DNA from: Prillingera fragicola
Taxonomy: Eukaryota; Basidiomycota; Tremellomycetes; Trichosporonales; Trichosporonaceae
Direction of reading: 5' to 3'
Assembly: GCA_002335605.1 (NCBI GenBank)
Contig: BEDY01000003.1
Coordinates: forward strand, 1,488,001-1,552,000
DNA: 64,000 bases
A program made the translations under genes and the position numbers. The number at the start of each line of letters is the position of its first letter. Positions within the stretch are counted from its first letter, which is position 1. Below, one piece after another: positions 1 through 64,000 of this stretch. A model generated the notes under the pieces. That model searched no databases. It had not been told where the DNA came from and worked only from the letters and a program-made list of their open reading frames with translations.

Positions 1-390
1 TTGGCAGAGCTGGTCGTCATCTGCTCGCAGCGAGGAGGCGATAATAGCAAGGAGGGGATCCCAGCCGCGGGGCGAGTAACACTTTTCGCAGGGCTGTACC
101 GCCACGTTGCCCGATTATCGCGGCCAACAAATTACACTCTTGTGGGCGTTACTCAAAGTCCTGAGCAGGAGGCAGAGTTCCTTGCCGAGGCGAGGGCAAT
201 TGTTGATGTCGAGGCGCCGAAATTGTATCCGGGCTGGAGCGACGAACAGCTCGAGAAGGCCCTTCGGGACAGCGTCCGGTTTGTCACCCGCCAGCAGTAT
301 CGCGAGGAGGTCGGTGAGGTGCAGTGGGCGCTCGAGACTAAGGATCCCGACGAGAAGGAGGTCAAGCCACCTGGAGGTTGGCGTTGGTAG
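1..390 (+). CDS. 3' end of an unrecognised gene
   Basis: An open frame enters from the left edge and stops at 388-390, giving about 129 residues of a C-terminal part. The last third is charged and helix-like (alternating Glu/Lys/Arg, e.g. the stretch around WSDEQLEKALRDSVRF) and ends in a Gly-Gly-Trp-Arg-Trp tail. No catalytic motif is visible and I do not recognise the family. A GAGTAAC sequence near 75 could be part of an intron, so the first 25 residues may not belong to the protein. The TTG at position 1 is only the window edge, not a start. Confidence 0.4.
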   Translation: MAELVVICSQRGGDNSKEGIPAAGRVTLFAGLYRHVARLSRPTNYTLVGVTQSPEQEAEFLAEARAIVDVEAPKLYPGWSDEQLEKALRDSVRFVTRQQYREEVGEVQWALETKDPDEKEVKPPGGWRW

Positions 391-927
391 ACTCGGTGTA
401 TGCCCTTAGGCTACTCCGTTACGTGGCTGCGATGATAAATAGGATGCATGGATGTGATACACGTCTCGTCGTCAAATCCCAGCTCTCGCCCGTCGCTACA
501 CCGTAAATGAGACCTCTTCAGGCTCCTATTGGAGCCCAAGCGCCGTGTCCGACACCTCATACAAGCTGCCCCGGCCGACCGGCACCCCCTTGCCGCTGAT
601 CAAGACCCCTGCTTCCCGCGCAATCATTGTCGCCATCAACGACCCCGTCAATGGGTCCGCTGCAAGTCCGCCGCGTGCACTGGAGTGTCAGCCATTGCCC
701 TCCAACTCTTGTCCCCGCTCGGAGCCGTAGCAATTTCGGGGTAACACATGTCTTGTGTTGGGTGAACCACGATGGCGCCGCAGGTTCCAGAGCGTGTTCC
801 ATGCGGCGTGCTTCAAACACCCTGGTAGCAGTTCCAGCCGAGGTCCACGACTGTGAACAGCGTCGTGGAACACCGGCAGGCGCCAACGGGGCCAAGCTCT
901 CTTGCCCCTCCACTACCCTCGCAATAC
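391..927. other. Intergenic, no gene supported
   Basis: Plus-strand open frames near 545-730 and 902-1145 have protein-like composition (for example the segment ending VRGKADVTSLVTAW) but no recognisable domain, no convincing splice chain linking them, and the second overlaps the far 3' tail of the minus-strand E1-like gene. I leave them uncalled. Confidence 0.4.
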
Positions 928-2228
928 TCACATGGTCTGCACAACACCTCTGTATGTCTCTGGTGGAGAAGTCGCTCCCGTCTCCTCACGAATACTCTTT
1001 GTGTCAACGCGCAGCGCAGCCTCGTCGTCGCATGAAGCTGTCGGGCCCTGGTTGGGCCAGTGGGCGCGCCGATGCTGGAAGCGCGAGACGCCAGACACTG
1101 CGGCCAGATATGTCGCCCACATTGGCGAGGTGCGGGGGAAAGCTGACGTGACGAGCTTGGTGACTGCGTGGGTTAGCCCTAGTCGCAAGAACCGCATGAA
1201 TGAGGCTGCCTGCAAAACGGTGGGAGGGCATTGCTTCTTGGCCCAAGGCCAACGTTCAGATCTTGCGATGAGCACAAGAGGGAACAACCGCTCTTGGCCA
1301 TCGATCGCACCCATACGGGCAAACAGCCCCGCGACAACAGCCCCCACCGCTTGAAACTCACAGGCCTCGTTTTGATCTGGTGTGCGGGTGGCTGCTTGTC
1401 CATCCAACCGTTGACTGCACCCTTCCAAGCCATCTGCCGGTTGTCAGCATCTGCCCCAAGCCGCCTCGGTGCATTCACATACCCGGGCTTGTGAGCTGGT
1501 ATTGGCTGCGGAAGGCAATGTCAAAACCATCCATTCTTGCCTCAATGACCGCCTTGCCAGCTGCAGTCGTCAGTGCTGTTCAACTTGCGCGTCCTCATGA
1601 CTCTCGCTCGGCTCGCTCGACCCCCAGTCCGGCGACACGCTTCTACTCACCCTCCCATGCAATCTTTGCCACTGCCTCAACGACCTCTATTGGCTGGTCG
1701 CAAATAATGGTAAGGTCGACATGTGCTGCCTTGAGTCCATTTTGTGCCACCCATGCCTGGGGGCTCTGTATCATGATCAGCAACGGTGCCGGCATGTGGT
1801 ATCGTCAGAGATCTGGGAGACCCACCATTTCGACCGCCGTCACAATCGCATGCACACCCTGTTCCAACAAGTATCTATGCTGTCAGCTTTCTTGCTCTGC
1901 ATCAGGCTTTTACTGCCATCACGTACGCTGTCGCCGCTGGACCGGCCGGTGTGCCCGGGGTGACTCCCTCGAGGAAGCGGTTAGTCGCCGGCGGTGCGCC
2001 ATTACTTGCTTCGGCAGCTGGCAGCGGCGGTACTGTTGCGTCATCCACAATGACCAGGCCATCAATGGACAAGTGTTGCGCCTCTTCGTTGGCGAGCAGC
2101 AGTCGGACGGCCTCGAGCCCGTAGCTCGCCGTGCCGAGCAGAAGGATCGTAGCCCCCATGAGCTGTTGAGAGTAAAGTGGTGTGTTGGGTAGAGGGATCA
2201 CTTGCCGTTCAGCCGGAGCCCAACTCAT
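928..2228 (-). CDS. E1-like (ThiF fold) protein, AOS1/ULA1-like
   Basis: The minus strand can be spliced into one frame: exons 2228-1927, 1874-1826, 1765-1651, 1560-1483 and 1433 onward, all with GT-AG ends (GTACGT, GTGGGT, GTGAGT, GTATGT donors) and consistent phase. The N-terminal part has the Rossmann-like start of E1-type enzymes: ERQ, then LMGATILLLGTASYGLEAV with the strand-loop-helix, then IDGLVIVDDATV, then NRFLEG. Later HVDLTIICDQPIEVVE matches the strand where adenylating E1 subunits have TxxP. The end, around EFQAVGAVVAGLFAR, resembles the C-terminal helix of AOS1/ULA1. AOS1-type proteins form the inactive half of the SUMO E1; ULA1 does this for NEDD8. The protein is shorter than either, and the start and the tail beyond about position 1210 are uncertain. 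Could also be a decaying copy. Confidence 0.4.
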
Positions 2229-3212
2229 CCCACATCTCGAATCGGCGGGCTCTCTTGCAGCTTGCGGCAAAGGCGCGAAGTTTGCAGGTCCCGGCGACGG
2301 GCAGGCTCCTTGCATGGCTGGGCAGAGGAGCACAGCGCAGGACAACGTACCGTGGCGCGCATCGGCGGACCTGGGGGTCCCTGCCTGGCGCCTGGCTCCG
2401 GGCCAGTCTGCGTGCACTGCGCCGTCCTTCCCCACCCCCGTTGCCCTCCACTCGGTCGACCCTCGAACGCCCTTTCGCGCCCCGTCTGCATCCTGGGTCT
2501 CGTCCTGCATGGCCTGTACGCACTCCTCTCGCAGCAGAGCAGTAGGTCTGCATGCTCTGCAGCAATGTAAAGGGCACGTTTTTGGGCGTCCGCCCCACAC
2601 GGTCCGTGTTTCAGGCTTACTGCCCTCTTCACGGTCCACACACTGCCCAGATGCTTGGGTGGCGTTCAGCGTTCAGCACCGAGCAGGGCAGCCAGGAAGA
2701 AGCATGCAGGCAGCATCCCACGCACGGGGGTGGCCCCAACAAGCCACGGCCGCTGATTAATGGTGTTCTCATCGTACCAGCGTAGTCTTTCCGCCATGTT
2801 CAGACGATCAGATGTCCGTATTGCTACGCCACCGCTCCCATGTCAGGATACCACGGCACACGACGGCCAGGCTGGCACTCATTTGACGATTAAACTTACC
2901 CCTCACAAGTACGTAATAACATAGTGGCCACGAGTTTAGAAAACGTCAGTATATGCAGGATAACGTCGAAGGAAAAGTGCAGGAAGTCAACCAGTGGTTT
3001 ACTGGCTCGCGGTGGATTTTTGTCATACTCAGATGACCGCACAGAGCTTGCCTTTCCATAACAGGTCTCCCGCATCTGCTCAAGTCAAAATCGATCCAGC
3101 CATTCATTCTCGCTGGGGCTTTTCCGAACGCATTTAGAGACGACTGGGAGTGGCTGCGATGTTGTCAAGGAACATAATTGCCACTCTGGCGCTCTCCATC
3201 ACGACCAAGTGG
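2229..3212. other. Intergenic between E1-like gene and RAD9 3' end
   Basis: AT-richer, especially 2800-3300. Long open frames at 2200-2760 on the plus strand and 2209-2641 on the minus strand overlap each other in several frames and carry no domain signature; I read them as GC-driven chance frames. No tRNA or repeat seen. Confidence 0.5.
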
Positions 3213-5582
3213 TCAAGCCAAAGAAGTCGGCTCCCACAACTATTCATAGGCTCATCTCGAATTACATCACCTCTTCTCCTAATCCATGAACAACGATTCA
3301 AACTGTCGTCAGCGCCACGCGCACCAACCTAACTCACCTTGCGCCCTGAGGCCTGCGTTGGGTCAATATCGTCGGGCTCGAGCTCCTCATTGTCGTCCCC
3401 AGTCTCAGCCGAATCTATTGTCTCAGTTGTGGTGGCCGGCAGAATGGACGAGCGGCGTGTCGACCTCGTCGACCTCGTTACCGGCGGTGCACTGAATTCT
3501 TCCGTGGATGTCTCTGTCTCTGTCACCGACGTAGACTGTCTCGTCCTCCGCGTCGATCTTCCTCCACTGAGACCTGCCACCTCCTCGCTGGGACGATCAC
3601 AAGGTGCTGGTGCTGCCAGATCTTCTGGAGCAGGTCCATCACCGAATATGTCTGAATCGAGCTCGAATGTGCTTTCGTCAACGACCTTTGGAGGCTGGGG
3701 TTCAGGCTGGTGTTCCAGCTCTGGTTGTGTCAACAGCTGAGTAGCCTCCAGCTGCATCTGAGTGAGAAGCTGAGTCGCCTCGGTTGGGGTCTGCGAGGGA
3801 TCTGCCCTCCCAGCACCTTGTTGTGTCGACATTCGGTTTGGTGGGAGATTGTCGAACTCGCTCTGGTCCCAGTCCATCGGCTCGCCTTCATCCTCTGCCG
3901 CAGCGAAGAGTGGTTCGGGCTGGTTGGATGGCCGTGGAGGCGGCGGCTGGTTGCTCTCATCGTCTGGTTCTGCCTGTGCAGGGTCGTTCAGGTTGTCGTC
4001 GTCAGCATCATCCATCAACGCCTCTAGGTCAATGTCGCCCACGCCCGCGAGCTCAAGCACTTCTTGCTGCGTGAGACGCATGCTTTGACTCTGCGAGGAA
4101 AGGAATAGCGGTTCTGGCCCATTCGGGTCCCCTTGAGAGCCCTGCGACCCCTGCGACGCATGGGCCTGGGCACCGAATGAGACCGTGACCATTCTTTCAG
4201 CGTCAGCGGCAGGTGGCTGCGCCGTGAGACTGAGACTGGCCCGAGGCGCACGACCGGAGCGAGGTATCTCCGAAGCCTTGCGCTTCCGCAACGGTGTAGC
4301 CTCACTCGATTCAGATTCATTGGCGGCAGATGCAACACTTGTCCCGCGATCGGTCCTCTCGCTCGGCTCTGCGTGGCCTTGCCTCCCATTTGCAGGGACA
4401 GGTGCTGATGGCGACACACTGGTGAAGGCCTCACACTTGGTCGTTGCGATGGCGGCAAAGATGGTAAATAGCTCTGCCTCATGACCGTTTTTGTCCAGCC
4501 CGACGTAGGTGCTGCTGATAGTCAGAGGCTGTGTCGCCTCACTGAACATGAAGTCGAGATCCATCCCAAGCTGCTCGGCGAGTTGAAGAGCCCCCTGTCG
4601 CTGTCAGTTCGAGCATGCTAATTGAACGTACCTTGAACTCTCGCATGGGGAGTGCCAAATCCTGTCGTCCATCAAACACCTCGTACATGTCAAACTCTTT
4701 CACGCTGAGCTTGATCTCTGTACTGAGAGCCGCAGCACCTCCATAGCTTCCTCCAGTGTCAAAGTTCTTGACTCGTACCTCCTCGTCCGTGAACATCCAC
4801 GCCAGCTGACTGTCCCCACGCACACCACCACTATTTGCAATTGAAGTGGCAGATGAAAAGGCAATCGAAAAGTGGTCGAGCCAGTCGCGCATCGAGCGCG
4901 CAGCAACCTGAAACCCGCTTGGTTGTGAATCTGGGTCCACGATTACGCGCAGAAAGTCTGAGCTGTGGAGATGCAGAATATGCTTTTTGGTGATGCCTGG
5001 CAAGTTAGTTCGTAGTATGAACATTTCACTTACCGTGGGTCTGCACAAGCTTGAGCTCGAGAACCGCACTTCTTTCCATAACGCGCACATCGTCGGTGGC
5101 GTCCTCATCGTCGTCGTCTGGTGTGCGTGCACGCAGGCCTCCCTCAGGGTCGACAATACGCAGCTCAATGCGCTCCACTGAGGTCAGAGCTGATGCCTTG
5201 CCTAAAACGCTAAGCACCGACTGCACCGTCAGCGGCCTTCCTTGAAGTCTGCACAAGTGGCTCACCTTCACATACAGCTTGCACTCTACGCAGCGGCGTT
5301 GCTGCGCTGCAGTGCCCAGAGACTTGTAGCGGGAGAAGAATGCTGGCTTGAGCGTGAATAGACAGTAAGCCGACTTTGAGGAGTTGGTGACAGCTAGTTC
5401 CCACTGCTTGTCAGGGTTACATCTTCCTAACCGCGGCTTACCTTGTCCACGGCCGCGTGCATGCACAAGTCGTCGCCAAAGCGCGATGCACACTGGAGAA
5501 GGCGAACAAAGCCTGCCGTCAGTGAATCGACAGTTGATCTATACACACTCTTGATGTTTGGCTCCCTGATCGAGACCTCCAT
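3213..5582 (-). CDS. RAD9: DNA damage checkpoint clamp subunit Rad9
   Basis: Rad9 is the large subunit of the PCNA-like Rad9-Rad1-Hus1 clamp loaded at damaged DNA to activate ATR signalling. The ATG at 5582-5580 starts a frame whose first exon (5582-5442) is followed by exons near 5406-5266, 5235-5033, 5000-4640 and about 4600-3329. Family landmarks are visible in order: VTNSSKSAY with CLFTLKPAFFSRY, the CKLYVK strand, the acidic linker, the DFLRVIVDPDS strand, then KLSVKEFD, LPMREFK and DLDFMFSEATQPL, which is the end of the second PCNA-like domain. A long Ser/Thr/Gln-rich tail with several SQ and TQ sites follows, as expected for a kinase-regulated tail, but the protein (about 700 aa) is longer than typical Rad9. 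The frame would stop at 3329, yet the end reads AAG|GTGAGT, so a small last exon (perhaps ending near 3213) is likely. Confidence 0.82.
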
Positions 5583-5816
5583 AGTGTTGCTGTATGTGGG
5601 ATCATGCTTGACAAGTTGTCAACAACAAACGTGAGCCAGCATAGATGAGTGGACTACTGTGACCGGGATCAAATCCACGTGGTACCTCCACCTGGCCGAT
5701 CTCGGATCCGAGAGATTACTCGTAACCGAGATCATTAAGGTGGTCTGTTCGGTACGAAAAATTGGACTGCTTTTCTCCTTCTTACGCTCCTCATCCCCAC
5801 AGTGCAGTAACCAACG

Positions 5817-6740
5817 ATGACCGAGACTCAATATTCGTTCCACCCCGAGTTTTCCTCACCCAAATCAGCCGCCATCATCCTCGCAGAAGACGAAACGGCA
5901 TTTCGCTTCCCATTAGACGTACTCGCTCAATACTCGTCCTTCTTTGAGACGCTGGCACACCTGCCTACCCCATCGTCGCCGGCAGAAGATGGGCCATCGA
6001 CCACCCCAGCCAACCCACCGATACCGCTCCACTTCACACCGTCATCTGCACTTCACTATGTCCTCGTGGCTACACGCGCACACGCAGCAGATGCGCCACC
6101 ACCGCCACTCCCTCCACTCGATGTTGTGACAGCTGTGATAGAGGTCGCCGACGCATTTGACATGCCGTTTCTATACACATCCCTTTACACCGACGCGAAA
6201 TATGGAGACGCCAACATCTTCGTCCTCTTCACCCTCGCCGCGCTCGCCGGAGACCCCGAGGTTATCGCAAGCTACGCTCGCCTGTTACGCGGATATACCG
6301 AAGCCGACATTGACCCTTGGGCGGCTGCTAGGCTCAAGCACAAGCTCCCTGGCGCATACTTGTCGCTTACACGGTTTCTGGAACGATGGTACTCGGATCG
6401 CATAAAGTTTGTCGAATACTTTCGCGATACGGCCCTCGAGGTGCGGGAACGGACCGACGAGGAGGCCGAGGAGTGTCCCACGACGTGCGTGCTCGCCCAG
6501 CATTTCAAGAACGACCTTGGTCCGTTTTCTGAGAAATTTGCGCAGTCATTTATTGATTGGGCGGGTGTCGATTTGCCTGACAAACGCACCATGGACGTCA
6601 TGCAGTTCTGCAGGGCCCGATACAATTGTGAGACCTGCGCGGGTGTGCTGGGAGAGCTGCTGGCGTATATCTGGAAACGGTTCGAGCGAGGCACCTTCTG
6701 GGACTTATCCATCGGTAAAAGTGGGCCGTACTCTGGTTAA
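5817..6740 (+). CDS. BTB/POZ-like protein
   Basis: Single-exon frame of 307 aa starting ATG at 5817. Residues 18-130 follow the layout of fungal BTB/POZ proteins: an AIILAEDETAFRFPLDVLA strand-helix, SSFFETLAHLP, then ALHYVLVATRA, a Pro-rich loop, and a helix around VVTAVIEVADAFDMPFL. In such proteins this fold mediates dimerisation or Cullin-3 binding; the remaining 170 residues have no second recognisable domain (Kelch, MATH and zinc finger are absent) but carry several Cys (MQFCRARYNCETCAG). The function is unknown. It lies 235 bp from the divergent RAD9 start, so the two may share a promoter. A related, degraded locus lies near 42.3-42.9 kb. Confidence 0.6.
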   Translation: MTETQYSFHPEFSSPKSAAIILAEDETAFRFPLDVLAQYSSFFETLAHLPTPSSPAEDGPSTTPANPPIPLHFTPSSALHYVLVATRAHAADAPPPPLPPLDVVTAVIEVADAFDMPFLYTSLYTDAKYGDANIFVLFTLAALAGDPEVIASYARLLRGYTEADIDPWAAARLKHKLPGAYLSLTRFLERWYSDRIKFVEYFRDTALEVRERTDEEAEECPTTCVLAQHFKNDLGPFSEKFAQSFIDWAGVDLPDKRTMDVMQFCRARYNCETCAGVLGELLAYIWKRFERGTFWDLSIGKSGPYSG

Positions 6741-6826
6741 TGGCCTCCTTGCCCCAAAACAGTTGTACTCTATTGTCATCAATAAGGCTGCCATGCATCA
6801 CCTCATGAATACTTTGCCCACCTATG

Positions 6827-9800
6827 CTATGCCACCGCCGCTACGCGCTTCTTCTTCTTGCTTCCATCCTTCTTCTTCTTAACCTTCACAATCTTGACTG
6901 CCTCGCCCTCGTCTGCTGGCAAATCAGCTGGCGGTGTGCTCACAGCTGGTGTAGGTGCTGTAGACGGTGCGGGTGGTGTCTCCACTCGTGGTGGCAGGTC
7001 ATCGCCCAATGTGTACTCCTCGTACCGATGGGACACAGGGGACGGACGCGCACTCAAGGAAGACGCGCTAAGGTCGACACCAGCAAGACCTGAACGCATT
7101 ATGGGCGCGGTAGCCTTGACAGGAACGGGAGCGGCACCCTCGGGCATCTCCCCGGCACGGTCAAAGACGGGTGGAGGCGCGGGCGCCCTTGCAATGCGCT
7201 TCTTCTTGGACGACTTGACCTTGGTCGGCGCCGGTGCTTCTGCAGCCAGCATTTCTTCGTCGTCGAGCCTCACAATGGGAATGTCGTCTACGTCGTCGAC
7301 GTCCTTCTCGTCGTAGAGATAGTATGGATCGCTCTGGGACTTCTCCTTTTGCGCAAATTTTCGCTGTTTGTAAGCCCACAGGAAATTCTATGTCACGTAC
7401 CAAACGCTTCGCCTCGGCGTCCTCGGCGGTGAGGCTCTTGCCCTTGCCCTTCTTGCCCTTCCGGCTCCGTTCCTGCTCGCGCAACACGCGGCGCAGCTCA
7501 TCCATTCCTGCCCCACCACCAACGCCAAGGTCGACCTCGCGTTCCTCCTCGCTCTCCCCCTCATCCTCCTCCAAGTCCGCAGGGAACCCTTGTCCCGGCA
7601 CAATGATGTGCTCCAAGTTGAGATCGTCGGGAATGCGCACTGCCTCTTGTGCCATGTATGCCACTGAGTTGAGCTCGTGTGCGGAGAATAGCGGTGCGAA
7701 GAGGAAGAGTGACTTGGGGTACGACGGCTCGCCTTCGTCGTTGTCCTCGTCTGCGAAGCCCCCCTCGACACCAGGGATTGATTGGATGGGTGCTGAACGC
7801 TTTGGTGGAACATGGTGTGACAAGTCGGCCTCAACAAATGCGAGCAGCTGGGTAAGCTCCACTGCACGCTCCTGGACGTCGATATATGAGCTTGCCAGGA
7901 AGGGCTCGAGACCGCCGCGGACGCTGAAGACAACGTGCTTGCACTCCTCGTGGAGTTCTGCCGACCATTTTGAAGAGATGGATGCGGCATAGTAGCTGAA
8001 CACCTTTGCAGCAGCCTGGAGCGATAGCGAGATGAGGTTCTGAGGAGCGGACGGCAGTGATGGCGGAAGCAGTGCCGAGATGGCGCTCAAAGGAGAGTTG
8101 AGGTTGCTAGCATACTCGCCGCAAATCCACACGGCAGCCTCGAGTAGTCCATCCTCTCCCGTCCTGTCGCGTAACCTTTCGCGCAGGTCGTCGTCGTTGA
8201 TAACCTTTTCCAGTACCTTGACCGCATAGCTCCTTACGCTCTTGACACGACCGACGATATCGAGAAGCATCTCGCGTATCTGTGCTCCAACATCGACGTG
8301 GCTGACATAGGCCACATCGACGAGCACTGAAGTGACCCACTCAAAATCGCTGACATTGACATACGTGTCTTGCGCGATCATTGACAGGATGCGCTGAGCA
8401 AGCAGCAGGCGATATGAGGGGGCGAGAGAGATGCTCTGGGCCGTGACCGCCGGATCGACTGCCTTGGGGCCTTTCTCGGCAACGGCAGCGAGAGAGGCCA
8501 TTGCCGAAGGCAATGACGACTCCTCTTCGTCCTGTGGCGGCGCCAGGTGGGCCAAGAGCTGGTCGACAATCGATTGAAGACTGTCGCGGTCCACCATCGA
8601 AGTGACGAGCTCCAGAGCGCGCATGCGGATGGATAAATCCGCGTCATCCAAACTGTGCAGAATTTCATCCTGATACTCGGCAACCATGTGCGGGTGAGTC
8701 GGGGTGATCTTGACCATTGCGAGGAGTGCGATGTATCGTACTGTGCATTAGCCCTCTCCATCTCAGTAACTCACAGTTCTGGTCACCGCCCTCATCTCGT
8801 AGATATCCACCCAGCTTGTCCACGCAGACTCGTGCCAGAGCGACACCTTGCGTCGTATCTGCGTCGAGCATCCCACCAACAATACATGTGCGTACACACT
8901 CGTAGAGGAGCGAGATGGCCGAAGTGGATGAAATGAGAGACGTCAAGGGAGGAAGAAGCTTGCGAACGAGTCGAGGCTCCAAAGGAGTAAGGATAGCAAA
9001 CTAGACTGTAAGTTGTCGTCCACACATAGCACCACTCACGAGCTTGACGACCTTGATCAACATCCAGTTATTTCCACTACTGGTGAGGATACCAAAGAGG
9101 TCTGGTGCCAGAGGAAGATAGTTTTTGCCGCCTTGCCGCCGTGCAAGCTCCATAACCACTCCGACTGTTGCCCCAACGACGCTCTGATCGTCATCAAGCA
9201 AGCGCTCGCGAAGTCGAGGGAAGCCCTCGCGCAAGCCGTCCGGATACGATTCCCAACATGGCAAGAGGCAGAGCACGGCGCGCTTGCGAATTCGGGGTGA
9301 CGAGTGAGTGAGAAGTATGAGCAGATCGGGGTGCAGTGTCTGAGACAAGGAAGGCGACAGGGAGAGAAGATGGGGGAGGGCCGACAAGGGCAGGGGAGGG
9401 ATTGCAAGGTGAGGCGATAACAAGTCCTTCTTGATGCTGTTGACAGTGAGAACGACCTCTTCTGTATCTCCAGAAAATGCCATTGGCGCCGCCATGTATC
9501 CAAGCTCTGAGACAGTCAGCGAGCTTCGCGGTATAGATGCTCACGCTTCAGGTTGTACCGAGGCGAGCTCATTGTCTCAACAACATGGAATGCAAACCCG
9601 GTGGGAGGCGGTATGGGATACAGCATCATGAGCTAAGGGAGCGTCAGCAGTGTCCCGGTGAGTGCAGTTCAGACTCACGTAGCACATCTTGAGCACACCC
9701 TCGGCCTTGAGGGACATGTCCTTGCCGCGCAGTTCTTCGCGAATCTCGGTCATTGCCTCTGCGAGAAACGCTTCCTCCTGCGCGCGCGAGGACGCCTTGT

Positions 9801-9846
9801 GCGCGCGCAGGCCGCGAATGAGGTCTTGAAGCGTCCTCTCAAACAT
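6827..9846 (-). CDS. APL5: AP-3 adaptor complex subunit delta
   Basis: Large subunit of the AP-3 coat that sorts cargo from Golgi/endosome to the vacuole. Six exons: 9846-9679, 9632-9545, 9506-9040, 9000-8775, 8740-7401 and 7363-6827, which join in frame to 941 aa. The N-terminal adaptin solenoid is clear: a start MFERTLQDLIRGLRAHK, a KQLGYMAAPMAF helix at the third exon, HSSPRIRKRAVLCLLP, then NLRYIALLAMVKITP and EILHSLDDADLSIRMRALEL. The delta-specific tail begins with QKEKSQSDPYYLYD after the last intron and becomes Lys/Pro-rich (KVKKKKDGSKKKKR). The appendage region seen in animal delta subunits is missing, which is normal for fungi. The intron with GTACGT donor at 7400 decides whether the tail is translated in the correct frame. 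Confidence 0.85.
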
Positions 9847-10897
9847 TATGAAGATCTAGGCTACAGCCTTCTCCTCGGCGGGTACGGTCGAGTACTATCT
9901 GGTCAGTGCCGCTGGTGTGAGGGAGGGTGGTCGGTGATTCACGTCGATGACATTGTGACGTTCTGCGGTGGACAGATGAAGTGATAAGGCAGTCTCGGTA
10001 AAATAACACGTCATCATTGGCCGTCTGTGCGAGGTGGAGGTGATCAGGTATCGAAGTATGGATTATCAACGAGCGATAGTCACCTCGACGCACGCGAGCA
10101 GCCGAGCACTGCTTTCGCAATACGACATGCATGGCCCCCGAGGGGTCTCGGGTAGGAAGTGGGGGTGAGGTGAAGTGCGCCTTCCTATTGACCCAATCCG
10201 TGCAGATCTCCCCTTCTGTGCGGCCCCCAGCTGCCAGATTCGTGCCCGAAGGTCACTGATCGTGGAGCATCCCTTAGAAGCTACCGTCGGTTCTTTGTTC
10301 ATTCCGCTTCTAGGCTGCTGTTTTCTTACGTACGAAACGAGCAACAGAGGTCAAAGATCAACAGAGAACAGGACAGTTGGTGTGGTGGCAGCAGCTCGGA
10401 GCTCGGAGACACAGACTGAATGTCGCCGAGACTCTCGGATGCAGGGTTGCTGGTGTTACTGTTGCGTTGCAGTGCTTGTTCGCACCCGGTCACAAACGAC
10501 ACTGCCTCCAGCTCCTCCAGCAGTTGTGCGGACCTTGTTGGCTCTGTTCCTCCTGTATCTCGACGACGCGCACGACGAACGGTAACGAATGCATGCTGTG
10601 CAGATACAGGTCCAATCCACAACCAAAGATCCAATCGTTGCCCCTCGGACAGAGAACCCTGCATGTTCCACGTGTTCAGGGTCGAGCGTTGCGCCCTTGT
10701 TCCCTTGCGAATTGCGGGGTACATTGGCTCGTCGACCGTGACGCGGCGCATCATCCCTTTCGTTGTCGTCTCGTTTCCCAACGTCAACTGTTCAGCAACT
10801 CTACTTCTTTCCTCGTAGATCAACCTTTCGGCAACACCAAAGAACCTTTATCGCGCTCGTCTGCGCGTAACAGGTTTTACACCACTGCTATCCAACC
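9847..10897. promoter_or_regulatory. Divergent intergenic region APL5 / RGD2-like
   Basis: About 1.05 kb separates two divergent start codons. It contains overlapping frames on both strands with no domain signal. The 200 bp just before 10898 are pyrimidine-rich on the plus strand (CGTTGTCGTCTCGTTTCC and similar), as often seen near fungal transcription starts. No defined motif is claimed. Confidence 0.4.
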
Positions 10898-13800
10898 ATG
10901 GCGCCTGTCACCTTGCCGCCGTCGTTCTACAACTCGTTCTGGTCGCCAGACTACCGCACTGGCCTGGACATTCTCTTCCGCCAGCTCGAGTCGGTACGTT
11001 GCCTCGCCTGTTCGTTATTGACAACCTTGCTGACAACTTTATTAGGGATGTATTGAAAACAATGACATTGCCCAGTTTGTGCAGGTGAGCACATAGAGCG
11101 TCCCGTCCTCCACATTGTCCAGTGTTGACACAGCATCAGTCTCAAGCTCGGGCGCACTACAACCTCGCCCAGGCGCTGTCCGAGCCGCCGGTGAGCAACA
11201 ATCGTCAGTCGACATCATCGCTGCAGCACACGCTCCTATCTCTGAAAGGAGCGTCCAGTGCACGCGGCGAGGCTCACCGTGCTCTTGCAACCGAGCTTGA
11301 GGAGCATGTTCTGTTACCATTCAACGGCTGGCGTGCCCGCCACGAGGACCGCGTGGAAACTGCCCGTGACGATGTTCTGGGCCGCAATGGTCTGATCGGA
11401 ACGTGGGAGAAGGAGGCAAACCGTCTTATGGGCGTGAGTTTCACAGCTGTGCTCCGCCATTGCAGATGCTGATCTTGCTCTAGCTTCGACAGGCCTACGT
11501 TGTCAAGGGACGTGCGGCTGATGACAGCGAGGATGAGTACGTGCTACAAATACGTGCTGAATTGTATTGACGTCTCCAGCGCCAAGTTTGCGCCTGCAAC
11601 GGCCAGTCAGCTCTCCGCGGAGGACTCGTACACAAAGTCTCCGCCTCCCAAGCATTCGCCCCTCAAGCGCTCGGGCACCGTGGCTGACCGCATCAGCCAG
11701 AAGCTTCGCGCTGCCGGTGCTGCGGGTCCTGCCTCGATCGACGAGAAGGAGCAGCCTGCTGTGCCGGTTGCGGAGAAGGAGGTTCCTGCCTCGCCGTCGC
11801 CTCTGGCCCGCCTCCGCACCAGCGAGGTTGCGAACGGAGCTATGGACAGCCCCTCCAGCCCAACGCAGGAGGATGCGTTCATCCCTCCGACCGGACCGCA
11901 CGGCCAGCCAATGATGAGCGGTGGCGGTCCCTCGGTGCCAGCCAAGGATGGCGAAAGCCCATCGGTCGCGTCCGCTACCGTGCTCTTCTCCGGTCTGGCG
12001 CTGTCGATGCAGAGCTTCAGGGACATTCTTGTGCAGTTCGACCAGTATCTGCACACCAACGCTGCTCTCGGCTCGCCTGCGCCCGATGAGCTCACCACGC
12101 GTGCCGCTCTTTCTAGCCGCCAGCGTAGCACCATTCTCGGCACCTACGAGAAGACGTTCTCGGGCGAGGAGTTTGTTCTGTGGCTGACTAAAAACGTCAA
12201 GGGCTTTGGTGGCGAGTGGGATCGCTGTGTGGACGCCGCCGGCGAGCTGAACCGCATGGGCCATATCAGCCGTGCTGGCGTTGGGCGTGGATTCGAGGCT
12301 ACGGACGACACGTTCTATATCCTCAAGATGAACCCCGAGACCGGCAGCTCGCTCCCAACCCTGGGTAGCATGCCCAACCTCCCCAACATGCCCAACATGC
12401 CCAACATGCCCAACATTCCTAACATGCCAAACATGCCTACCTTCAACCTTTCGTCTCCCACCTCGGGTTCCCACATTCCTTCCATCTTCAAAAGCTACTT
12501 GCCTGCATCCCTCGGCAACTCTGACGAGCCTTCCCACATCCGTCTGCGCCGCGAGGCTGCCAAGGCCAACGACTCATACCACGAAGGTGTGCGCAACACT
12601 GAGGCCCTTCGCCTGCAGATGGAGGAGCGTGTTGAGCGTGGCCTCCGTACCTGGGAGAAGTGGGAGCGTGAGCGTCTTGGGGTCATTCGTTCGGTCCTTA
12701 AGCACTACGAGGATGCCATCGGCAAGCTGCCGAAGCGTATCGGCGATCTCCAGGAGAGCATTTCGCTGTCGGTTGAGGCGTACAACCCCGACGCCGACCT
12801 CAAGGCCCTTATCGAGGGAAGCCGCACCGGCCCCTTCCGCCCCCGCCCCCACATGTACGAGTCTGTCGAGTCCGACATACCAGACGTCAACTTTGGTATC
12901 GATCTCCGCCGATGGTCGGGCGAGACGGCGTGGAAGTCGCTCGTCAATGTGCCTAAACGTGAGAAAGACGCCATTCCTGAGGTCCTCGAGTCTCTTTTCG
13001 CGGCCCTCAATGACCTGGGCGCCGACATTGCACCTGAAGAGCGTCGCAAGGCATGGATTTACGAGGTTCCCCTGGAGGAGACGCACATGCTGCGCAACGC
13101 CGTCAACAACCCTCAGTTTACGATCGACGAGATGACCACTATTGCCAAGAAGTTCAACGCGCCTATCGTAGCCGGTACGATCAAGCTCTGGCTTCTCGAG
13201 CTCAATCCCCCCGTTCTCGGCTGGGAGGGCTGGGAGGATGCCAAGGCCGTGTACCCCTCGGTCGGTGCTGACCAGGAGCGCGATATGACCAGCGCTGTCA
13301 CCTCTGTTGTCGGCCGTCTTCCCGGTTGCCAGCTGTTCACACTTAACGCCGTCGTCAAGAACTTCAAGGACCTCATTGCTGCCACTACATCGGACAAGGA
13401 GGATGACGACCTGTACATTACCAAGCTCGCGCTTTCCGTCGGCCGTTGCTTGCTTCGCCCTCAGTATGAGACCGAACTCACAATCCAGGACCGGACTCCT
13501 GGCCTGTTCCTCGCGGACCTTATTCAGCACTATGAAAGCGTGTTCCCTGCGCTTGTGGAGAAGAAGAAGTCACAGCCGACTCCCGAGCGCCCCATGCCCC
13601 AGCGCAAGCGCACCGCTCTGGTTGACCAGCGCATTTCGCGGAGCCAACTCAGTGACGGCGCTGATCCTCAGGAGGTGCTCGAACAGCAGCGTCTGCAGCA
13701 GCAACACGAGGCTCAGCAGCAAGCCCAGCAACAGGCTCAGCAACAGGCTCAGCAACAGGCTCAGCAGCAGGCCCGGCAGGCGCACGAGGCCGAGGAGGCG

Positions 13801-14286
13801 CAGAAGGCTGCTGCCCAGACGGTTCAGGCCGAGCAGGCCAGGCTCTCCGAGGCTGCCGGCGAGCCTGCTCCCCGTCCCGTCTCTATCGCCTCGAATGCTC
13901 CTGCATCGCCACCACTTGAAGAGGCTTTCATTCCTCCCTCTTCGCCCACTCGCGAGGACGCGTTCATTCCCCCTGCTCCGTCGTCGCCCCTCGAGGAGTC
14001 CTTCATCCCCCCCGCGCCGTCGTCCCCGCGTGAGGAGGCCTTTACTCCTCCGAACTTGTCCGGCTCAAAGCCTACCATCCCCGAGCCTCGCGGATCCACG
14101 CCCGTCCAGAACCTGGACGAGCCCGTCGCTCCAAACTCTGGAGGTCTGAAGCGCAACACTTCGGGCGAGACGTCGCGTCTCCGTGGCCCCCGGTTGGCCC
14201 GTGGTCCCCGCCCCGCGCCCGGACACCGCACTGGCGGCGGCGGCGGTTCGGTAAGCCAGATGACTGCCCAGTTTGAGAACAAGTAG
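10898..14286 (+). CDS. Rgd2-type F-BAR/DEP/RhoGAP protein
   Basis: Exons 10898-10993, 11046-11084, 11140-11433, 11484-11536 and 11580-14286 join to 1062 aa. The order is that of fungal Rgd2-like proteins: an F-BAR membrane-binding half (residues about 1-160, NSFWSPDYRTGLDILF), a Ser/Pro-rich linker, a DEP domain (about 340-410, YEKTFSGEEFVLWLTKN), an Asn-Met-Pro repeat, the second F-BAR half with coiled coil (about 470-590), a RhoGAP domain (about 600-815), and a low-complexity tail with a Gln-rich tract and four EEAFIPP-like repeats. In yeast, Rgd2 acts on Cdc42 and Rho5. The RhoGAP region lacks the usual catalytic Arg at the IFR position (here IYEVPL), see findings. Expected at the plasma membrane at sites of polarised growth. 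Confidence 0.75.
12368..12436 (+). repeat. Tandem Pro-Asn-Met coding repeat
   Basis: Inside the RhoGAP gene the 9-bp unit CCCAACATG repeats about seven times (one copy with Ile for Met), encoding PNMPNMPNM. It lies between the DEP domain and the second F-BAR half and probably forms a flexible linker; replication slippage could change its length between strains. Confidence 0.8.
13684..13790 (+). repeat. Glutamine-rich tract, CAG/CAA with GCN
   Basis: A run of CAGCAACAGGCT-like units encodes repeated Gln-Gln-Ala-Gln in the tail of the RhoGAP protein. Mixed CAG/CAA codons suggest protein-level selection for Gln rather than a recent pure triplet expansion. Confidence 0.75.
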
Positions 14287-14969
14287 ATTTTGCGCAATTA
14301 GTAGCTGAGCAAGTTGTGGCTATAAGAACGTAGGCGAGTGTGCAATGCAGTGCAGTGTACGTGCGTACGAATTAGTTTTGCTGCATTGGATCAGATAGGA
14401 AAGGCAATGTCCGGCGCGTCCTGTTCATGTCTCGGCCCAGCGCATGTGAAGACGCCCCAACCGAACAAGCGCTGTCCGCCGTCCAAGCGCCCTTGCTCGC
14501 CGCGTTTCTTATGCCCTGGTGCAAGGCCTAGATCCTCCGTCATGTGTCCAATGTTACTAATGGACATTAGAAATCCTTAAAATTAGCAGGGAGTGGAGGC
14601 TGTAATAGTCATTACACTTCTGAATAGGCCGTGCCTTATTCTATTGTTGTTGTTGCCACCACAGCCAGGCACAAGGATGCACCTTCCCTGGGCCGCCACC
14701 TGGACGCCACCATTTCAGTTCTCAACCTTGCGTCTTCGCTGTCGACGCGTCTGGCATGGGAAACCGCCGCCTTGCGCAAACGCAGAAAAAGTAGGATCCA
14801 GGAGACAGGCAAGGACAGCAACGCCGAGAACAAGTGTCCGGCAACAACCTTGCCTTCGCCCCTGCTCCTGTAGAAGTTGGCCGGTGGACACCAAGTCGCG
14901 TCTTGTAATCACCCACCTCATCATTACACGGGCCAAACGCTGGCCACCAGCGTCTCTCGGCCGCGCGAC
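14287..14969. other. Intergenic RGD2-like to SRO7-like
   Basis: Terminator side of the RhoGAP gene and promoter of the tandem Sro7-type gene. No RNA gene or repeat seen. Open frames here (for example 14593-15078) are in the wrong frame relative to the Sro7 exon. Confidence 0.4.
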
Positions 14970-17900
14970 ATGTTCAAGTCGAACAAGCAGCCGGCCATCA
15001 CTCCGGCAACAGACTATACGGGCACTCTCCGCGAGACGAGCTTTTACAAGTATGGACACCTCCGCACCTTGGGCTTGAGTGGCGAAGTCACCGCGCTCGC
15101 CGTCGACCCCCTGCTCTCGCTGTTGGCAGTGGGAACCAGCGGTGGCCAAGTGCACGTGTATGGCTCGGCACCGTTTCAGTTCACGCTGCCTGTGACAGGT
15201 CACCAGGTTATGGCTGGTGCTTCACGACGGGCAGACGGTATCAAGTTTCTTGCCTTCCACCCTGGTCACAACCGCCTTGTCGCCATTGACGACAGTAACA
15301 CTATTCATTCGTTCTCGCTGGCCCTAATCACGGATGCGCCAAACCCCAATGTCGCCCCGCCAATGCCCGTTCGTGAGGGCTATGAGACGGTCTTTGCGTC
15401 AGTCACGGCTATCGAGCAGCCGCTGCCGTCCTACTCGCACATGTTCCTCACGCTCAAAGACGGTTCGACCCTCGCGTGGGACCTCCGGCAGTGCATCATT
15501 TCATCGGCGTGGCGCATCGAGAACTGCTGGACTGCAGTCGAGGAACGGCTCGTGCGGTCGGGCGTGCCCGGACGACACAAAACGTTGGGAGGGTGAGTTA
15601 GGTGTGGCCGTGCGAGCGCTGGCGCGACAATGATCGCGAGCGTGTAGCAATGGCGTCGTGCCTACGTACAGATTGCTAGCTGATTCACACAGTCCCCAAG
15701 CAACATGTCTTGCGATCAACCCGCGGGACCTCAACATTCTGCTGATCGGCTACGAGGGCGGCATCGTGGCTTGGGATTTCCAGAAAGGCATTGTCGCTGC
15801 GACATTCGAGATGACCCTTCCCCCTGGCGCTCCGGGAGGTGGTAGCTACCACGACGAGGTGTGTAGCTTAAGCCCTGTTGTCGCTCGAGTACTGACATTG
15901 TAGGCCGCGCTGTGGAGCGAACGCACACCAAGTGTTACGTGCATTACCTGGCGCCCGGACGGTCTGGTGTTTGCTGTAGGCCACGCTGATGGCTGTATCT
16001 CGTTCTGGGCCTACGCCGATCCCGACAAGCCGCTTACCGTGCGCACCCTCACCCACGAGGATGTGCACCTCGCCGATGCCGAGTCGCTCGAGGCGGCTGG
16101 TGTGCTGGACACACAGGTCAAGTCCAAACGTATGGAGGTGACGCACGATTTTGAGGGCATGCCGGTCCTCGGTGAGCGGCCCCCTGCCGTGCTGCCCGCG
16201 GCCATAGCCAACCGCGAGCCAGTGTTCAAGCTGGTATGGGCAGGGTTCCCGGACCAAGCGACGCTGCGAACTATTGCAGGGCAAGTGGACGGTGTACCGG
16301 TCACGAACGCGACGGGCGAGTACGCCGAGCGCAATGAGACGTTGCTGGTTGTGCTCGGAGGGCAGAGCCCAAACGAGAAGCCGGGCATCAACATCCTTCA
16401 GTTACCTGAGTATCAGCCCCCTCCGCTGGTCAAGGGCGCCAAGACCCCGTCGCCATCTGAGACTCTGCCGTTTGCTGAGCGCAGCGCCTACCGAGACTCA
16501 CTGGCGCCGACCGGCACATCAAACTATCCCACTAAAACGGCGCCAGAGGACTTTGTGCTTATGCCGCGCAACAACCCATATTTTGGCATGGCCCACGATG
16601 CCATTGCCATCTTCATTCTTTCTACGCCCAATCCCAAGCACGCCAAGTCCAACCTGCCCATCGCCGAGCGCGGGTTCGAGGCATTTGTCTTTCCTCCGCC
16701 GCGTTCAACGGTCGCGCCCCCTGCACTTGGCCGCATGACCTACGCGACACCCGGAGATGGCGAAAAGGTCGTTGCAATGACGCCCGCACCCATGCGCAGC
16801 TCTGGATTGGTTTCGCCTACCAAGGCACCCAGCTGGCGATTCCCATGGAGTGGTTCAGCGAACAGCAGCACATCGACACTTGTGTCACCATCGAGCATTC
16901 ACTCGCCCATGGGCAACGCACAACGCTTGAACCTGCAGAATCAGCGCCGGCGTCTGCGCCAGCCTTCGCAAATGTGGTCGGGCGGCCTGAGTGTCTTTGG
17001 CTGCAGGATCATTTCCATGCCTACGGAGACTTTCCAGAGAATCATCTCGCTTGCCATTGAGAGCGCTGGCCGCGGGGAGAAGACGCCCCGTGTTCCTCTG
17101 CGAGGCGGTTTGGCTGTGCCGGATCTGCAGTCGCACGGTGCGCCGGACATTCACGTCACCAAGCTCGAGAGCTACCGCGTTCTCGTCACTTGGCACGCCG
17201 ACGCGACGGTGCGCTTCTGGGACGCGTCGCCACAGATCCTCGTCTTGCCCACACCTCTGCTGTTCGAGTATCCCAACGCGCTCCCCCACCTGACCATCTC
17301 GATTGGCGACTACCTCCGTCACACGGACGTGGCGCACCTTCCCCTTGCCAAGCTGTGGACGAGCGACAGGAGCAAGGTCCAGATCACTGGCGTGCACCTT
17401 GCGCGGGAGACGCTCGAGTGTGTCATCACGTTTGCGACTGGCGAGGTAATTGTCACAAAGTTTGGTGAGGGCAGGACCGAGGCTGGGCAGGAACAGGAGG
17501 CGCGCGAGGATGACGATACCGAGTCCAACCCTCGCGATTCGTACTTTCCCAAGCAACCCGAGAGCGACTTTGTCGAGGAAGTCACTGAAATTGGACATCT
17601 CGCAAAGTGGTGCGAGGATGGGTTCAAGCCTGTCGCAATCTTCACTGTGCGCCGCGGTGAGGTCATCGCCTGTGCCGTGTCCGATGTGGGCTTCATCGCA
17701 GTGTCGTACGCGTCCGACTCGCTGGCGGTCCTCGACATGCGCGGCCCCGACGTCATCCTGCGTGAAGGCTTTGACGAAGAGGGCAAGACTATGAAGAAGC
17801 GCAAGCGCAAGGGTAACGTCCAGAACGTGCCCAGTGAGGGCTGCCGCGCGAGTACTATGAAGTGGACGATATCAGGTATGGGAGGCGACGCGTCTCCTCG

Positions 17901-18972
17901 TCCCCGACTGGTGGTGTCGTATGACAACGGCAAGACGAAAATATATTGCCTCACCAATGCACTCGGCGAGTGGGTCGTCGATACGAAGCCGCCGACATTT
18001 GTCAACGAGTCGCTGGCTAAGCCGTTGGCGACCTTTGTGTTGGACCCCAAGAGTGGCGACGAACTTGTAGCTGCGCCGCAGCCTTTAGCCGACATGATTG
18101 ACCGTTCGCAGCCCAGTGACGGAAAGGTGGCCAAGGAGGCACCACCACACTGTCTATGGATTGCTGCGTCACAAAAGGCCATCCGCTGTTCGGTCAACTA
18201 CAACGGCGAGCGCGTTGCAAAGGTTGAGTTTGAGCAAGAGACTCTCAGTGATGTCCACTACATTACCCGCCATGGTCACCGAATCATTGTGGCACTCACG
18301 ACGACCGGCGCCGCCATGGTTTACAGTGCGCCACACCTCGAGTTTATCACTCGCATGGACCTGTTCTTCGGTGGCGCGCCACGTCCCATAGGCAAGCTGT
18401 CGTTTGACGACCGCTCAGGCGACTTTATCGAGTACCAGGGCCCGCTCGACATTGCCCTACGCACACTCTTCCACTTCCGCAAGCCCTTCCCACCTCGTAT
18501 TGACCCGTGTGCGCTGAAAACCCCCGTTCCTGCCCAGCCATTGCCTGCCAATTCGTGGGCTCTGGGATGGATGTGGGGCGCGGTCCTTACAGGGGACCGG
18601 CTCGACTCAATCGTAGGTGGTCCAGCGCGTCCTGCGCCTCCCAAACCTCCCCCCGCACCGCGTAAGCCGCTCATCACCTGGGGCGATCCGGTCCCCGAGA
18701 AGCCCGTCACCGCGCCTGAGAAGATCGGCACAGTTAAGAAGGGGTCTGTGGCAAAGCAGCGCGCTCCCACGCGTGACGCTCGTGAGCGCAACGACGCCTA
18801 CTCGGAACTCCAGCGCAAGCTGTGGGAGCGCAACGAAGTGCTAGACCACCTTGGCGAGCAGCTCAACAGCGCTTCGAACAGTGCGAGTAACTATTTGACA
18901 GCGGCGCGAAACGCCGCCATGAAGGAGGGTGCCAAGAGTACTGGCCGTAGCTTGTGGAGCAAGCTCGTCTAG
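14970..18972 (+). CDS. Sro7/tomosyn/Lgl family exocytosis protein
   Basis: Three exons, 14970-15592, 15693-15858 and 15904-18972, give 1285 aa. The N-terminal part is a WD40-type double propeller: KYGHLRTLGLSGEVTALAVDP, LLAVGTSGGQVHVYG, INPRDLNILLIGYEGGIVAWD, TCITWRPDGLVFAVGHADG. The last 60 residues form an R-SNARE-like helix (YSELQRKLWERNEVLDHLGE, then SASNYLTAARNAAM) as in tomosyn, and end LWSKLV. Members bind the t-SNARE Sec9/SNAP-25 and the Rab Sec4 and regulate vesicle fusion at the plasma membrane. The start at 14970 begins right before conserved sequence; an upstream in-frame extension to 14877 has no ATG. Between the two propellers lies a proline-rich insert (about 16430-16960). Confidence 0.8.
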
Positions 18973-19522
18973 TTGCCCCGTCCTCATTTGTTACTGTCAG
19001 CGTGCAGGCTCTTCCTTCTCTTGTTTAGAACAGGTTGTACCATATCTGGTTGCGCTGCGCAACCCTTGTAACATACATTAGATATACGCAATTGCGATAT
19101 GACAACATCTCCTATCGCACGCACATCTCTCAGCCAACGTCAGTCAAGTTCTGAAACTGCCTGCCTCGGCTCGCACCATTCACAAAACTCGTCAATTGTA
19201 TGAAAACTGGAAATGCTATGGACGATGGCCGTGTTGTATGTAGGGTAAAGGGGGAGTGGGAATCCTCGCGCCGGCCGAGGAGATGCAGTGGAGAAGGCCA
19301 TTTGTTGTTTGTCTACCTAACTGTTCTGTGAACAAATGTATGGAATGGTATAGATGCTTGGACGGCCTATTCTAGTTGATGTTGGGTATATCGGCGGTGA
19401 CCGCCGGTTTGGACAGCAAGCAGGAAGCTGCTGGCCTCGGGGCGGCCGTGGATCGATGAGAATCGATGAGAAACGGGAAAATCGATTTGACAAAGTACAA
19501 GCTTGTTTGCAACCCTTGCCCT
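18973..19522. terminator. Convergent 3' intergenic region
   Basis: 550 bp between two converging stop codons (Sro7-type gene and KAP104). AT-rich stretches around 19065-19110 and 19320-19350 could serve polyadenylation; no precise signal can be assigned. Confidence 0.35.
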
Positions 19523-22461
19523 TTACACCTGGTAGCGCTCACGGAGACGCTCGCGAATGACAGTCGGGAAAGCCGAGACCTGAGCGTCCCAGCCGGCGCC
19601 TAGCTGCGCCTTGAACGCCTGCAGAATCTGTCGGAACATGGTGTCCAGCTCGCGCGAAGGGTGCTGCCACTTGCACACGGCGTTGCAGAACCAAATAAAG
19701 CTGCTCTCCAGGCCGCTGGGGTTGGCTCCAATGAGCATGCAGAAGCCGCGGAAGGCAGAGTCCTTCTCGTCATTGTCCTTGATCTCCCAGAGCGCGGTGC
19801 ACCATGCCTGGGCAAAGGTGCCGAGATGGGGGGCGACGCGGGCGGGGCAGACGAGACCCAGACGACCAATGGTGACGGCAGCATTCTCGGACAGCGACTT
19901 TTGCGACTTGTCGTTGAGGAGGATAGGAATGAGACGCTTGATGAGGTCGTCGACGAAGGGCTCGATGGGCGAGGCATCCTCCTTGTACTGTATGGCAATC
20001 TCTCCGGCGGCCCAGGCAGCGTTGTTGCAGACACTGACGCACTCCACAGGAGGCTGAGGCTGGATCTGCTCAATAATGGCAGGCATCAGCTGTGGCACGT
20101 AGGGGCGCAGGAGCGGGAAGCACGTCATGGCCATGTCACCAAGAAGAGCGTGTGCCGACTGGCGAACAGGGGGCTCAAAGTGGTTCAGGCAGAGGGCGAT
20201 GAGCTGCAAGAGAGGGGGCTGAGTGCTCTCGATAAGAGCGGGCATCTGCTCGGCAAGACCCTGGGTGAGACCCGACAGGAGGTCGAGCGCCACAACAATA
20301 AATGTCCTGTCGGGCTCCTCGACGTTGTCGGGATCAGCAGTGAACTGGTCCCACTGCATGAGCGACGTGTGAATGATGGTGATGCAACGATTGTAAATGG
20401 GCTGGGCGTAGGGAGCGAATGCTTTCCCCGAAGCAAGGGTGACCGATGAGAGACACTCGAGGAGGGGTACGAGGTCTGGGTCCGAGTCGCCGAGTGCCAT
20501 CCACTTTTCGATAAGAGGAGGCATCAAAATCTCCATGTACTGAGGAGTGCCGAGAGCACCCATGACCGAGTCGGCGAGAGTGCCCATGGCGTCGTAAAGG
20601 ATAAGCAGGTTCTTCTGCTGATATTTGCTGAAAGCGTAGGTGAGATTGCGGAGAATAGGCTCAAGGAAGGGAACGAGCTCCGCGCCAGCTTCCTCCTCGA
20701 GGGTAGCAAAGGCACTGCATCCGGCTTCTTGAACGCGCTTGTTGACGTCGAGGACCATTTGGAGGAGACCCTCCATGGTAGGGATGAAGAAGGTCGCCTT
20801 GTTCTCGGTGGAGACAGCGACGATCCAGCTCGAGTAGCGGCCAAGAGTCCAGCAGGTAATCGAGCGAACCAAGGCCTTCCTGTCCTTCAGCGCCGTGATA
20901 AGCCAGGGCACAAGCTGGGGGAGGTGGGGCTCAAGGCCACCAATGCAGCCTTCGGCAATGGCGCCAAGAGCGAGGATACCGCTCTCGCGGTGGGTCCATT
21001 CCTTGTGGAAAAGGCGCTCCTTGAGGAAAGGAAGGAGAATCTCCAATAGATCGTTGCCGAACGAAACGGCCATGACGTCTAACGCAGCAGCGGAACATTT
21101 GCGAATGTTCCACTCGCCGGCCCCCTCATCGTCATCGTCGTCATCATCATAGTAGTCATCGTCGTCGTCTTCCTCCTCGAGCGCACGCTCCGCGGCCTCA
21201 CGCGATTTTCCGACAGCGTTTCCAGCAGCCGAGCCGTCGTTGGTCTCGTGGACACCGTGAGACTTGCCCCCGTAGGTGCGGGGCTTGATGTCCGTCTCCT
21301 TGTCTGGGACCGCCTCGTCATCCTCGTCGTCGTTATCGAGGTAGGCGAGGTCAACCTCAGAGTAGACCATACCCTCGAGGAGAAGAGGAGCAATGACTGA
21401 AAGATACTGGCCGAGCTGCTCTTTGAGGGAAGGGTTCTCAGCAAAGGTGAGCCAGAACTCGCAAGCCTCGAGCGCGACAGTCTCGTCCTGGTCACGCGTG
21501 CAGTAGGCCATATAGTCGACCACATTCTTCATCTCGGGGACCAGCTTGTCGGGGCGGCTGCCAAGGATGAGGCCAAGTGAGGCGCACACGGTGCGGCGCA
21601 CCTCCGCAGAGGGGTCAGATGCACGCTGGAAGAGGCCTTGGAGGTACGGGTCGATGTTGGACATGACGGAATGCATGCGCATCGTCAAGAGCGCGTGCAT
21701 CGTCTCAAGAGCGTAGAGACGGACGTTGGAGTCATTGTGGCCAGTGAAAGTGATAAATTGGGGAACGAGGTGGTCCAGCAGGCTGGCACCGTTGACAAAC
21801 ATGTCGAGCTTCTCGGGGCAGTCCTCGGCAATCTTCTGGAAGGCATTGAAGACACCCTGCGGACGTTAGAGGCAGTTCTAATAGAGCTTACTTACGTCAA
21901 CCAGGTTGGCGTCCTGCGAGGCCATGCCCTTCGTGAGGGCGTCTAGAGCCTCGGGCCAATCGCCAGTCTCCTCATTGAAGAGAAGCGACATGACTACGGT
22001 CGCCGCCGTGTGGCGAATGATTGACTCGGGCTCGGCGAGACCTAGCAGGACCGTGCCCTTGACATAGGCCATGGCGCTCGCGTCGGCCTCAGTGACGGAA
22101 GGTCCCCTGCGGTTCATGACCGCATTCTTGAGCAGAAGACCGGCAACGGCACGGTGCGAGCCCGCTTCTGTTGCGCTGTAAACAAGAATGTGCGAGAGGT
22201 AGGCAAGGAAGTCGGGAATGTATCGCAGCTCTTCCAAACGCTGTTTCAATAATGAACGATGGCAAAGCAAGCGGCAAATGGCGGATTCGAGGTCGAGACG
22301 CAATTGGGAAAGAGTCTTGTCAGCTACTTGACTTGACGGTGCCAGTAACACTGAGCTCTCACCTTTGCGACAGCCTTCTGGACCTGCGAGTCTGGGCTGG
22401 CAGAGTCCCTCAACATGCCAAGCACCTCATTGAGGCCTTCATTGGCAGGCTGCCAGGACAT
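19523..22461 (-). CDS. KAP104: Transportin, karyopherin beta-2
   Basis: Nuclear import receptor for PY-NLS cargo such as mRNA-binding proteins. Exons 22461-22363, 22240-21896 and 21856-19523 join in frame to 925 aa, the usual length. HEAT repeats cover the protein; family-specific blocks are DQDETVALEACEFWLTFAE, SEVDLAYLDNDDEDDE, the acidic H8 loop (about 21120-21190, a long Asp/Glu run) followed by WNIRKCSAAALDVM, ESGILALGAIAEGC and KALVRSITCWTLGRYSSWIV. The first intron is best placed from 22362 to 22241, because this joins VQKAVAK to RLEELRYIPDFLAYL as in other transportins; a nearer acceptor would insert about 20 foreign residues. Confidence 0.9.
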
Positions 22462-23619
22462 GGCGGGTTGATCCGGGGGTAGTGGAATGTGGGGGAAAGG
22501 AGAGACGACAGGGCTGTGGGCTTGTCGCGGTGAGGCGGCTCCCAGTTTTAAGAGGGCGTATACGTTGAGAAGGGAAGAGAGAGGTTGATACTGGACCAAA
22601 GGTTGCGATTACGACCCCGTTGCTGATAGACTCTCGCCGTCACAGACTTGCTGTCCAAACCAACCCCTCGAGCTTTTGCTTCCGCTCAATGTGGCACCTT
22701 CCACCAACCAATGTGGCAGCTCATGTCCGCTCCAATCGCCATAACACTGCCCTGCAGATGTTTGCACTGCATGAGCAGAAAGACGTGTCATAACTAGAGT
22801 GTTCTATGGTTCCACTATTGTCAAAACCTTTGCAGTTGTATTTTGATCGTCGTTCTATGACAAGCAGAATACGTCTCCGGTGTGACATAGACTGTTCCTC
22901 TCGGCACGAGATACTAGGTTTCTACCGTTCTTCCCCTCTACCTGTTCTGGAATCCCCCATTGTATTGCTTAATTTTTCTTTGAATGGTCTCGGCTTACAC
23001 GAAAGTTACGACCACATAGAGCTTTCCTGGTGACCGCCTGGCCTTCATGGCAGTGATTCGAGGAGGTAACCACTGCTCTTGTAAGCTGGAGGCTGCCTCA
23101 AATCGGCAAGGGCATTCTTATGTTTGATTTTCAAGTACCCTCTCTGTAATTTTGGAGACTCGAGCCTGGCCCGCCTAAATTGTAGTCAGTAGCCGCCTCT
23201 AATCAATGGGTTCATGTTCTGGTCAGGGTCCTGTCGTCATTGTACGCATCTGTTTGCACTGCCAGAGGCCAAAAGAGCGTGATGGAAGTGATTTAGAGCT
23301 CTTCAGTCTATATCAAGTCTGCTTAGATCAATACGACCTCTGTCCCCAGCGTGACAGCCATAACAACGGCTGGGAACAAAATCGATGCACCAATGCCACG
23401 CTGGCGACATTGGTGTGATGACCCCTGCACCGCGATTTGGTTCCGCGGAGATCCTCGGGCATTTGGAAAGATGGCATGTGGCACTCTGCACACCTAATGA
23501 CATTAAATAGGCACGCTGTCCAGGCACGTTTGCCACGCGAGAGATCAACATCACCGACGCGACCAGTTCAGTGTCAACAAACACCAACAAACTCTCTTCT
23601 CGTCCACTACCCATCCACC
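22462..23619. promoter_or_regulatory. Divergent region KAP104 / SMC4
   Basis: 1.16 kb between divergent start codons, AT-richer than the genes. Two ACGCGA sites (MCB-like, see separate entry) lie close to SMC4. A 70-codon frame at 23206 has a CLHC pair but no other support. Confidence 0.4.
23535..23562 (+). promoter_or_regulatory. Two ACGCGA MCB-like sites before SMC4
   Basis: ACGCGA occurs at 23535-23540 and 23557-23562, 58 and 80 bp before the SMC4 ATG. The MCB core ACGCG(T/A) is bound by MBF in ascomycete yeasts and drives G1/S genes. Two copies in 28 bp is suggestive, but the sequence is only 6 bp in a GC-rich genome. Confidence 0.3.
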
Positions 23620-26600
23620 ATGCCGCCTAGGAGATCAACGCGGAGCTCCTCGGTCCAGGCATCGGAGCCTTCCAGGCGATCAACTCGTTCGCGCACATCG
23701 CCCGCAGCCGGCACACCCGAGCCAGACGTCAAACCAGTTATCGACGAGGATGAGGAAGATGCACTAGCAACGCAGCCGGTGAGCAAGGGCAAGGCCTCCA
23801 AGGTCCCACCCAAGTCGCGCAGGAAGGTTGTCGAGTCTTCTGAAGAAGAAGAAGAAGAAGAGGATCTGTCTGAATTTGCACCCCGCCCCCGGCCCTCGGT
23901 TGCCCGTACATCGGCCGCTGCAACTCAGCAGCAACTCCCAACCCCGCCCCCCGACACCTCGGTGCCGGAGGAAGAAGAGCAGGAGGAGGAGGCTGAGGAC
24001 TTGCGTGAGGACATTAAGGCAGCTGCCGATATCAAGGATGCCTCCATTACGGAAATGAACGACGACGCCGACGTTGACTCGGATGCCGACCGCACTGTCA
24101 CTCGCGAGTCGCCAGAGTCTTCTCCCGACATCCCAGACAGTGTATTGCCTCCCAAGACGCCCGCGCGGGGTGCTCCAATTTTGACCACAATGCCTACGCC
24201 TGCACCTCCGCCTCCTACTGGCCCCAAGCCCCGTCTTACGATTCACAAGATTGTGCTTATCAACTTCAAGTCCTACGCTGGCCGCCAGGAGATTGGCCCC
24301 TTCCACAAGTCGTTCAGTGCCATTGTCGGCCCCAACGGAAGTGGCAAAAGTAACACTATCGATGCCCTGCTTTTCGTTTTCGGTTACCGCGCCAGCAAGA
24401 TGCGTCAGGGAAAGCTCAGTGAGCTGATTCACAACTCGGCAGGCAAGGAAGGTCTCGAGAGTTGTTCCGTCGAGGTCTGGTTCCGCGAGATTGTGGACCT
24501 GCCTGGTGTCGACAACTTTTTACTGGTTCCCAACTCGCAACTGGTCATCAACCGTACCGCTTTCCGCAACAACTCGTCGCGGTACACCATCAACGACCGC
24601 ACAAGCTCGTTCACCGAGGTTACGACTCTTCTCAAAGGCAAGGGTATCGACCTCGACCACAACCGGTTCCTCATTCTGCAGGGCGAGGTTGAGTCAATCG
24701 CCCTCATGAAGGCTAAGGCTCAGAACGAGCATGAGGATGGGCTTCTCGAGTACCTTGAGGACATTATTGGAACCACGAAGTACAAGGAACCTATTGAACA
24801 ATCCTCACTGGAAGTCGAGGCACTTAACGAGGAGCGTGCCGAGAAGATGAACCGTCTTCGTGTTGTGGAGCGCGAAAAGTCCCAGCTCGAGGTGAGCCTA
24901 AACGAGCTGATTAAGCTGACAGGATAGGACAAGAAGCGCGAGGCGGAGGAATATCTTCGCGATACCAACGAGCTCACACGCAAGAAGTCGCTATTGATTC
25001 AGTTCCACATGCACACTCTCCACAACAACATGGAGATTACCGACAAGTCGATCGAGGCACACACAACGGAGCTGAACGAGCTCCAGGAGCGCTTTGCCGA
25101 CCACGTTGCCGAGAACCAGAGTCTGCAAAAGGACTATGACGACAAGCTCTCGGCGTACGAGGATATCAAGAAGCTCACTGATGCTCTCGTAAAGGACTCG
25201 AAAAAGTTTGAAAAGGACGAAGTCGGTCTTCAGGAGAAGAAGAAGCATCTCTCTACCAAGCAGAAGAAGATCAAGAAGTGTATCAACGACGTGAGTGAAG
25301 TGCCACAGGCTAAGCTGACTTTCAGGACAAGCACTCCAAATCTGAGGCTCTCGCAACCGTTGAGAACTGCACGGGCCAGATCGAGGCGAACCAGGTCAAG
25401 GTCGCAGATCTCGAACGCAAGCTCGAGGCCGAAGAGGCCGAACTTGAGGAGGTCCGCGACAGCCTGAAGGATAAGACCGACGAATTCACCACTCAGATCG
25501 AGGTGAAGCAGCGCGAGCTCGAACCCTGGACCGCCAAGATTAGCGAGAAGCAGTCGGCCATTGACGTTGCTCAGTCTGAGCGCGACCTGCTCGAGCAAAA
25601 AGCAGCTTCGATGAAATCGGCTCTCGAGGAAGCCGAGGCTGCCGTTGATGCTGTCCGCGACGGCGACCAGAGCAAGCAGGACGAGTACCAGGCTCTGAAA
25701 CAGGAGGTCGTTACCGCGAAGAAGCAGCTCACCAAGGCCGAGGCCAATCTCGAGTCCATGGTGGCCCAGCTCGAGCAGCTTCGTGCCAAGGTATCGTCGA
25801 CGCGCCAGAAGGCCGATGAGGCCAAGGCGTCTCACGCCGCCGACAAGTCTGAGAACGCCGTCCTCGCAAGCCTGAACAAGCTCAAGGCTCAAGGTCGTAT
25901 TAAGGGCTTTTACGGCCGTCTTGGTGACCTTGGAACCATTGATGAAAAGTATGACGCCGCCGTCACCACTGCCTGCGGCACCCTTAACAGTCTCGTTGTC
26001 GACACTGTCGAGCAAGGTCAGGCGTGTATTGAACATCTTCGTAAGGGTAACGTTGGCCGAGCCAACATTATCGTCCTCGACAAGCTGCCCTCTCGTGATC
26101 TCCGTTCCATCGAGACCCCCGAAGGCGTTCACCGCCTGTTCGACCTTATCAAGCCCAAGGACGCACGTTTTGCTCCTGCTTTCTACAAGGGCGTGTTCAA
26201 CACCTTGGTCGCCGAGGACCTCCAGCAGGCGCAGCGTATCGGTTACGGCAAGAAGCGATGGCGCGTTGTTACCCTTGCCGGGCAGGTCATTGACCCATCC
26301 GGTACCATGTCGGGTGGTGGCTCGCGTGTCGCTCGCGGTGGCATGAGCTCCAAACTCAAGGCGGACAAGGTTGCTCCCGAAGTCGTCGCTCGTTATGAGC
26401 AGGAGTCGGCCTCCGCGCAGGAGGCATTTGCGACGCTTCAGGCCGAGAAGCGCGCCGCCGAGCAAGATGTCAACCAGCTTCGCAAGCGTATCCCGCAGCT
26501 CGAGATGAACGTCGAGAAAATTGAGATGGATGTCCAGGGCGGGTCGAAGCGCATCGCCGAGGCTGAGAAGCGTCTTGCCGAGATGCGTTCGCAGAGCAAG

Positions 26601-28218
26601 CCTGACGCTGCCGACGAGCAACGCATCAAGACGCTCGATGCTGAGATTGCCTTGCTCACCAAGGAGGTCAACAAGCTGCGCGAGAAGTCAAGCGGCATCA
26701 GCGAGCAGATCAAGGAGCTTCAGAACAAGATTCTTGATGTCGGTGGTGTTCGTCTCCGTGCCATCCAGTCCAAGTTTACGACCACCAAGGGTCTCCTTGA
26801 CCTTGCTACCGAGGCCATCACAAAGGCCGAGGTCGGCCAGGCCAAGTCGTCGCGCGACGCTGAGAAGCTCGATAAGGCTATTGTTGCCAACACTGCCAAG
26901 CTTGAGGAGGTCGACGCCGAGCTCGAGGTGGTCGACTCCGAGCTGCAGAACGTCACCAACGACCTGGGCATCATCCAGGCGCGAGTGCAGGAGGCACAGG
27001 ACCACCAGGCCGACTTCCAGGAGGCGCTCGCCCAGTCCAAAGCCGACCTCGACGATGCTTCGGCCGAGTTCAACGCGTTCCGCAAGCAGGAGATGGACCT
27101 CAAGCAGAAGATTGAGGACAACGCCCGCGTACACAAGGACAGCAAAGACAAGTACAAGCACTGGGCGAAGAGGCACGAGGAGCTCGAGCTTGTTTACATT
27201 GACGAAGAGGATGAGGAAGACGAGGAAGAAGAGAAGGCCGAGGGCGACGGGGAGAACGGCGCCGAGACTACCGATGATACCCACAAGGCGGATATCGAGG
27301 AAGCCGACTCTGAAGGCGAGGATGAGGAGGAGACGGCTGTCAAGCCCAAGCCCAAGAGGTCGCGCAACGAGTCTCTTGAGCTCGTGGAGTACAGCCCCGA
27401 CGAGCTGCGTTCGGTCGACAAAGACATTCTCAACGGAGAAATCACTGCTCTCGAGGAGGAGATTGCCCAGGCCAAGCCCAACCTCAACGTCCTGCACGAG
27501 TACCGCCGCCGCGAGGCAGAGTTCTTGGATCGCGCCCGCGACATGGAGGCAGTCACGTCGCAGCGCGACGCGGCAAAGGAGCGTCATGATGGCTTGCGCA
27601 AAGTTCGCCTCGACGAGTTTATGGCTGGTTTCTCGGCCATCAGTGCCAAGCTCAAGGAGATGTACCAGGTTAGTCACGTTCGTATGTGTGCAAGCTGACA
27701 AACAGATGATTACTATGGGTGGAAACGCCGAAATCGAGCTCGTCGACACCATGGACCCATTTTCCGAGGGCGTTGTGCTGTCTATCATGCCGCCGAAGAA
27801 GAGTTGGCGTCCCATTGCCAACTTGTCAGGTGGTGAAAAGACGCTCGCCTCGCTTGCTCTTGTCTTTGCGCTCCACGTCTTCAAGCCCACACCGCTCTAC
27901 TTTATGGATGAGATTGACGCGGCGCTCGACTTCAAGAATGTCTCGATTGTCGCCAACTATATCCAGAGCAAGACGCAGGCTGCGCAGTTTATTGTCATTT
28001 CATTGCGAAATGACATGTTTGAGCTGGCTCACCGTCTCGTCGGTATCTACAAGACATCAAACTGCACCAAGAGTATCGCGATTGACAACAAGGACCTGCG
28101 CACACAAGCCGTTGTGCGTAAGACCATGCCGCACCCGACACCAGGTGGGCGAATTCCGCAAACACCTGGAGGCGTCCACGGCATGTCGTCTACACCCATC
28201 TCGAGGCCTCTTGCTTAG
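23620..28218 (+). CDS. SMC4: Condensin ATPase subunit Smc4
   Basis: Core ATPase of condensin, which compacts mitotic chromosomes with Smc2. Exons 23620-24891, 24928-25290, 25326-27668 and 27706-28218 join to 1495 aa. A Ser/Thr- and acid-rich N-terminal extension (about 200 residues) precedes the head: KIVLINFKSYAGRQEIGPF, then the Walker A GPNGSGKSNTIDALLFVFGY. The hinge contains FYGRLGDLGTIDEKYDAAVT and RANIIVLDKL and ends with GTMSGGGSRV. The C-terminal head has LSGGEKTLASLALVFAL (signature) and the Walker B box YFMDEIDAALDF. Smc4-type features are the long N-terminal extension and GYRASKMRQGKLSELIHNS. An Asp/Glu-rich insertion of about 60 residues (27200-27350) interrupts the C-terminal coiled coil. 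Confidence 0.93.
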
Positions 28219-28381
28219 GTTGCTAGCTCTGTTGCACGTTTGGAGTGCTTGTTGTACGATATGGTATGCAGAGGCTGATGCATTGTTTATGGACAGTACA
28301 ATCCACTGTCCTGTGATGGATGCGTTTCACTGGGTACGCTTTTGAGTGGTGACGTGAACAAACTACAACGTGTCTACACTT

Positions 28382-29873
28382 CTACTTCTTGACCCACTCG
28401 CGCGGAGTCTTGAGCACGTCCATGAGCTCCTTCTCACGCGTGCCCTCCTCATTACCGAGAGGGCACATGTACTCCCAGCGTGCAACCTCGGGGAGGGACA
28501 TCAGGATACTCTCAACGCGTGCTCCAGGAATGTTGAGGCCAAACTTGGTTCCACGGTCGTAGAGCAGGTTGAACTCGACGTAGCGTCCGCGACGGACAAG
28601 CTGCCACCGACGCTCGGCGTCCGTGTACGGCTGATTGACGCGGCGCTGGAGAATGGGAATGTAACCCGGGAGGAACGAGGAAGAGCACGACTTGACAAAC
28701 TCAAAGATTGCCTCTCGCGAAGGCTCCTTGCCGCCGTGGATTTTGGACGACGAAGTGAGGTCGTCAAAGAAGACACCGCCAAGACCGCGAGTCTCGCCGC
28801 GATGCTTGACGAGGAAGTACTCGTCGCACCACTTTTTGTACGCGGGGTAGTAGGCGGGGTTGTGCTTGTCGCACGCGTCCTTGAGCTTCTGGTGGAAGAG
28901 CTCGGCGTCCTCGGGGTACAAGTAGTTTGGGGTCAGATCGGAGCCACCGCCAAACCACCATGCGTAGGGCTCGGAGGGATTCTTGGGGTTGGCAAGCTCA
29001 AAGTAGCGGTAGTTGAGGTGGACCGTAGGTGCGTGGGGGTTGCGCGGGTGGATGACGATACTCAGCCCAGTGGCATAGTATGGCAGAGGCTCCTCGGACA
29101 CGGGGATCGAGTCGTGGTCTGCACGCATCTGCTGCTGGGCTGCCTTGGCGAGCTTGCCCTCGACAATGGAAACGTTGACGCCGGCCTTCTCGAAGACCCG
29201 GCCGCCAGACAGCACACAACTGGAGCCCTCACCGCCTGCGGGGCGAATCCAATGGTCTCGCAGAAACTTGGCAGGCTGATGCTCGCCGTCCGGGGGCGCT
29301 GATTCCTCGAGCGTCTCGAGCGACTTGACGATGTGGTCCTGGAGATTGGTGACCCAAGTGGCCATGCGGATGCGCATGGGGTTCTGCAACGGTGTCAGTA
29401 CAGTTCAGTTGGCGATGCGAGTGAAATAGACACACGGAGCATCAAGCCAAAGCCAAGGTCGAGGCCGAGGTCGCCAATGCTCTCAGAGTTTAGGGCACAC
29501 ACCTTCGGGTCGTCAACCTCGAGCGCATGCAACGGCTCCCAGTTGTTGCCGTTGGTCTCCGCAACAATGATATTAGGGTTGCCGTCGCAGTGGGGAGTGT
29601 TGTACGGCCGCGTCATGTAGTTGCCTGCAAACGCAAGAGTAAAGCCAATGGCAGCGCCACCAAGAGCCAGCTTGGCAAGGTGGGGCACGCTAGAAGACGA
29701 AGGGGTGCTGGCGGTAGAGGCAAAGCGAGCGCGGGCTGGGTCATAGTCAGCATGTCATCCCAACTTTTGAGAGAGCAGGCACGACCACACAAACACTCAC
29801 CTGGACCGGCAGCTCGAGCGCGCAGAGACTGCACCGCGGGGCGGGCACAGCGGATAGGCAGGCGGAAAGACAT
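28382..29873 (-). CDS. HEM13: Coproporphyrinogen III oxidase
   Basis: Oxygen-dependent heme biosynthesis enzyme converting coproporphyrinogen III to protoporphyrinogen IX. Exons 29873-29801, 29735-29434 and 29383-28382 join to 458 aa. The first 25 residues are Arg/Ala/Ser-rich like a mitochondrial presequence, and LAKLALGGAAIGFTLAFAG (exon 2) is a probable membrane segment, so unlike cytosolic yeast Hem13 this protein appears to be mitochondrial as in animals. Conserved blocks include EGSSCVLSGGRVFEKAGVN, LSIVIHPRNPHAPTVHLNYR, WWFGGGSDLTPNYLYPEDA, RGLGGVFFDDL and GRYVEFNLLYDRGTKFGL. The second intron uses the less usual donor GTGTCT, chosen because it gives LMLR then NPMRIRMATW in frame. Confidence 0.92.
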
Positions 29874-30318
29874 TATGGAAGTGCTGTTAAAATAGCTGTA
29901 GAGAAGAGAATAGATTACTTGATTACTGTGGAGAGAGAGGGGTTGAGTGATAGCCGGTCAATGACTGGCTATATACCTATGAGCTGCTGATCGGAAACTG
30001 CCGCTCGGGGGGTGTCGCACCGAGGTTGGATTGTTCTTGGGACAGTGGGCAGACGATGGAGTGGCGACAAGGGTAGCCAGCGACTAGGGTCCGTTGCTCG
30101 TTGGGCGAGTGTGGTGCGGTGGGTCAGGTGCGCAGTGACGAGGAGCACGAGGAGGAGGAGCCTCACCACCTAGGTCATGTGCGTCGCCGCTTTTGTCCCG
30201 GCCAGCGAACAAAAAGCATGACTCACAGGGGCCCCGCGGCACTTGTTCCATTGTCCATGACTTTTCCACGACAGTTGATACCCTCGTCTGCATCAAGAAC
30301 AATAACACCTACAGCTAC
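29874..30318. promoter_or_regulatory. Bidirectional promoter HEM13 / COQ8
   Basis: Only 445 bp separate the two start codons, which face away from each other. Both products act in mitochondrial respiratory cofactor biosynthesis (heme, ubiquinone), so shared control is plausible. The minus-strand side has A-rich stretches next to HEM13 (29880-29945). No CCAAT box was found by eye. Confidence 0.45.
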
Positions 30319-32711
30319 ATGGCCTCGTCTGGGTCTCTCGTAACCGCAGCGGTGCGCGTCATTGCGCGTGCGGTAGCTCTCCAGGTCGAAGAGGTAGCGG
30401 CGGCGGCGGGTCCGTCAATCCGCAAGGCCCATCAGCAATGGGACACGACGACCACCGGCACCACTGCAACAGTCGGCGCCGAGGTAGGTCGAGCGAGTGT
30501 GAGCGTGCCCGACAATCAGCTGCACTCGCCTGCCAACCCGGCGGCCAAGCCAGCAACCCCGCGCGCACCACCAAGTCTCGCTCCCCATCGTCCACTCGTG
30601 AACCCGGCATCGCAGACATCCACGCGCCCAGTTCAACCTCCACCATCAGCGTCATCGCCTCCTCGCCAGCCTCAAACCGCCTCAACTGGTCTTGGTGCAG
30701 CACAGGCCGAGAGCGATAAAAAGGCAGCGGCCATCGCCGAGCTTCAAGCAGCCAAGGAGCTCGCCAGGCAAACAGCCGCTGCTGCCGAGAAGGAGGAGGT
30801 TGAAGCTCGGGAAGCTGTAGCGCGTAGGCGAACTGCAGAGCGTGAAGCCGCCGAGATCCTGGAGCGCACCAAGGCAGCAGAAATTGAAGAGCGCAGGGCT
30901 GAAAGGGCCGCCGTTGCTGCTGCCGTGACTGCCGCTGCGGCCCAGGCGGCATTCCCCTCACCACTTGCGCGGCCCACCCGCATTCCCCCGCCCGAGGACG
31001 AAGTGTCGATTGAGGAGGTTCTCCCCTCGTTCAAAGAGGATAAGTCTGCAACACCCCAACAGTCACCACCAGTGGTCAAGGAGGCTGTATCAAAGGCTGA
31101 GGCCAAAGAGCCCCTGGCCAAGGTCGAAGCCAAGAGTGTCAGTGAGCCTGTCACGGTGGACGAGGTAAAGGCAGCAGTCGGGGCCGTGTCCCGTCTTCCT
31201 GTGATCGAGAGGGATCCCGAGGAGGAGCAGGTCATGCTCCGCACGTCGACCGTTCCGAGCTCCCGTCTGGGTCGTCTGTTCCACTATGGCTGTGAGTCAA
31301 TGACGAGATCGAAGGCTGACGTTAAGCGCTGGCTGCGTCTTTGGGCATTGGCGCCGCTACAGAGTCGATCCGTCGCTCAACTGGCCGTGGTGGTTCCGGT
31401 TCAGTGTTTATGAGCGACACCAACGTCCGCCGCCTCGTCGCTACTCTTGGTCGTATGCGTGGTGCTGCCCTAAAGTTGGGCCAGTTTATGAGCATCCAAG
31501 GTGAGTCACCACTTTGGTCATTTCCAGCGCCGATCACACACTGACGATGAGATAATACAATGCTCCCGCCCGAGATTGAGCAAGTGCTCGCCCAAGTGCA
31601 GCAGCATGCAAACTACATGCCCGACTGGCAGATGGAAAAGGTAATGGCCACTGAGCTGGGCGCCGACTGGATGTCACACTTTGGCGAGTTTGACCGCACC
31701 CCCGTCGCTGCCGCATCGATCGGTCAGGTCCATCGAGCGACATTGCCGGACGGCACGCCTGCGGCCGTCAAGATCCAGTTTCCCGGTGTCGCGTCCAGTA
31801 TCGACTCGGACATTGCCAATGTGACCTTGCTGCTGCGTGGTGCTGCCGTGCTCCCCAAGGGACTTTACCTTGAGAACACTGTCGCCGTCATGAAGCGCGA
31901 GCTCGAGGACGAGTGTGACTATGTCCGTGAGGGCGCCGCTGGTGCGACATTCTATCAACTCCTCAAGGATGACCCTGTCTTCGAGGTGCCTCGTGTCGTC
32001 GAGGAGTCAACCACACCACGTGTCCTCACTACGGAGTGGATGGGCGGCAAACCCCTCTCCAAGATGAAGGGCATGACACAAGCCCAGCGCGACCTCATTG
32101 GCACCAACATTCTGCGCCTGTGTCTCCGCGAGCTGTTCACTTTCCGCTTTATGCAGACTGACCCCAATTGGGCCAACTTTATGTTTGACTCATCGCGCGA
32201 CAAGCTCCAGCTCATCGACTTTGGCGCCAGTCGCGCATACACCAAGGAGTTTATGGACGGGTGGTACCGTCTCCTGCACGCCGCTCTGGCTGGTGACAAG
32301 GAGGCGATGACGTCCGAGAGTATCAGCCTCGGATACCTCACCGGCGAGGAGGAGCCCATCATGGTCGACGCACACTTGCGTTCCATGACGGCGCTCGCGA
32401 GCCCGTTCCAGCACGACGGCATCTATCCGTTTGCCGACCAGACTATCACGGACGAGGTCCGTGCGCTGATTCCTGTCATGCTGCAGCACCGACTCACGCC
32501 GCCGCCGGCTCCGACGTACTCGCTCAACCGCAAGCTGAGCGGTGCCTTCCTCATGTGCTCCAAGCTCGGCGCAAACGTCGACTGCAAGAAGCTTTGGAAG
32601 GAGGAGGTCGAGGACAAGTACAAGCTTGGGCTGCTGGGGGAGGGTGAGGACCCGGCTGGCGTTGAGGCCCAGGCCCAGCGCGAGGAGGTTACGCATTCGA
32701 AGAAGTCATAG
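30319..32711 (+). CDS. COQ8: Ubiquinone biosynthesis atypical kinase Coq8/ADCK
   Basis: UbiB-family ATPase/kinase needed for assembly of the CoQ synthome on the mitochondrial inner membrane. Exons 30319-31291, 31327-31500 and 31552-32711 give 768 aa. Diagnostic motifs appear in order: GAALKLGQFMSIQD (the KxGQ box), AAASIGQVHRA (Ala-rich loop with no P-loop), AAVKIQFPGV (the Lys), ELEDECDYVREG, TTEWMGGKPLSK, DPNWANFMFD and LIDFGASR (metal-binding DFG). The N-terminal 300 residues are an extension: Pro/Ala/Thr-rich, then an Ala/Glu/Arg coiled coil (about residues 135-215). The start at 30319 was preferred; an in-frame ATG at 30193 exists. The third exon starts after a GAG acceptor, fitted to keep QDNTMLPPEI as in homologues. 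Confidence 0.9.
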
Positions 32712-32840
32712 AGATATGCACACCACTATTATTCCTGTACGATCAGCGTGAACTGGCAAGCGCTGAGATCCGCGTTAGTCACTGGCTCCCCCTATTCGCG
32801 CAGCGTTGTCATATCAATCACAGCAATGCATCTACACGAT
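32712..32840. terminator. Convergent 3' ends COQ8 / NIP1
   Basis: Only 129 bp lie between the two stop codons, so the transcripts probably overlap at their 3' UTRs. Confidence 0.5.
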
Positions 32841-35586
32841 CTACGCCGCCACCCTGCGCTGCGCTCCCAGGCCCTGGTTGAAGCCTCCCCTTCCGCGACC
32901 ACCGCCCCTACCGCGGTAACTGCCGCGGGCTCCACCTCTCCTCTCTTGGCGTCCACGGCCACCATCTGCCGCTCCGCCATCGCGCGCCTGGCCGCGCTCG
33001 GCACCCTGACCCTGGCCGAGCTTGACGTCCAAAGTCTTCTCGTTCTGCTCGACCATCGAAACGGCACGCTCAGCGAGCTGCTGGGCGAGACGCTGGACCT
33101 CGGTCTGCTCCACACGGTGGAAGACGACGACCTGGTCAATCTGGTCGAGCGAGGCAGCAAGCTCGTCAGTGTAGATCATGCGGGAGATGATCGACGTGAC
33201 AGTCTGCTGGGGAAGCGAGAAGGTGGTGGCGAGGTGGGCAAGCGACAGCGAGGCGTAGTAGGGGGCGTAGGTAAACAGGTACGTGCGAAGACCCTCCTCC
33301 TGGATCTTGCGAGCGAGCATAGTGCGGACGTCCTCGACGTTGTCGAGGAGCTGCCAGATTTTGATCGAGAGGATCAGGTCACGAGCACGCTCCCACTCGC
33401 CGGCCTGGAGAGCCTTTGCGGCCTTGATAATGTGGTCGCGAGTGTTCTCGGGGGGACCCATGAAAGCCTGCTTGTCGGCGAGGTCGAGGAGACGCTTGAA
33501 CGACTTGGAGGCAATGCGGCGGCGCTGGTCCTCGGTATCAACCGATGCCAGCAAGGGAATCTCAACGAGCATGCACGAAGTGAGGTAGGCAGCCTCGAGC
33601 AGCTCAATGTTGAGGTGCATGTGGAAGGGAAGAAGACGACGCTTCTCAATGAGCTCCTGCTCGGGGGAGAGCTGGAGGTTGTAGCGCTGGACAGCCTGGG
33701 CGAGGAGCTCCTTCTGACGCTGGGTCTGGAACATCTCGGACAGAATGGTCTGGCACTCGTGGATGAAACCACCACGGAACGCAGCGAGACCGAGCTGAAC
33801 AAGGGCACGGTTGTACATGATCTGGGTGGCAACGTCGGCGTGCTGAATCGTGTCCTGGAGGTGCGACATCAGGAGCAGGTCGCGGGCCTGGTGGTAACGG
33901 GCGTGGGTCGCGTGGTTGAAGATGTGGGCAAGGATGGCACGGGCACGGAGGAGGGGAGCGTCCGAGTGGTAAATGTGGACACAGAGAAGGTGGATGAGGC
34001 GCGAGGCATCACGCTTCTCTCCGATGGGGGTGATGGCCGAGTTAAGGTGGGTGATGGCCTTGGTGACAGCAGCCTCAAAGTGGTCGACAATCGAGTCGGG
34101 CTTGGCGTAGACGTGCTCGAGACGGCGCATGACCGCACGAGTAGTCTGGTCGGCCCATTGCTCACGCTCAAAGAGAATCTGAGCCTTGGTGATGGCGACG
34201 TAGAGAGGAGTCTCTTCGCGGAGGCGCTCAATGTACTCGGTGCCACGCTCGTGCGCGTCCGTGTGCTGGAGAGTCTTGGTAAACTCGTTGTCAAGGTTCT
34301 CAAGCAGGCTGATCACGTTGCCGGCAACCTCGACGCGCTTGCCGTCCTCGGGCGCGCGCTCGGCCATGGTGTCGTAGTCCTCGACAGTGTCCTTGACACA
34401 GTAGTCAGGGTTCTCACCCAAGATGGTAATAAGCTGGTCAAACTCCTTGAGGCACTGGACCCACGAGTCGTGAGGAATCGAGGCAAGGTTCTGCGAGTAG
34501 TCGAGACGGGCTGGGATGAGGGCAAGGAGGACACGGATGCGCTGGTAGATGGTCTCCGAGACCTCGAGCAGCTTCTGGAGGATACGGATAGTCTCGGCAC
34601 GGTCCGTGTTCTTACGACCACGCTGCTCAAAGATCTCGTGCAGGGTCTTGAAGACACCGTCGGCGGTAAGGTTGAGCTGGCGGCCACCACGGCCAATCGT
34701 AGTAAACTCCTGGTCCTCGCCCTCCTGGCCCTCGGTGGCAGCTTTCTTAACCTTGACGACCTTGGGAGGAGCGTTGGCAACGTTGTACGCCTCGGTGTAT
34801 GCCTCGGGGTCCTTCTCGTAGTCGGCAAGGACAACCTCAAATTCGACCTTCTTCTTCTTCAAGATCTGACGCATCGAGTTGACGGCCTTGCTCTTGTTGG
34901 CCGCCATCTTCTTCGAAGCAGACTTCTCCGACTTGATAGTCTCGTTGATCGCCGCGTCAAGCTCAGTGATGGCCTGGAGGAAGGCGGGGGGAGTGTGGCC
35001 GGCTGGGGGAATAGGGGACGAGATCATGGCCAGCTGGTGACGCTGGATGAATCGAAGAAGCTTGTCGAGCTCGTTGGACGCGGCAACCCAGTCGTTGGCC
35101 GCACCACCGGCCTTGGTTGCGTTCTGCAGACTGTTGATGGCAGCCTCCATCTCGGCGAAGCTGGGACAATGTCAGCATGTGCGCTTTGGCCCTCCTTCGA
35201 CGCGTCGCCATTGACACCCACCGCTTGTCCTTGGCACTCAACACGCGGATCTTGTCCTCCTCGTCAGACTCCTCATCCGAAGACACATCGCGCAAGAACT
35301 GGTTCGCCCTCTACAGCCTTGGTTAGCATTTAAACTTGTCTGCCCTTGCCACCGCCGTACGCACTCCATGTCCAGCGTCCGAGTCGTCGTCACTCATCTC
35401 CTCCTCCTCGTCTGAGCTGTCGTCCGAGTCATCGTCGCTGCTGCCACTGTCGGAGCGAAGGAACTTGTTGGCAAGACCCTTCTTCTGAGGCTTCTCATCC
35501 TCGGACGACGAGCCAGAGCGGAGAGACTCGTCAGAGTCCGAGTCGCTGTCCGAGCTGTCGCTGCCGAGTTTGGCAAAGAAAGACAT
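32841..35586 (-). CDS. NIP1: Translation initiation factor eIF3 subunit c
   Basis: Scaffold subunit of eIF3 that bridges eIF1, eIF5 and the 40S ribosome. Exons 35586-35365, 35310-35222 and 35160-32841 give 876 aa. The start [15 protein letters not shown] and the Ser/Asp/Glu-rich first 90 residues match the family. Then [39 protein letters not shown], and the helical solenoid ending in a PCI domain (about residues 620-800, including [19 protein letters not shown] and [14 protein letters not shown]). The C terminus is an RGG-rich tail ([14 protein letters not shown]). Both introns sit within the acidic N-terminal segment. Confidence 0.92.
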
Positions 35587-36442
35587 GGTGGAGAGTCGGC
35601 TTTTTTAGGGAGTGGGGAAAGGGGACTGCGCGCGGTCGATCTGTCGATGCGTACAGGTGTTCGTGGACCGGGTTGGTGATGGGTACGCGGTCGCGCGAGA
35701 TTTTGGGTGTAATGCTGGCAAGACGACTAAAAGTGAGGAACAATGGGTGTGCAGAGAGTTTCAGCGCCGCCACCTAGGCCGGGAAGTGGAATCGCCGAAA
35801 ATGCCGCTGAAAAACAGGCAGATGGTTGACGGAAGCAATTACACCACGTGCAGCATAGTCGTGCCCGCGTGCGCGCAAGTGCCTGGCAGCGAGTTGTTGA
35901 CGAGTGTACATTCAACATCTACTACATCCTCGACCTCTGCGCGTACATGTACAGTTCTCATGTTCTGACTCGATCCACTGGGACTGGCGAAAGAGATTCT
36001 TGTGGGGTCGACATCGATGGACGCCACTCTTGCGCTGTCCTTTTCGTGTCTGTCCTGGGACACGACGCCTCTCGCCTCTTCCCTCACCTGCACGAGGGCA
36101 ACTTAGAGGACCGTTCCTCTTGTTCAAGCAGCAAAATACACTGCCAAACTTGACTGGGATAACGAGGGCATGGCCCATTGTACCACACGGCGCCGAGGAC
36201 GACAACGGCCGTTTCCACGCACATACAACTACATGGCTAGCCGGTGCGTCGGTCACCGAGATCTGACTTGGCTGTGTTGACATTGCTGGGTGTGCGGTAG
36301 CCAGTGCGAAAGGACAACAACCGCAAGGATAGGAGTGCGAGCTGGGAAATCGTTGGACCAACATGCTGCTCGGTACTGATAAATACATGGACGGCATGGC
36401 TTTCCACTAACCGCCCCCGCTCAACATTAACACGTACTCAGC
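35587..36442. other. NIP1 promoter and start of gene-poor stretch
   Basis: NIP1 upstream region followed by sequence without a supported gene. Base composition drops towards AT from about 35800, and this continues through the cluster of small four-cysteine genes. Confidence 0.4.
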
Positions 36443-36614
36443 ATGCCCAACTTTTACGGACCTTGCTCAGGAAGCTCAACTGGCACCAACCGGAACTGTA
36501 CGTTGATTCTAGTTCTCCCGCTCATTGACAGTGCCCTGCGATCCGTGGGTTCGTCCAGACGGCTACACCTTCTGTGGTTACTGTCTGGCCGCGATCGGCT
36601 ACGGCAGCCGTTAG
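36443..36614 (+). CDS. Tiny four-cysteine protein, family member 1
   Basis: Two exons, 36443-36497 and 36532-36614, with a 34-nt GTACGT...GACAG intron, encode 45 aa. The protein has Cys8, Cys21, Cys33 and Cys36, i.e. C-x12-C-x11-C-x2-C, with the box TGTNRN directly before the intron and PCDP directly after it; the last pair is FCGYC. The same spacing and intron site recur in three further genes up to 39590. Four cysteines with a terminal CxxC suggest a small zinc ribbon or knuckle, but no known family was recognised. No signal peptide is visible, so a cytosolic or nuclear protein is more likely than a secreted one. Function unknown. Confidence 0.55.
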
Positions 36615-37177
36615 GCAGGCAACAGCGCTTAACCTCATTGCAACCATTGTTGGAGCTGTATACGCCACTCTGTGTTACAAGACAGCAACGTACAAATTTC
36701 TCGAACGGCCAGCGCCGCGTGCGGACGTACCTCGTGGTGCAGCGGATTGCTATCTGATCCCAACCTCTACAAATGACATGCATAAGTTGGTAATGACAAG
36801 TCCATCGTGCCGAGAGCGTTTCCACTGTCTGTGGCTTGGTGGCGGCGCCGGCCTGCCTGGTTCGAGCCAATGGTGCCCACTCCAGTAACAGCACACACTG
36901 ATCAATTTGGACGCCTCGTGGCCCCGTTGCCTGTGCTAGTGCGAAGCCGAAGCAGTCCGAACATGGCGGCCTCGAGCTGGGACCTTGTTTGCCCATTCAT
37001 GGCGTTAAGCGGGCAGGTGTGTGCACCGACCCATCGTTGGTGCGAGGTGACAGTGTACGTACACCAGGACAGCTGCACCTAGTGCTTAAGACGACGATGC
37101 AGCGCCTCAGCCCCGTGTAGCTCAAACTCGCATCTAATACTGGCTTCAACGCAAAGACTCTGCCACTCATCCGGACC
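36615..37177. other. Intergenic between four-cysteine genes 1 and 2
   Basis: No gene supported. Minus-strand frame 36454-36996 (180 aa) overlaps the member 1 gene in antisense and has Cys residues but no pattern like the family. Confidence 0.4.
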
Positions 37178-37398
37178 ATGTCGTTCTCAGCCCTCCCAGT
37201 CGAATACTGGAACTGCATAGGCGGGTACAACGGTACAAATCGCGGCCGTAAGTGATCGTGCAAGTGGGATGCCGAATCAATGGACTGACTGTGCGCGGGC
37301 GTGCAGAGTATTGCTACCCCTTTTATCACTCTTCCAGCGGAGTGATTTGGTGTGCTTTCTGCGGAAAGACCCTGCCTCCACCAGGAAGATATGTGTAG
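37178..37398 (+). CDS. Tiny four-cysteine protein, family member 2
   Basis: Exons 37178-37247 and 37307-37398, intron GTAAGT...GTGCAG of 59 nt with branch-like GGACTGAC, encode 53 aa. Cysteines at 13, 26, 39 and 42 give C-x12-C-x12-C-x2-C. The box NGTNRGQ spans the intron (the Gln codon is split C|AG), followed by YCYP and VIWCAFCGKTLPPP. Neither exon is a long frame by itself, so ordinary gene finders would miss it. The match to members 1, 3 and 4 in cysteine spacing and intron site is the evidence; there is no transcript support. Confidence 0.58.
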
Positions 37399-38473
37399 TC
37401 TTTGAAAGAGCCGTTTGCACTGCCGAGTCTCTGGGTTTCGCTTAATGCATACATTGATGCCGGCTATGTGTCAACTCCTTTGATTCTTTGGCTATTACAC
37501 ACGTGGTGTGCCGTTTTACGATGCTCTGGCCGCTGGATACTGGCTACTGCACATTGATGTCACTCTACACACTGTACCGGCTCTTTGCACAACGAGATCG
37601 GCCATCGAGTGTGACGCCAAATACCCAGCTATTCACAGACCTCAACTAGCACGGACATATACACGAATGTTTATGCTTGGGTTAGTGGTCCGAGATGTGG
37701 CTTGGAGCCGAAAGAAATGTCGAAGTGTCGCTAGAGATCTGTGCCAAGGTCTTGAAAAGTCCTTGGTCGTGAAGAGACTTCCGGTTGTTGTTGAGTCAGT
37801 TGTCGCTGGACGGAAGTGACAACGCGGCAATCAATATTGCAAGTAAACCTCAGAATCTAATTGCTTAACAGACCTGCACCACAGACCTAGACACGAAGTC
37901 TCGTTTCTATTTCAAAGGGACGTGCATCCAAAAGGATGTGAATCAAACCGCAGACGATCTGAAAACTCACCGAAAATGGAAGAAGCTATTCGTGTGCCAT
38001 TCCTTCCCCCACTGCTCGCACTGATCGCCCTTCCAACTTTGTCCTGTGACTCCTCCAATGCAAACCCCATTTCGATCTTCCTAGGGTGGTTCTGAACTAT
38101 GACCCGAGCTCGAAATCTCCTCAGTTGTGCTGTGGGCGCCAGTTATGTACCGTACAAAGGTTGTCCCAATACTAACAACTGCATCTTGAGTCTCTCACAG
38201 GACAGGTGTGCTCGTCACAATCCCAGCATTCGCCACTACGGTACACACGATACACATCTCGTCTGAACCCACTAGCTCTGACTCACACACACCAAAAGAT
38301 ACACACAAACTAGCCGACGCCGATAGCACGTCTAACCGAGCGAGCTGCCCCTCCTCTGACTCGTCCTCACCTCGCACTACGCCCCTTGACTCGAAGACAG
38401 CCAACATTAAATGCGTTGGGGATTCCATGTCTCTTGTCTTACAACATGACCCAGAACTGACAAAAAATCGAAA
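37399..38473. other. Intergenic, no gene seen
   Basis: 1.07 kb, AT-richer than average. A 103-codon frame at 37508 shows no domain and no family pattern. Nothing else supported. Confidence 0.4.
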
Positions 38474-38694
38474 ATGAACTACACGAACGCCGGACAGGGG
38501 CGAACCCGCGCTCGCCTTCTTCCGTACACCCACTACGGGTTCTGCCTTGGCAACATTATGGGACACAACAGGAATCTTGAGTGGAACTGGAACTATTGCA
38601 GTGCGCTGATAGCATAGAGCCCTGCACAGGAAGACGTCTCGGTGATGGCACTTGGGCTTGTATCTTTTGCGGAATCAGGCTGCACCGTTTCTGA
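38474..38694 (+). CDS. Tiny four-cysteine protein, family member 3
   Basis: Proposed exons 38474-38580 and 38613-38694 with a 32-nt intron (GTGGAA...GATAG) give 62 aa. Cysteines at 24, 40, 52 and 55: C-x15-C-x11-C-x2-C. The box GHNRNL precedes the intron, and EPC, then WACIFCGIRL follow it. This member is the most diverged: the first spacing is 3 longer, the intron is phase 2 rather than phase 1, and the donor GTGGAA is weak. A different acceptor at 38617 would break the frame. The gene could be decaying or spliced slightly differently. Confidence 0.45.
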
Positions 38695-39381
38695 ATCGTG
38701 ATTCGCAGCACGACAGCGACACGACGAACCGCCTCCGTGGAGAGTGAAATAATCAAACAGTCTATCTTATGCAGGGCTAGTACATCAGGCGGCTACAGAG
38801 CTTGTGTCAGTCTAAATCACTCTTTCTCGTATAGGCATGCCTTATCTCCAAGTTCATGGTGGAACTTGTCAGTTTCCAGGATGAAAATTCATCGTCTCGC
38901 AATTGCTGTATCGTAGTGAATGATCACGCTGATTCAGTTCTTGCAGTGAGAACTTCTTGTCCGTCAGGAGGGGCTGTAGGGAAAGTGATGTCCCCAAAAG
39001 TGATCTCTGGGCCATCACGATACACGTCACCTCAGGTCTCGCACCCTGCCTGTCACTCAAATCAGTTCTTCGCCTCAACTCATCCCCTGGTCCTCGCATG
39101 AATCTTCTACCCTGGAACCACCTTGATCACATACTGCCGGCGAACTTTACACCACCGTGCTCCACAGACTTCACAATCCACTCAACGGAGTGGATTGAAA
39201 GCGATTGTTTGCAGACACCAGGGCAAGATCATGATCTCGTACCGAGTGGTCTCTGACACCACTTGCACATACATAACATACCTCCAGACGCGATCCAATG
39301 GTGACTATCAAGCAATACCCCTCTCCTCGTCTCTACCACTCCCCCGCTGCATCATCGCCATTTCAAAAGTGATCGAATAAA
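38695..39381. other. Intergenic upstream of four-cysteine member 4
   Basis: No gene supported. The last 80 bp before 39382 are CT-rich (CTCTCCTCGTCTCTACC), which would fit a fungal core promoter. Confidence 0.4.
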
Positions 39382-39590
39382 ATGGCCTGCGCTTCATACA
39401 ACAGTGACGGCCGTCCCCCCATCTGCTACGGCGACCTCGGTGGCTGGAACCGCGGTCGTGAGTTTCGCGTTCTCCCATCACACGCTGACGGTACCCAGAA
39501 TACTGTGCGCCGAATTATAGACGCGAGTTCTGGATTCCTGGATGGCAGTGCAAATGGTGCCACATTATCGTTCCCTATGCTCTTCAGTAA
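39382..39590 (+). CDS. Tiny four-cysteine protein, family member 4
   Basis: Exons 39382-39457 and 39499-39590 with a 41-nt intron (GTGAGT...CGCTGACGGTACCCAG, a textbook branch and acceptor) give 55 aa. Cysteines at 15, 28, 43 and 46: C-x12-C-x14-C-x2-C, plus an extra Cys3. The sequence CYGDLGGWNRGQYCAP spans the intron in exactly the place used by member 2 (Gln codon split C|AA), and the end is WQCKWCHIIVPYALQ. The GGxN-x-NRGQYCxP core shared with member 2 despite otherwise different sequence argues for an old duplication under selection. Confidence 0.6.
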
Positions 39591-39994
39591 ACAATACAGT
39601 AGCGTGCTCTGGGAAGACAGTCTGGCAGGTGCCACACACACATGATTCTCTCGATACACATCTTTGGGCAATATGAATATGCCTTCCACACTTGCAAAAT
39701 TGAGCTCCAGTCCCAGCCTTCGCTGGCAGACTGTTGAAGTATGCGTTGCTGCCGTACTCGTCCAACATTGCGAAGGTGGACTGGGGCCCAATAAACGGAA
39801 GGTGCCACTATGCCAATTTGACACTACAACTCTCGTTGCCTCTTCATCGCCTTCTCCGCCTCGACGGGCACGATTCTTCTTTACATATGTTGCACAAGTC
39901 AGCCACCACTCCCAAACGCATGCATACAGTCCAGGATCAACAAAGACGCCCCAGGGCAAGCTCGGAAACGTTTCAGCCACGCGACTTTCATCAA

Positions 39995-40096
39995 GCTCTC
40001 GTGGTGTAGTGGTTATCATACTCTCTTAGGGTCTAGTTGATTCTAAGCTTCCAGCTGGTATGGGAGTGGGCCCCGGTTCGAATCCGGGCGAGGGCC
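39995..40096 (+). tRNA. tRNA-Pro(AGG) with intron
   Basis: Acceptor stem GCTCTCG (39995-40001) pairs with CGAGGGC (40089-40095), with one G-U pair; discriminator C at 40096. D arm GTG/CAT around TAGTGGTTAT, anticodon stem CTCTC (40021-40025) with GGGAG (40062-40066), loop TTAGGGT with anticodon AGG (40028-40030), T arm CCCGG-TTCGAAT-CCGGG (40072-40088). A 29-nt intron (40032-40060) sits after position 37, the standard place. Confidence 0.9.
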
Positions 40097-40461
40097 TTGC
40101 TTTTTGCTGCACGCATGTTCTGTGCAACTACTTTGAAGTCCTTTTGCGCAGGTCGGTGAAGGGGAGGTGAGGAGGAACGTCTACGAGATGTGTGGCAAGG
40201 TGAATTCGTGCCAGGTGAAATTCGCGGCCAATTTTCCGTAGGGGCGGATGTAGAGGAACAGTAGCCGAGATAATACTTATGCACCTCTGTTCTTTGAAAA
40301 CCGCCAAGGTATCCACACAGTATCACATTGCGAATGGTCTTCTTTTAACAATTCCTCTACTCGAATCATCTCCTGTCGTATCCCTACACCCAGAGGCGGC
40401 TCCCCATAGCCCGCAGATCCACACTATACCGTCCCAAGTCCTCACGTAAGCTCACTCCTCG

Positions 40462-41369
40462 CTAGAGCTTGCCCTTGAACAGCTCCTTGACACTCTCGGG
40501 GTCAAGGACGCTCTCGGGGTAAGGGAGGCTCGAGTGCGCGACGTGGGCGTTTCCGCCATCGCAGACGAGAATGGCACCATTGTAAAACTTGGCGGCGGGC
40601 GAAAAGAGGAAGAGGACCGAGTCGGCAATGTCCTGCTTGGTGCCCATGGCACCAAGAGGGACGGAGCGCTTGGCCTCGTAGCCCTTGGCGCCGAGACGGC
40701 TCATGCCCTCGGTGTCGCCAATGGGGCCGGGAGCGATGACGTTGGAGCGGACGCCGCGGGGTCCTTCCTCGACGGCAATGACGTTGCTGAGAGCGTCGAT
40801 GCCGGCCTTGGCGGCCGAGACGTGGACCTGATAGGGGGTGCCGCGGTAGTGGAGGGTGGCCGAGATGTGAATGTACGCGCCCTTGGTCTCGCGGATCGAG
40901 GGCAGAGTGGCCTTGACAGTGTTGTACGTGCCAAGCTGTTGTCAGCGGTGTCAGAACAAAGGAAACGCACGACGTCAATGTCAATGACGGTCTTGAAGCC
41001 ACGCTCCGAGAGACCCGAGATGGGGGCAAGGAAGTTGCCGGCGGCACCGCACACAACATAGTCAATCTTGCCGAAACGCTCCTTGGCAGCGGCGACGGCC
41101 TTGGCGAGTGCAGCGGGGTCGCGGACGTCGGCGGGGGCAGCGAGACACTTGCCGCCAGTCGACTTTTCGAGCGCAGCAGCCGACTCGGCGAGGCCCTTGG
41201 CGCTGCCTGTCAGCTACGTCTGGAGACGGCATACTCACTCGCGACCGACAATGACGGCGCTGGCACCATGCTTCATCATCTGCTCGGTGATGACATATCC
41301 AATACCGGTGCGGCCACCAGTGATGAAGAGAACCTTGCCGGCGTAGATGTTGGGCTGGAATACGGACAT
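40462..41369 (-). CDS. SPS19: Peroxisomal 2,4-dienoyl-CoA reductase
   Basis: NADPH-dependent short-chain dehydrogenase that reduces 2,4-dienoyl-CoA so unsaturated fatty acids can enter beta-oxidation. Exons 41369-41239, 41202-40971 and 40935-40462 give 278 aa. The Rossmann start GKVLFITGGRTGIGYVI (TGGxxGIG), the ADVRD Asp, VVCGAAGNFLAP (NNAG equivalent), the Tyr-Lys region YQVHVSAAKAGIDAL and the family-specific APGPIGDTEGMSRLG are visible. The classical catalytic Tyr is replaced in DECR-type enzymes, consistent with this sequence. The C terminus ends GKL, a weak variant of the SKL peroxisomal signal. Confidence 0.85.
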
Positions 41370-42277
41370 TGCGAGTGTGTTGTTGTGGTTTGTGGGGAAG
41401 TGGACGCGAAAGAGACCAATCCTTTATATCAACCCCGTTGCACTCGGTCTGGGCCGTGGTCTAGTGGTGGTCATGGTCGTGGCTGCCCGGTTTGTCAGTA
41501 TACCCGGCGGAATCGAGAATCCGGGGCCGCGGCCGAAACCCTGAGCCCACCCCATCATGACCAAATGGTGGCCGCCGCTGAGCTGATTGTGAGCCTTCCA
41601 CCCAAATGCCAAGTACAGTGTCGCCGTTGCATCCCTCACAGCCATGCCGCTCACCGCTGACATCACGGGGTGGCCGGGAGCCCCAGACTTGGTCACACGA
41701 TCAGTGGAGGTCGGCATCGGTTAGCAGTCTTCGTCCTAGGCATCAGGGCCATGGTAGCTCTTGGTGCCGTTTTTGACGGACTGCCAGCTGGAAAGCCGCC
41801 ATGCGCCATGCGTCGCTTTGGTCTGTTCGATCTGTGGACGGTTACTGAGAACGCCAGGTGTGTTGTTCGTCTTGACCTCTTGTCGCTTCGCCCCAAGGAC
41901 TGCGCTTGATGTCTGCCGCCGTGAGGGCGCTAGCTTTATGAGAGGTGCCGATGTGTCAACACCAGCTGGTAATGCAGAGGTGGTGGGACCCGTGTTGCAT
42001 ATCTGATATCTTAGAAGCGCCCTACAGGCTTCGTGGACAGAGTTTGTTGCGTGGGCGGTCTTCTTCGTTCCGCAGCTCCTGATGCGAGGTCCCAGTCGCC
42101 CTGGGGTGGCATGCGAATCTGGGGCATGGTTCACGTCAAGGACGTATCTACTATGGGATATTCCGATGTTCTGGTGGTGAGTGAGATGATAAGAGGTGGT
42201 AAATCTGAAAGGAGAGGAGGTCCACGCGCAAGGGCGAGGAAGGCTGAGGGAACACATCAAGCACCCGGCAGCATCCC
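41370..42277. other. SPS19 upstream region, no gene
   Basis: About 900 bp without a supported gene; frames on the two strands overlap and lack motifs. Confidence 0.4.
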
Positions 42278-42941
42278 GTGCCATCGTTCATGTGCATCTC
42301 CCTAAATTTGCGGATCGAGTGCGCCACGCACTACAAACTAGAGTTTCAGCCAGAGCCCAGGAAGAAGAAGCGCGTTGCCCGTAGTAATGGCTCATCTAGC
42401 TCTGGCCTCTGGAGCTTCGACCTAACCTGCTGCCCGACCCTAGCTGCCACTCGACCACCTCCCCTGCCACTTTCATCCTCTACACCTACTTCTTGCCACC
42501 TGGCTACCTCAATACTTGTCCTATTGAGCTGAAACTTTGGCAAATCATTCTTCTAGACGTAATACACATTTGTATCAGCCAGAATCGCGCAGTCCTAATT
42601 CGTCGACTGATGTCCGGCCAGGGTGGTTATTCTATGCTGACCTTACCGAGCACCCCACCGCCGCCAACGCTATCGCTCTCGCTGTCCATATGTCGGATAC
42701 GGACATGAGGTATGTGTTGGCTATTTTGCATACCGAGAACCCGGTCACTCCAGAGTTTGTCGCTTCGTCCTCGAAGGACGGCTCCGTTGCTCGAGCGTTG
42801 AAGCCGATCGGCGATCATGACACCTCTCGCCCGGCGCGTCCACGAATAGCCAGGCGAACGACACGCTCGATATCAACACCTTGGCTCGTTCTCAAAGCAG
42901 GTTGCGGTAGCCGGGGGAGAGCCTCCAAAAACCTGCTATAG
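42278..42941 (+). pseudogene. BTB/POZ-like remnant or intron-rich gene
   Basis: Two frames, 42278-42532 and 42537-42941, are side by side. The second contains GWLFYADLTEHP, DMRYVLAILHTENP and VARALKPIGDHD, which line up with SSFFETLAHLP, ALHYVLVATRAH and VTAVIEVADAFD of the BTB-like protein at 5817-6740. No splice pair cleanly joins the two frames and the protein stops soon after the BTB region, so this may be a truncated copy. An intact gene with unrecognised introns is also possible. Confidence 0.3.
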
Positions 42942-43386
42942 ACTCTTCTGTGAATAATGAATAAATAACATGCATAGCCGCTACGACGCTAGGGACGCTC
43001 CAACCGGGGTGCCAGCTACGATTATTAAGATGCGCATAAAGAATGACAGCAACGGTCAATATCACCCAACTCATGTTCTGGGCAGCACTCCTGTCCAAAC
43101 CTTGACTGTCTGTGAGCAAGTCTGCAACCTGACCTGCCTTGTGCATTTGCGCTGACTGAGCTGGCATGCGAGGTGCGGCCTGCTCGATGAAGTGTGTTCG
43201 CCAGGGTGGTGTGGAAAAACCGGAGACTGGCAGCACTCCTCGTAACACCTTCAACCTTGCTCAACATTGTGTCAAGCTTGGCCAGTCAACTGCACAAATA
43301 ATCTGCACTCCGGAATGCAACAGTCACGAAACGTATCATACATGCTAACTGCTAACTCTCGTAAGTGCTGTCACGCGACACTACGT

Positions 43387-46317
43387 TTAAGCCTTCGCGG
43401 CGGCGGCGGCGGCCATCAGGTTGAGCGCCGAGCCTGCCTTGAACCACTCGATCTGCGAATCGTTGTACGTCGAGGTTGCAAGCAGCTCGTACTCAGTACC
43501 GTCGGCGCGCTTGCCCTTGATCTGGATGTCGCGTCCTGGGGCGAGGTTCTGGAGGTCAATCTGCACGAGTCAGCGATGTTCCTTGATGGCATGTCCTCTT
43601 GCGGGCGCGGTGCGGTTTGGTCCCCTCTATGAGTGGACGCTGAGTACTCACGATCGAGAGCTTGTCCGAGCCCGAGATGAGGTCGTAGTCGGCAGGGTTC
43701 TTGAACCAGAGAGGGAGCATGCCCTGCTTCTTGAGGTTGGTCTCGTGGATACGAGCAAACGAGCGGACGAGGACAGCGCGGCCACCGAGGAAACGGGGCT
43801 CAAGAGCGGCGTGCTCACGAGACGAACCCTCTCCGTAGTTCTGAAATTAGTACTGGTTGGAAGATATCATATAAGACTACTCACCTCGTCGCCGACGACA
43901 ACCCAAGGAATGCCGTTGTCGCGGTAGAAAGCTCCGACCTCTGGAACACCTGCGTACTCGCCGGTGACCTGGTTGAGCACCTTATTGGCCTCTCCATTGT
44001 CTGCGTTGATGGCGCCAATGAGACAGTTCTGACTTATATTAGCAAGATGCCCGCGGTATTTCAGCCAAGGGCCCTGCGATTGTTAGCGAATGTAAAAGGA
44101 GATGTTGAAACGAGTTGTGAAAGATAGAGGTAATGGACCTCCACCAGCAGGCGGAACCAAATTCGAAAAATGGTTGACCTCCACCAGCCGGCGGAACCAA
44201 ATCACTCAGATTTGGTTCTGCATCGCAATATACTCACACCAGCGGAAATGTGGTCGGTGGTGCACTTGCCCTTGGCCTTGATGAGGACGGGGGCGTCAAT
44301 AATGTCCTTGCCGTCCCAGGGGGCGAAGGGCTTGAGAAGCTGGAGACGGTCCGAGGTGGGGCTGACGGCAACCTCAACCTTGGAGCCGTCGGCGGGGGGA
44401 GCCTGGAAAGTGTTCTCTCCGGCGTCGTAGCCCTTGGAGGGAAGCTCAAAGCCCTTGGGCTCGGAGAACTTGAACTCCTTGCCGTCGGCGCCCTTGAGCG
44501 AGTCGGTAAGGGGGTTGAAGGTAAGGTCACCGGCAAAGACCATAGCGGTGACAAGGTCGGGCGAGGCAACGAAGGCGTGGGTAGCAGGGTTGGCGTCGTT
44601 ACGGCCGGTAAAGTTACGGTTGTACGAGGTGATGATAGAGTTCTTCTCGCCCTTCTTCACGTCGCGACGGTCCCACTGACCAATGCAGGGGCCGCAGGCG
44701 TTGGCAAGAACAATACCGCCAGCCTCCTCAAAGGTGCCGACAAAGCCGTCACGGGCAATGGTGGCACGGACCTGCTCGGAGCCGGGGGTGATGGTGAAGC
44801 CAGCCTTGGCCTTGAGGCCGTGCTTGGCAGCCTCCTCGACAATCGAGGCCGAACGGGACATGTCCTCGTACGACGAGTTGGTGCACGAGCCGATGAGACC
44901 GACCTTGAGCTCCTCGGGCCAGCCGTTCTTCTTGACCTCGGAGGCAAACTTGGAGATGGGGGTGGCAAGGTCGGGGGTGAAGGGACCGTTGATGTAGGGC
45001 TCGAGAGTGTTGAGGTCAATGTTAATGACCTGGTCGTACTCGGCGTCGGCGTCAGGGATGAGGTTGTGCTTGAAGGTCTGAGCGTACTTGGCAACCTCGG
45101 GGCGGTTGGTAGCCTGGAGGTAGCTGGCCATGCGGTCGTTGTAAGGGAAGAGCGAGGTGGTGGCACCAATCTCGGCACCCATGTTACAGATGGTAGCCAT
45201 ACCAGTGCACGAGAGCGACTCGACACCAGGACCAGTGTACTCGATAATGGCACCAGTTCCACCCTTGACGGTGAGGATACCAGCGACCTTGAGGATAATG
45301 TCCTTGGGGGTAGTCCAGCCCGACATCTTGCCGTCAAGGTGAACACCAATGACCTTGGGGGCCTTGAGCTCCCAGGGGATACCGGCCATAACGTCCACGG
45401 CGTCGGCACCACCGACACCGCAGGCAACCATACCAAGACCACCGGCGTTGGGGGTGTGCGAGTCGGTACCAATCATCATGAGACCGGGGGTGGCATAGTT
45501 CTCAAGAATGATCTGGTGGATAATACCGGATCCGGGCTTCCAGAAGCCGATGCCGTACTTGGCGCAGGCAGTGGCGAGGAAGTCGTAGACCTCACGGTTG
45601 AGGTCTACAGCACGGGCAAGGTCCTGGACACCGCCGACCTGGGCCTGGATAAGGTGGTCACAGTGGACCGAGGTAGGGACGGCAGTCTGGGGCAGACCAG
45701 CCGACATGAACTGGAGAATGGCCATCTGGGCAGTGGCGTCCTGGCAAGCGACACGGTCGGGGCGGAGCTTGAGGTACGAGACACCACGCTCAATCTCCTG
45801 GTGGTGGGGGTCGTCGAGGTGACCGTAGACAATCTTCTCGGCGAGGGTGAGGGGGCGGTTGAGGCTTATCGGGGGTCAGCTGACTGCGTAGACTACACAT
45901 GGGAAAAAAAAATAGGTAGCAGCGTGCAGTAGATGCGCGGACATTGCTCAGTCATGGGGGTTACACAATGCCCAAGATTGGGCGTGACCATTGCCACCGA
46001 CATTCTTTACAGCTGGCGATAGCAGCTGCGCAGATGTGCCGTAGAATGTCACCGGGCTTTAGTACCCGGCTATTCGCACCCAAAAACCCACATTGCCCGC
46101 ATCGCACAACTACGTAGCTACTAGTTTCTTTCGTTTCCCATCACTGTACTCACCGGCCGCGCACAATCTGGAGGTTGTCCTCAATGCGCTGGTAGTTGAT
46201 AAACTTGCCCTGCTCGAGGTTGCTCATAGGGACCTTGGTGTCACCAATGGCCGAACGAACGGTCGCCATCGAGCGGACGCCGCGGAGGAGCGACGACGAA
46301 ACACGAGGCGAGATCAT
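43387..46317 (-). CDS. ACO1: Mitochondrial aconitase
   Basis: 4Fe-4S TCA-cycle enzyme that isomerises citrate to isocitrate. Exons 46317-46154, 45864-44238, 44073-43885, 43840-43652 and 43560-43387 join in frame to 780 aa. A Ser/Arg-rich mitochondrial presequence is followed by [57 protein letters not shown], the cluster cysteines in [11 protein letters not shown] and [36 protein letters not shown], then [10 protein letters not shown] and [20 protein letters not shown]. The first intron (289 nt) and second intron (164 nt) are much longer than usual here, and the second carries a direct repeat and a hairpin. Skipping it properly restores the [10 protein letters not shown] segment, which no long open frame reveals. 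Confidence 0.93.
44136..44202. repeat. Direct repeat in ACO1 intron 2
   Basis: A 27-bp unit (GACCTCCACCAGC, then A or C, then GGCGGAACCAAAT) occurs at 44136-44162 and 44176-44202 with one mismatch, 40 bp apart. Only these two copies were noticed in the window. Confidence 0.85.
44194..44218 (-). promoter_or_regulatory. Hairpin near 5' splice site of ACO1 intron 2
   Basis: GAACCAAAT (44194-44202) and ATTTGGTTC (44210-44218) are perfect inverted copies around a 7-nt loop. On the transcript this hairpin begins about 20 nt downstream of the GTGAGT donor (44237-44232) and uses the end of the second direct repeat. Confidence 0.6.
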
Positions 46318-49300
46318 GTTTGGTGTATGAGGTAGAGGTAGTACAGTGAAAGAGAACCCAGATGCCTGTCTGTGTGGCGATGGGGGTTTTCGTGGGTTGG
46401 AGAGGTGTGTATAAAGGAGAAAAAGCAAGACGAGGTTGGGTGGGGCTTTGGTTATAGCGACGAGGAGGCTCACGTCGAATGGGTCTTTGCTGGTTGGTTG
46501 ATGTCCCCTCGACCAACCACAGCCCTCCTTGAGCGTCATGACGCTCGTAGAGCCGACAGGACCGACGACGACCGCAACAAACCAGAGGCTACGACAACCA
46601 TGCAGCCGAAGCGCAAAGAGCGGGACTCTGATAAAGCTGCTTCCGCAGCAGACGTATAAGCCCTTAAGCCCATCAGCCCAGCGGGCGTGCGGAGTGCAGA
46701 TGTGCCCTGGGTAAACTGCAAACCTCAAACGAAATACACATAATTAAAATTCCGGTAATATTGGCCGGAGGCTGTTTTAATCCATTTGGCCGATAAGCGG
46801 TTTTGAACAAACGCGATGGACGTGTCGGCGCCGGAAACCTTGGACGCGACGGTCAAAACGGGGTGAAAACATAAACGTCGGGGCCAGCGGCCGACGACCA
46901 CCTACCTCGCAGCAACGACCGAACGCATCCCCACCAACAAAGCAGGTTTTGTCAGCCAGCAGATGCAGATCAGCACACTTTTGTGGTGGCAGTGGCCAAC
47001 GCCACACTCAAAAACCGCCCAGCAAATCCGCGCCCACCTAAAGCTGACGTCAGTCTCATTGGCTCTGGTCACAGTGAACCGGTGTTTTCCTGCCGATGTG
47101 CCAACCTAACGCTCGGAAAGAATCAAGGGCATGGTCTTCCGACCACCCGAGCGATCACAAACCCGACTGCTCAGTGGAGTTAAACCTCTGCTCTCTCTCA
47201 CATGACCTGAGGCGGCTACCGACACTAGGTGAGCGGCCTGCATGTGTCCGTTCCTACCTTCCTGAAAGCTGGGGCCACAAAACCGAGCGTCGGTGTACGC
47301 TTCATCCGTGCCTGTTCCAGATCTGGTAGCCTGCTGGTGGGCATTTCCACACATCCAACAAGGATCGACAACATGCAACCTTTGGCAACTGTTCGGCCAG
47401 GCATAGGGATATCGGCTGCATGGATGAGGTTTCGTCTTGGAATAGCTCGAAGCTCTGGTCGGGGGCGACAGATTGGCAGCGAGTACAGGCCTGGGTACCT
47501 CAGCGTTTACTCGCAATGTAAGCAATGCTGGTGTACATTCCTACCACCACCGTCCTAGCCCATCTTCCTCAGTCTAACTCGGCCATGCATAGCTGTACAG
47601 CACCCACGCGACTTATAACTATACAGTGACACCTCCATAACAATACAGTCGCCCCCCACCGCGACTTCAATTTTTGCCACGCTCCACCATCGACCTCGAC
47701 GCCGCAACCAAACGGGCTGACCTCCTTTGGTCTTTCCCTCCTCCAACCTGCTCCCTCCGCCAGACCTCCAACACATTCCTTACCTCCCTGGACATCTTTA
47801 CACCTTCAGATTTACTCAGGGGCACAACAGGGAAGCAAAGGCAAGTCATACATTGCACTAAAGTCTCCACCGAGGGTTGATCCCTGCCCCCTCCACCACC
47901 CCCGTTGCCAACTCCGAGCTCCTTCCCAAATAGAAGAAAGCCCCTGACCCCCCCTGCAACGAGCCGATGGTGCAGTGGTAAAACACCGCCTATCGCAGAT
48001 CCATTTACCTCTTTACTTGCATCGCCTGTTCCTCCCGCATGGGTGACATTTGACTGGCTAGGTGCAGTTGTTGCTGGCTGTGCTGTTGAACTGCTAATTC
48101 CAAGTTGATGGAGCTGACATTCAGCCAGCCGTCTCAAAGAACAATATTAATATAATAATAATTGGCCCACGACTCTCATCAACCTTTGATGAGATTGGCG
48201 CGTATCTGAGGCGGGTACGGTATCAGTGATGAAACCAGGTTAGCTCATTTGGCTCCTGGCTGTCAGATAACAGAGTGTCACTTGTTGCGAGCATGCCACG
48301 GACATTCTGAACTACTAAAAGTGGGTACCTCCACACTGCTGGACATCAGCCACTCAGCTCGAACTTGCACCACAACTTTGTTCCTGCACCACATCGGGCC
48401 ACCCAAAGGAAAAATGCACCGACATCTCATTGTGTGTGTGCTTACATGGGCCTACACAGGAGATGTGCCACCACTAACCACCTTCGCTCGGGAACGATCG
48501 GTCCCCGCCCGCCGTTGTTCTCGACGAAACACACACTTCTCCACAATGGGACACATGGATGCACACACTGGCGTGGGACCCGAATGCCAAGGGGACGGTG
48601 CCAATTCGGCCAGACTCGCACCCAGTCACCCCTACCAGCTCGCCCGCCACCCAACACCGACGGCATCGGCGTGTTCGGCGCATCGGTGTGTTGCGTTTTG
48701 CGTGAACACTGCACGGTGCTTTCGTGGAATGGCCTAGAGGCCTAGAGGGCGTGCAGTCGACGCTTTGGGCCAAGCTTCTCTTGGTCTTGCCCCTGGGGAG
48801 ACTGTCCAGCTCGATCACGCCGCCTGTGCCGCCGTCGTACAATGTTTGGAGAGCGATCTGTGCGCCGACCACTGGATCCTGGGAGCCACTTGCTGGGCCA
48901 ATCATTCTGCACAGGAACCCAATGGCCCAGCGTCTGGCTGTATTGTTTCCCCGACAGCTTCTCGGGCTTTGTTGTCCTCGAAGGGAGCCCCTAGCGACCA
49001 GCTCGCGCGCAATCACCACATAGAGCAGCAGCTCCCGCCTCCCACTCCTTCGCCATTGCACTGTTACTCACCCCAACGCTTTACCCCACGCACTGACCTC
49101 TTTGTAAGGTACACTTGTTGGCGTGCGGCAGCCCCACCACTGACTCTCAGGAGCAGGCTGTTCTGTTCCTAGTCCTGTTGAATGCTTCTTGTACGTTACA
49201 CATGAGCGAGCGCTCGTACCTACCACGCACGCAACATACCCCATTTCCGACATTGTCTCACCACTGAACCAGCAACTCGTTGTCATCAGTGGCATAAAGT

Positions 49301-49541
49301 TGAGCAAATAGCTGCATCTTACAACATCTTCATCATCTTCACATCCGCGAACTTTCTGCACAAACAAGCTGTGTGAGCAAGCAACAATACCGACAGCGTC
49401 ACTGTTGGCACACACACACACGTAAGTCACAATGGAACCCACTGTCTATAACGATCCCTCATAAACGCGACTATTGTCCCGCGTGCCCCCCCATTGAGAA
49501 CCCTTATTCTGACATGCAGCAGCCATCCTTACGCAGCCACA
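46318..49541. other. Gene-poor stretch, ACO1 promoter to bHLH gene
   Basis: 3.2 kb with no supported gene. AT-rich patches occur at 46735-46765 and 48140-48170. Minus-strand frames at 47667-48137 and 48474-49061 have no domain. A 5' tRNA-like half (GATGGTGCAGTGGTAAAAC, 47966-47984) has no T arm downstream. A CxxC-ending frame near 47430-47558 weakly resembles exon 2 of the four-cysteine family. Confidence 0.45.
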
Positions 49542-50876
49542 ATGGATATAAATGCCTATCGAGCCTCTTCATCCGCTCACGGCGACGCAGCCATGACCCA
49601 CGAGCCGGAAAAGTACTGTACGTGCAACCTCTCTCCACTTGCACTCACGCTAGACCCGACCGGCTCTCACCCAGTATGGGCGCCGATGATCCCCCCCGGT
49701 GGGCCTGATACGCCCCCAAAGCAACCTCGTCATGCCGAGCTGCCGAACGAAAGCCACGACAGCACTGATGGTTCGCTTCCACGCTCCGCATTCACTAACA
49801 AGACAGCCGAGCAATATTCCTATAACCCCAGCTTGCTCCCCCAGAACCTGGCGTATGGATTCAACACGGCCTACTCTGCCCCCGCGGCGTCAAGGATGTT
49901 CCACCCCTACGCACGTTGTGAGTACCTTGGTGGGGTTTTGCTGCTTACGCCAGCCACATCCCCACCGGCCCCCATGCAATCAATGCTGTCCTCCCCCGGC
50001 TCCCCTCCTACGCCCCTGGCCACCTCCCTCCCCAACACGACCAACTACTCCAACCCGCCGCCGTACAACCACCAAATGCTTCCCCCAATGATGAACCTGA
50101 GCATGTCAAGCCAGTTCACCGATGTGACGCCCACATGGACGTACTCGCCAACGCTGTACGGGAGTGCCGGCAGCCACACAAACAAACTGCCCTACGTTTC
50201 TCCCTCTCAGCAGCCACACAAGCTCCCGTTCTCAAATCAATTTACCACAATCAACGGTTTAGCCTACCCTCCCGCTCAGGCCAAGTCTGAACCCTACGCT
50301 GCCGAGGAGGATATGGATGAAGAAGACGAGGAGCGCAACACGGGACTGGGCCTGACCTCTACAAAGTACGCCCTTGACTCTTTCGCCTGCTAATGAACGC
50401 TCTAGGGACGACGACGCGCCGCCCGTGCCGGGCCGTAAAGAAGATGTCCGTAAGGCTCGGATCGAGAGCGAGCAGGTGCGTGTCGAGTGAGAGAAACCAG
50501 CGCCAACAGAGCAGAAGAAGAAGCGGCTGACAGAGCTCTGGCAGCGCCGCCGCAACGAGATGCGCGAGGGGTTTAATCGCCTGCGAGAAACGTTGCCGGC
50601 TACCAATCACCGTAGTTCCAAGACGGCTGTTTTGGATCGCGGTAGGTCACCTACGTTTTGAAAGCAGGGAAGAGTGGGCTGACACTAGCAGCCATTGCGC
50701 ATATCCAGACCATTGAGGCGGCGAATCGCTATCTCATGGGCCGTCTCGAGATTGCGGCCCGCGAGAACGAAGCACTGAGGGCGAGTAATGCTAAACTCGT
50801 CGATGCGCATGTCGGTGGTCTCGGTCATCCCGGAGAGTCTGGGATGCACGCCACGTCCAACGATATTCCTAACTAG
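49542..50876 (+). CDS. bHLH transcription factor
   Basis: Exons 49542-50365, 50406-50475, 50545-50641 and 50692-50876 give 391 aa. A Ser/Pro/Asn-rich N-terminal half precedes a basic helix-loop-helix: RKARIESEQ joined across an intron to RRRNEMREGFNRLRETLP, loop ATNHRSSKTAV, helix 2 LDRAIAHIQTIEAAN, then a short leucine-zipper-like helix RYLMGRLEIAARENEALRA. The Glu in SEQRRR is the E-box contact residue of bHLH proteins. The 69-nt intron sits in the basic region; a nearer acceptor would lead to a stop, so correct splicing decides DNA binding. Two possible in-frame 36-nt introns (49619, 49919) may shorten the N-terminal part. Target genes are unknown. Confidence 0.75.
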
Positions 50877-51157
50877 ATCTCTGTTTTCTCTCTCTCTCTT
50901 GTTCTTGCCATCTTGAGGTATCTCGGATGGCTGCCGCCACGCCGCCACACTGCCACCTTCGTACATTGTCATCTGAAGACATCAGCCCTTGGACGCGCTG
51001 TGCTTTCGACCTGCATCCCGTGTACTCCAGTGCTGCATATTGTACATTACTCTGCATATGATGTACACCTGCCCTTGAGCAGCTGCAGACCCTGGCTGAT
51101 TGCAATTGATACATGCTAGTCCTACTGATACTTGATTGTGACGCCACGATTATGCAA

Positions 51158-52437
51158 CTACTTCTTGAGCACCTTGTCGGCCTGCTTCTTTCCCTCCTTG
51201 AGAGCATTGGCACCCTCCTCGATCTTCTTGCCTCCCTCCTTGAGCAGCTCCTCGAGCAGCTTGCCGAGCGAAGGCGAGATCTCGGACACCTTTTCAACGA
51301 CAACCTCGGGCTCGACGGGCATCCACTTTTGCAGGTCGTTGAGGCGCTTCTCAATGTCCTTGGCCCAAGCCTCGGCGTCGTCCAGTTTGTCACCGGCCTT
51401 GTTCTTGAGCCACTTCTCCATGTAGTCGGCGGGCAGACCAGCCTCCTTGGCAGTAGACTTGAGCTGCTGGACGAGCTTGTCGACGTCCTCGGGTCCGGCC
51501 TTCTTGATGCCGTTGACGAATGCCTGGGACGTGTCCTTGCCGTCCTTTGAAGCCTTCTCAACCTCGGCGTAGACGCCCTTGGCAGCGTCCTCGAGGCCCT
51601 TGAGCTGGTCCTTGGTCATCTTCTTCAGGTCGTCAAAGTACTTGTCAAAGTCGTCGGTCGAGGGGACCTTGCCGATCAGGAACTGAACGTCAGCAAACAG
51701 TTTTCCCTGGTCTGCGCTAGGCTAAACTCACGTCAACAGTCGACTTGTACTTGCCTCCGTACTCCTTGTTGAGGTCGGTAGCAAGACCCTTCCAGTCAAC
51801 CTTCTTAGGGTCGCCCTTGGCCTCCTTGAGCTTGGCCTGGACCTTGTCGACGACAGCCGCAACGTCCTCGCCGCCATACTTTTTGACCGACTCGAGAGTC
51901 TCCTGGACATCCGTGTCCTTGAGAGACGAAAGGACACCAGCCATGCTACCATCGGCCGAGACCTTGCTGTAGAGGGCAAACGCGCCAGCAGGCAAGACGG
52001 CCTGAGCAATGTCGGCAATCGAGCCGCCCTTCTCTACACCAGCAACGTCCTTGGCAGTCTCGACAGCGTTCTTGCCAGCCTTGGCAGCCGCGTCCGTCTT
52101 GTCCTTGACCATCTCCATGCCGCTGTTGAGCTTTGCGGCAACGTCGCGAACGGGCTTGAGGTAAAAGTAGCCACCACCGGCGAGGGCGAGAATGGCACCC
52201 AGGACAATGTACATGCCGCTGTTGCCTTCACCGGCGCTGCTGCCGTTCGCGTAGGCGCGGGTGGCTGCCTGGAACTGGGGGTGCTGCACGCGGCGGGCAG
52301 TAGGGGCCTGCGCGCGGAGCGAGGGGTGGAGGGCTGGGCGCTAGATGTCAGTGACGGTCCAGGAAGAGAAAACTTACAGCAACGAGGCGCGCGCGCGAGG
52401 CGGCCTGGACAGAGTAGCGAATGGAAGCGGGGCGCAT
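51158..52437 (-). CDS. Mitochondrial single-pass membrane protein, helical
   Basis: Exons 52437-52378, 52340-51732 and 51682-51158 give 397 aa. The start MRPASIRYSVQAASRARLV is a typical mitochondrial presequence. One membrane helix follows (MYIVLGAILALAGGGYFYL, near residue 75). The rest is long amphipathic Lys/Glu/Ala helices with repeats such as DAAAKAGKNAVETAKDVAG and KLLEELLKEGGKKIEEGANA, like apolipoprotein- or MICOS-type helical proteins. It resembles uncharacterised basidiomycete proteins rather than a named enzyme. I infer an inner-membrane protein with a helical intermembrane-space domain; no catalytic motif is seen. Confidence 0.65.
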
Positions 52438-53700
52438 TGTTGTGATTAGAATGAGTAAGGGGGGTTGTCGGGTAGAGAGACTGATGGAAAAGTGTGGCCT
52501 ACGAGCCTTTATGAAGGGCTAGTACCGGGGGTGATGCTTAGTGACGTCAGGCGAGCGAAGAGGCCTTGAATGGAAAAAGTATGCGGCAGCGGCCCTTTGA
52601 TAGGTCGAGACGGTGCAAGCAAACAGAGCGGGAGTGATGACTGCGTGTTGCGCGCACGACGTCACAGCAACATTGATGGAAGACGCGGTCTCGGCTCATG
52701 AATGACGTCAACATGGACGTGCCTGAGGATCTGCACCCAGAAACCCCATTGACAGCGCGTGTTTGACGCGTGGGACATATGATCATGTAACGCATCGAGA
52801 CACACTCACAGCGCGAGGCATGATGCATCAGATGTGTCGAAACAGGCATGCCTCGAGGCTGAAGGAATGCAGAGCAGCAGGGACGAAACAGAAGTCCCGG
52901 GACGTTGACCTCCACCAGGTCGGTCACCCCAAACATTACACCCTACACAACAGACGCCTACAACAATCGTTTCAGTTTCACCCACTCAGAGCCCCCATCA
53001 GGCCATCAACGCATCAGATTCAAGAATTTCAGAGGAGACAGCTGAGCATCCCCCCACTGACCAACACTTTGTCCGGAGATCTCTGGAAAGTCATCTCGCC
53101 ATGCGCGCGTCTTGCACGTACTCGCGGGCCCAACCAACTACTATGACTTCCAAGGCGACTGACTCCTAAGCAAAGACTGACCAACACCGCGTGTTAGAGA
53201 GTAAGGGGATTATGGCTATCTTTCGGTTTCATGATGCGTCTAATGTTTTACCGGGCCAACAGCTGGGTGTCCGTCATAAAACGATGGGCACGCCTGTACT
53301 GCCTGGCAATTACAACTCAGACGACAGAGATCCATCAGTCGCGCCCCTGCAGACAGCAATGTTACATGGTCATGATTCATGCAACCCAAAACCAATGACT
53401 AACAAATAAAAGAGTTATGGTTTGTTGCAGAGAAGAGGCAAAAAGGCAGAGGGGTCGTGCACCGACAAAAAAAGAGGCAGGCACTCATGCGGTGGTGGTG
53501 GTGTGTAATGGTTGTGGATATGGGTGGGGTGGTGGGGGTGACACGACGACGGTGACAGAGGGTAGCACAAAGGCCCAATGTGCTGGCCTGAAAGCAAGAT
53601 CTATGCACAAGCCTGGACAGCAGACAGTAGTCGCGACGTGGTGGGCTGAGCAGCAAGGCCGCCGGAGGTGCAGACTGGAAAAGCAGGCCTAGCGGCCAGG
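52438..53700. other. Intergenic, no gene seen
   Basis: Promoter of the mitochondrial protein gene, then 1 kb without a supported gene. A G-rich stretch on the plus strand at 53490-53542 (GGGTGGGGTGGTGGGGGTG within it) lies just beyond the 3' end of the Rco1-like gene. Confidence 0.4.
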
Positions 53701-55813
53701 CTACTCACTCGGCCTCGATACACGCAGCGTGATTCTTCTCGGCCCGCCATCGGGCGTGCCACGGGAGTTACGCGTCGCTCTCGCGCTGCCCTCGCTCCCG
53801 GCGCTGCGCGGGGTGGACACCTCGTCGCCATTGACCTTGACACGCGCCGAGGGCGTGCCGTTTGCCGCGGGTGTGCCGTTTGCCACTGGCTCGGTAGCCT
53901 CCGCGACTGGCGCGGCGAAAAGACCCATGAGGAGGGATGCCGCGTCGAGGTCGGCGCGCGTTGCCGAGGCCAGAGCCTCCTGCTCGCGCCGCTGGCGTTT
54001 GGCCGCGCGTGCGGGCGCTTCAATGGCCCCGCGGCCAAGGTGGAGCTTGTTCCAGAAATCAAGCTGAATAATCTTCTCGGGCACACGGTAGCGGCGGTTG
54101 TTGATGACCATGTCTTCGTGGGGAATGTCCGTCGATGGCGGCTCCTCGGAGACGACGACAATGTTGCCATTGTTATGGCTGCCTGCGTCCTCGACGTCGA
54201 CAGTCTCAAGGCCAGTGCGGACGGTGCGGCGACGCGGCATGACCTGATCGGCGTGGTTGGGGCACATCCACTTGCGCGACGACGGGGGCATGGACGCTAG
54301 CGGTGGGGAGAGACAGTCGAGGTGCCAGTGCAGGCTGCAGTAGTCGCACGAGACGATCTGGCGCCACTGCGCCTCTGGGTCGCTCGCGAGCGCGCGTTTG
54401 GGAATCGACGATCCGCCACACTTGTAACAGGACACTGGGCGGTGCTTGGCGTCACGCATGCGTATAGGATCGCGCTCCTCCTGGAATCCCTTGCGGTCGA
54501 CCTTTACGCGTGCGCCTTCCGAGTCCACATACTCGCCGCCATTGCCCGTGGCCACGCCGGTGAAGAAGGAGCGAATCTCCTGCGGCAGTCTGAACTGCTG
54601 GGGGTTCTCGCTGTCCGTTTTCTGAACTAGAGTCTTGAAAATCGTCGCAATGGGCTTGTCCTTCATCCGGATGGGGGCGTCAGACTTGTCTGTCTTGCTC
54701 TGCAGTGCGTCAGCGCGGCTGCGTCAGAGCTCTTGCGTTCTGCCGGCGCGGCGACTTACCCTCTTCGTCCTGCACTCATTGCAGTACCAGGTATCCTCGG
54801 CGGGCAACTCGTCAATCCGCAAAGGCGGGTCGAGACACATGAAATGGAACGACTTTGGACACCCATCGCAGCAAAGAAACCGTCCTATACCGCGACAAAC
54901 CGAGCAAAAGTCTTGGTTGACTATGTACTCGTCTGCCTTTCCTTTGCCCTTTGCAGTGCGAGTGGCACCGTTACTCTGGCCCGTCTTTGCCGTGCGCGTG
55001 GTGCCGCCTACGCGGCGCGGCTGGCCGCCACCTGAAATACCTGAGCGGACAGTCGTCTCGCCCCCGCGAGAGGGGCGGGCAGCGCGGACCTCGGCGGTGG
55101 GAGTGGAGCGTTCTTGGCGATCACGCAGGACGCGACCTGCGCTTGGGCCGACAATTGTCTTGACCTCGTCTGCTATATCGTTTGACGCTGGGGCGTTGAA
55201 AATGTTGAGCGCGTGGCCGGCTGGAGCCCCCGGTGTGTCTGCGACTGCTGGCGTGGCACGCGAGGAGGGTGCGGAGGAGTTGTCGCGCGACATGTCGACT
55301 GGGGTCGCTGCCGCCGTAGTACCTGGTGACGAGCCGCGGCCGCTGCGACGGGGACGAGTAGACGGTGGCGGTGGTCTAGCAGAGTTAGTTTGGAGGCAAC
55401 AAGAGTGTGACTCACTCGCGACGCTTTCGCTTTCCACCAGAGACAGGTGTCGCGGGAGATTCTCCGCGAGTGGCGCCCGGCGTGCCGACTGCGGACGCAG
55501 GGATGCGCAGTATGAGGCCAGTGCCATTGGTGCTGGCAGGACGGTCGGGCACAACGGGACTAGGGGGCACGGAGCTGTCCATTGGATCGTCGCTATCGTC
55601 GTGCTGGTGTGTCAGACGCAGGCGCGAAGGGAGCGGCGCAGGGTGGCCGTGCGCCGCCATGCTGCCTGGTGTTGACGGCGAGGGGGGCGTCGGGTCGGCG
55701 GGATTCGCAAACGTCGCGCGCGTCGGAGAGGCGTAAGCGGCCGTGCGGCTCGGAGTGCTCGTCGAGCGGGCGCCGCGCTGTGGGCTCGTCGACGTCATGT
55801 TACCAAGACTCAT
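53701..55813 (-). CDS. RCO1: Rco1-type double PHD-finger protein (Rpd3S subunit)
   Basis: Rco1 links the Rpd3S histone deacetylase to transcribed chromatin. Three exons were traced: from the start to about 55422, about 55380-54760, and 54699-53701. The first PHD finger is FCSVCRGIGRFLCCDGCPKS, FHFMCLDPP, WYCNEC; the second is CYKCGG, IVSCDYCSLHWHLDCLSPP, WMCPNH. This pair with RYRVPEKIIQLDFWNKL is characteristic of Rco1. The N-terminal part is Ser/Pro-rich and ends in KRKRR. The start is uncertain: ATG at 55813 is proposed, with 55798 and 56092 as alternatives. The stop at 53701 overlaps a GTGAGT, so a further small exon cannot be excluded. Confidence 0.8.
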
Positions 55814-55974
55814 CGACTGATGATTCGTGGCAGGAAGTGGCGGTGGATTATCAACACCAAGCGACGACGCGGTGACGGCACCAACGTGCACAGCCTTTGG
55901 TGTCGGGTGCTCGACGCTGTTTGCGATAAACTTGGTCGAGTGGGCAAGGTGGTCCGCTGTAGGAGACGCAATGA

Positions 55975-56470
55975 CTGGACCGATGGACATGCGGCTCCAA
56001 GCAGCGTTGGCGGATTCAAGAATCAAAGAAGGCTCCTTCACGTTGATTATGCCGCGCAGATGTCCCTCGGACAATGTACTCTGCGCGCACACGGGTACCT
56101 GGAGGTGGTGCTGGGGCGCGTCAGGCTACCGTGTACCGCTGCTGACAGACGCTGGTATGCTTACTGTACGAGTGGTTGCGAATGGGACGCTGATGGTAGA
56201 GGGGGCTTGCCCTTGGTGCCAGGATGAGGGTGTGTGGCAAGAGTGACAAGGAGAGATGCCACATCTGCGGCGTTGGACGGAAGCAAGCCCAGTCACGAGC
56301 CACGGCGGCAGCTGTGGTTGTACGAGTGCCACTACTGCTACTGCAGCCGGCCATGCCCAGTCGACCGCATGCATACGAGTCTCACCATGCACCGCAAGGC
56401 ATGCCCCGTGCTGCAGTCTCTTTACCGAGGTAGTTGCATGCATAGGAACGTGCCCAAAATGAATATCCTA
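55975..56470 (+). CDS. Possible Cys/His-rich zinc-finger gene
   Basis: Plus-strand frames divergent from, or antisense to, the start of the Rco1-like gene contain ACPWCQDEG (near 56200), RCHICGVGRKQ (56250) and YECHYC followed by MHTSLTMHRKACP (56320-56400). The last resembles a C2H2 finger. The three pieces are in different frames and I could not find a clean splice chain, so this is a suspicion only. Confidence 0.2.
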
Positions 56471-57366
56471 GCAGGTTGCTCCCTTGCCTCCTCGTGTCTC
56501 TGCCCTCAATGCCCCCACCCATTCACCTGCCGACGTGCCGCCCATGCAAAATCACCTGACGCCAGCGCAACATTACTTCTGATCACTGATTCCACGGCAG
56601 CTGCTCCCAAAAGTAGACGCACAACAGTCACATTCCTCTTCGCCACTACTACCGACAACAACACACTGGCAGATGTACAAAATGTTGGCCCCTCTTCGAC
56701 CGGTTTGCCCACAAAGAGAGCAAATCGGAGATACGTGAGCAAAAAAACTAGCGCCGCGTTCAACCCCCTACTCTTGCGAGCCGGGGGGATCACTTTGCCC
56801 ATTGCTCTTCCTCCCAATTAGCACGCGACACGAGCTATAGTGCAAAAGCTCGGAGCGGAATAGGAGAGGTAGAGAACAACAGCAACGACGTGTTGCATGC
56901 TCAAATACTGCCAGGCGTTTGGGTGCGAGGAAGGTAACGCCCAGACGGAAGCATCTGAACGCCGAGACTTACGTAATCTGACCCAAGTCCGCCGCCCACC
57001 CACTCCGCAGGGAAACAGTCAGCCGCGCCTGTCTTCCCCACTCTCAGGCACGGCTCTCGGTCCGGCAGCGCCGCCGCCTCATTGTTGGATCAATGGCGTG
57101 CTGCTGCCAGCGTCGGTCGACCTGGACCTGGCGGAGAGACGATTGGGCCAGGCCAGTACACGACGGACCTGCCCTCGTCTCGCTCGGCAGCTTGTCCCGC
57201 GTAGAGAAAGGAACGGACGTTTGTGGGCCGAAGAGACTGTGCTGGTTATTGGCTCGTGAGGACCGCGTTGGACATTCCTTGGATGTTGTGAACCTTCTCA
57301 CACGACCTGCTCTCACTTTGCCAACTACTCTACTGTTACCCACGCTTAATCACGACAAAAGGAAAC
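56471..57366. promoter_or_regulatory. Region upstream of TauD-like gene
   Basis: No gene supported; sequence just before 57367 is AC-rich (ACCCACGCTTAATCACGACAAAAGGAAAC), typical of a fungal leader. Confidence 0.4.
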
Positions 57367-59084
57367 ATGACCGTCTCCGTCTCCACTTCGACTCAAGTCG
57401 AGACCAAGGGCTTCAAGACGCTCACTCTCCAGCCTACCGCCGACGCGTCAGTCGCCGAGGAGAAGGAGGCGACCTTTGTTGACCCGTACAACTATGTGGT
57501 GAGAGCCACAGATTCTTGCCACCCGTAGCATGACTGACACACCAGGGCGAGGTCCTCGGCGCCATCGACTCGGACTACCCACACGCCGAGTTTCTGCGTT
57601 AGTGTCGCCACTGCCTTGTGGTCGTGTGACCGTCAGCCACCCCAACAGTCTGCAGTAATCAGCTAACCCAACAGCCCACAACCCAATCCGCACGGCCTCG
57701 GACCCTCCTCTGCCCCTCTTTGACATTGTCGACCGCGGACACGCCGCTGACCCCAACGTTGCGCGCCTGCGCCAGGCCGTCGAGGCTGCTGGGGGCAAGA
57801 TTACGGAGCTGGGCATTGCGATGGGAACGATGATTGAGGGTGTCAAGCTTGAGGATCTCTCCAGTGAAGCGCGCGATGACCTGTAAGTATTGCCGATAGT
57901 GTCGCCTTGGTAAGCTAACATGCAGTGCGCTGCTCGTGGCCCGCCGCGGAGTAGTCTGTAAGTGTCTAAACATATCTCGCGCCAAGACCGCCACTAATAC
58001 CGCAGTCTTCAGGAAGCAGGATACGATCACGATCGAGCAGCAGCGCGAGCTGGGTCTCCACTTTGGACCTCTGCACACGCACCCTACGTATGCTACCCCG
58101 CGCCGTGGTGATCTTGAGGATGTCGTTGGTGAGTCTTACCTCGCCCTGCCCCGCCCCACGTCAAGTCTTCTGCCTCCGCCTCCTTTTCAATGTCTTCATA
58201 CTGCTCACTCGCTGACACTCCAGTCGTCTACACCGACCGCCACTCCCGCCCGGACCCGTACGCCTTCAGCCGCGCCGAGCTCTTCCACTCGGACGTGACC
58301 TACGAGTTGCAGCCTCCGGGCCCCACGATCCTCCGCCTCCTCACAACCCCGGCGGTGGGCAACGACACGCTCTGGTCGTCAGGCTACGCACTCTACTCGT
58401 CCCTGTCAAAGGGATACCAGACCTACCTCGAGGGCCTGTATGCGCTCCACACGGGATACAACCAGGCAGCCTCCAGGACGGGGACTGTGTCGATCCCGAA
58501 GCGCGAGCCGATCGAGACTCTCCACCCCGTCGTGCGTGTTCACCCTGTTACGGGCTGGAAGGCAATCTTCGTCAACCCGGGCTTTGTTACGCGCATCGTT
58601 GGTGTTCCCAAGGCCGAGAGTGACAACGTGCTGGCGTTCTTGAGGGATGGGTTTGCGCAGCAGACGGGTGAGTGTCGAGGGCGCTCCAGTTGTGTGCCAG
58701 AGGCCCAGAGTCGAACTGGACTCTGGCTGGTACTTGCGAGTGGAGCTGACAACGCAGATGCGACGGTCCGCTGGCGCTGGGAGACTGGAGACGTCGCGAT
58801 CTGGGACAACCGCATGGTCGTGCACAGCGCGACCTTTGACGCTTACGTGAGTGGCTTTCTTCATAGCTCTGCCATTTTGGCCACCTTGCTAACGCCAGCA
58901 GCCCTCGCAGCGCCACGGTCTGCGTGTCACTCCTCATGCCGAGAAACCCCTCTCGGTGGCCGAATATGAGGCGCAGACAGGCAAGAAGGCCGTCGACTGG
59001 CTCGAGGAGCGGTACGCCAGCCTGGGCATTAATGGCCCCAAGGCTGATAGTGGCAAGACGCTTGCTGGTGGGTTCCGGGACTAG
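57367..59084 (+). CDS. TauD-family Fe(II)/2-oxoglutarate dioxygenase
   Basis: Eight exons (57367-57498, 57546-57597, 57675-57882, 57926-57957, 58006-58128, 58224-58667, 58758-58846, 58902-59084) join to 420 aa. The family hydroxylates sulfonates such as taurine to release sulfite, or related substrates. ARRGVVFFRKQD begins the fold; the iron ligands are His and Asp in AELFHSDVTYE and His in NRMVVHSATFDAY; the 2-oxoglutarate-binding Arg is in PSQRHGLRVTPH. The N-terminal YNYVGEVLGAIDSDYPHAEF is typical of fungal sulfonate/alpha-ketoglutarate dioxygenases. Four of the eight exons are under 125 nt. The substrate cannot be decided from sequence alone; in yeasts such genes respond to sulfur limitation. 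Confidence 0.82.
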
Positions 59085-60329
59085 GTTTCCTGCCGGACGC
59101 ACAGGCGCAATGGATGTGCCGAGAGCGAGAAAGATGAAAAAGGAGAGTAGGAGGAAGCACGCATGCTCCAGAAGACTGGACGAACACCGAGTCGTCGAAA
59201 AGTATGGCCGCGACGAGCGAGAAATCCTCGCTGGCCCGAGGCGCTGGCATCAACCGCCGCGCCGTGTATGGTTAATGGTATGGCCACCTTCAACTGTGTG
59301 TTTGTACTATACAATGCAGTGTATTGGATGGAAAGCGTGGCCGCGGCCGGCTTTCGCCCCAAGGATCAAGGAGCAATGTGCCATCACTAAGCAGACACCA
59401 ACTGCGAGACGTGATTGCCCAACACCACGAACTTCCACGCCCAGGAGCGCGGCGGTTGGCTGGCGGTAGTGACAATGGCATCTATTCATCGGCATTCTAC
59501 CTAGCACAGACTCAGCCAGTCGCCTCCATCTCCCATAGTAGGCAATGCCCGCCCAGTTGCCAGTGGGCCGAACGAGTAAATGGCGCGATCGCAGCGCGTC
59601 GCGCCAACAACATGCATCTGGCCTCCCTCTCCACCATGCTCCACGCCTAAAAACGCCAAGCGGCAACAACGTCAAAGTCACACACGAACGCGGACGCAGA
59701 AAAAACAAACGTGCCACCAACCACATCGGCAACAGCCGATGCCCACCACCATGCTTCGAACCGCTCAAACGCATACCCGGCCCACACCTCCCACCTCCCA
59801 ACCCCAGCGTGACTCGTGGATAATTCTCGGTCCACCTCGGCGCCGCGTCCTACAAACGTTGCGAGAATCGCCAGTCAGAAATCGCGGCGAGGTTTGTACT
59901 GGCAGACACCTTACCGGGGGCCGGCCGCGGTGCGTCGGTGCGTCGGATCCGGCCGAATGCCGAGCTTTCCCCAGCCGCCGGCTGTCATGTTTCCACCCAC
60001 CCGCTACTGTGCGACACCAGAATGTGTCTGCTGCAAACAGCAGAGGGAGGGCGCAGGCTTGTACGCGTCTGCGGCTGCGCGTGTATGCAGAGCTACCAAG
60101 ATCAATCATCACTACTGCTACTGCCTTTTCTGCCCGCGCTAGCTCGGGTTCCACACCGCTGCGATTCCTTCTGCACACGTGCCGTCTACTCCTGCGTCGC
60201 ACTGCCTTCATGTCAAACTGCTGCTCCTTCTGGTCCTGCTGCTGCTTTCTCTCGTCGCCCGGGTCATTAAGCTGCCGCTGCTGCTCCATCGCACTCGCGC
60301 TCAGAACACTTGCTGCGCTCGTGGCAGAC
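59085..60329. other. Intergenic, no gene seen
   Basis: 1.2 kb between the TauD-like gene and the 3' end of the PEX11-like gene. The long plus frame 59580-60533 and minus frame 59765-60562 are mutually antisense and motif-free. Clusters of CTGCTGCT around 60220-60290 are low complexity. Confidence 0.45.
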
Positions 60330-61418
60330 TTAGGCCTTGGACCAGGCGGCGCCAAACTTGGACCAGGCGACAAACGAGCCGATGGCGTAGGTGATGAGCG
60401 GGTTAGTCCAGACACCACCGGGGTACGACCAGTGGATGGTGAGGGGGATCCAGCCGCTGCAGGGGCGTTAGTGGGCGTGTCAGAATGCCATGAGCCCATT
60501 CTCGGGCGCAGGCTCCGGTTACTCACAAGTTGACCTTGGCGGCCTGCTCCCACGCAACCCACTCAGCCTTGAGTTGAGCGCGCTGGGACGAAACGTCGCC
60601 CGACTTCTCGTCATTGACCTCGTAGCCCTCGGAGGACGAGGGGCCGAGCTGGCGCGAGCGGGCAGCGAGAGCCGAACGCTGGATGAGCAGCTTGCCGGCG
60701 GTGAGGAAGACGTCGACGGCCCACGAACGGATGGACCACTGGGCGAGTTTGCCGACAGTCTCGGGGGCGAGCTCGAGCACGCCCTTGTTGGCGAGCCAGG
60801 CAGTGTTCTCGCAGACGTAGAAGCCCGAGAGGAGAAGAACGCGGATGGTGGAGAAGACCTTCTCGTTGGAGAGGTCAAAGTTGGCCAGGCTGGGCTGGGT
60901 GACGAGCCTGAGCAGGGCCTTGACAGGCTGGGGGTGAAGGCGGAGGAGCCAGTCAATCATGGGCAGGAGGCCTGCTCGTCAGTGGCCATGCTTGTGGGGT
61001 AGAATGGGCCGTGCGCCGCGCGTGTGGAATGCTCGCTAACCACTAGCGAGCGTGGGCCAGACTATGTGGGCGCGGGGAACCACTTTACCCCAGCGGCAAC
61101 ACCTGCACCCACGCCGGCCGGCGCATTCCCGGCCGCCATTGACTCACCGAGCAGACGGATGACCACGCGGGCCTCGCCAATCGACGCTCCAGCGTTAGTG
61201 ACACCGCCGGCGAGGCGGAGGAGACGCTTGTTGTCGCCGGGGATGAGACCGGCGAGGGCGTGACCCGAAGCGCGCAGCTGGACGAGCTTGATGAGGGCCG
61301 CGGCGACGAGGGGGGAGCCATATGAGAGGATCTGGAGGGTGGCGTCGGTTCCGCCCGGGGTGGAGGTGGTGCGCGCGAGGCGGCCGATGAGGTCGGCGTG
61401 GCAGGCAGACTTGGACAT
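60330..61418 (-). CDS. PEX11-like peroxisome proliferation protein
   Basis: Exons 61418-61148, 60971-60527 and 60456-60330 give 280 aa. PEX11 proteins elongate and divide peroxisomes through amphipathic helices. Visible features are TDATLQILSYGSPLVAAALI near the N terminus, ARVVIRLLGLLPMIDWLLRLHP, a conserved middle (NEKVFSTIRVLLLSGFYVCENTAWL) and the C-terminal hydrophobic stretch WTNPLITYAIGSFVAW. The order of short helices and the final membrane-embedded segment fit the fungal PEX11/PEX11C group, but no single motif proves it. The SPS19-type beta-oxidation gene in this window is about 20 kb away. Confidence 0.6.
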
Positions 61419-62232
61419 GGTTTTGCGAGAGTGTGCTGTTGGTGATGAAGGGGTTGTGAGGGGAGAGTGAAATGGGGGTAGGAGGGTTATAAGGATTGTT
61501 GGGCAGCTGATGTCTGTTCCGCCTGGCCAGCCTGGGGTACGATGGGGATCATGGCGGCTATGCTGGAGCCGAATCCCGATTTGATAGGCTCCTCAGCTGT
61601 TGCCTGCCTAATATTAGGCTTGCGTTGAGGTCGCTGTGGCCCCGCCTTAGACCCGGGCCGTGATGTGCCTGGGTGCGGGGTACTCCGTCAACGACGGTGG
61701 CGCTTGGCCGCCCGTCGAAGCAAGCATGTACATGTTACCCTCTCGTACGCTCGCCGTTGGCAGTGTTAGGTGGCGTGATTCGGTTGCTCTTCTAGGCATC
61801 ACACACAGTACGCAAAGAACAACGCGAACTGACTGTCTTCGTTCACAGATGGACCGGTGGTGGCCAAAACAATAAGTGCAGCACGATTCCGGTGCTCTTA
61901 ATCGTCGTATGTCTCTGTGTCACCTGCGTCCGTGTTCAGTGATTCACCCTCTCCACTGACCAGACATATTTTGCCACGAGTCCAACATCTAGCTCTTTTG
62001 CTCTGACCATCAAATTGCCTAATAACCAGCAAAGGATGCTAACAAGTGATGATGGCGACGAGAAAGGTGCCACAGTCAAGACAGAGGCGCACTGAGGCGG
62101 TCGCTTGTGTGTACCCTCTCGTGCCAGTCACACAGCTCTCAAGAGGGTTCTCGAGAGCTCTCGAGAGCAAGCATATCGTGAGAACGACCCCCACTTCCCT
62201 CTCCTCATCATCGTCATCGACCAGCGCGCATC
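61419..62232. promoter_or_regulatory. Divergent region PEX11-like / SIM protein
   Basis: 800 bp between divergent starts. It contains a perfect 18-bp palindrome (separate entry) near the plus-strand gene. Confidence 0.4.
62149..62166. promoter_or_regulatory. Perfect 18-bp palindrome TCTCGAGAGCTCTCGAGA
   Basis: The sequence equals its own reverse complement over 18 bp and contains two CTCGAG boxes flanking GAGCTC. It lies 67 bp before the ATG at 62233. CTCGAG is an E-box-like (CANNTG-unrelated) palindrome bound by some fungal factors; the binder is unknown. Confidence 0.5.
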
Positions 62233-63036
62233 ATGTCGAACTCTCCGCGGCTCTCTCGCGCACCCGAGTCGCCATCGTCGCCTGCAGGGCTGGCTGACAA
62301 CTACCTCGCCGCAGCTCTCTACTGCCCACCCGTACCGCGGCTCCCAGCTCCAGAGAGAATCACTCTAGGCTGCTCCTGCTGCCCACCCGTCCTTGGCCCG
62401 AGTTCAGACCATAATGACCAGCTCAGCGCAGAGCTACCCTCCGCCACGCGTCGTAAACGCACAACAGCCGAGAAACGCGCACTGGCGATCCCACAAAACG
62501 CAGGACCAGACCTCTTTGTTCTCGGCCGCCCGTGCTGTTCTCCGTTTGTCTTTGGTCTTCGCCCACCCTACACCCCCGAGCATGTCCGCTGGAACGCGGT
62601 TGGTGAGGTTGACGAAGCAGCTTACCTCGCACGAGCCGATATTCTGCTCTCTACGGTATCCCCAGTTGAGGCAGATCAAGACGCTGCAGACCCCGACGAC
62701 GACGTTCTTGCCCCACCCCCCCTCAAACAGGAGGTAATTGACCTCACGTCTGATACGGAAGATCCTCCTCCCAAGCGGCGCGCGACTACTCCGGCACCTG
62801 CACACCACCCCAAGCGGCACCGCGAACACCTCCAGCATGATCCGACCCCAACCCCGTTGCGCGAGATCTCTCCCGGTCCTTTTCTGGTGTTCAAGGACAC
62901 GCAGGGCTGGACGGCGCAGCAGACCAGTACTCTGTGGAAGGCACAGGTACGGCGTTTCTTGAACCTCAAGCTGACAGCAGCTATATTACGGGGATGGCAA
63001 GAACTGGAACGGCGTCGTCGCGGCCGTAAATGCTGA
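62233..63036 (+). CDS. Hypothetical protein with SUMO-interaction motif
   Basis: Single-exon frame of 267 aa starting at 62233. No known domain. Residues about 170-182 read KQEVIDLTSDTEDPP, a textbook SUMO-interaction motif (V-I-D-L followed by Ser and acidic residues), and a basic stretch PPKRRATTPAP follows, which could be a nuclear localisation signal. The C-terminal 60 residues (WTAQQTSTLWKAQVRRFLNL, LRGWQELERRRRGRK) are helical and basic. Two C-C-x-P pairs lie in the N-terminal half. Probably a nuclear protein; a role in SUMO-dependent processes is inference. Confidence 0.5.
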   Translation: MSNSPRLSRAPESPSSPAGLADNYLAAALYCPPVPRLPAPERITLGCSCCPPVLGPSSDHNDQLSAELPSATRRKRTTAEKRALAIPQNAGPDLFVLGRPCCSPFVFGLRPPYTPEHVRWNAVGEVDEAAYLARADILLSTVSPVEADQDAADPDDDVLAPPPLKQEVIDLTSDTEDPPPKRRATTPAPAHHPKRHREHLQHDPTPTPLREISPGPFLVFKDTQGWTAQQTSTLWKAQVRRFLNLKLTAAILRGWQELERRRRGRKC

Positions 63037-63304
63037 ACCCAAGTATAGCGGTGGAGTGCAGAAGAGTGCCAGCGAGTGTAGGCACAAGTGGCAGAGGGAG
63101 AGGATCAAGGTGTGGAAACGCTGAGAGCAGAGACTGGCTCACTGCTTGCCCGTACCGGTTGTCTAACGCCCTTGAGCATTGAATGTGGGCTGTAAGGTGC
63201 AAAACGTATAGTGGAATATCGAACGTCTACATTTGGCAGTCTATGCCATCTGCTGCCTGAAAACAGCTGCCCTACAGTCACGAGAGACCGCGCAACCCTC
63301 GCTC

Positions 63305-64000
63305 TCACCTCTTAATCTCACGCGCAAACTCGTCCTCCAAATGTCGCTTGAGCGCAGGGATATTGCCAAAGGAGTCGCCACACTTGAAGCAAGTCAGTGG
63401 GCTGGCCAGCAGTGGGTCTTTCGCCTTCAAGCTCTGCCTGTCAGCTCATATCTCGTAGACAGTGTACCCACGACTGCACGCTCCTCAAGTATTGCTGGAT
63501 TCTTGATCCATCCCTGGACCTCTCTCAAGCTGATGAAGAAGCCGTGATCGGGTCGGAACGAGTTGTAGTGCTTCTTCGTCTTGAGAGTTGGAGAGACGAG
63601 GTCGTCTGAGATAATGTGCAGGTGAAGGTGGCTAGCATTAGCTTCTGCACAGGCCATCCTAGCTTACCGCATGGAAGGCACTGCGTGAAATCCCACGTTG
63701 ATCCCCCACTCCACGCCATGCGTCTTGGTCATTTCATCGCGCACCATCTCCTGGACTTCGTCCGCCGCGGCTGCCAATGCGTCGAGCACGGTTGGCGCGC
63801 TGGGGTGCACCAAAAGCGAAGCAAGCGAGTCGAGATCACGTTCTTGAGTTTCTGGTGCTGGAGGAAAGGGGAGTTTAGGAAGGACGAGGAAATGGTACAT
63901 TGCTTTGGGGTAGGCGTCGAAGACGGTCAGCGTGTCCGGCGTGGTGAAGAGGAGGGTAGATGGTGAGAGGGAGTGGGATGGGTTTGGGAGGCGAGCAAAG
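63305..64000 (-). CDS. HNT3: Aprataxin, DNA 5'-adenylate hydrolase (partial)
   Basis: The gene runs in from the right edge on the minus strand, so its N terminus is missing. Aprataxin removes AMP from abortive DNA ligation products. Visible: DAYPKAMYHFLVLPKLPFPP, a helix, GVEWGINVGFHAVPSM, then after a short intron (63667-63632) the catalytic histidine triad HLHLHIISDDL, followed by TLKTKKHYNSF, and after another intron the zinc finger CFKCGDSFGNIPALKRHLEDEF. This HIT plus C-terminal zinc-finger arrangement is specific to aprataxin. The exact ends of the last intron (about 63440-63410) are not settled. The stop is at 63305-63307. Confidence 0.85.

Follow-up and report, generated by a model that had tools for sequence, protein, structure and literature searches.

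The window, by which we mean the whole 64-kb stretch of DNA analyzed here (C3:1488001-1552000, in a genome of 20.2 Mb and 17 contigs), holds one of three genomic clusters of a multigene family of short split genes; the loci are homologous, have a common gene structure, and interrupt their coding frames in phase 1 at a common intron position, where the splice signals look genuine. The reading that we favor, with somewhat better than even confidence, is that these are real spliced genes that encode intracellular, zinc-stabilized mini-domain proteins and duplicate in tandem while their loops vary. Short split genes are easily overlooked by gene finders and are hard targets for unspliced searches; this family of about two dozen surfaced only once the scan included splicing.

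A sequence-only reading of the window had drawn four two-exon genes on the plus strand (Table 1). All four frames are open as drawn, and three of the genes (g1, g2, and g4) stand in full; each has one ATG with an in-frame stop upstream of it, and g1 has an A at -3 of the ATG. The introns, all GT..AG, measure 34, 59, and 41 nt in g1, g2, and g4, respectively, and 32 nt in g3 with the junction originally proposed; that of g1 is without a CTRAY branch site. DNA repeats among the four copies are just short imperfect pairs of 16-23 nt, and we therefore see no recent duplication of the window copies.

Table 1. Exons of the four split genes, in window positions
Feature	Position	Strand	Description
g1 exon 1	36443..36497	+	ATG to phase-1 donor GTACGT
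g1 exon 2	36532..36614	+	runs to stop; protein of 45 aa
g2 exon 1	37178..37247	+	donor GTAAGT; branch site CTGAC at -22
g2 exon 2	37307..37398	+	protein of 53 aa
g3 exon 1, as first read	38474..38580	+	family motif to 38576
g3 exon 2, as first read	38613..38694	+	junction doubtful; protein of 62 aa
g4 exon 1	39382..39457	+	donor GTGAGT; branch site CTGAC at -14
g4 exon 2	39499..39590	+	protein of 55 aa

Judged by its sequence, g3 is homologous to the other three genes; its proposed splice is doubtful, because the family intron site in g3 does not start with GT. The junction 38580/38613 uses a GT that sits 4 bases downstream of the family site, and its acceptor overlaps a branch-like CTGAT motif. 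Reading g3 through to the family site gives the same C-x12-C spacing as in g1, g2, and g4, so the range C-x(12-15)-C first given for the first cysteine pair falls away as a product of the shifted g3 junction. We regard g3 as a doubtful copy that may be decaying.

The family had been described as a local expansion, which proves too narrow: hand sorting left 26 candidates, clustered on the three contigs C3 (4), C4 (10), and C11 (12), and two or three of these candidates are weak. Spliced g2, searched against the whole genome, recovered the two exons of g2 itself and a single further match, at C4:1832547-1832639 (E 2.1e-5), which sits in an uninterrupted, unspliced frame; this intronless member is 96 aa long from its ATG and has a basic tail in addition to the family core. 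From the first five members we then built a 39-aa consensus, which reached a second intronless member, C11:60097-60180, at E 0.077; a family-type exon 1 lies close to it. The E of 2.6e-7 that a later consensus gave for this C11 member is circular, because that consensus was written after the member had been seen, and E 0.077 is the fair figure. One spliced C11 protein recovered itself and the C4 member (E 0.022), and g1, g3, g4, the C4 protein, and the C4 core, used as whole-genome protein queries, returned their own loci only. The last consensus found the two intronless members only, so further clusters may have been missed; those without an intronless copy could escape detection.

The splice-aware scan covered 264 kb of DNA (~1.3% of the genome), made up of 200 kb around three places and the 64-kb window, all of it seed-centered. 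Each GT..AG stretch of 28-100 nt (28-130 nt in a wider run) was spliced out in every phase, unspliced frames were included as well, and peptides passing a loose cysteine filter were scored with a nine-member profile; the same DNA read backwards served as the control. In the first scan, 14 loci outside the training set, g3 included, exceeded the control maximum of 14.0 bits, and 13 of these 14 were joined in phase 1 with all phases allowed, g3 being joined in phase 2. The wider scan was iterated four times (control maxima 14.6-18.4 bits; 36-52 peptides above control, several of them alternative readings of one gene) and added C4:1817668, which has a longer intron, C4:1835704, in which the fourth cysteine is replaced by Arg, and C11:62323, which scored 18.9 bits against a control of 16.2 here and 12.6 bits, below control, in the first scan. 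Iteration also caused the profile to drift: at least two loci lacking the core scored high and were removed by hand. Two of these lie on minus strands, one at about 1868930 on C4 (43.4 bits, phase 0) and the other at about 1486100 on C3 (31.0 bits); neither had reached the control in the first scan. The scores of the wider scan are therefore not independent evidence. Among the weak candidates, C11:84124 scored 14.8 bits in the first scan, fell outside the top 60 of the wider scan, and is without the C-x12-C spacing; the start of C11:62984 is uncertain. Both of these and g3 are left out of the 23-row alignment used below. A separate DNA pattern, AAYMGNGGNCAGTAYTGY, proved uninformative with 2 mismatches allowed (100 matches vs. 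132 in its control), and a simpler scan of eight 3-kb loci drawn from it (24 kb) contained no clear member, the best score being 11.8 bits.

The introns themselves bear out the proposal of a family with a common intron. All 23 introns considered, a set that includes C11:62984 and C11:84124 but not g3, split in phase 1 the codon that lies two residues before the second cysteine; two members are intronless. The scan selected introns for GT and AG only. A GTRNG donor is nonetheless present in 21/23, compared with 15.1% of 40,000 random GT..AG stretches from the same DNA, and a CTRAY motif near the 3' end likewise in 21/23 (4.8% of the random stretches), the g1 intron and one other being those that lack it. 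Both signals occur together in 19/23 introns against 0.81% of the random stretches, for which the binomial p of ~2e-36 assumes independent introns; these introns are relatives and so are not independent. Introns of Cryptococcus neoformans are described as short, with a median of 55 nt, and as containing CTRAYR in 39.66% of cases (PMC2483917), a comparison that presumes, like the sequence-only reading, a related fungus.

The proteins have the core C-x-G-x3-G-x-N-x-G|x-x-C-x(8-15)-C-x2-C, where the bar marks the intron. With the nearest ATG taken as the start, 21 of the 23 aligned members are 34-66 aa long, and the others have 96 and 106 aa. The first, second, and third cysteines and the Asn are invariant (23/23); the fourth cysteine, missing from C4:1835704, and the first Gly are each found in 22/23, the second Gly in 20/23, a Pro after the second cysteine in 13/23, and an Arg after the Asn in 11/23. 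These counts are upper estimates, because the profile partly selected for cysteines. The spacing between the first two cysteines is 12 in at least 17/23 members and 11 or 13 in the rest. Mean core identity is ~0.30 overall (0.31 for members of one contig, 0.29 for members of different contigs). Some tandem pairs are well supported in the tree (0.98 for C11:84986/85541 and 0.94 for C4:1816867/1817668), but support is low elsewhere; the family therefore looks old, growing locally and spread over contigs. The core motif together with the fixed phase-1 intron makes a concrete signature for seeking such families in other genomes.

Amino-acid change is below synonymous change between tandem pairs. 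In five close pairs, dN is 0.39-0.63. Two of them are saturated for dS; the three with measurable dS (1.44, 1.60, and 2.27) give a dN/dS of ~0.26-0.39, figures that come from short, protein-guided alignments with near-saturated dS and from pairs outside the window, the window copies being more diverged. A dN/dS near 1, named beforehand as a finding that would speak against the genes, is thus not what these pairs display. GC content by codon position is 49/54/65% across 20 genes, and both available codons are used at the cysteines (61 and 27) and at the Asn residues (46 and 11). The starts are less favorable to a coding reading: an A stands at -3 of the ATG in 13 of 20 genes, and 9 of the 23 spliced candidates, whose starts are uncertain, have two or more in-frame ATGs.

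We compared the proteins with known families. Four members searched against the protein database had no match at E <= 1, nor did the C4 protein, read as 113 aa from an upstream in-frame codon, at E <= 10; the 23 members likewise gave no match at E <= 10 (1491 candidates) in this database, from which spliced genes may be absent. In Pfam, five families were matched at E <= 1, each by one of the 23 members and none at the cut-off. The best of these matches, between residues 27-50 of g4 and the C1 domain (C1_1, PF00130; E 0.0063), reached 16.8 bits against a gathering score of 26.5, and only this member of 23 shows it; UPF0547 (PF10571) was matched by one member of 23 at E 0.059, which is not significant. 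NCBIfam offered nothing convincing (g2 vs. ribosomal S27e, 12.8 bits; cut-off 70). The peptide string NRGQYC gave no paper in a full-text search, and among the papers listed by word searches, judged by titles and abstract beginnings, none describes the family, which may still be published. Hortaea and Trichosporon are reported to have the most species-specific gene groups (PMC12204505), and the word zinc does not occur in the accessible part of that paper.

The term zinc-ribbon-like, applied in the sequence-only reading, is only partly apt. Zinc ribbons have two C-x2-C (or similarly close) knuckles with one zinc between them. The family shares with them a C-x2-C knuckle near the C terminus, formed by the third and fourth cysteines (22/23); its first pair differs, being C-x(11-13)-C with G-x3-G-x-N-x-G between the cysteines in 23/23 aligned members. 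Profile searches of the PDB yielded nothing significant, with best E values of 0.53, for the zinc ribbon of ribosomal protein eL43/L37a, and 0.22, and we find in these searches no sequence relation to a known zinc-ribbon family. RanBP2-type zinc fingers are small four-cysteine domains with two close cysteine pairs, a conserved Asn between them, and aromatic residues. The family resembles them as a small four-cysteine domain with a conserved Asn, but its cysteine spacing differs, and the RanBP2 type is absent from the five Pfam families matched at E <= 1 by the 23 members. Another point of comparison is provided by lineage-specific tandem families of small fungal proteins, such as effectors and orphans, which are characterized by clusters, fast divergence, short products, and decaying copies. 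All four traits recur here; unlike those families, this one has no clear signal peptide (nearest ATG as start) and has a conserved intron site inside its cysteine core.

In the reading we favor, a single zinc ion would be bound by the four cysteines of a compact scaffold of ~40 residues inside the cell, and this mini-domain would owe its shape to a turn at the Gly residues and the invariant Asn. The variable N terminus and the loop between the second and third cysteines may contact a nucleic-acid or protein partner. Copies would arise by tandem duplication, lie by now on several contigs, and diverge fast, and some may be decaying, such as g3, which lacks the donor, and C4:1835704 with its missing fourth cysteine. 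The diverging paralogues offer a set for asking what a ~40-residue cysteine scaffold serves. Going further, one could picture, in this yeast lineage, a hypervariable repertoire in which dozens of tiny split genes present one metal-held scaffold with swapped loops as an intracellular recognition set, directed at transposons, viruses, or non-self nuclei, or in which the genes are themselves drive-like elements; we hold this to be rather unlikely.

It is unlikely, too, that the products are metal-buffering or redox peptides, whose cysteines store metal or act as thiols while the remaining sequence drifts. Small size and the conservation of the cysteines with little else would fit such a role, but each core carries four cysteines, and the Gly residues and the Asn are nearly as constant, a pattern that points to a fold more than to a cysteine-dense buffer. 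Extracellular, disulfide-bonded peptides are, in our estimate, quite unlikely. They would depend on unconventional export, on a leader supplied from an upstream ATG, or on an unrecognized extra first exon. Secretion is common among small, fast-diverging, cysteine-containing tandem families, and C4:1815440 in its longest reading (114 aa) has a strongly hydrophobic start that could be a leader; however, the other longer starts among the nine members with several ATGs contain no comparable hydrophobic stretch, and g1, g2, and g4 have a single ATG below a stop. With the nearest ATG as the start, a hydropathy scan, which is not a signal-peptide predictor, revealed no clear hydrophobic leader or membrane segment in any of the 23 members, every 19-residue stretch scoring 1.36 or less.

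That the loci yield noncoding transcripts, or are relics, now decaying, of a family that once coded and has kept its splice sites through recency alone, is very improbable. The missing common donor of g3 and the missing fourth cysteine of C4:1835704 would suit relics, yet the copies are too diverged in their cores to be recent ones, and most of the 26 candidates retain their reading frame, cysteines, and splice signals.

Motif counts in the window bear on chance. The strict exon-1 motif C-x-G-x3-G-x-N-R-[GN], picked after the genes had been seen, occurs four times in the window when both strands are counted, exactly in g1-g4. Sixty windows simulated with a first-order Markov model contained it once, again on both strands together. 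The full spliced motif, in which a looser exon 1 is followed by a splice and then by C and C-x2-C, matches g1, g2, and g4 in the window and nothing in 150 simulated windows. The loose exon-1 part alone (C-x7-N-R-[GN]) is no evidence, with 7 occurrences in the window and 137 in the 150 simulated windows. Short frames with GT..AG joins are plentiful, this loose part is common, and the iterated profile also drew in nonmembers, but a chance assembly of short frames and coinciding consensus-like sites is extremely improbable. We reject it on the simulated windows, on the control with reversed sequence, and on splice signals, branch sites among them, for which no selection was made; it is also opposed by the independent match of g2 on C4 and by the single intron position.

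Upstream of 20 of the genes, a few 6- to 8-mers are enriched, in counts that are uncorrected for the number tried; ATACATA is one of them and is found in four genes.

Two members of the four-cysteine family have no intron. The copy on contig C4, whose head is rich in proline and whose tail is rich in lysine, reflects either intron loss, perhaps via retrocopy, or a state preceding intron gain; a cytochrome P450 frame adjoins it. The copy on C11 lies head to head with an intron-bearing member at C11:61272 (+).

A further C4 member, in which arginine replaces the fourth cysteine, is possibly a decaying copy. In another C4 member, a hydrophobic, leader-like stretch opens the longest reading and is absent from its shorter readings and from the other members.

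Shortly beyond g4, the fourth gene of the window cluster, lies a tRNA gene match that exceeds the usual length and probably contains an insert; ARAGORN with bacterial settings reported no tRNA. On the left side, the cluster's neighbour is an eIF3 subunit c frame.

Variant family members and flanks of the window cluster (G000, this genome)
Feature	Position	Strand	Detail
Intronless member	G000:C4:1832439-1832729 (L012:1393-1683, locus numbering)	+	
Intronless member	G000:C11:60219-60082	-	45 aa
Fourth cysteine to arginine	G000:C4:1835704-1835893	+	
Leader-like start in longest reading	G000:C4:1815584-1815206	-	
tRNA gene match	window 39995-40096	+	Rfam RF00005, 41.6 bits
eIF3 subunit c frame	window 32844-35171	-	Pfam eIF-3c_N, E 1.5e-135, and PCI
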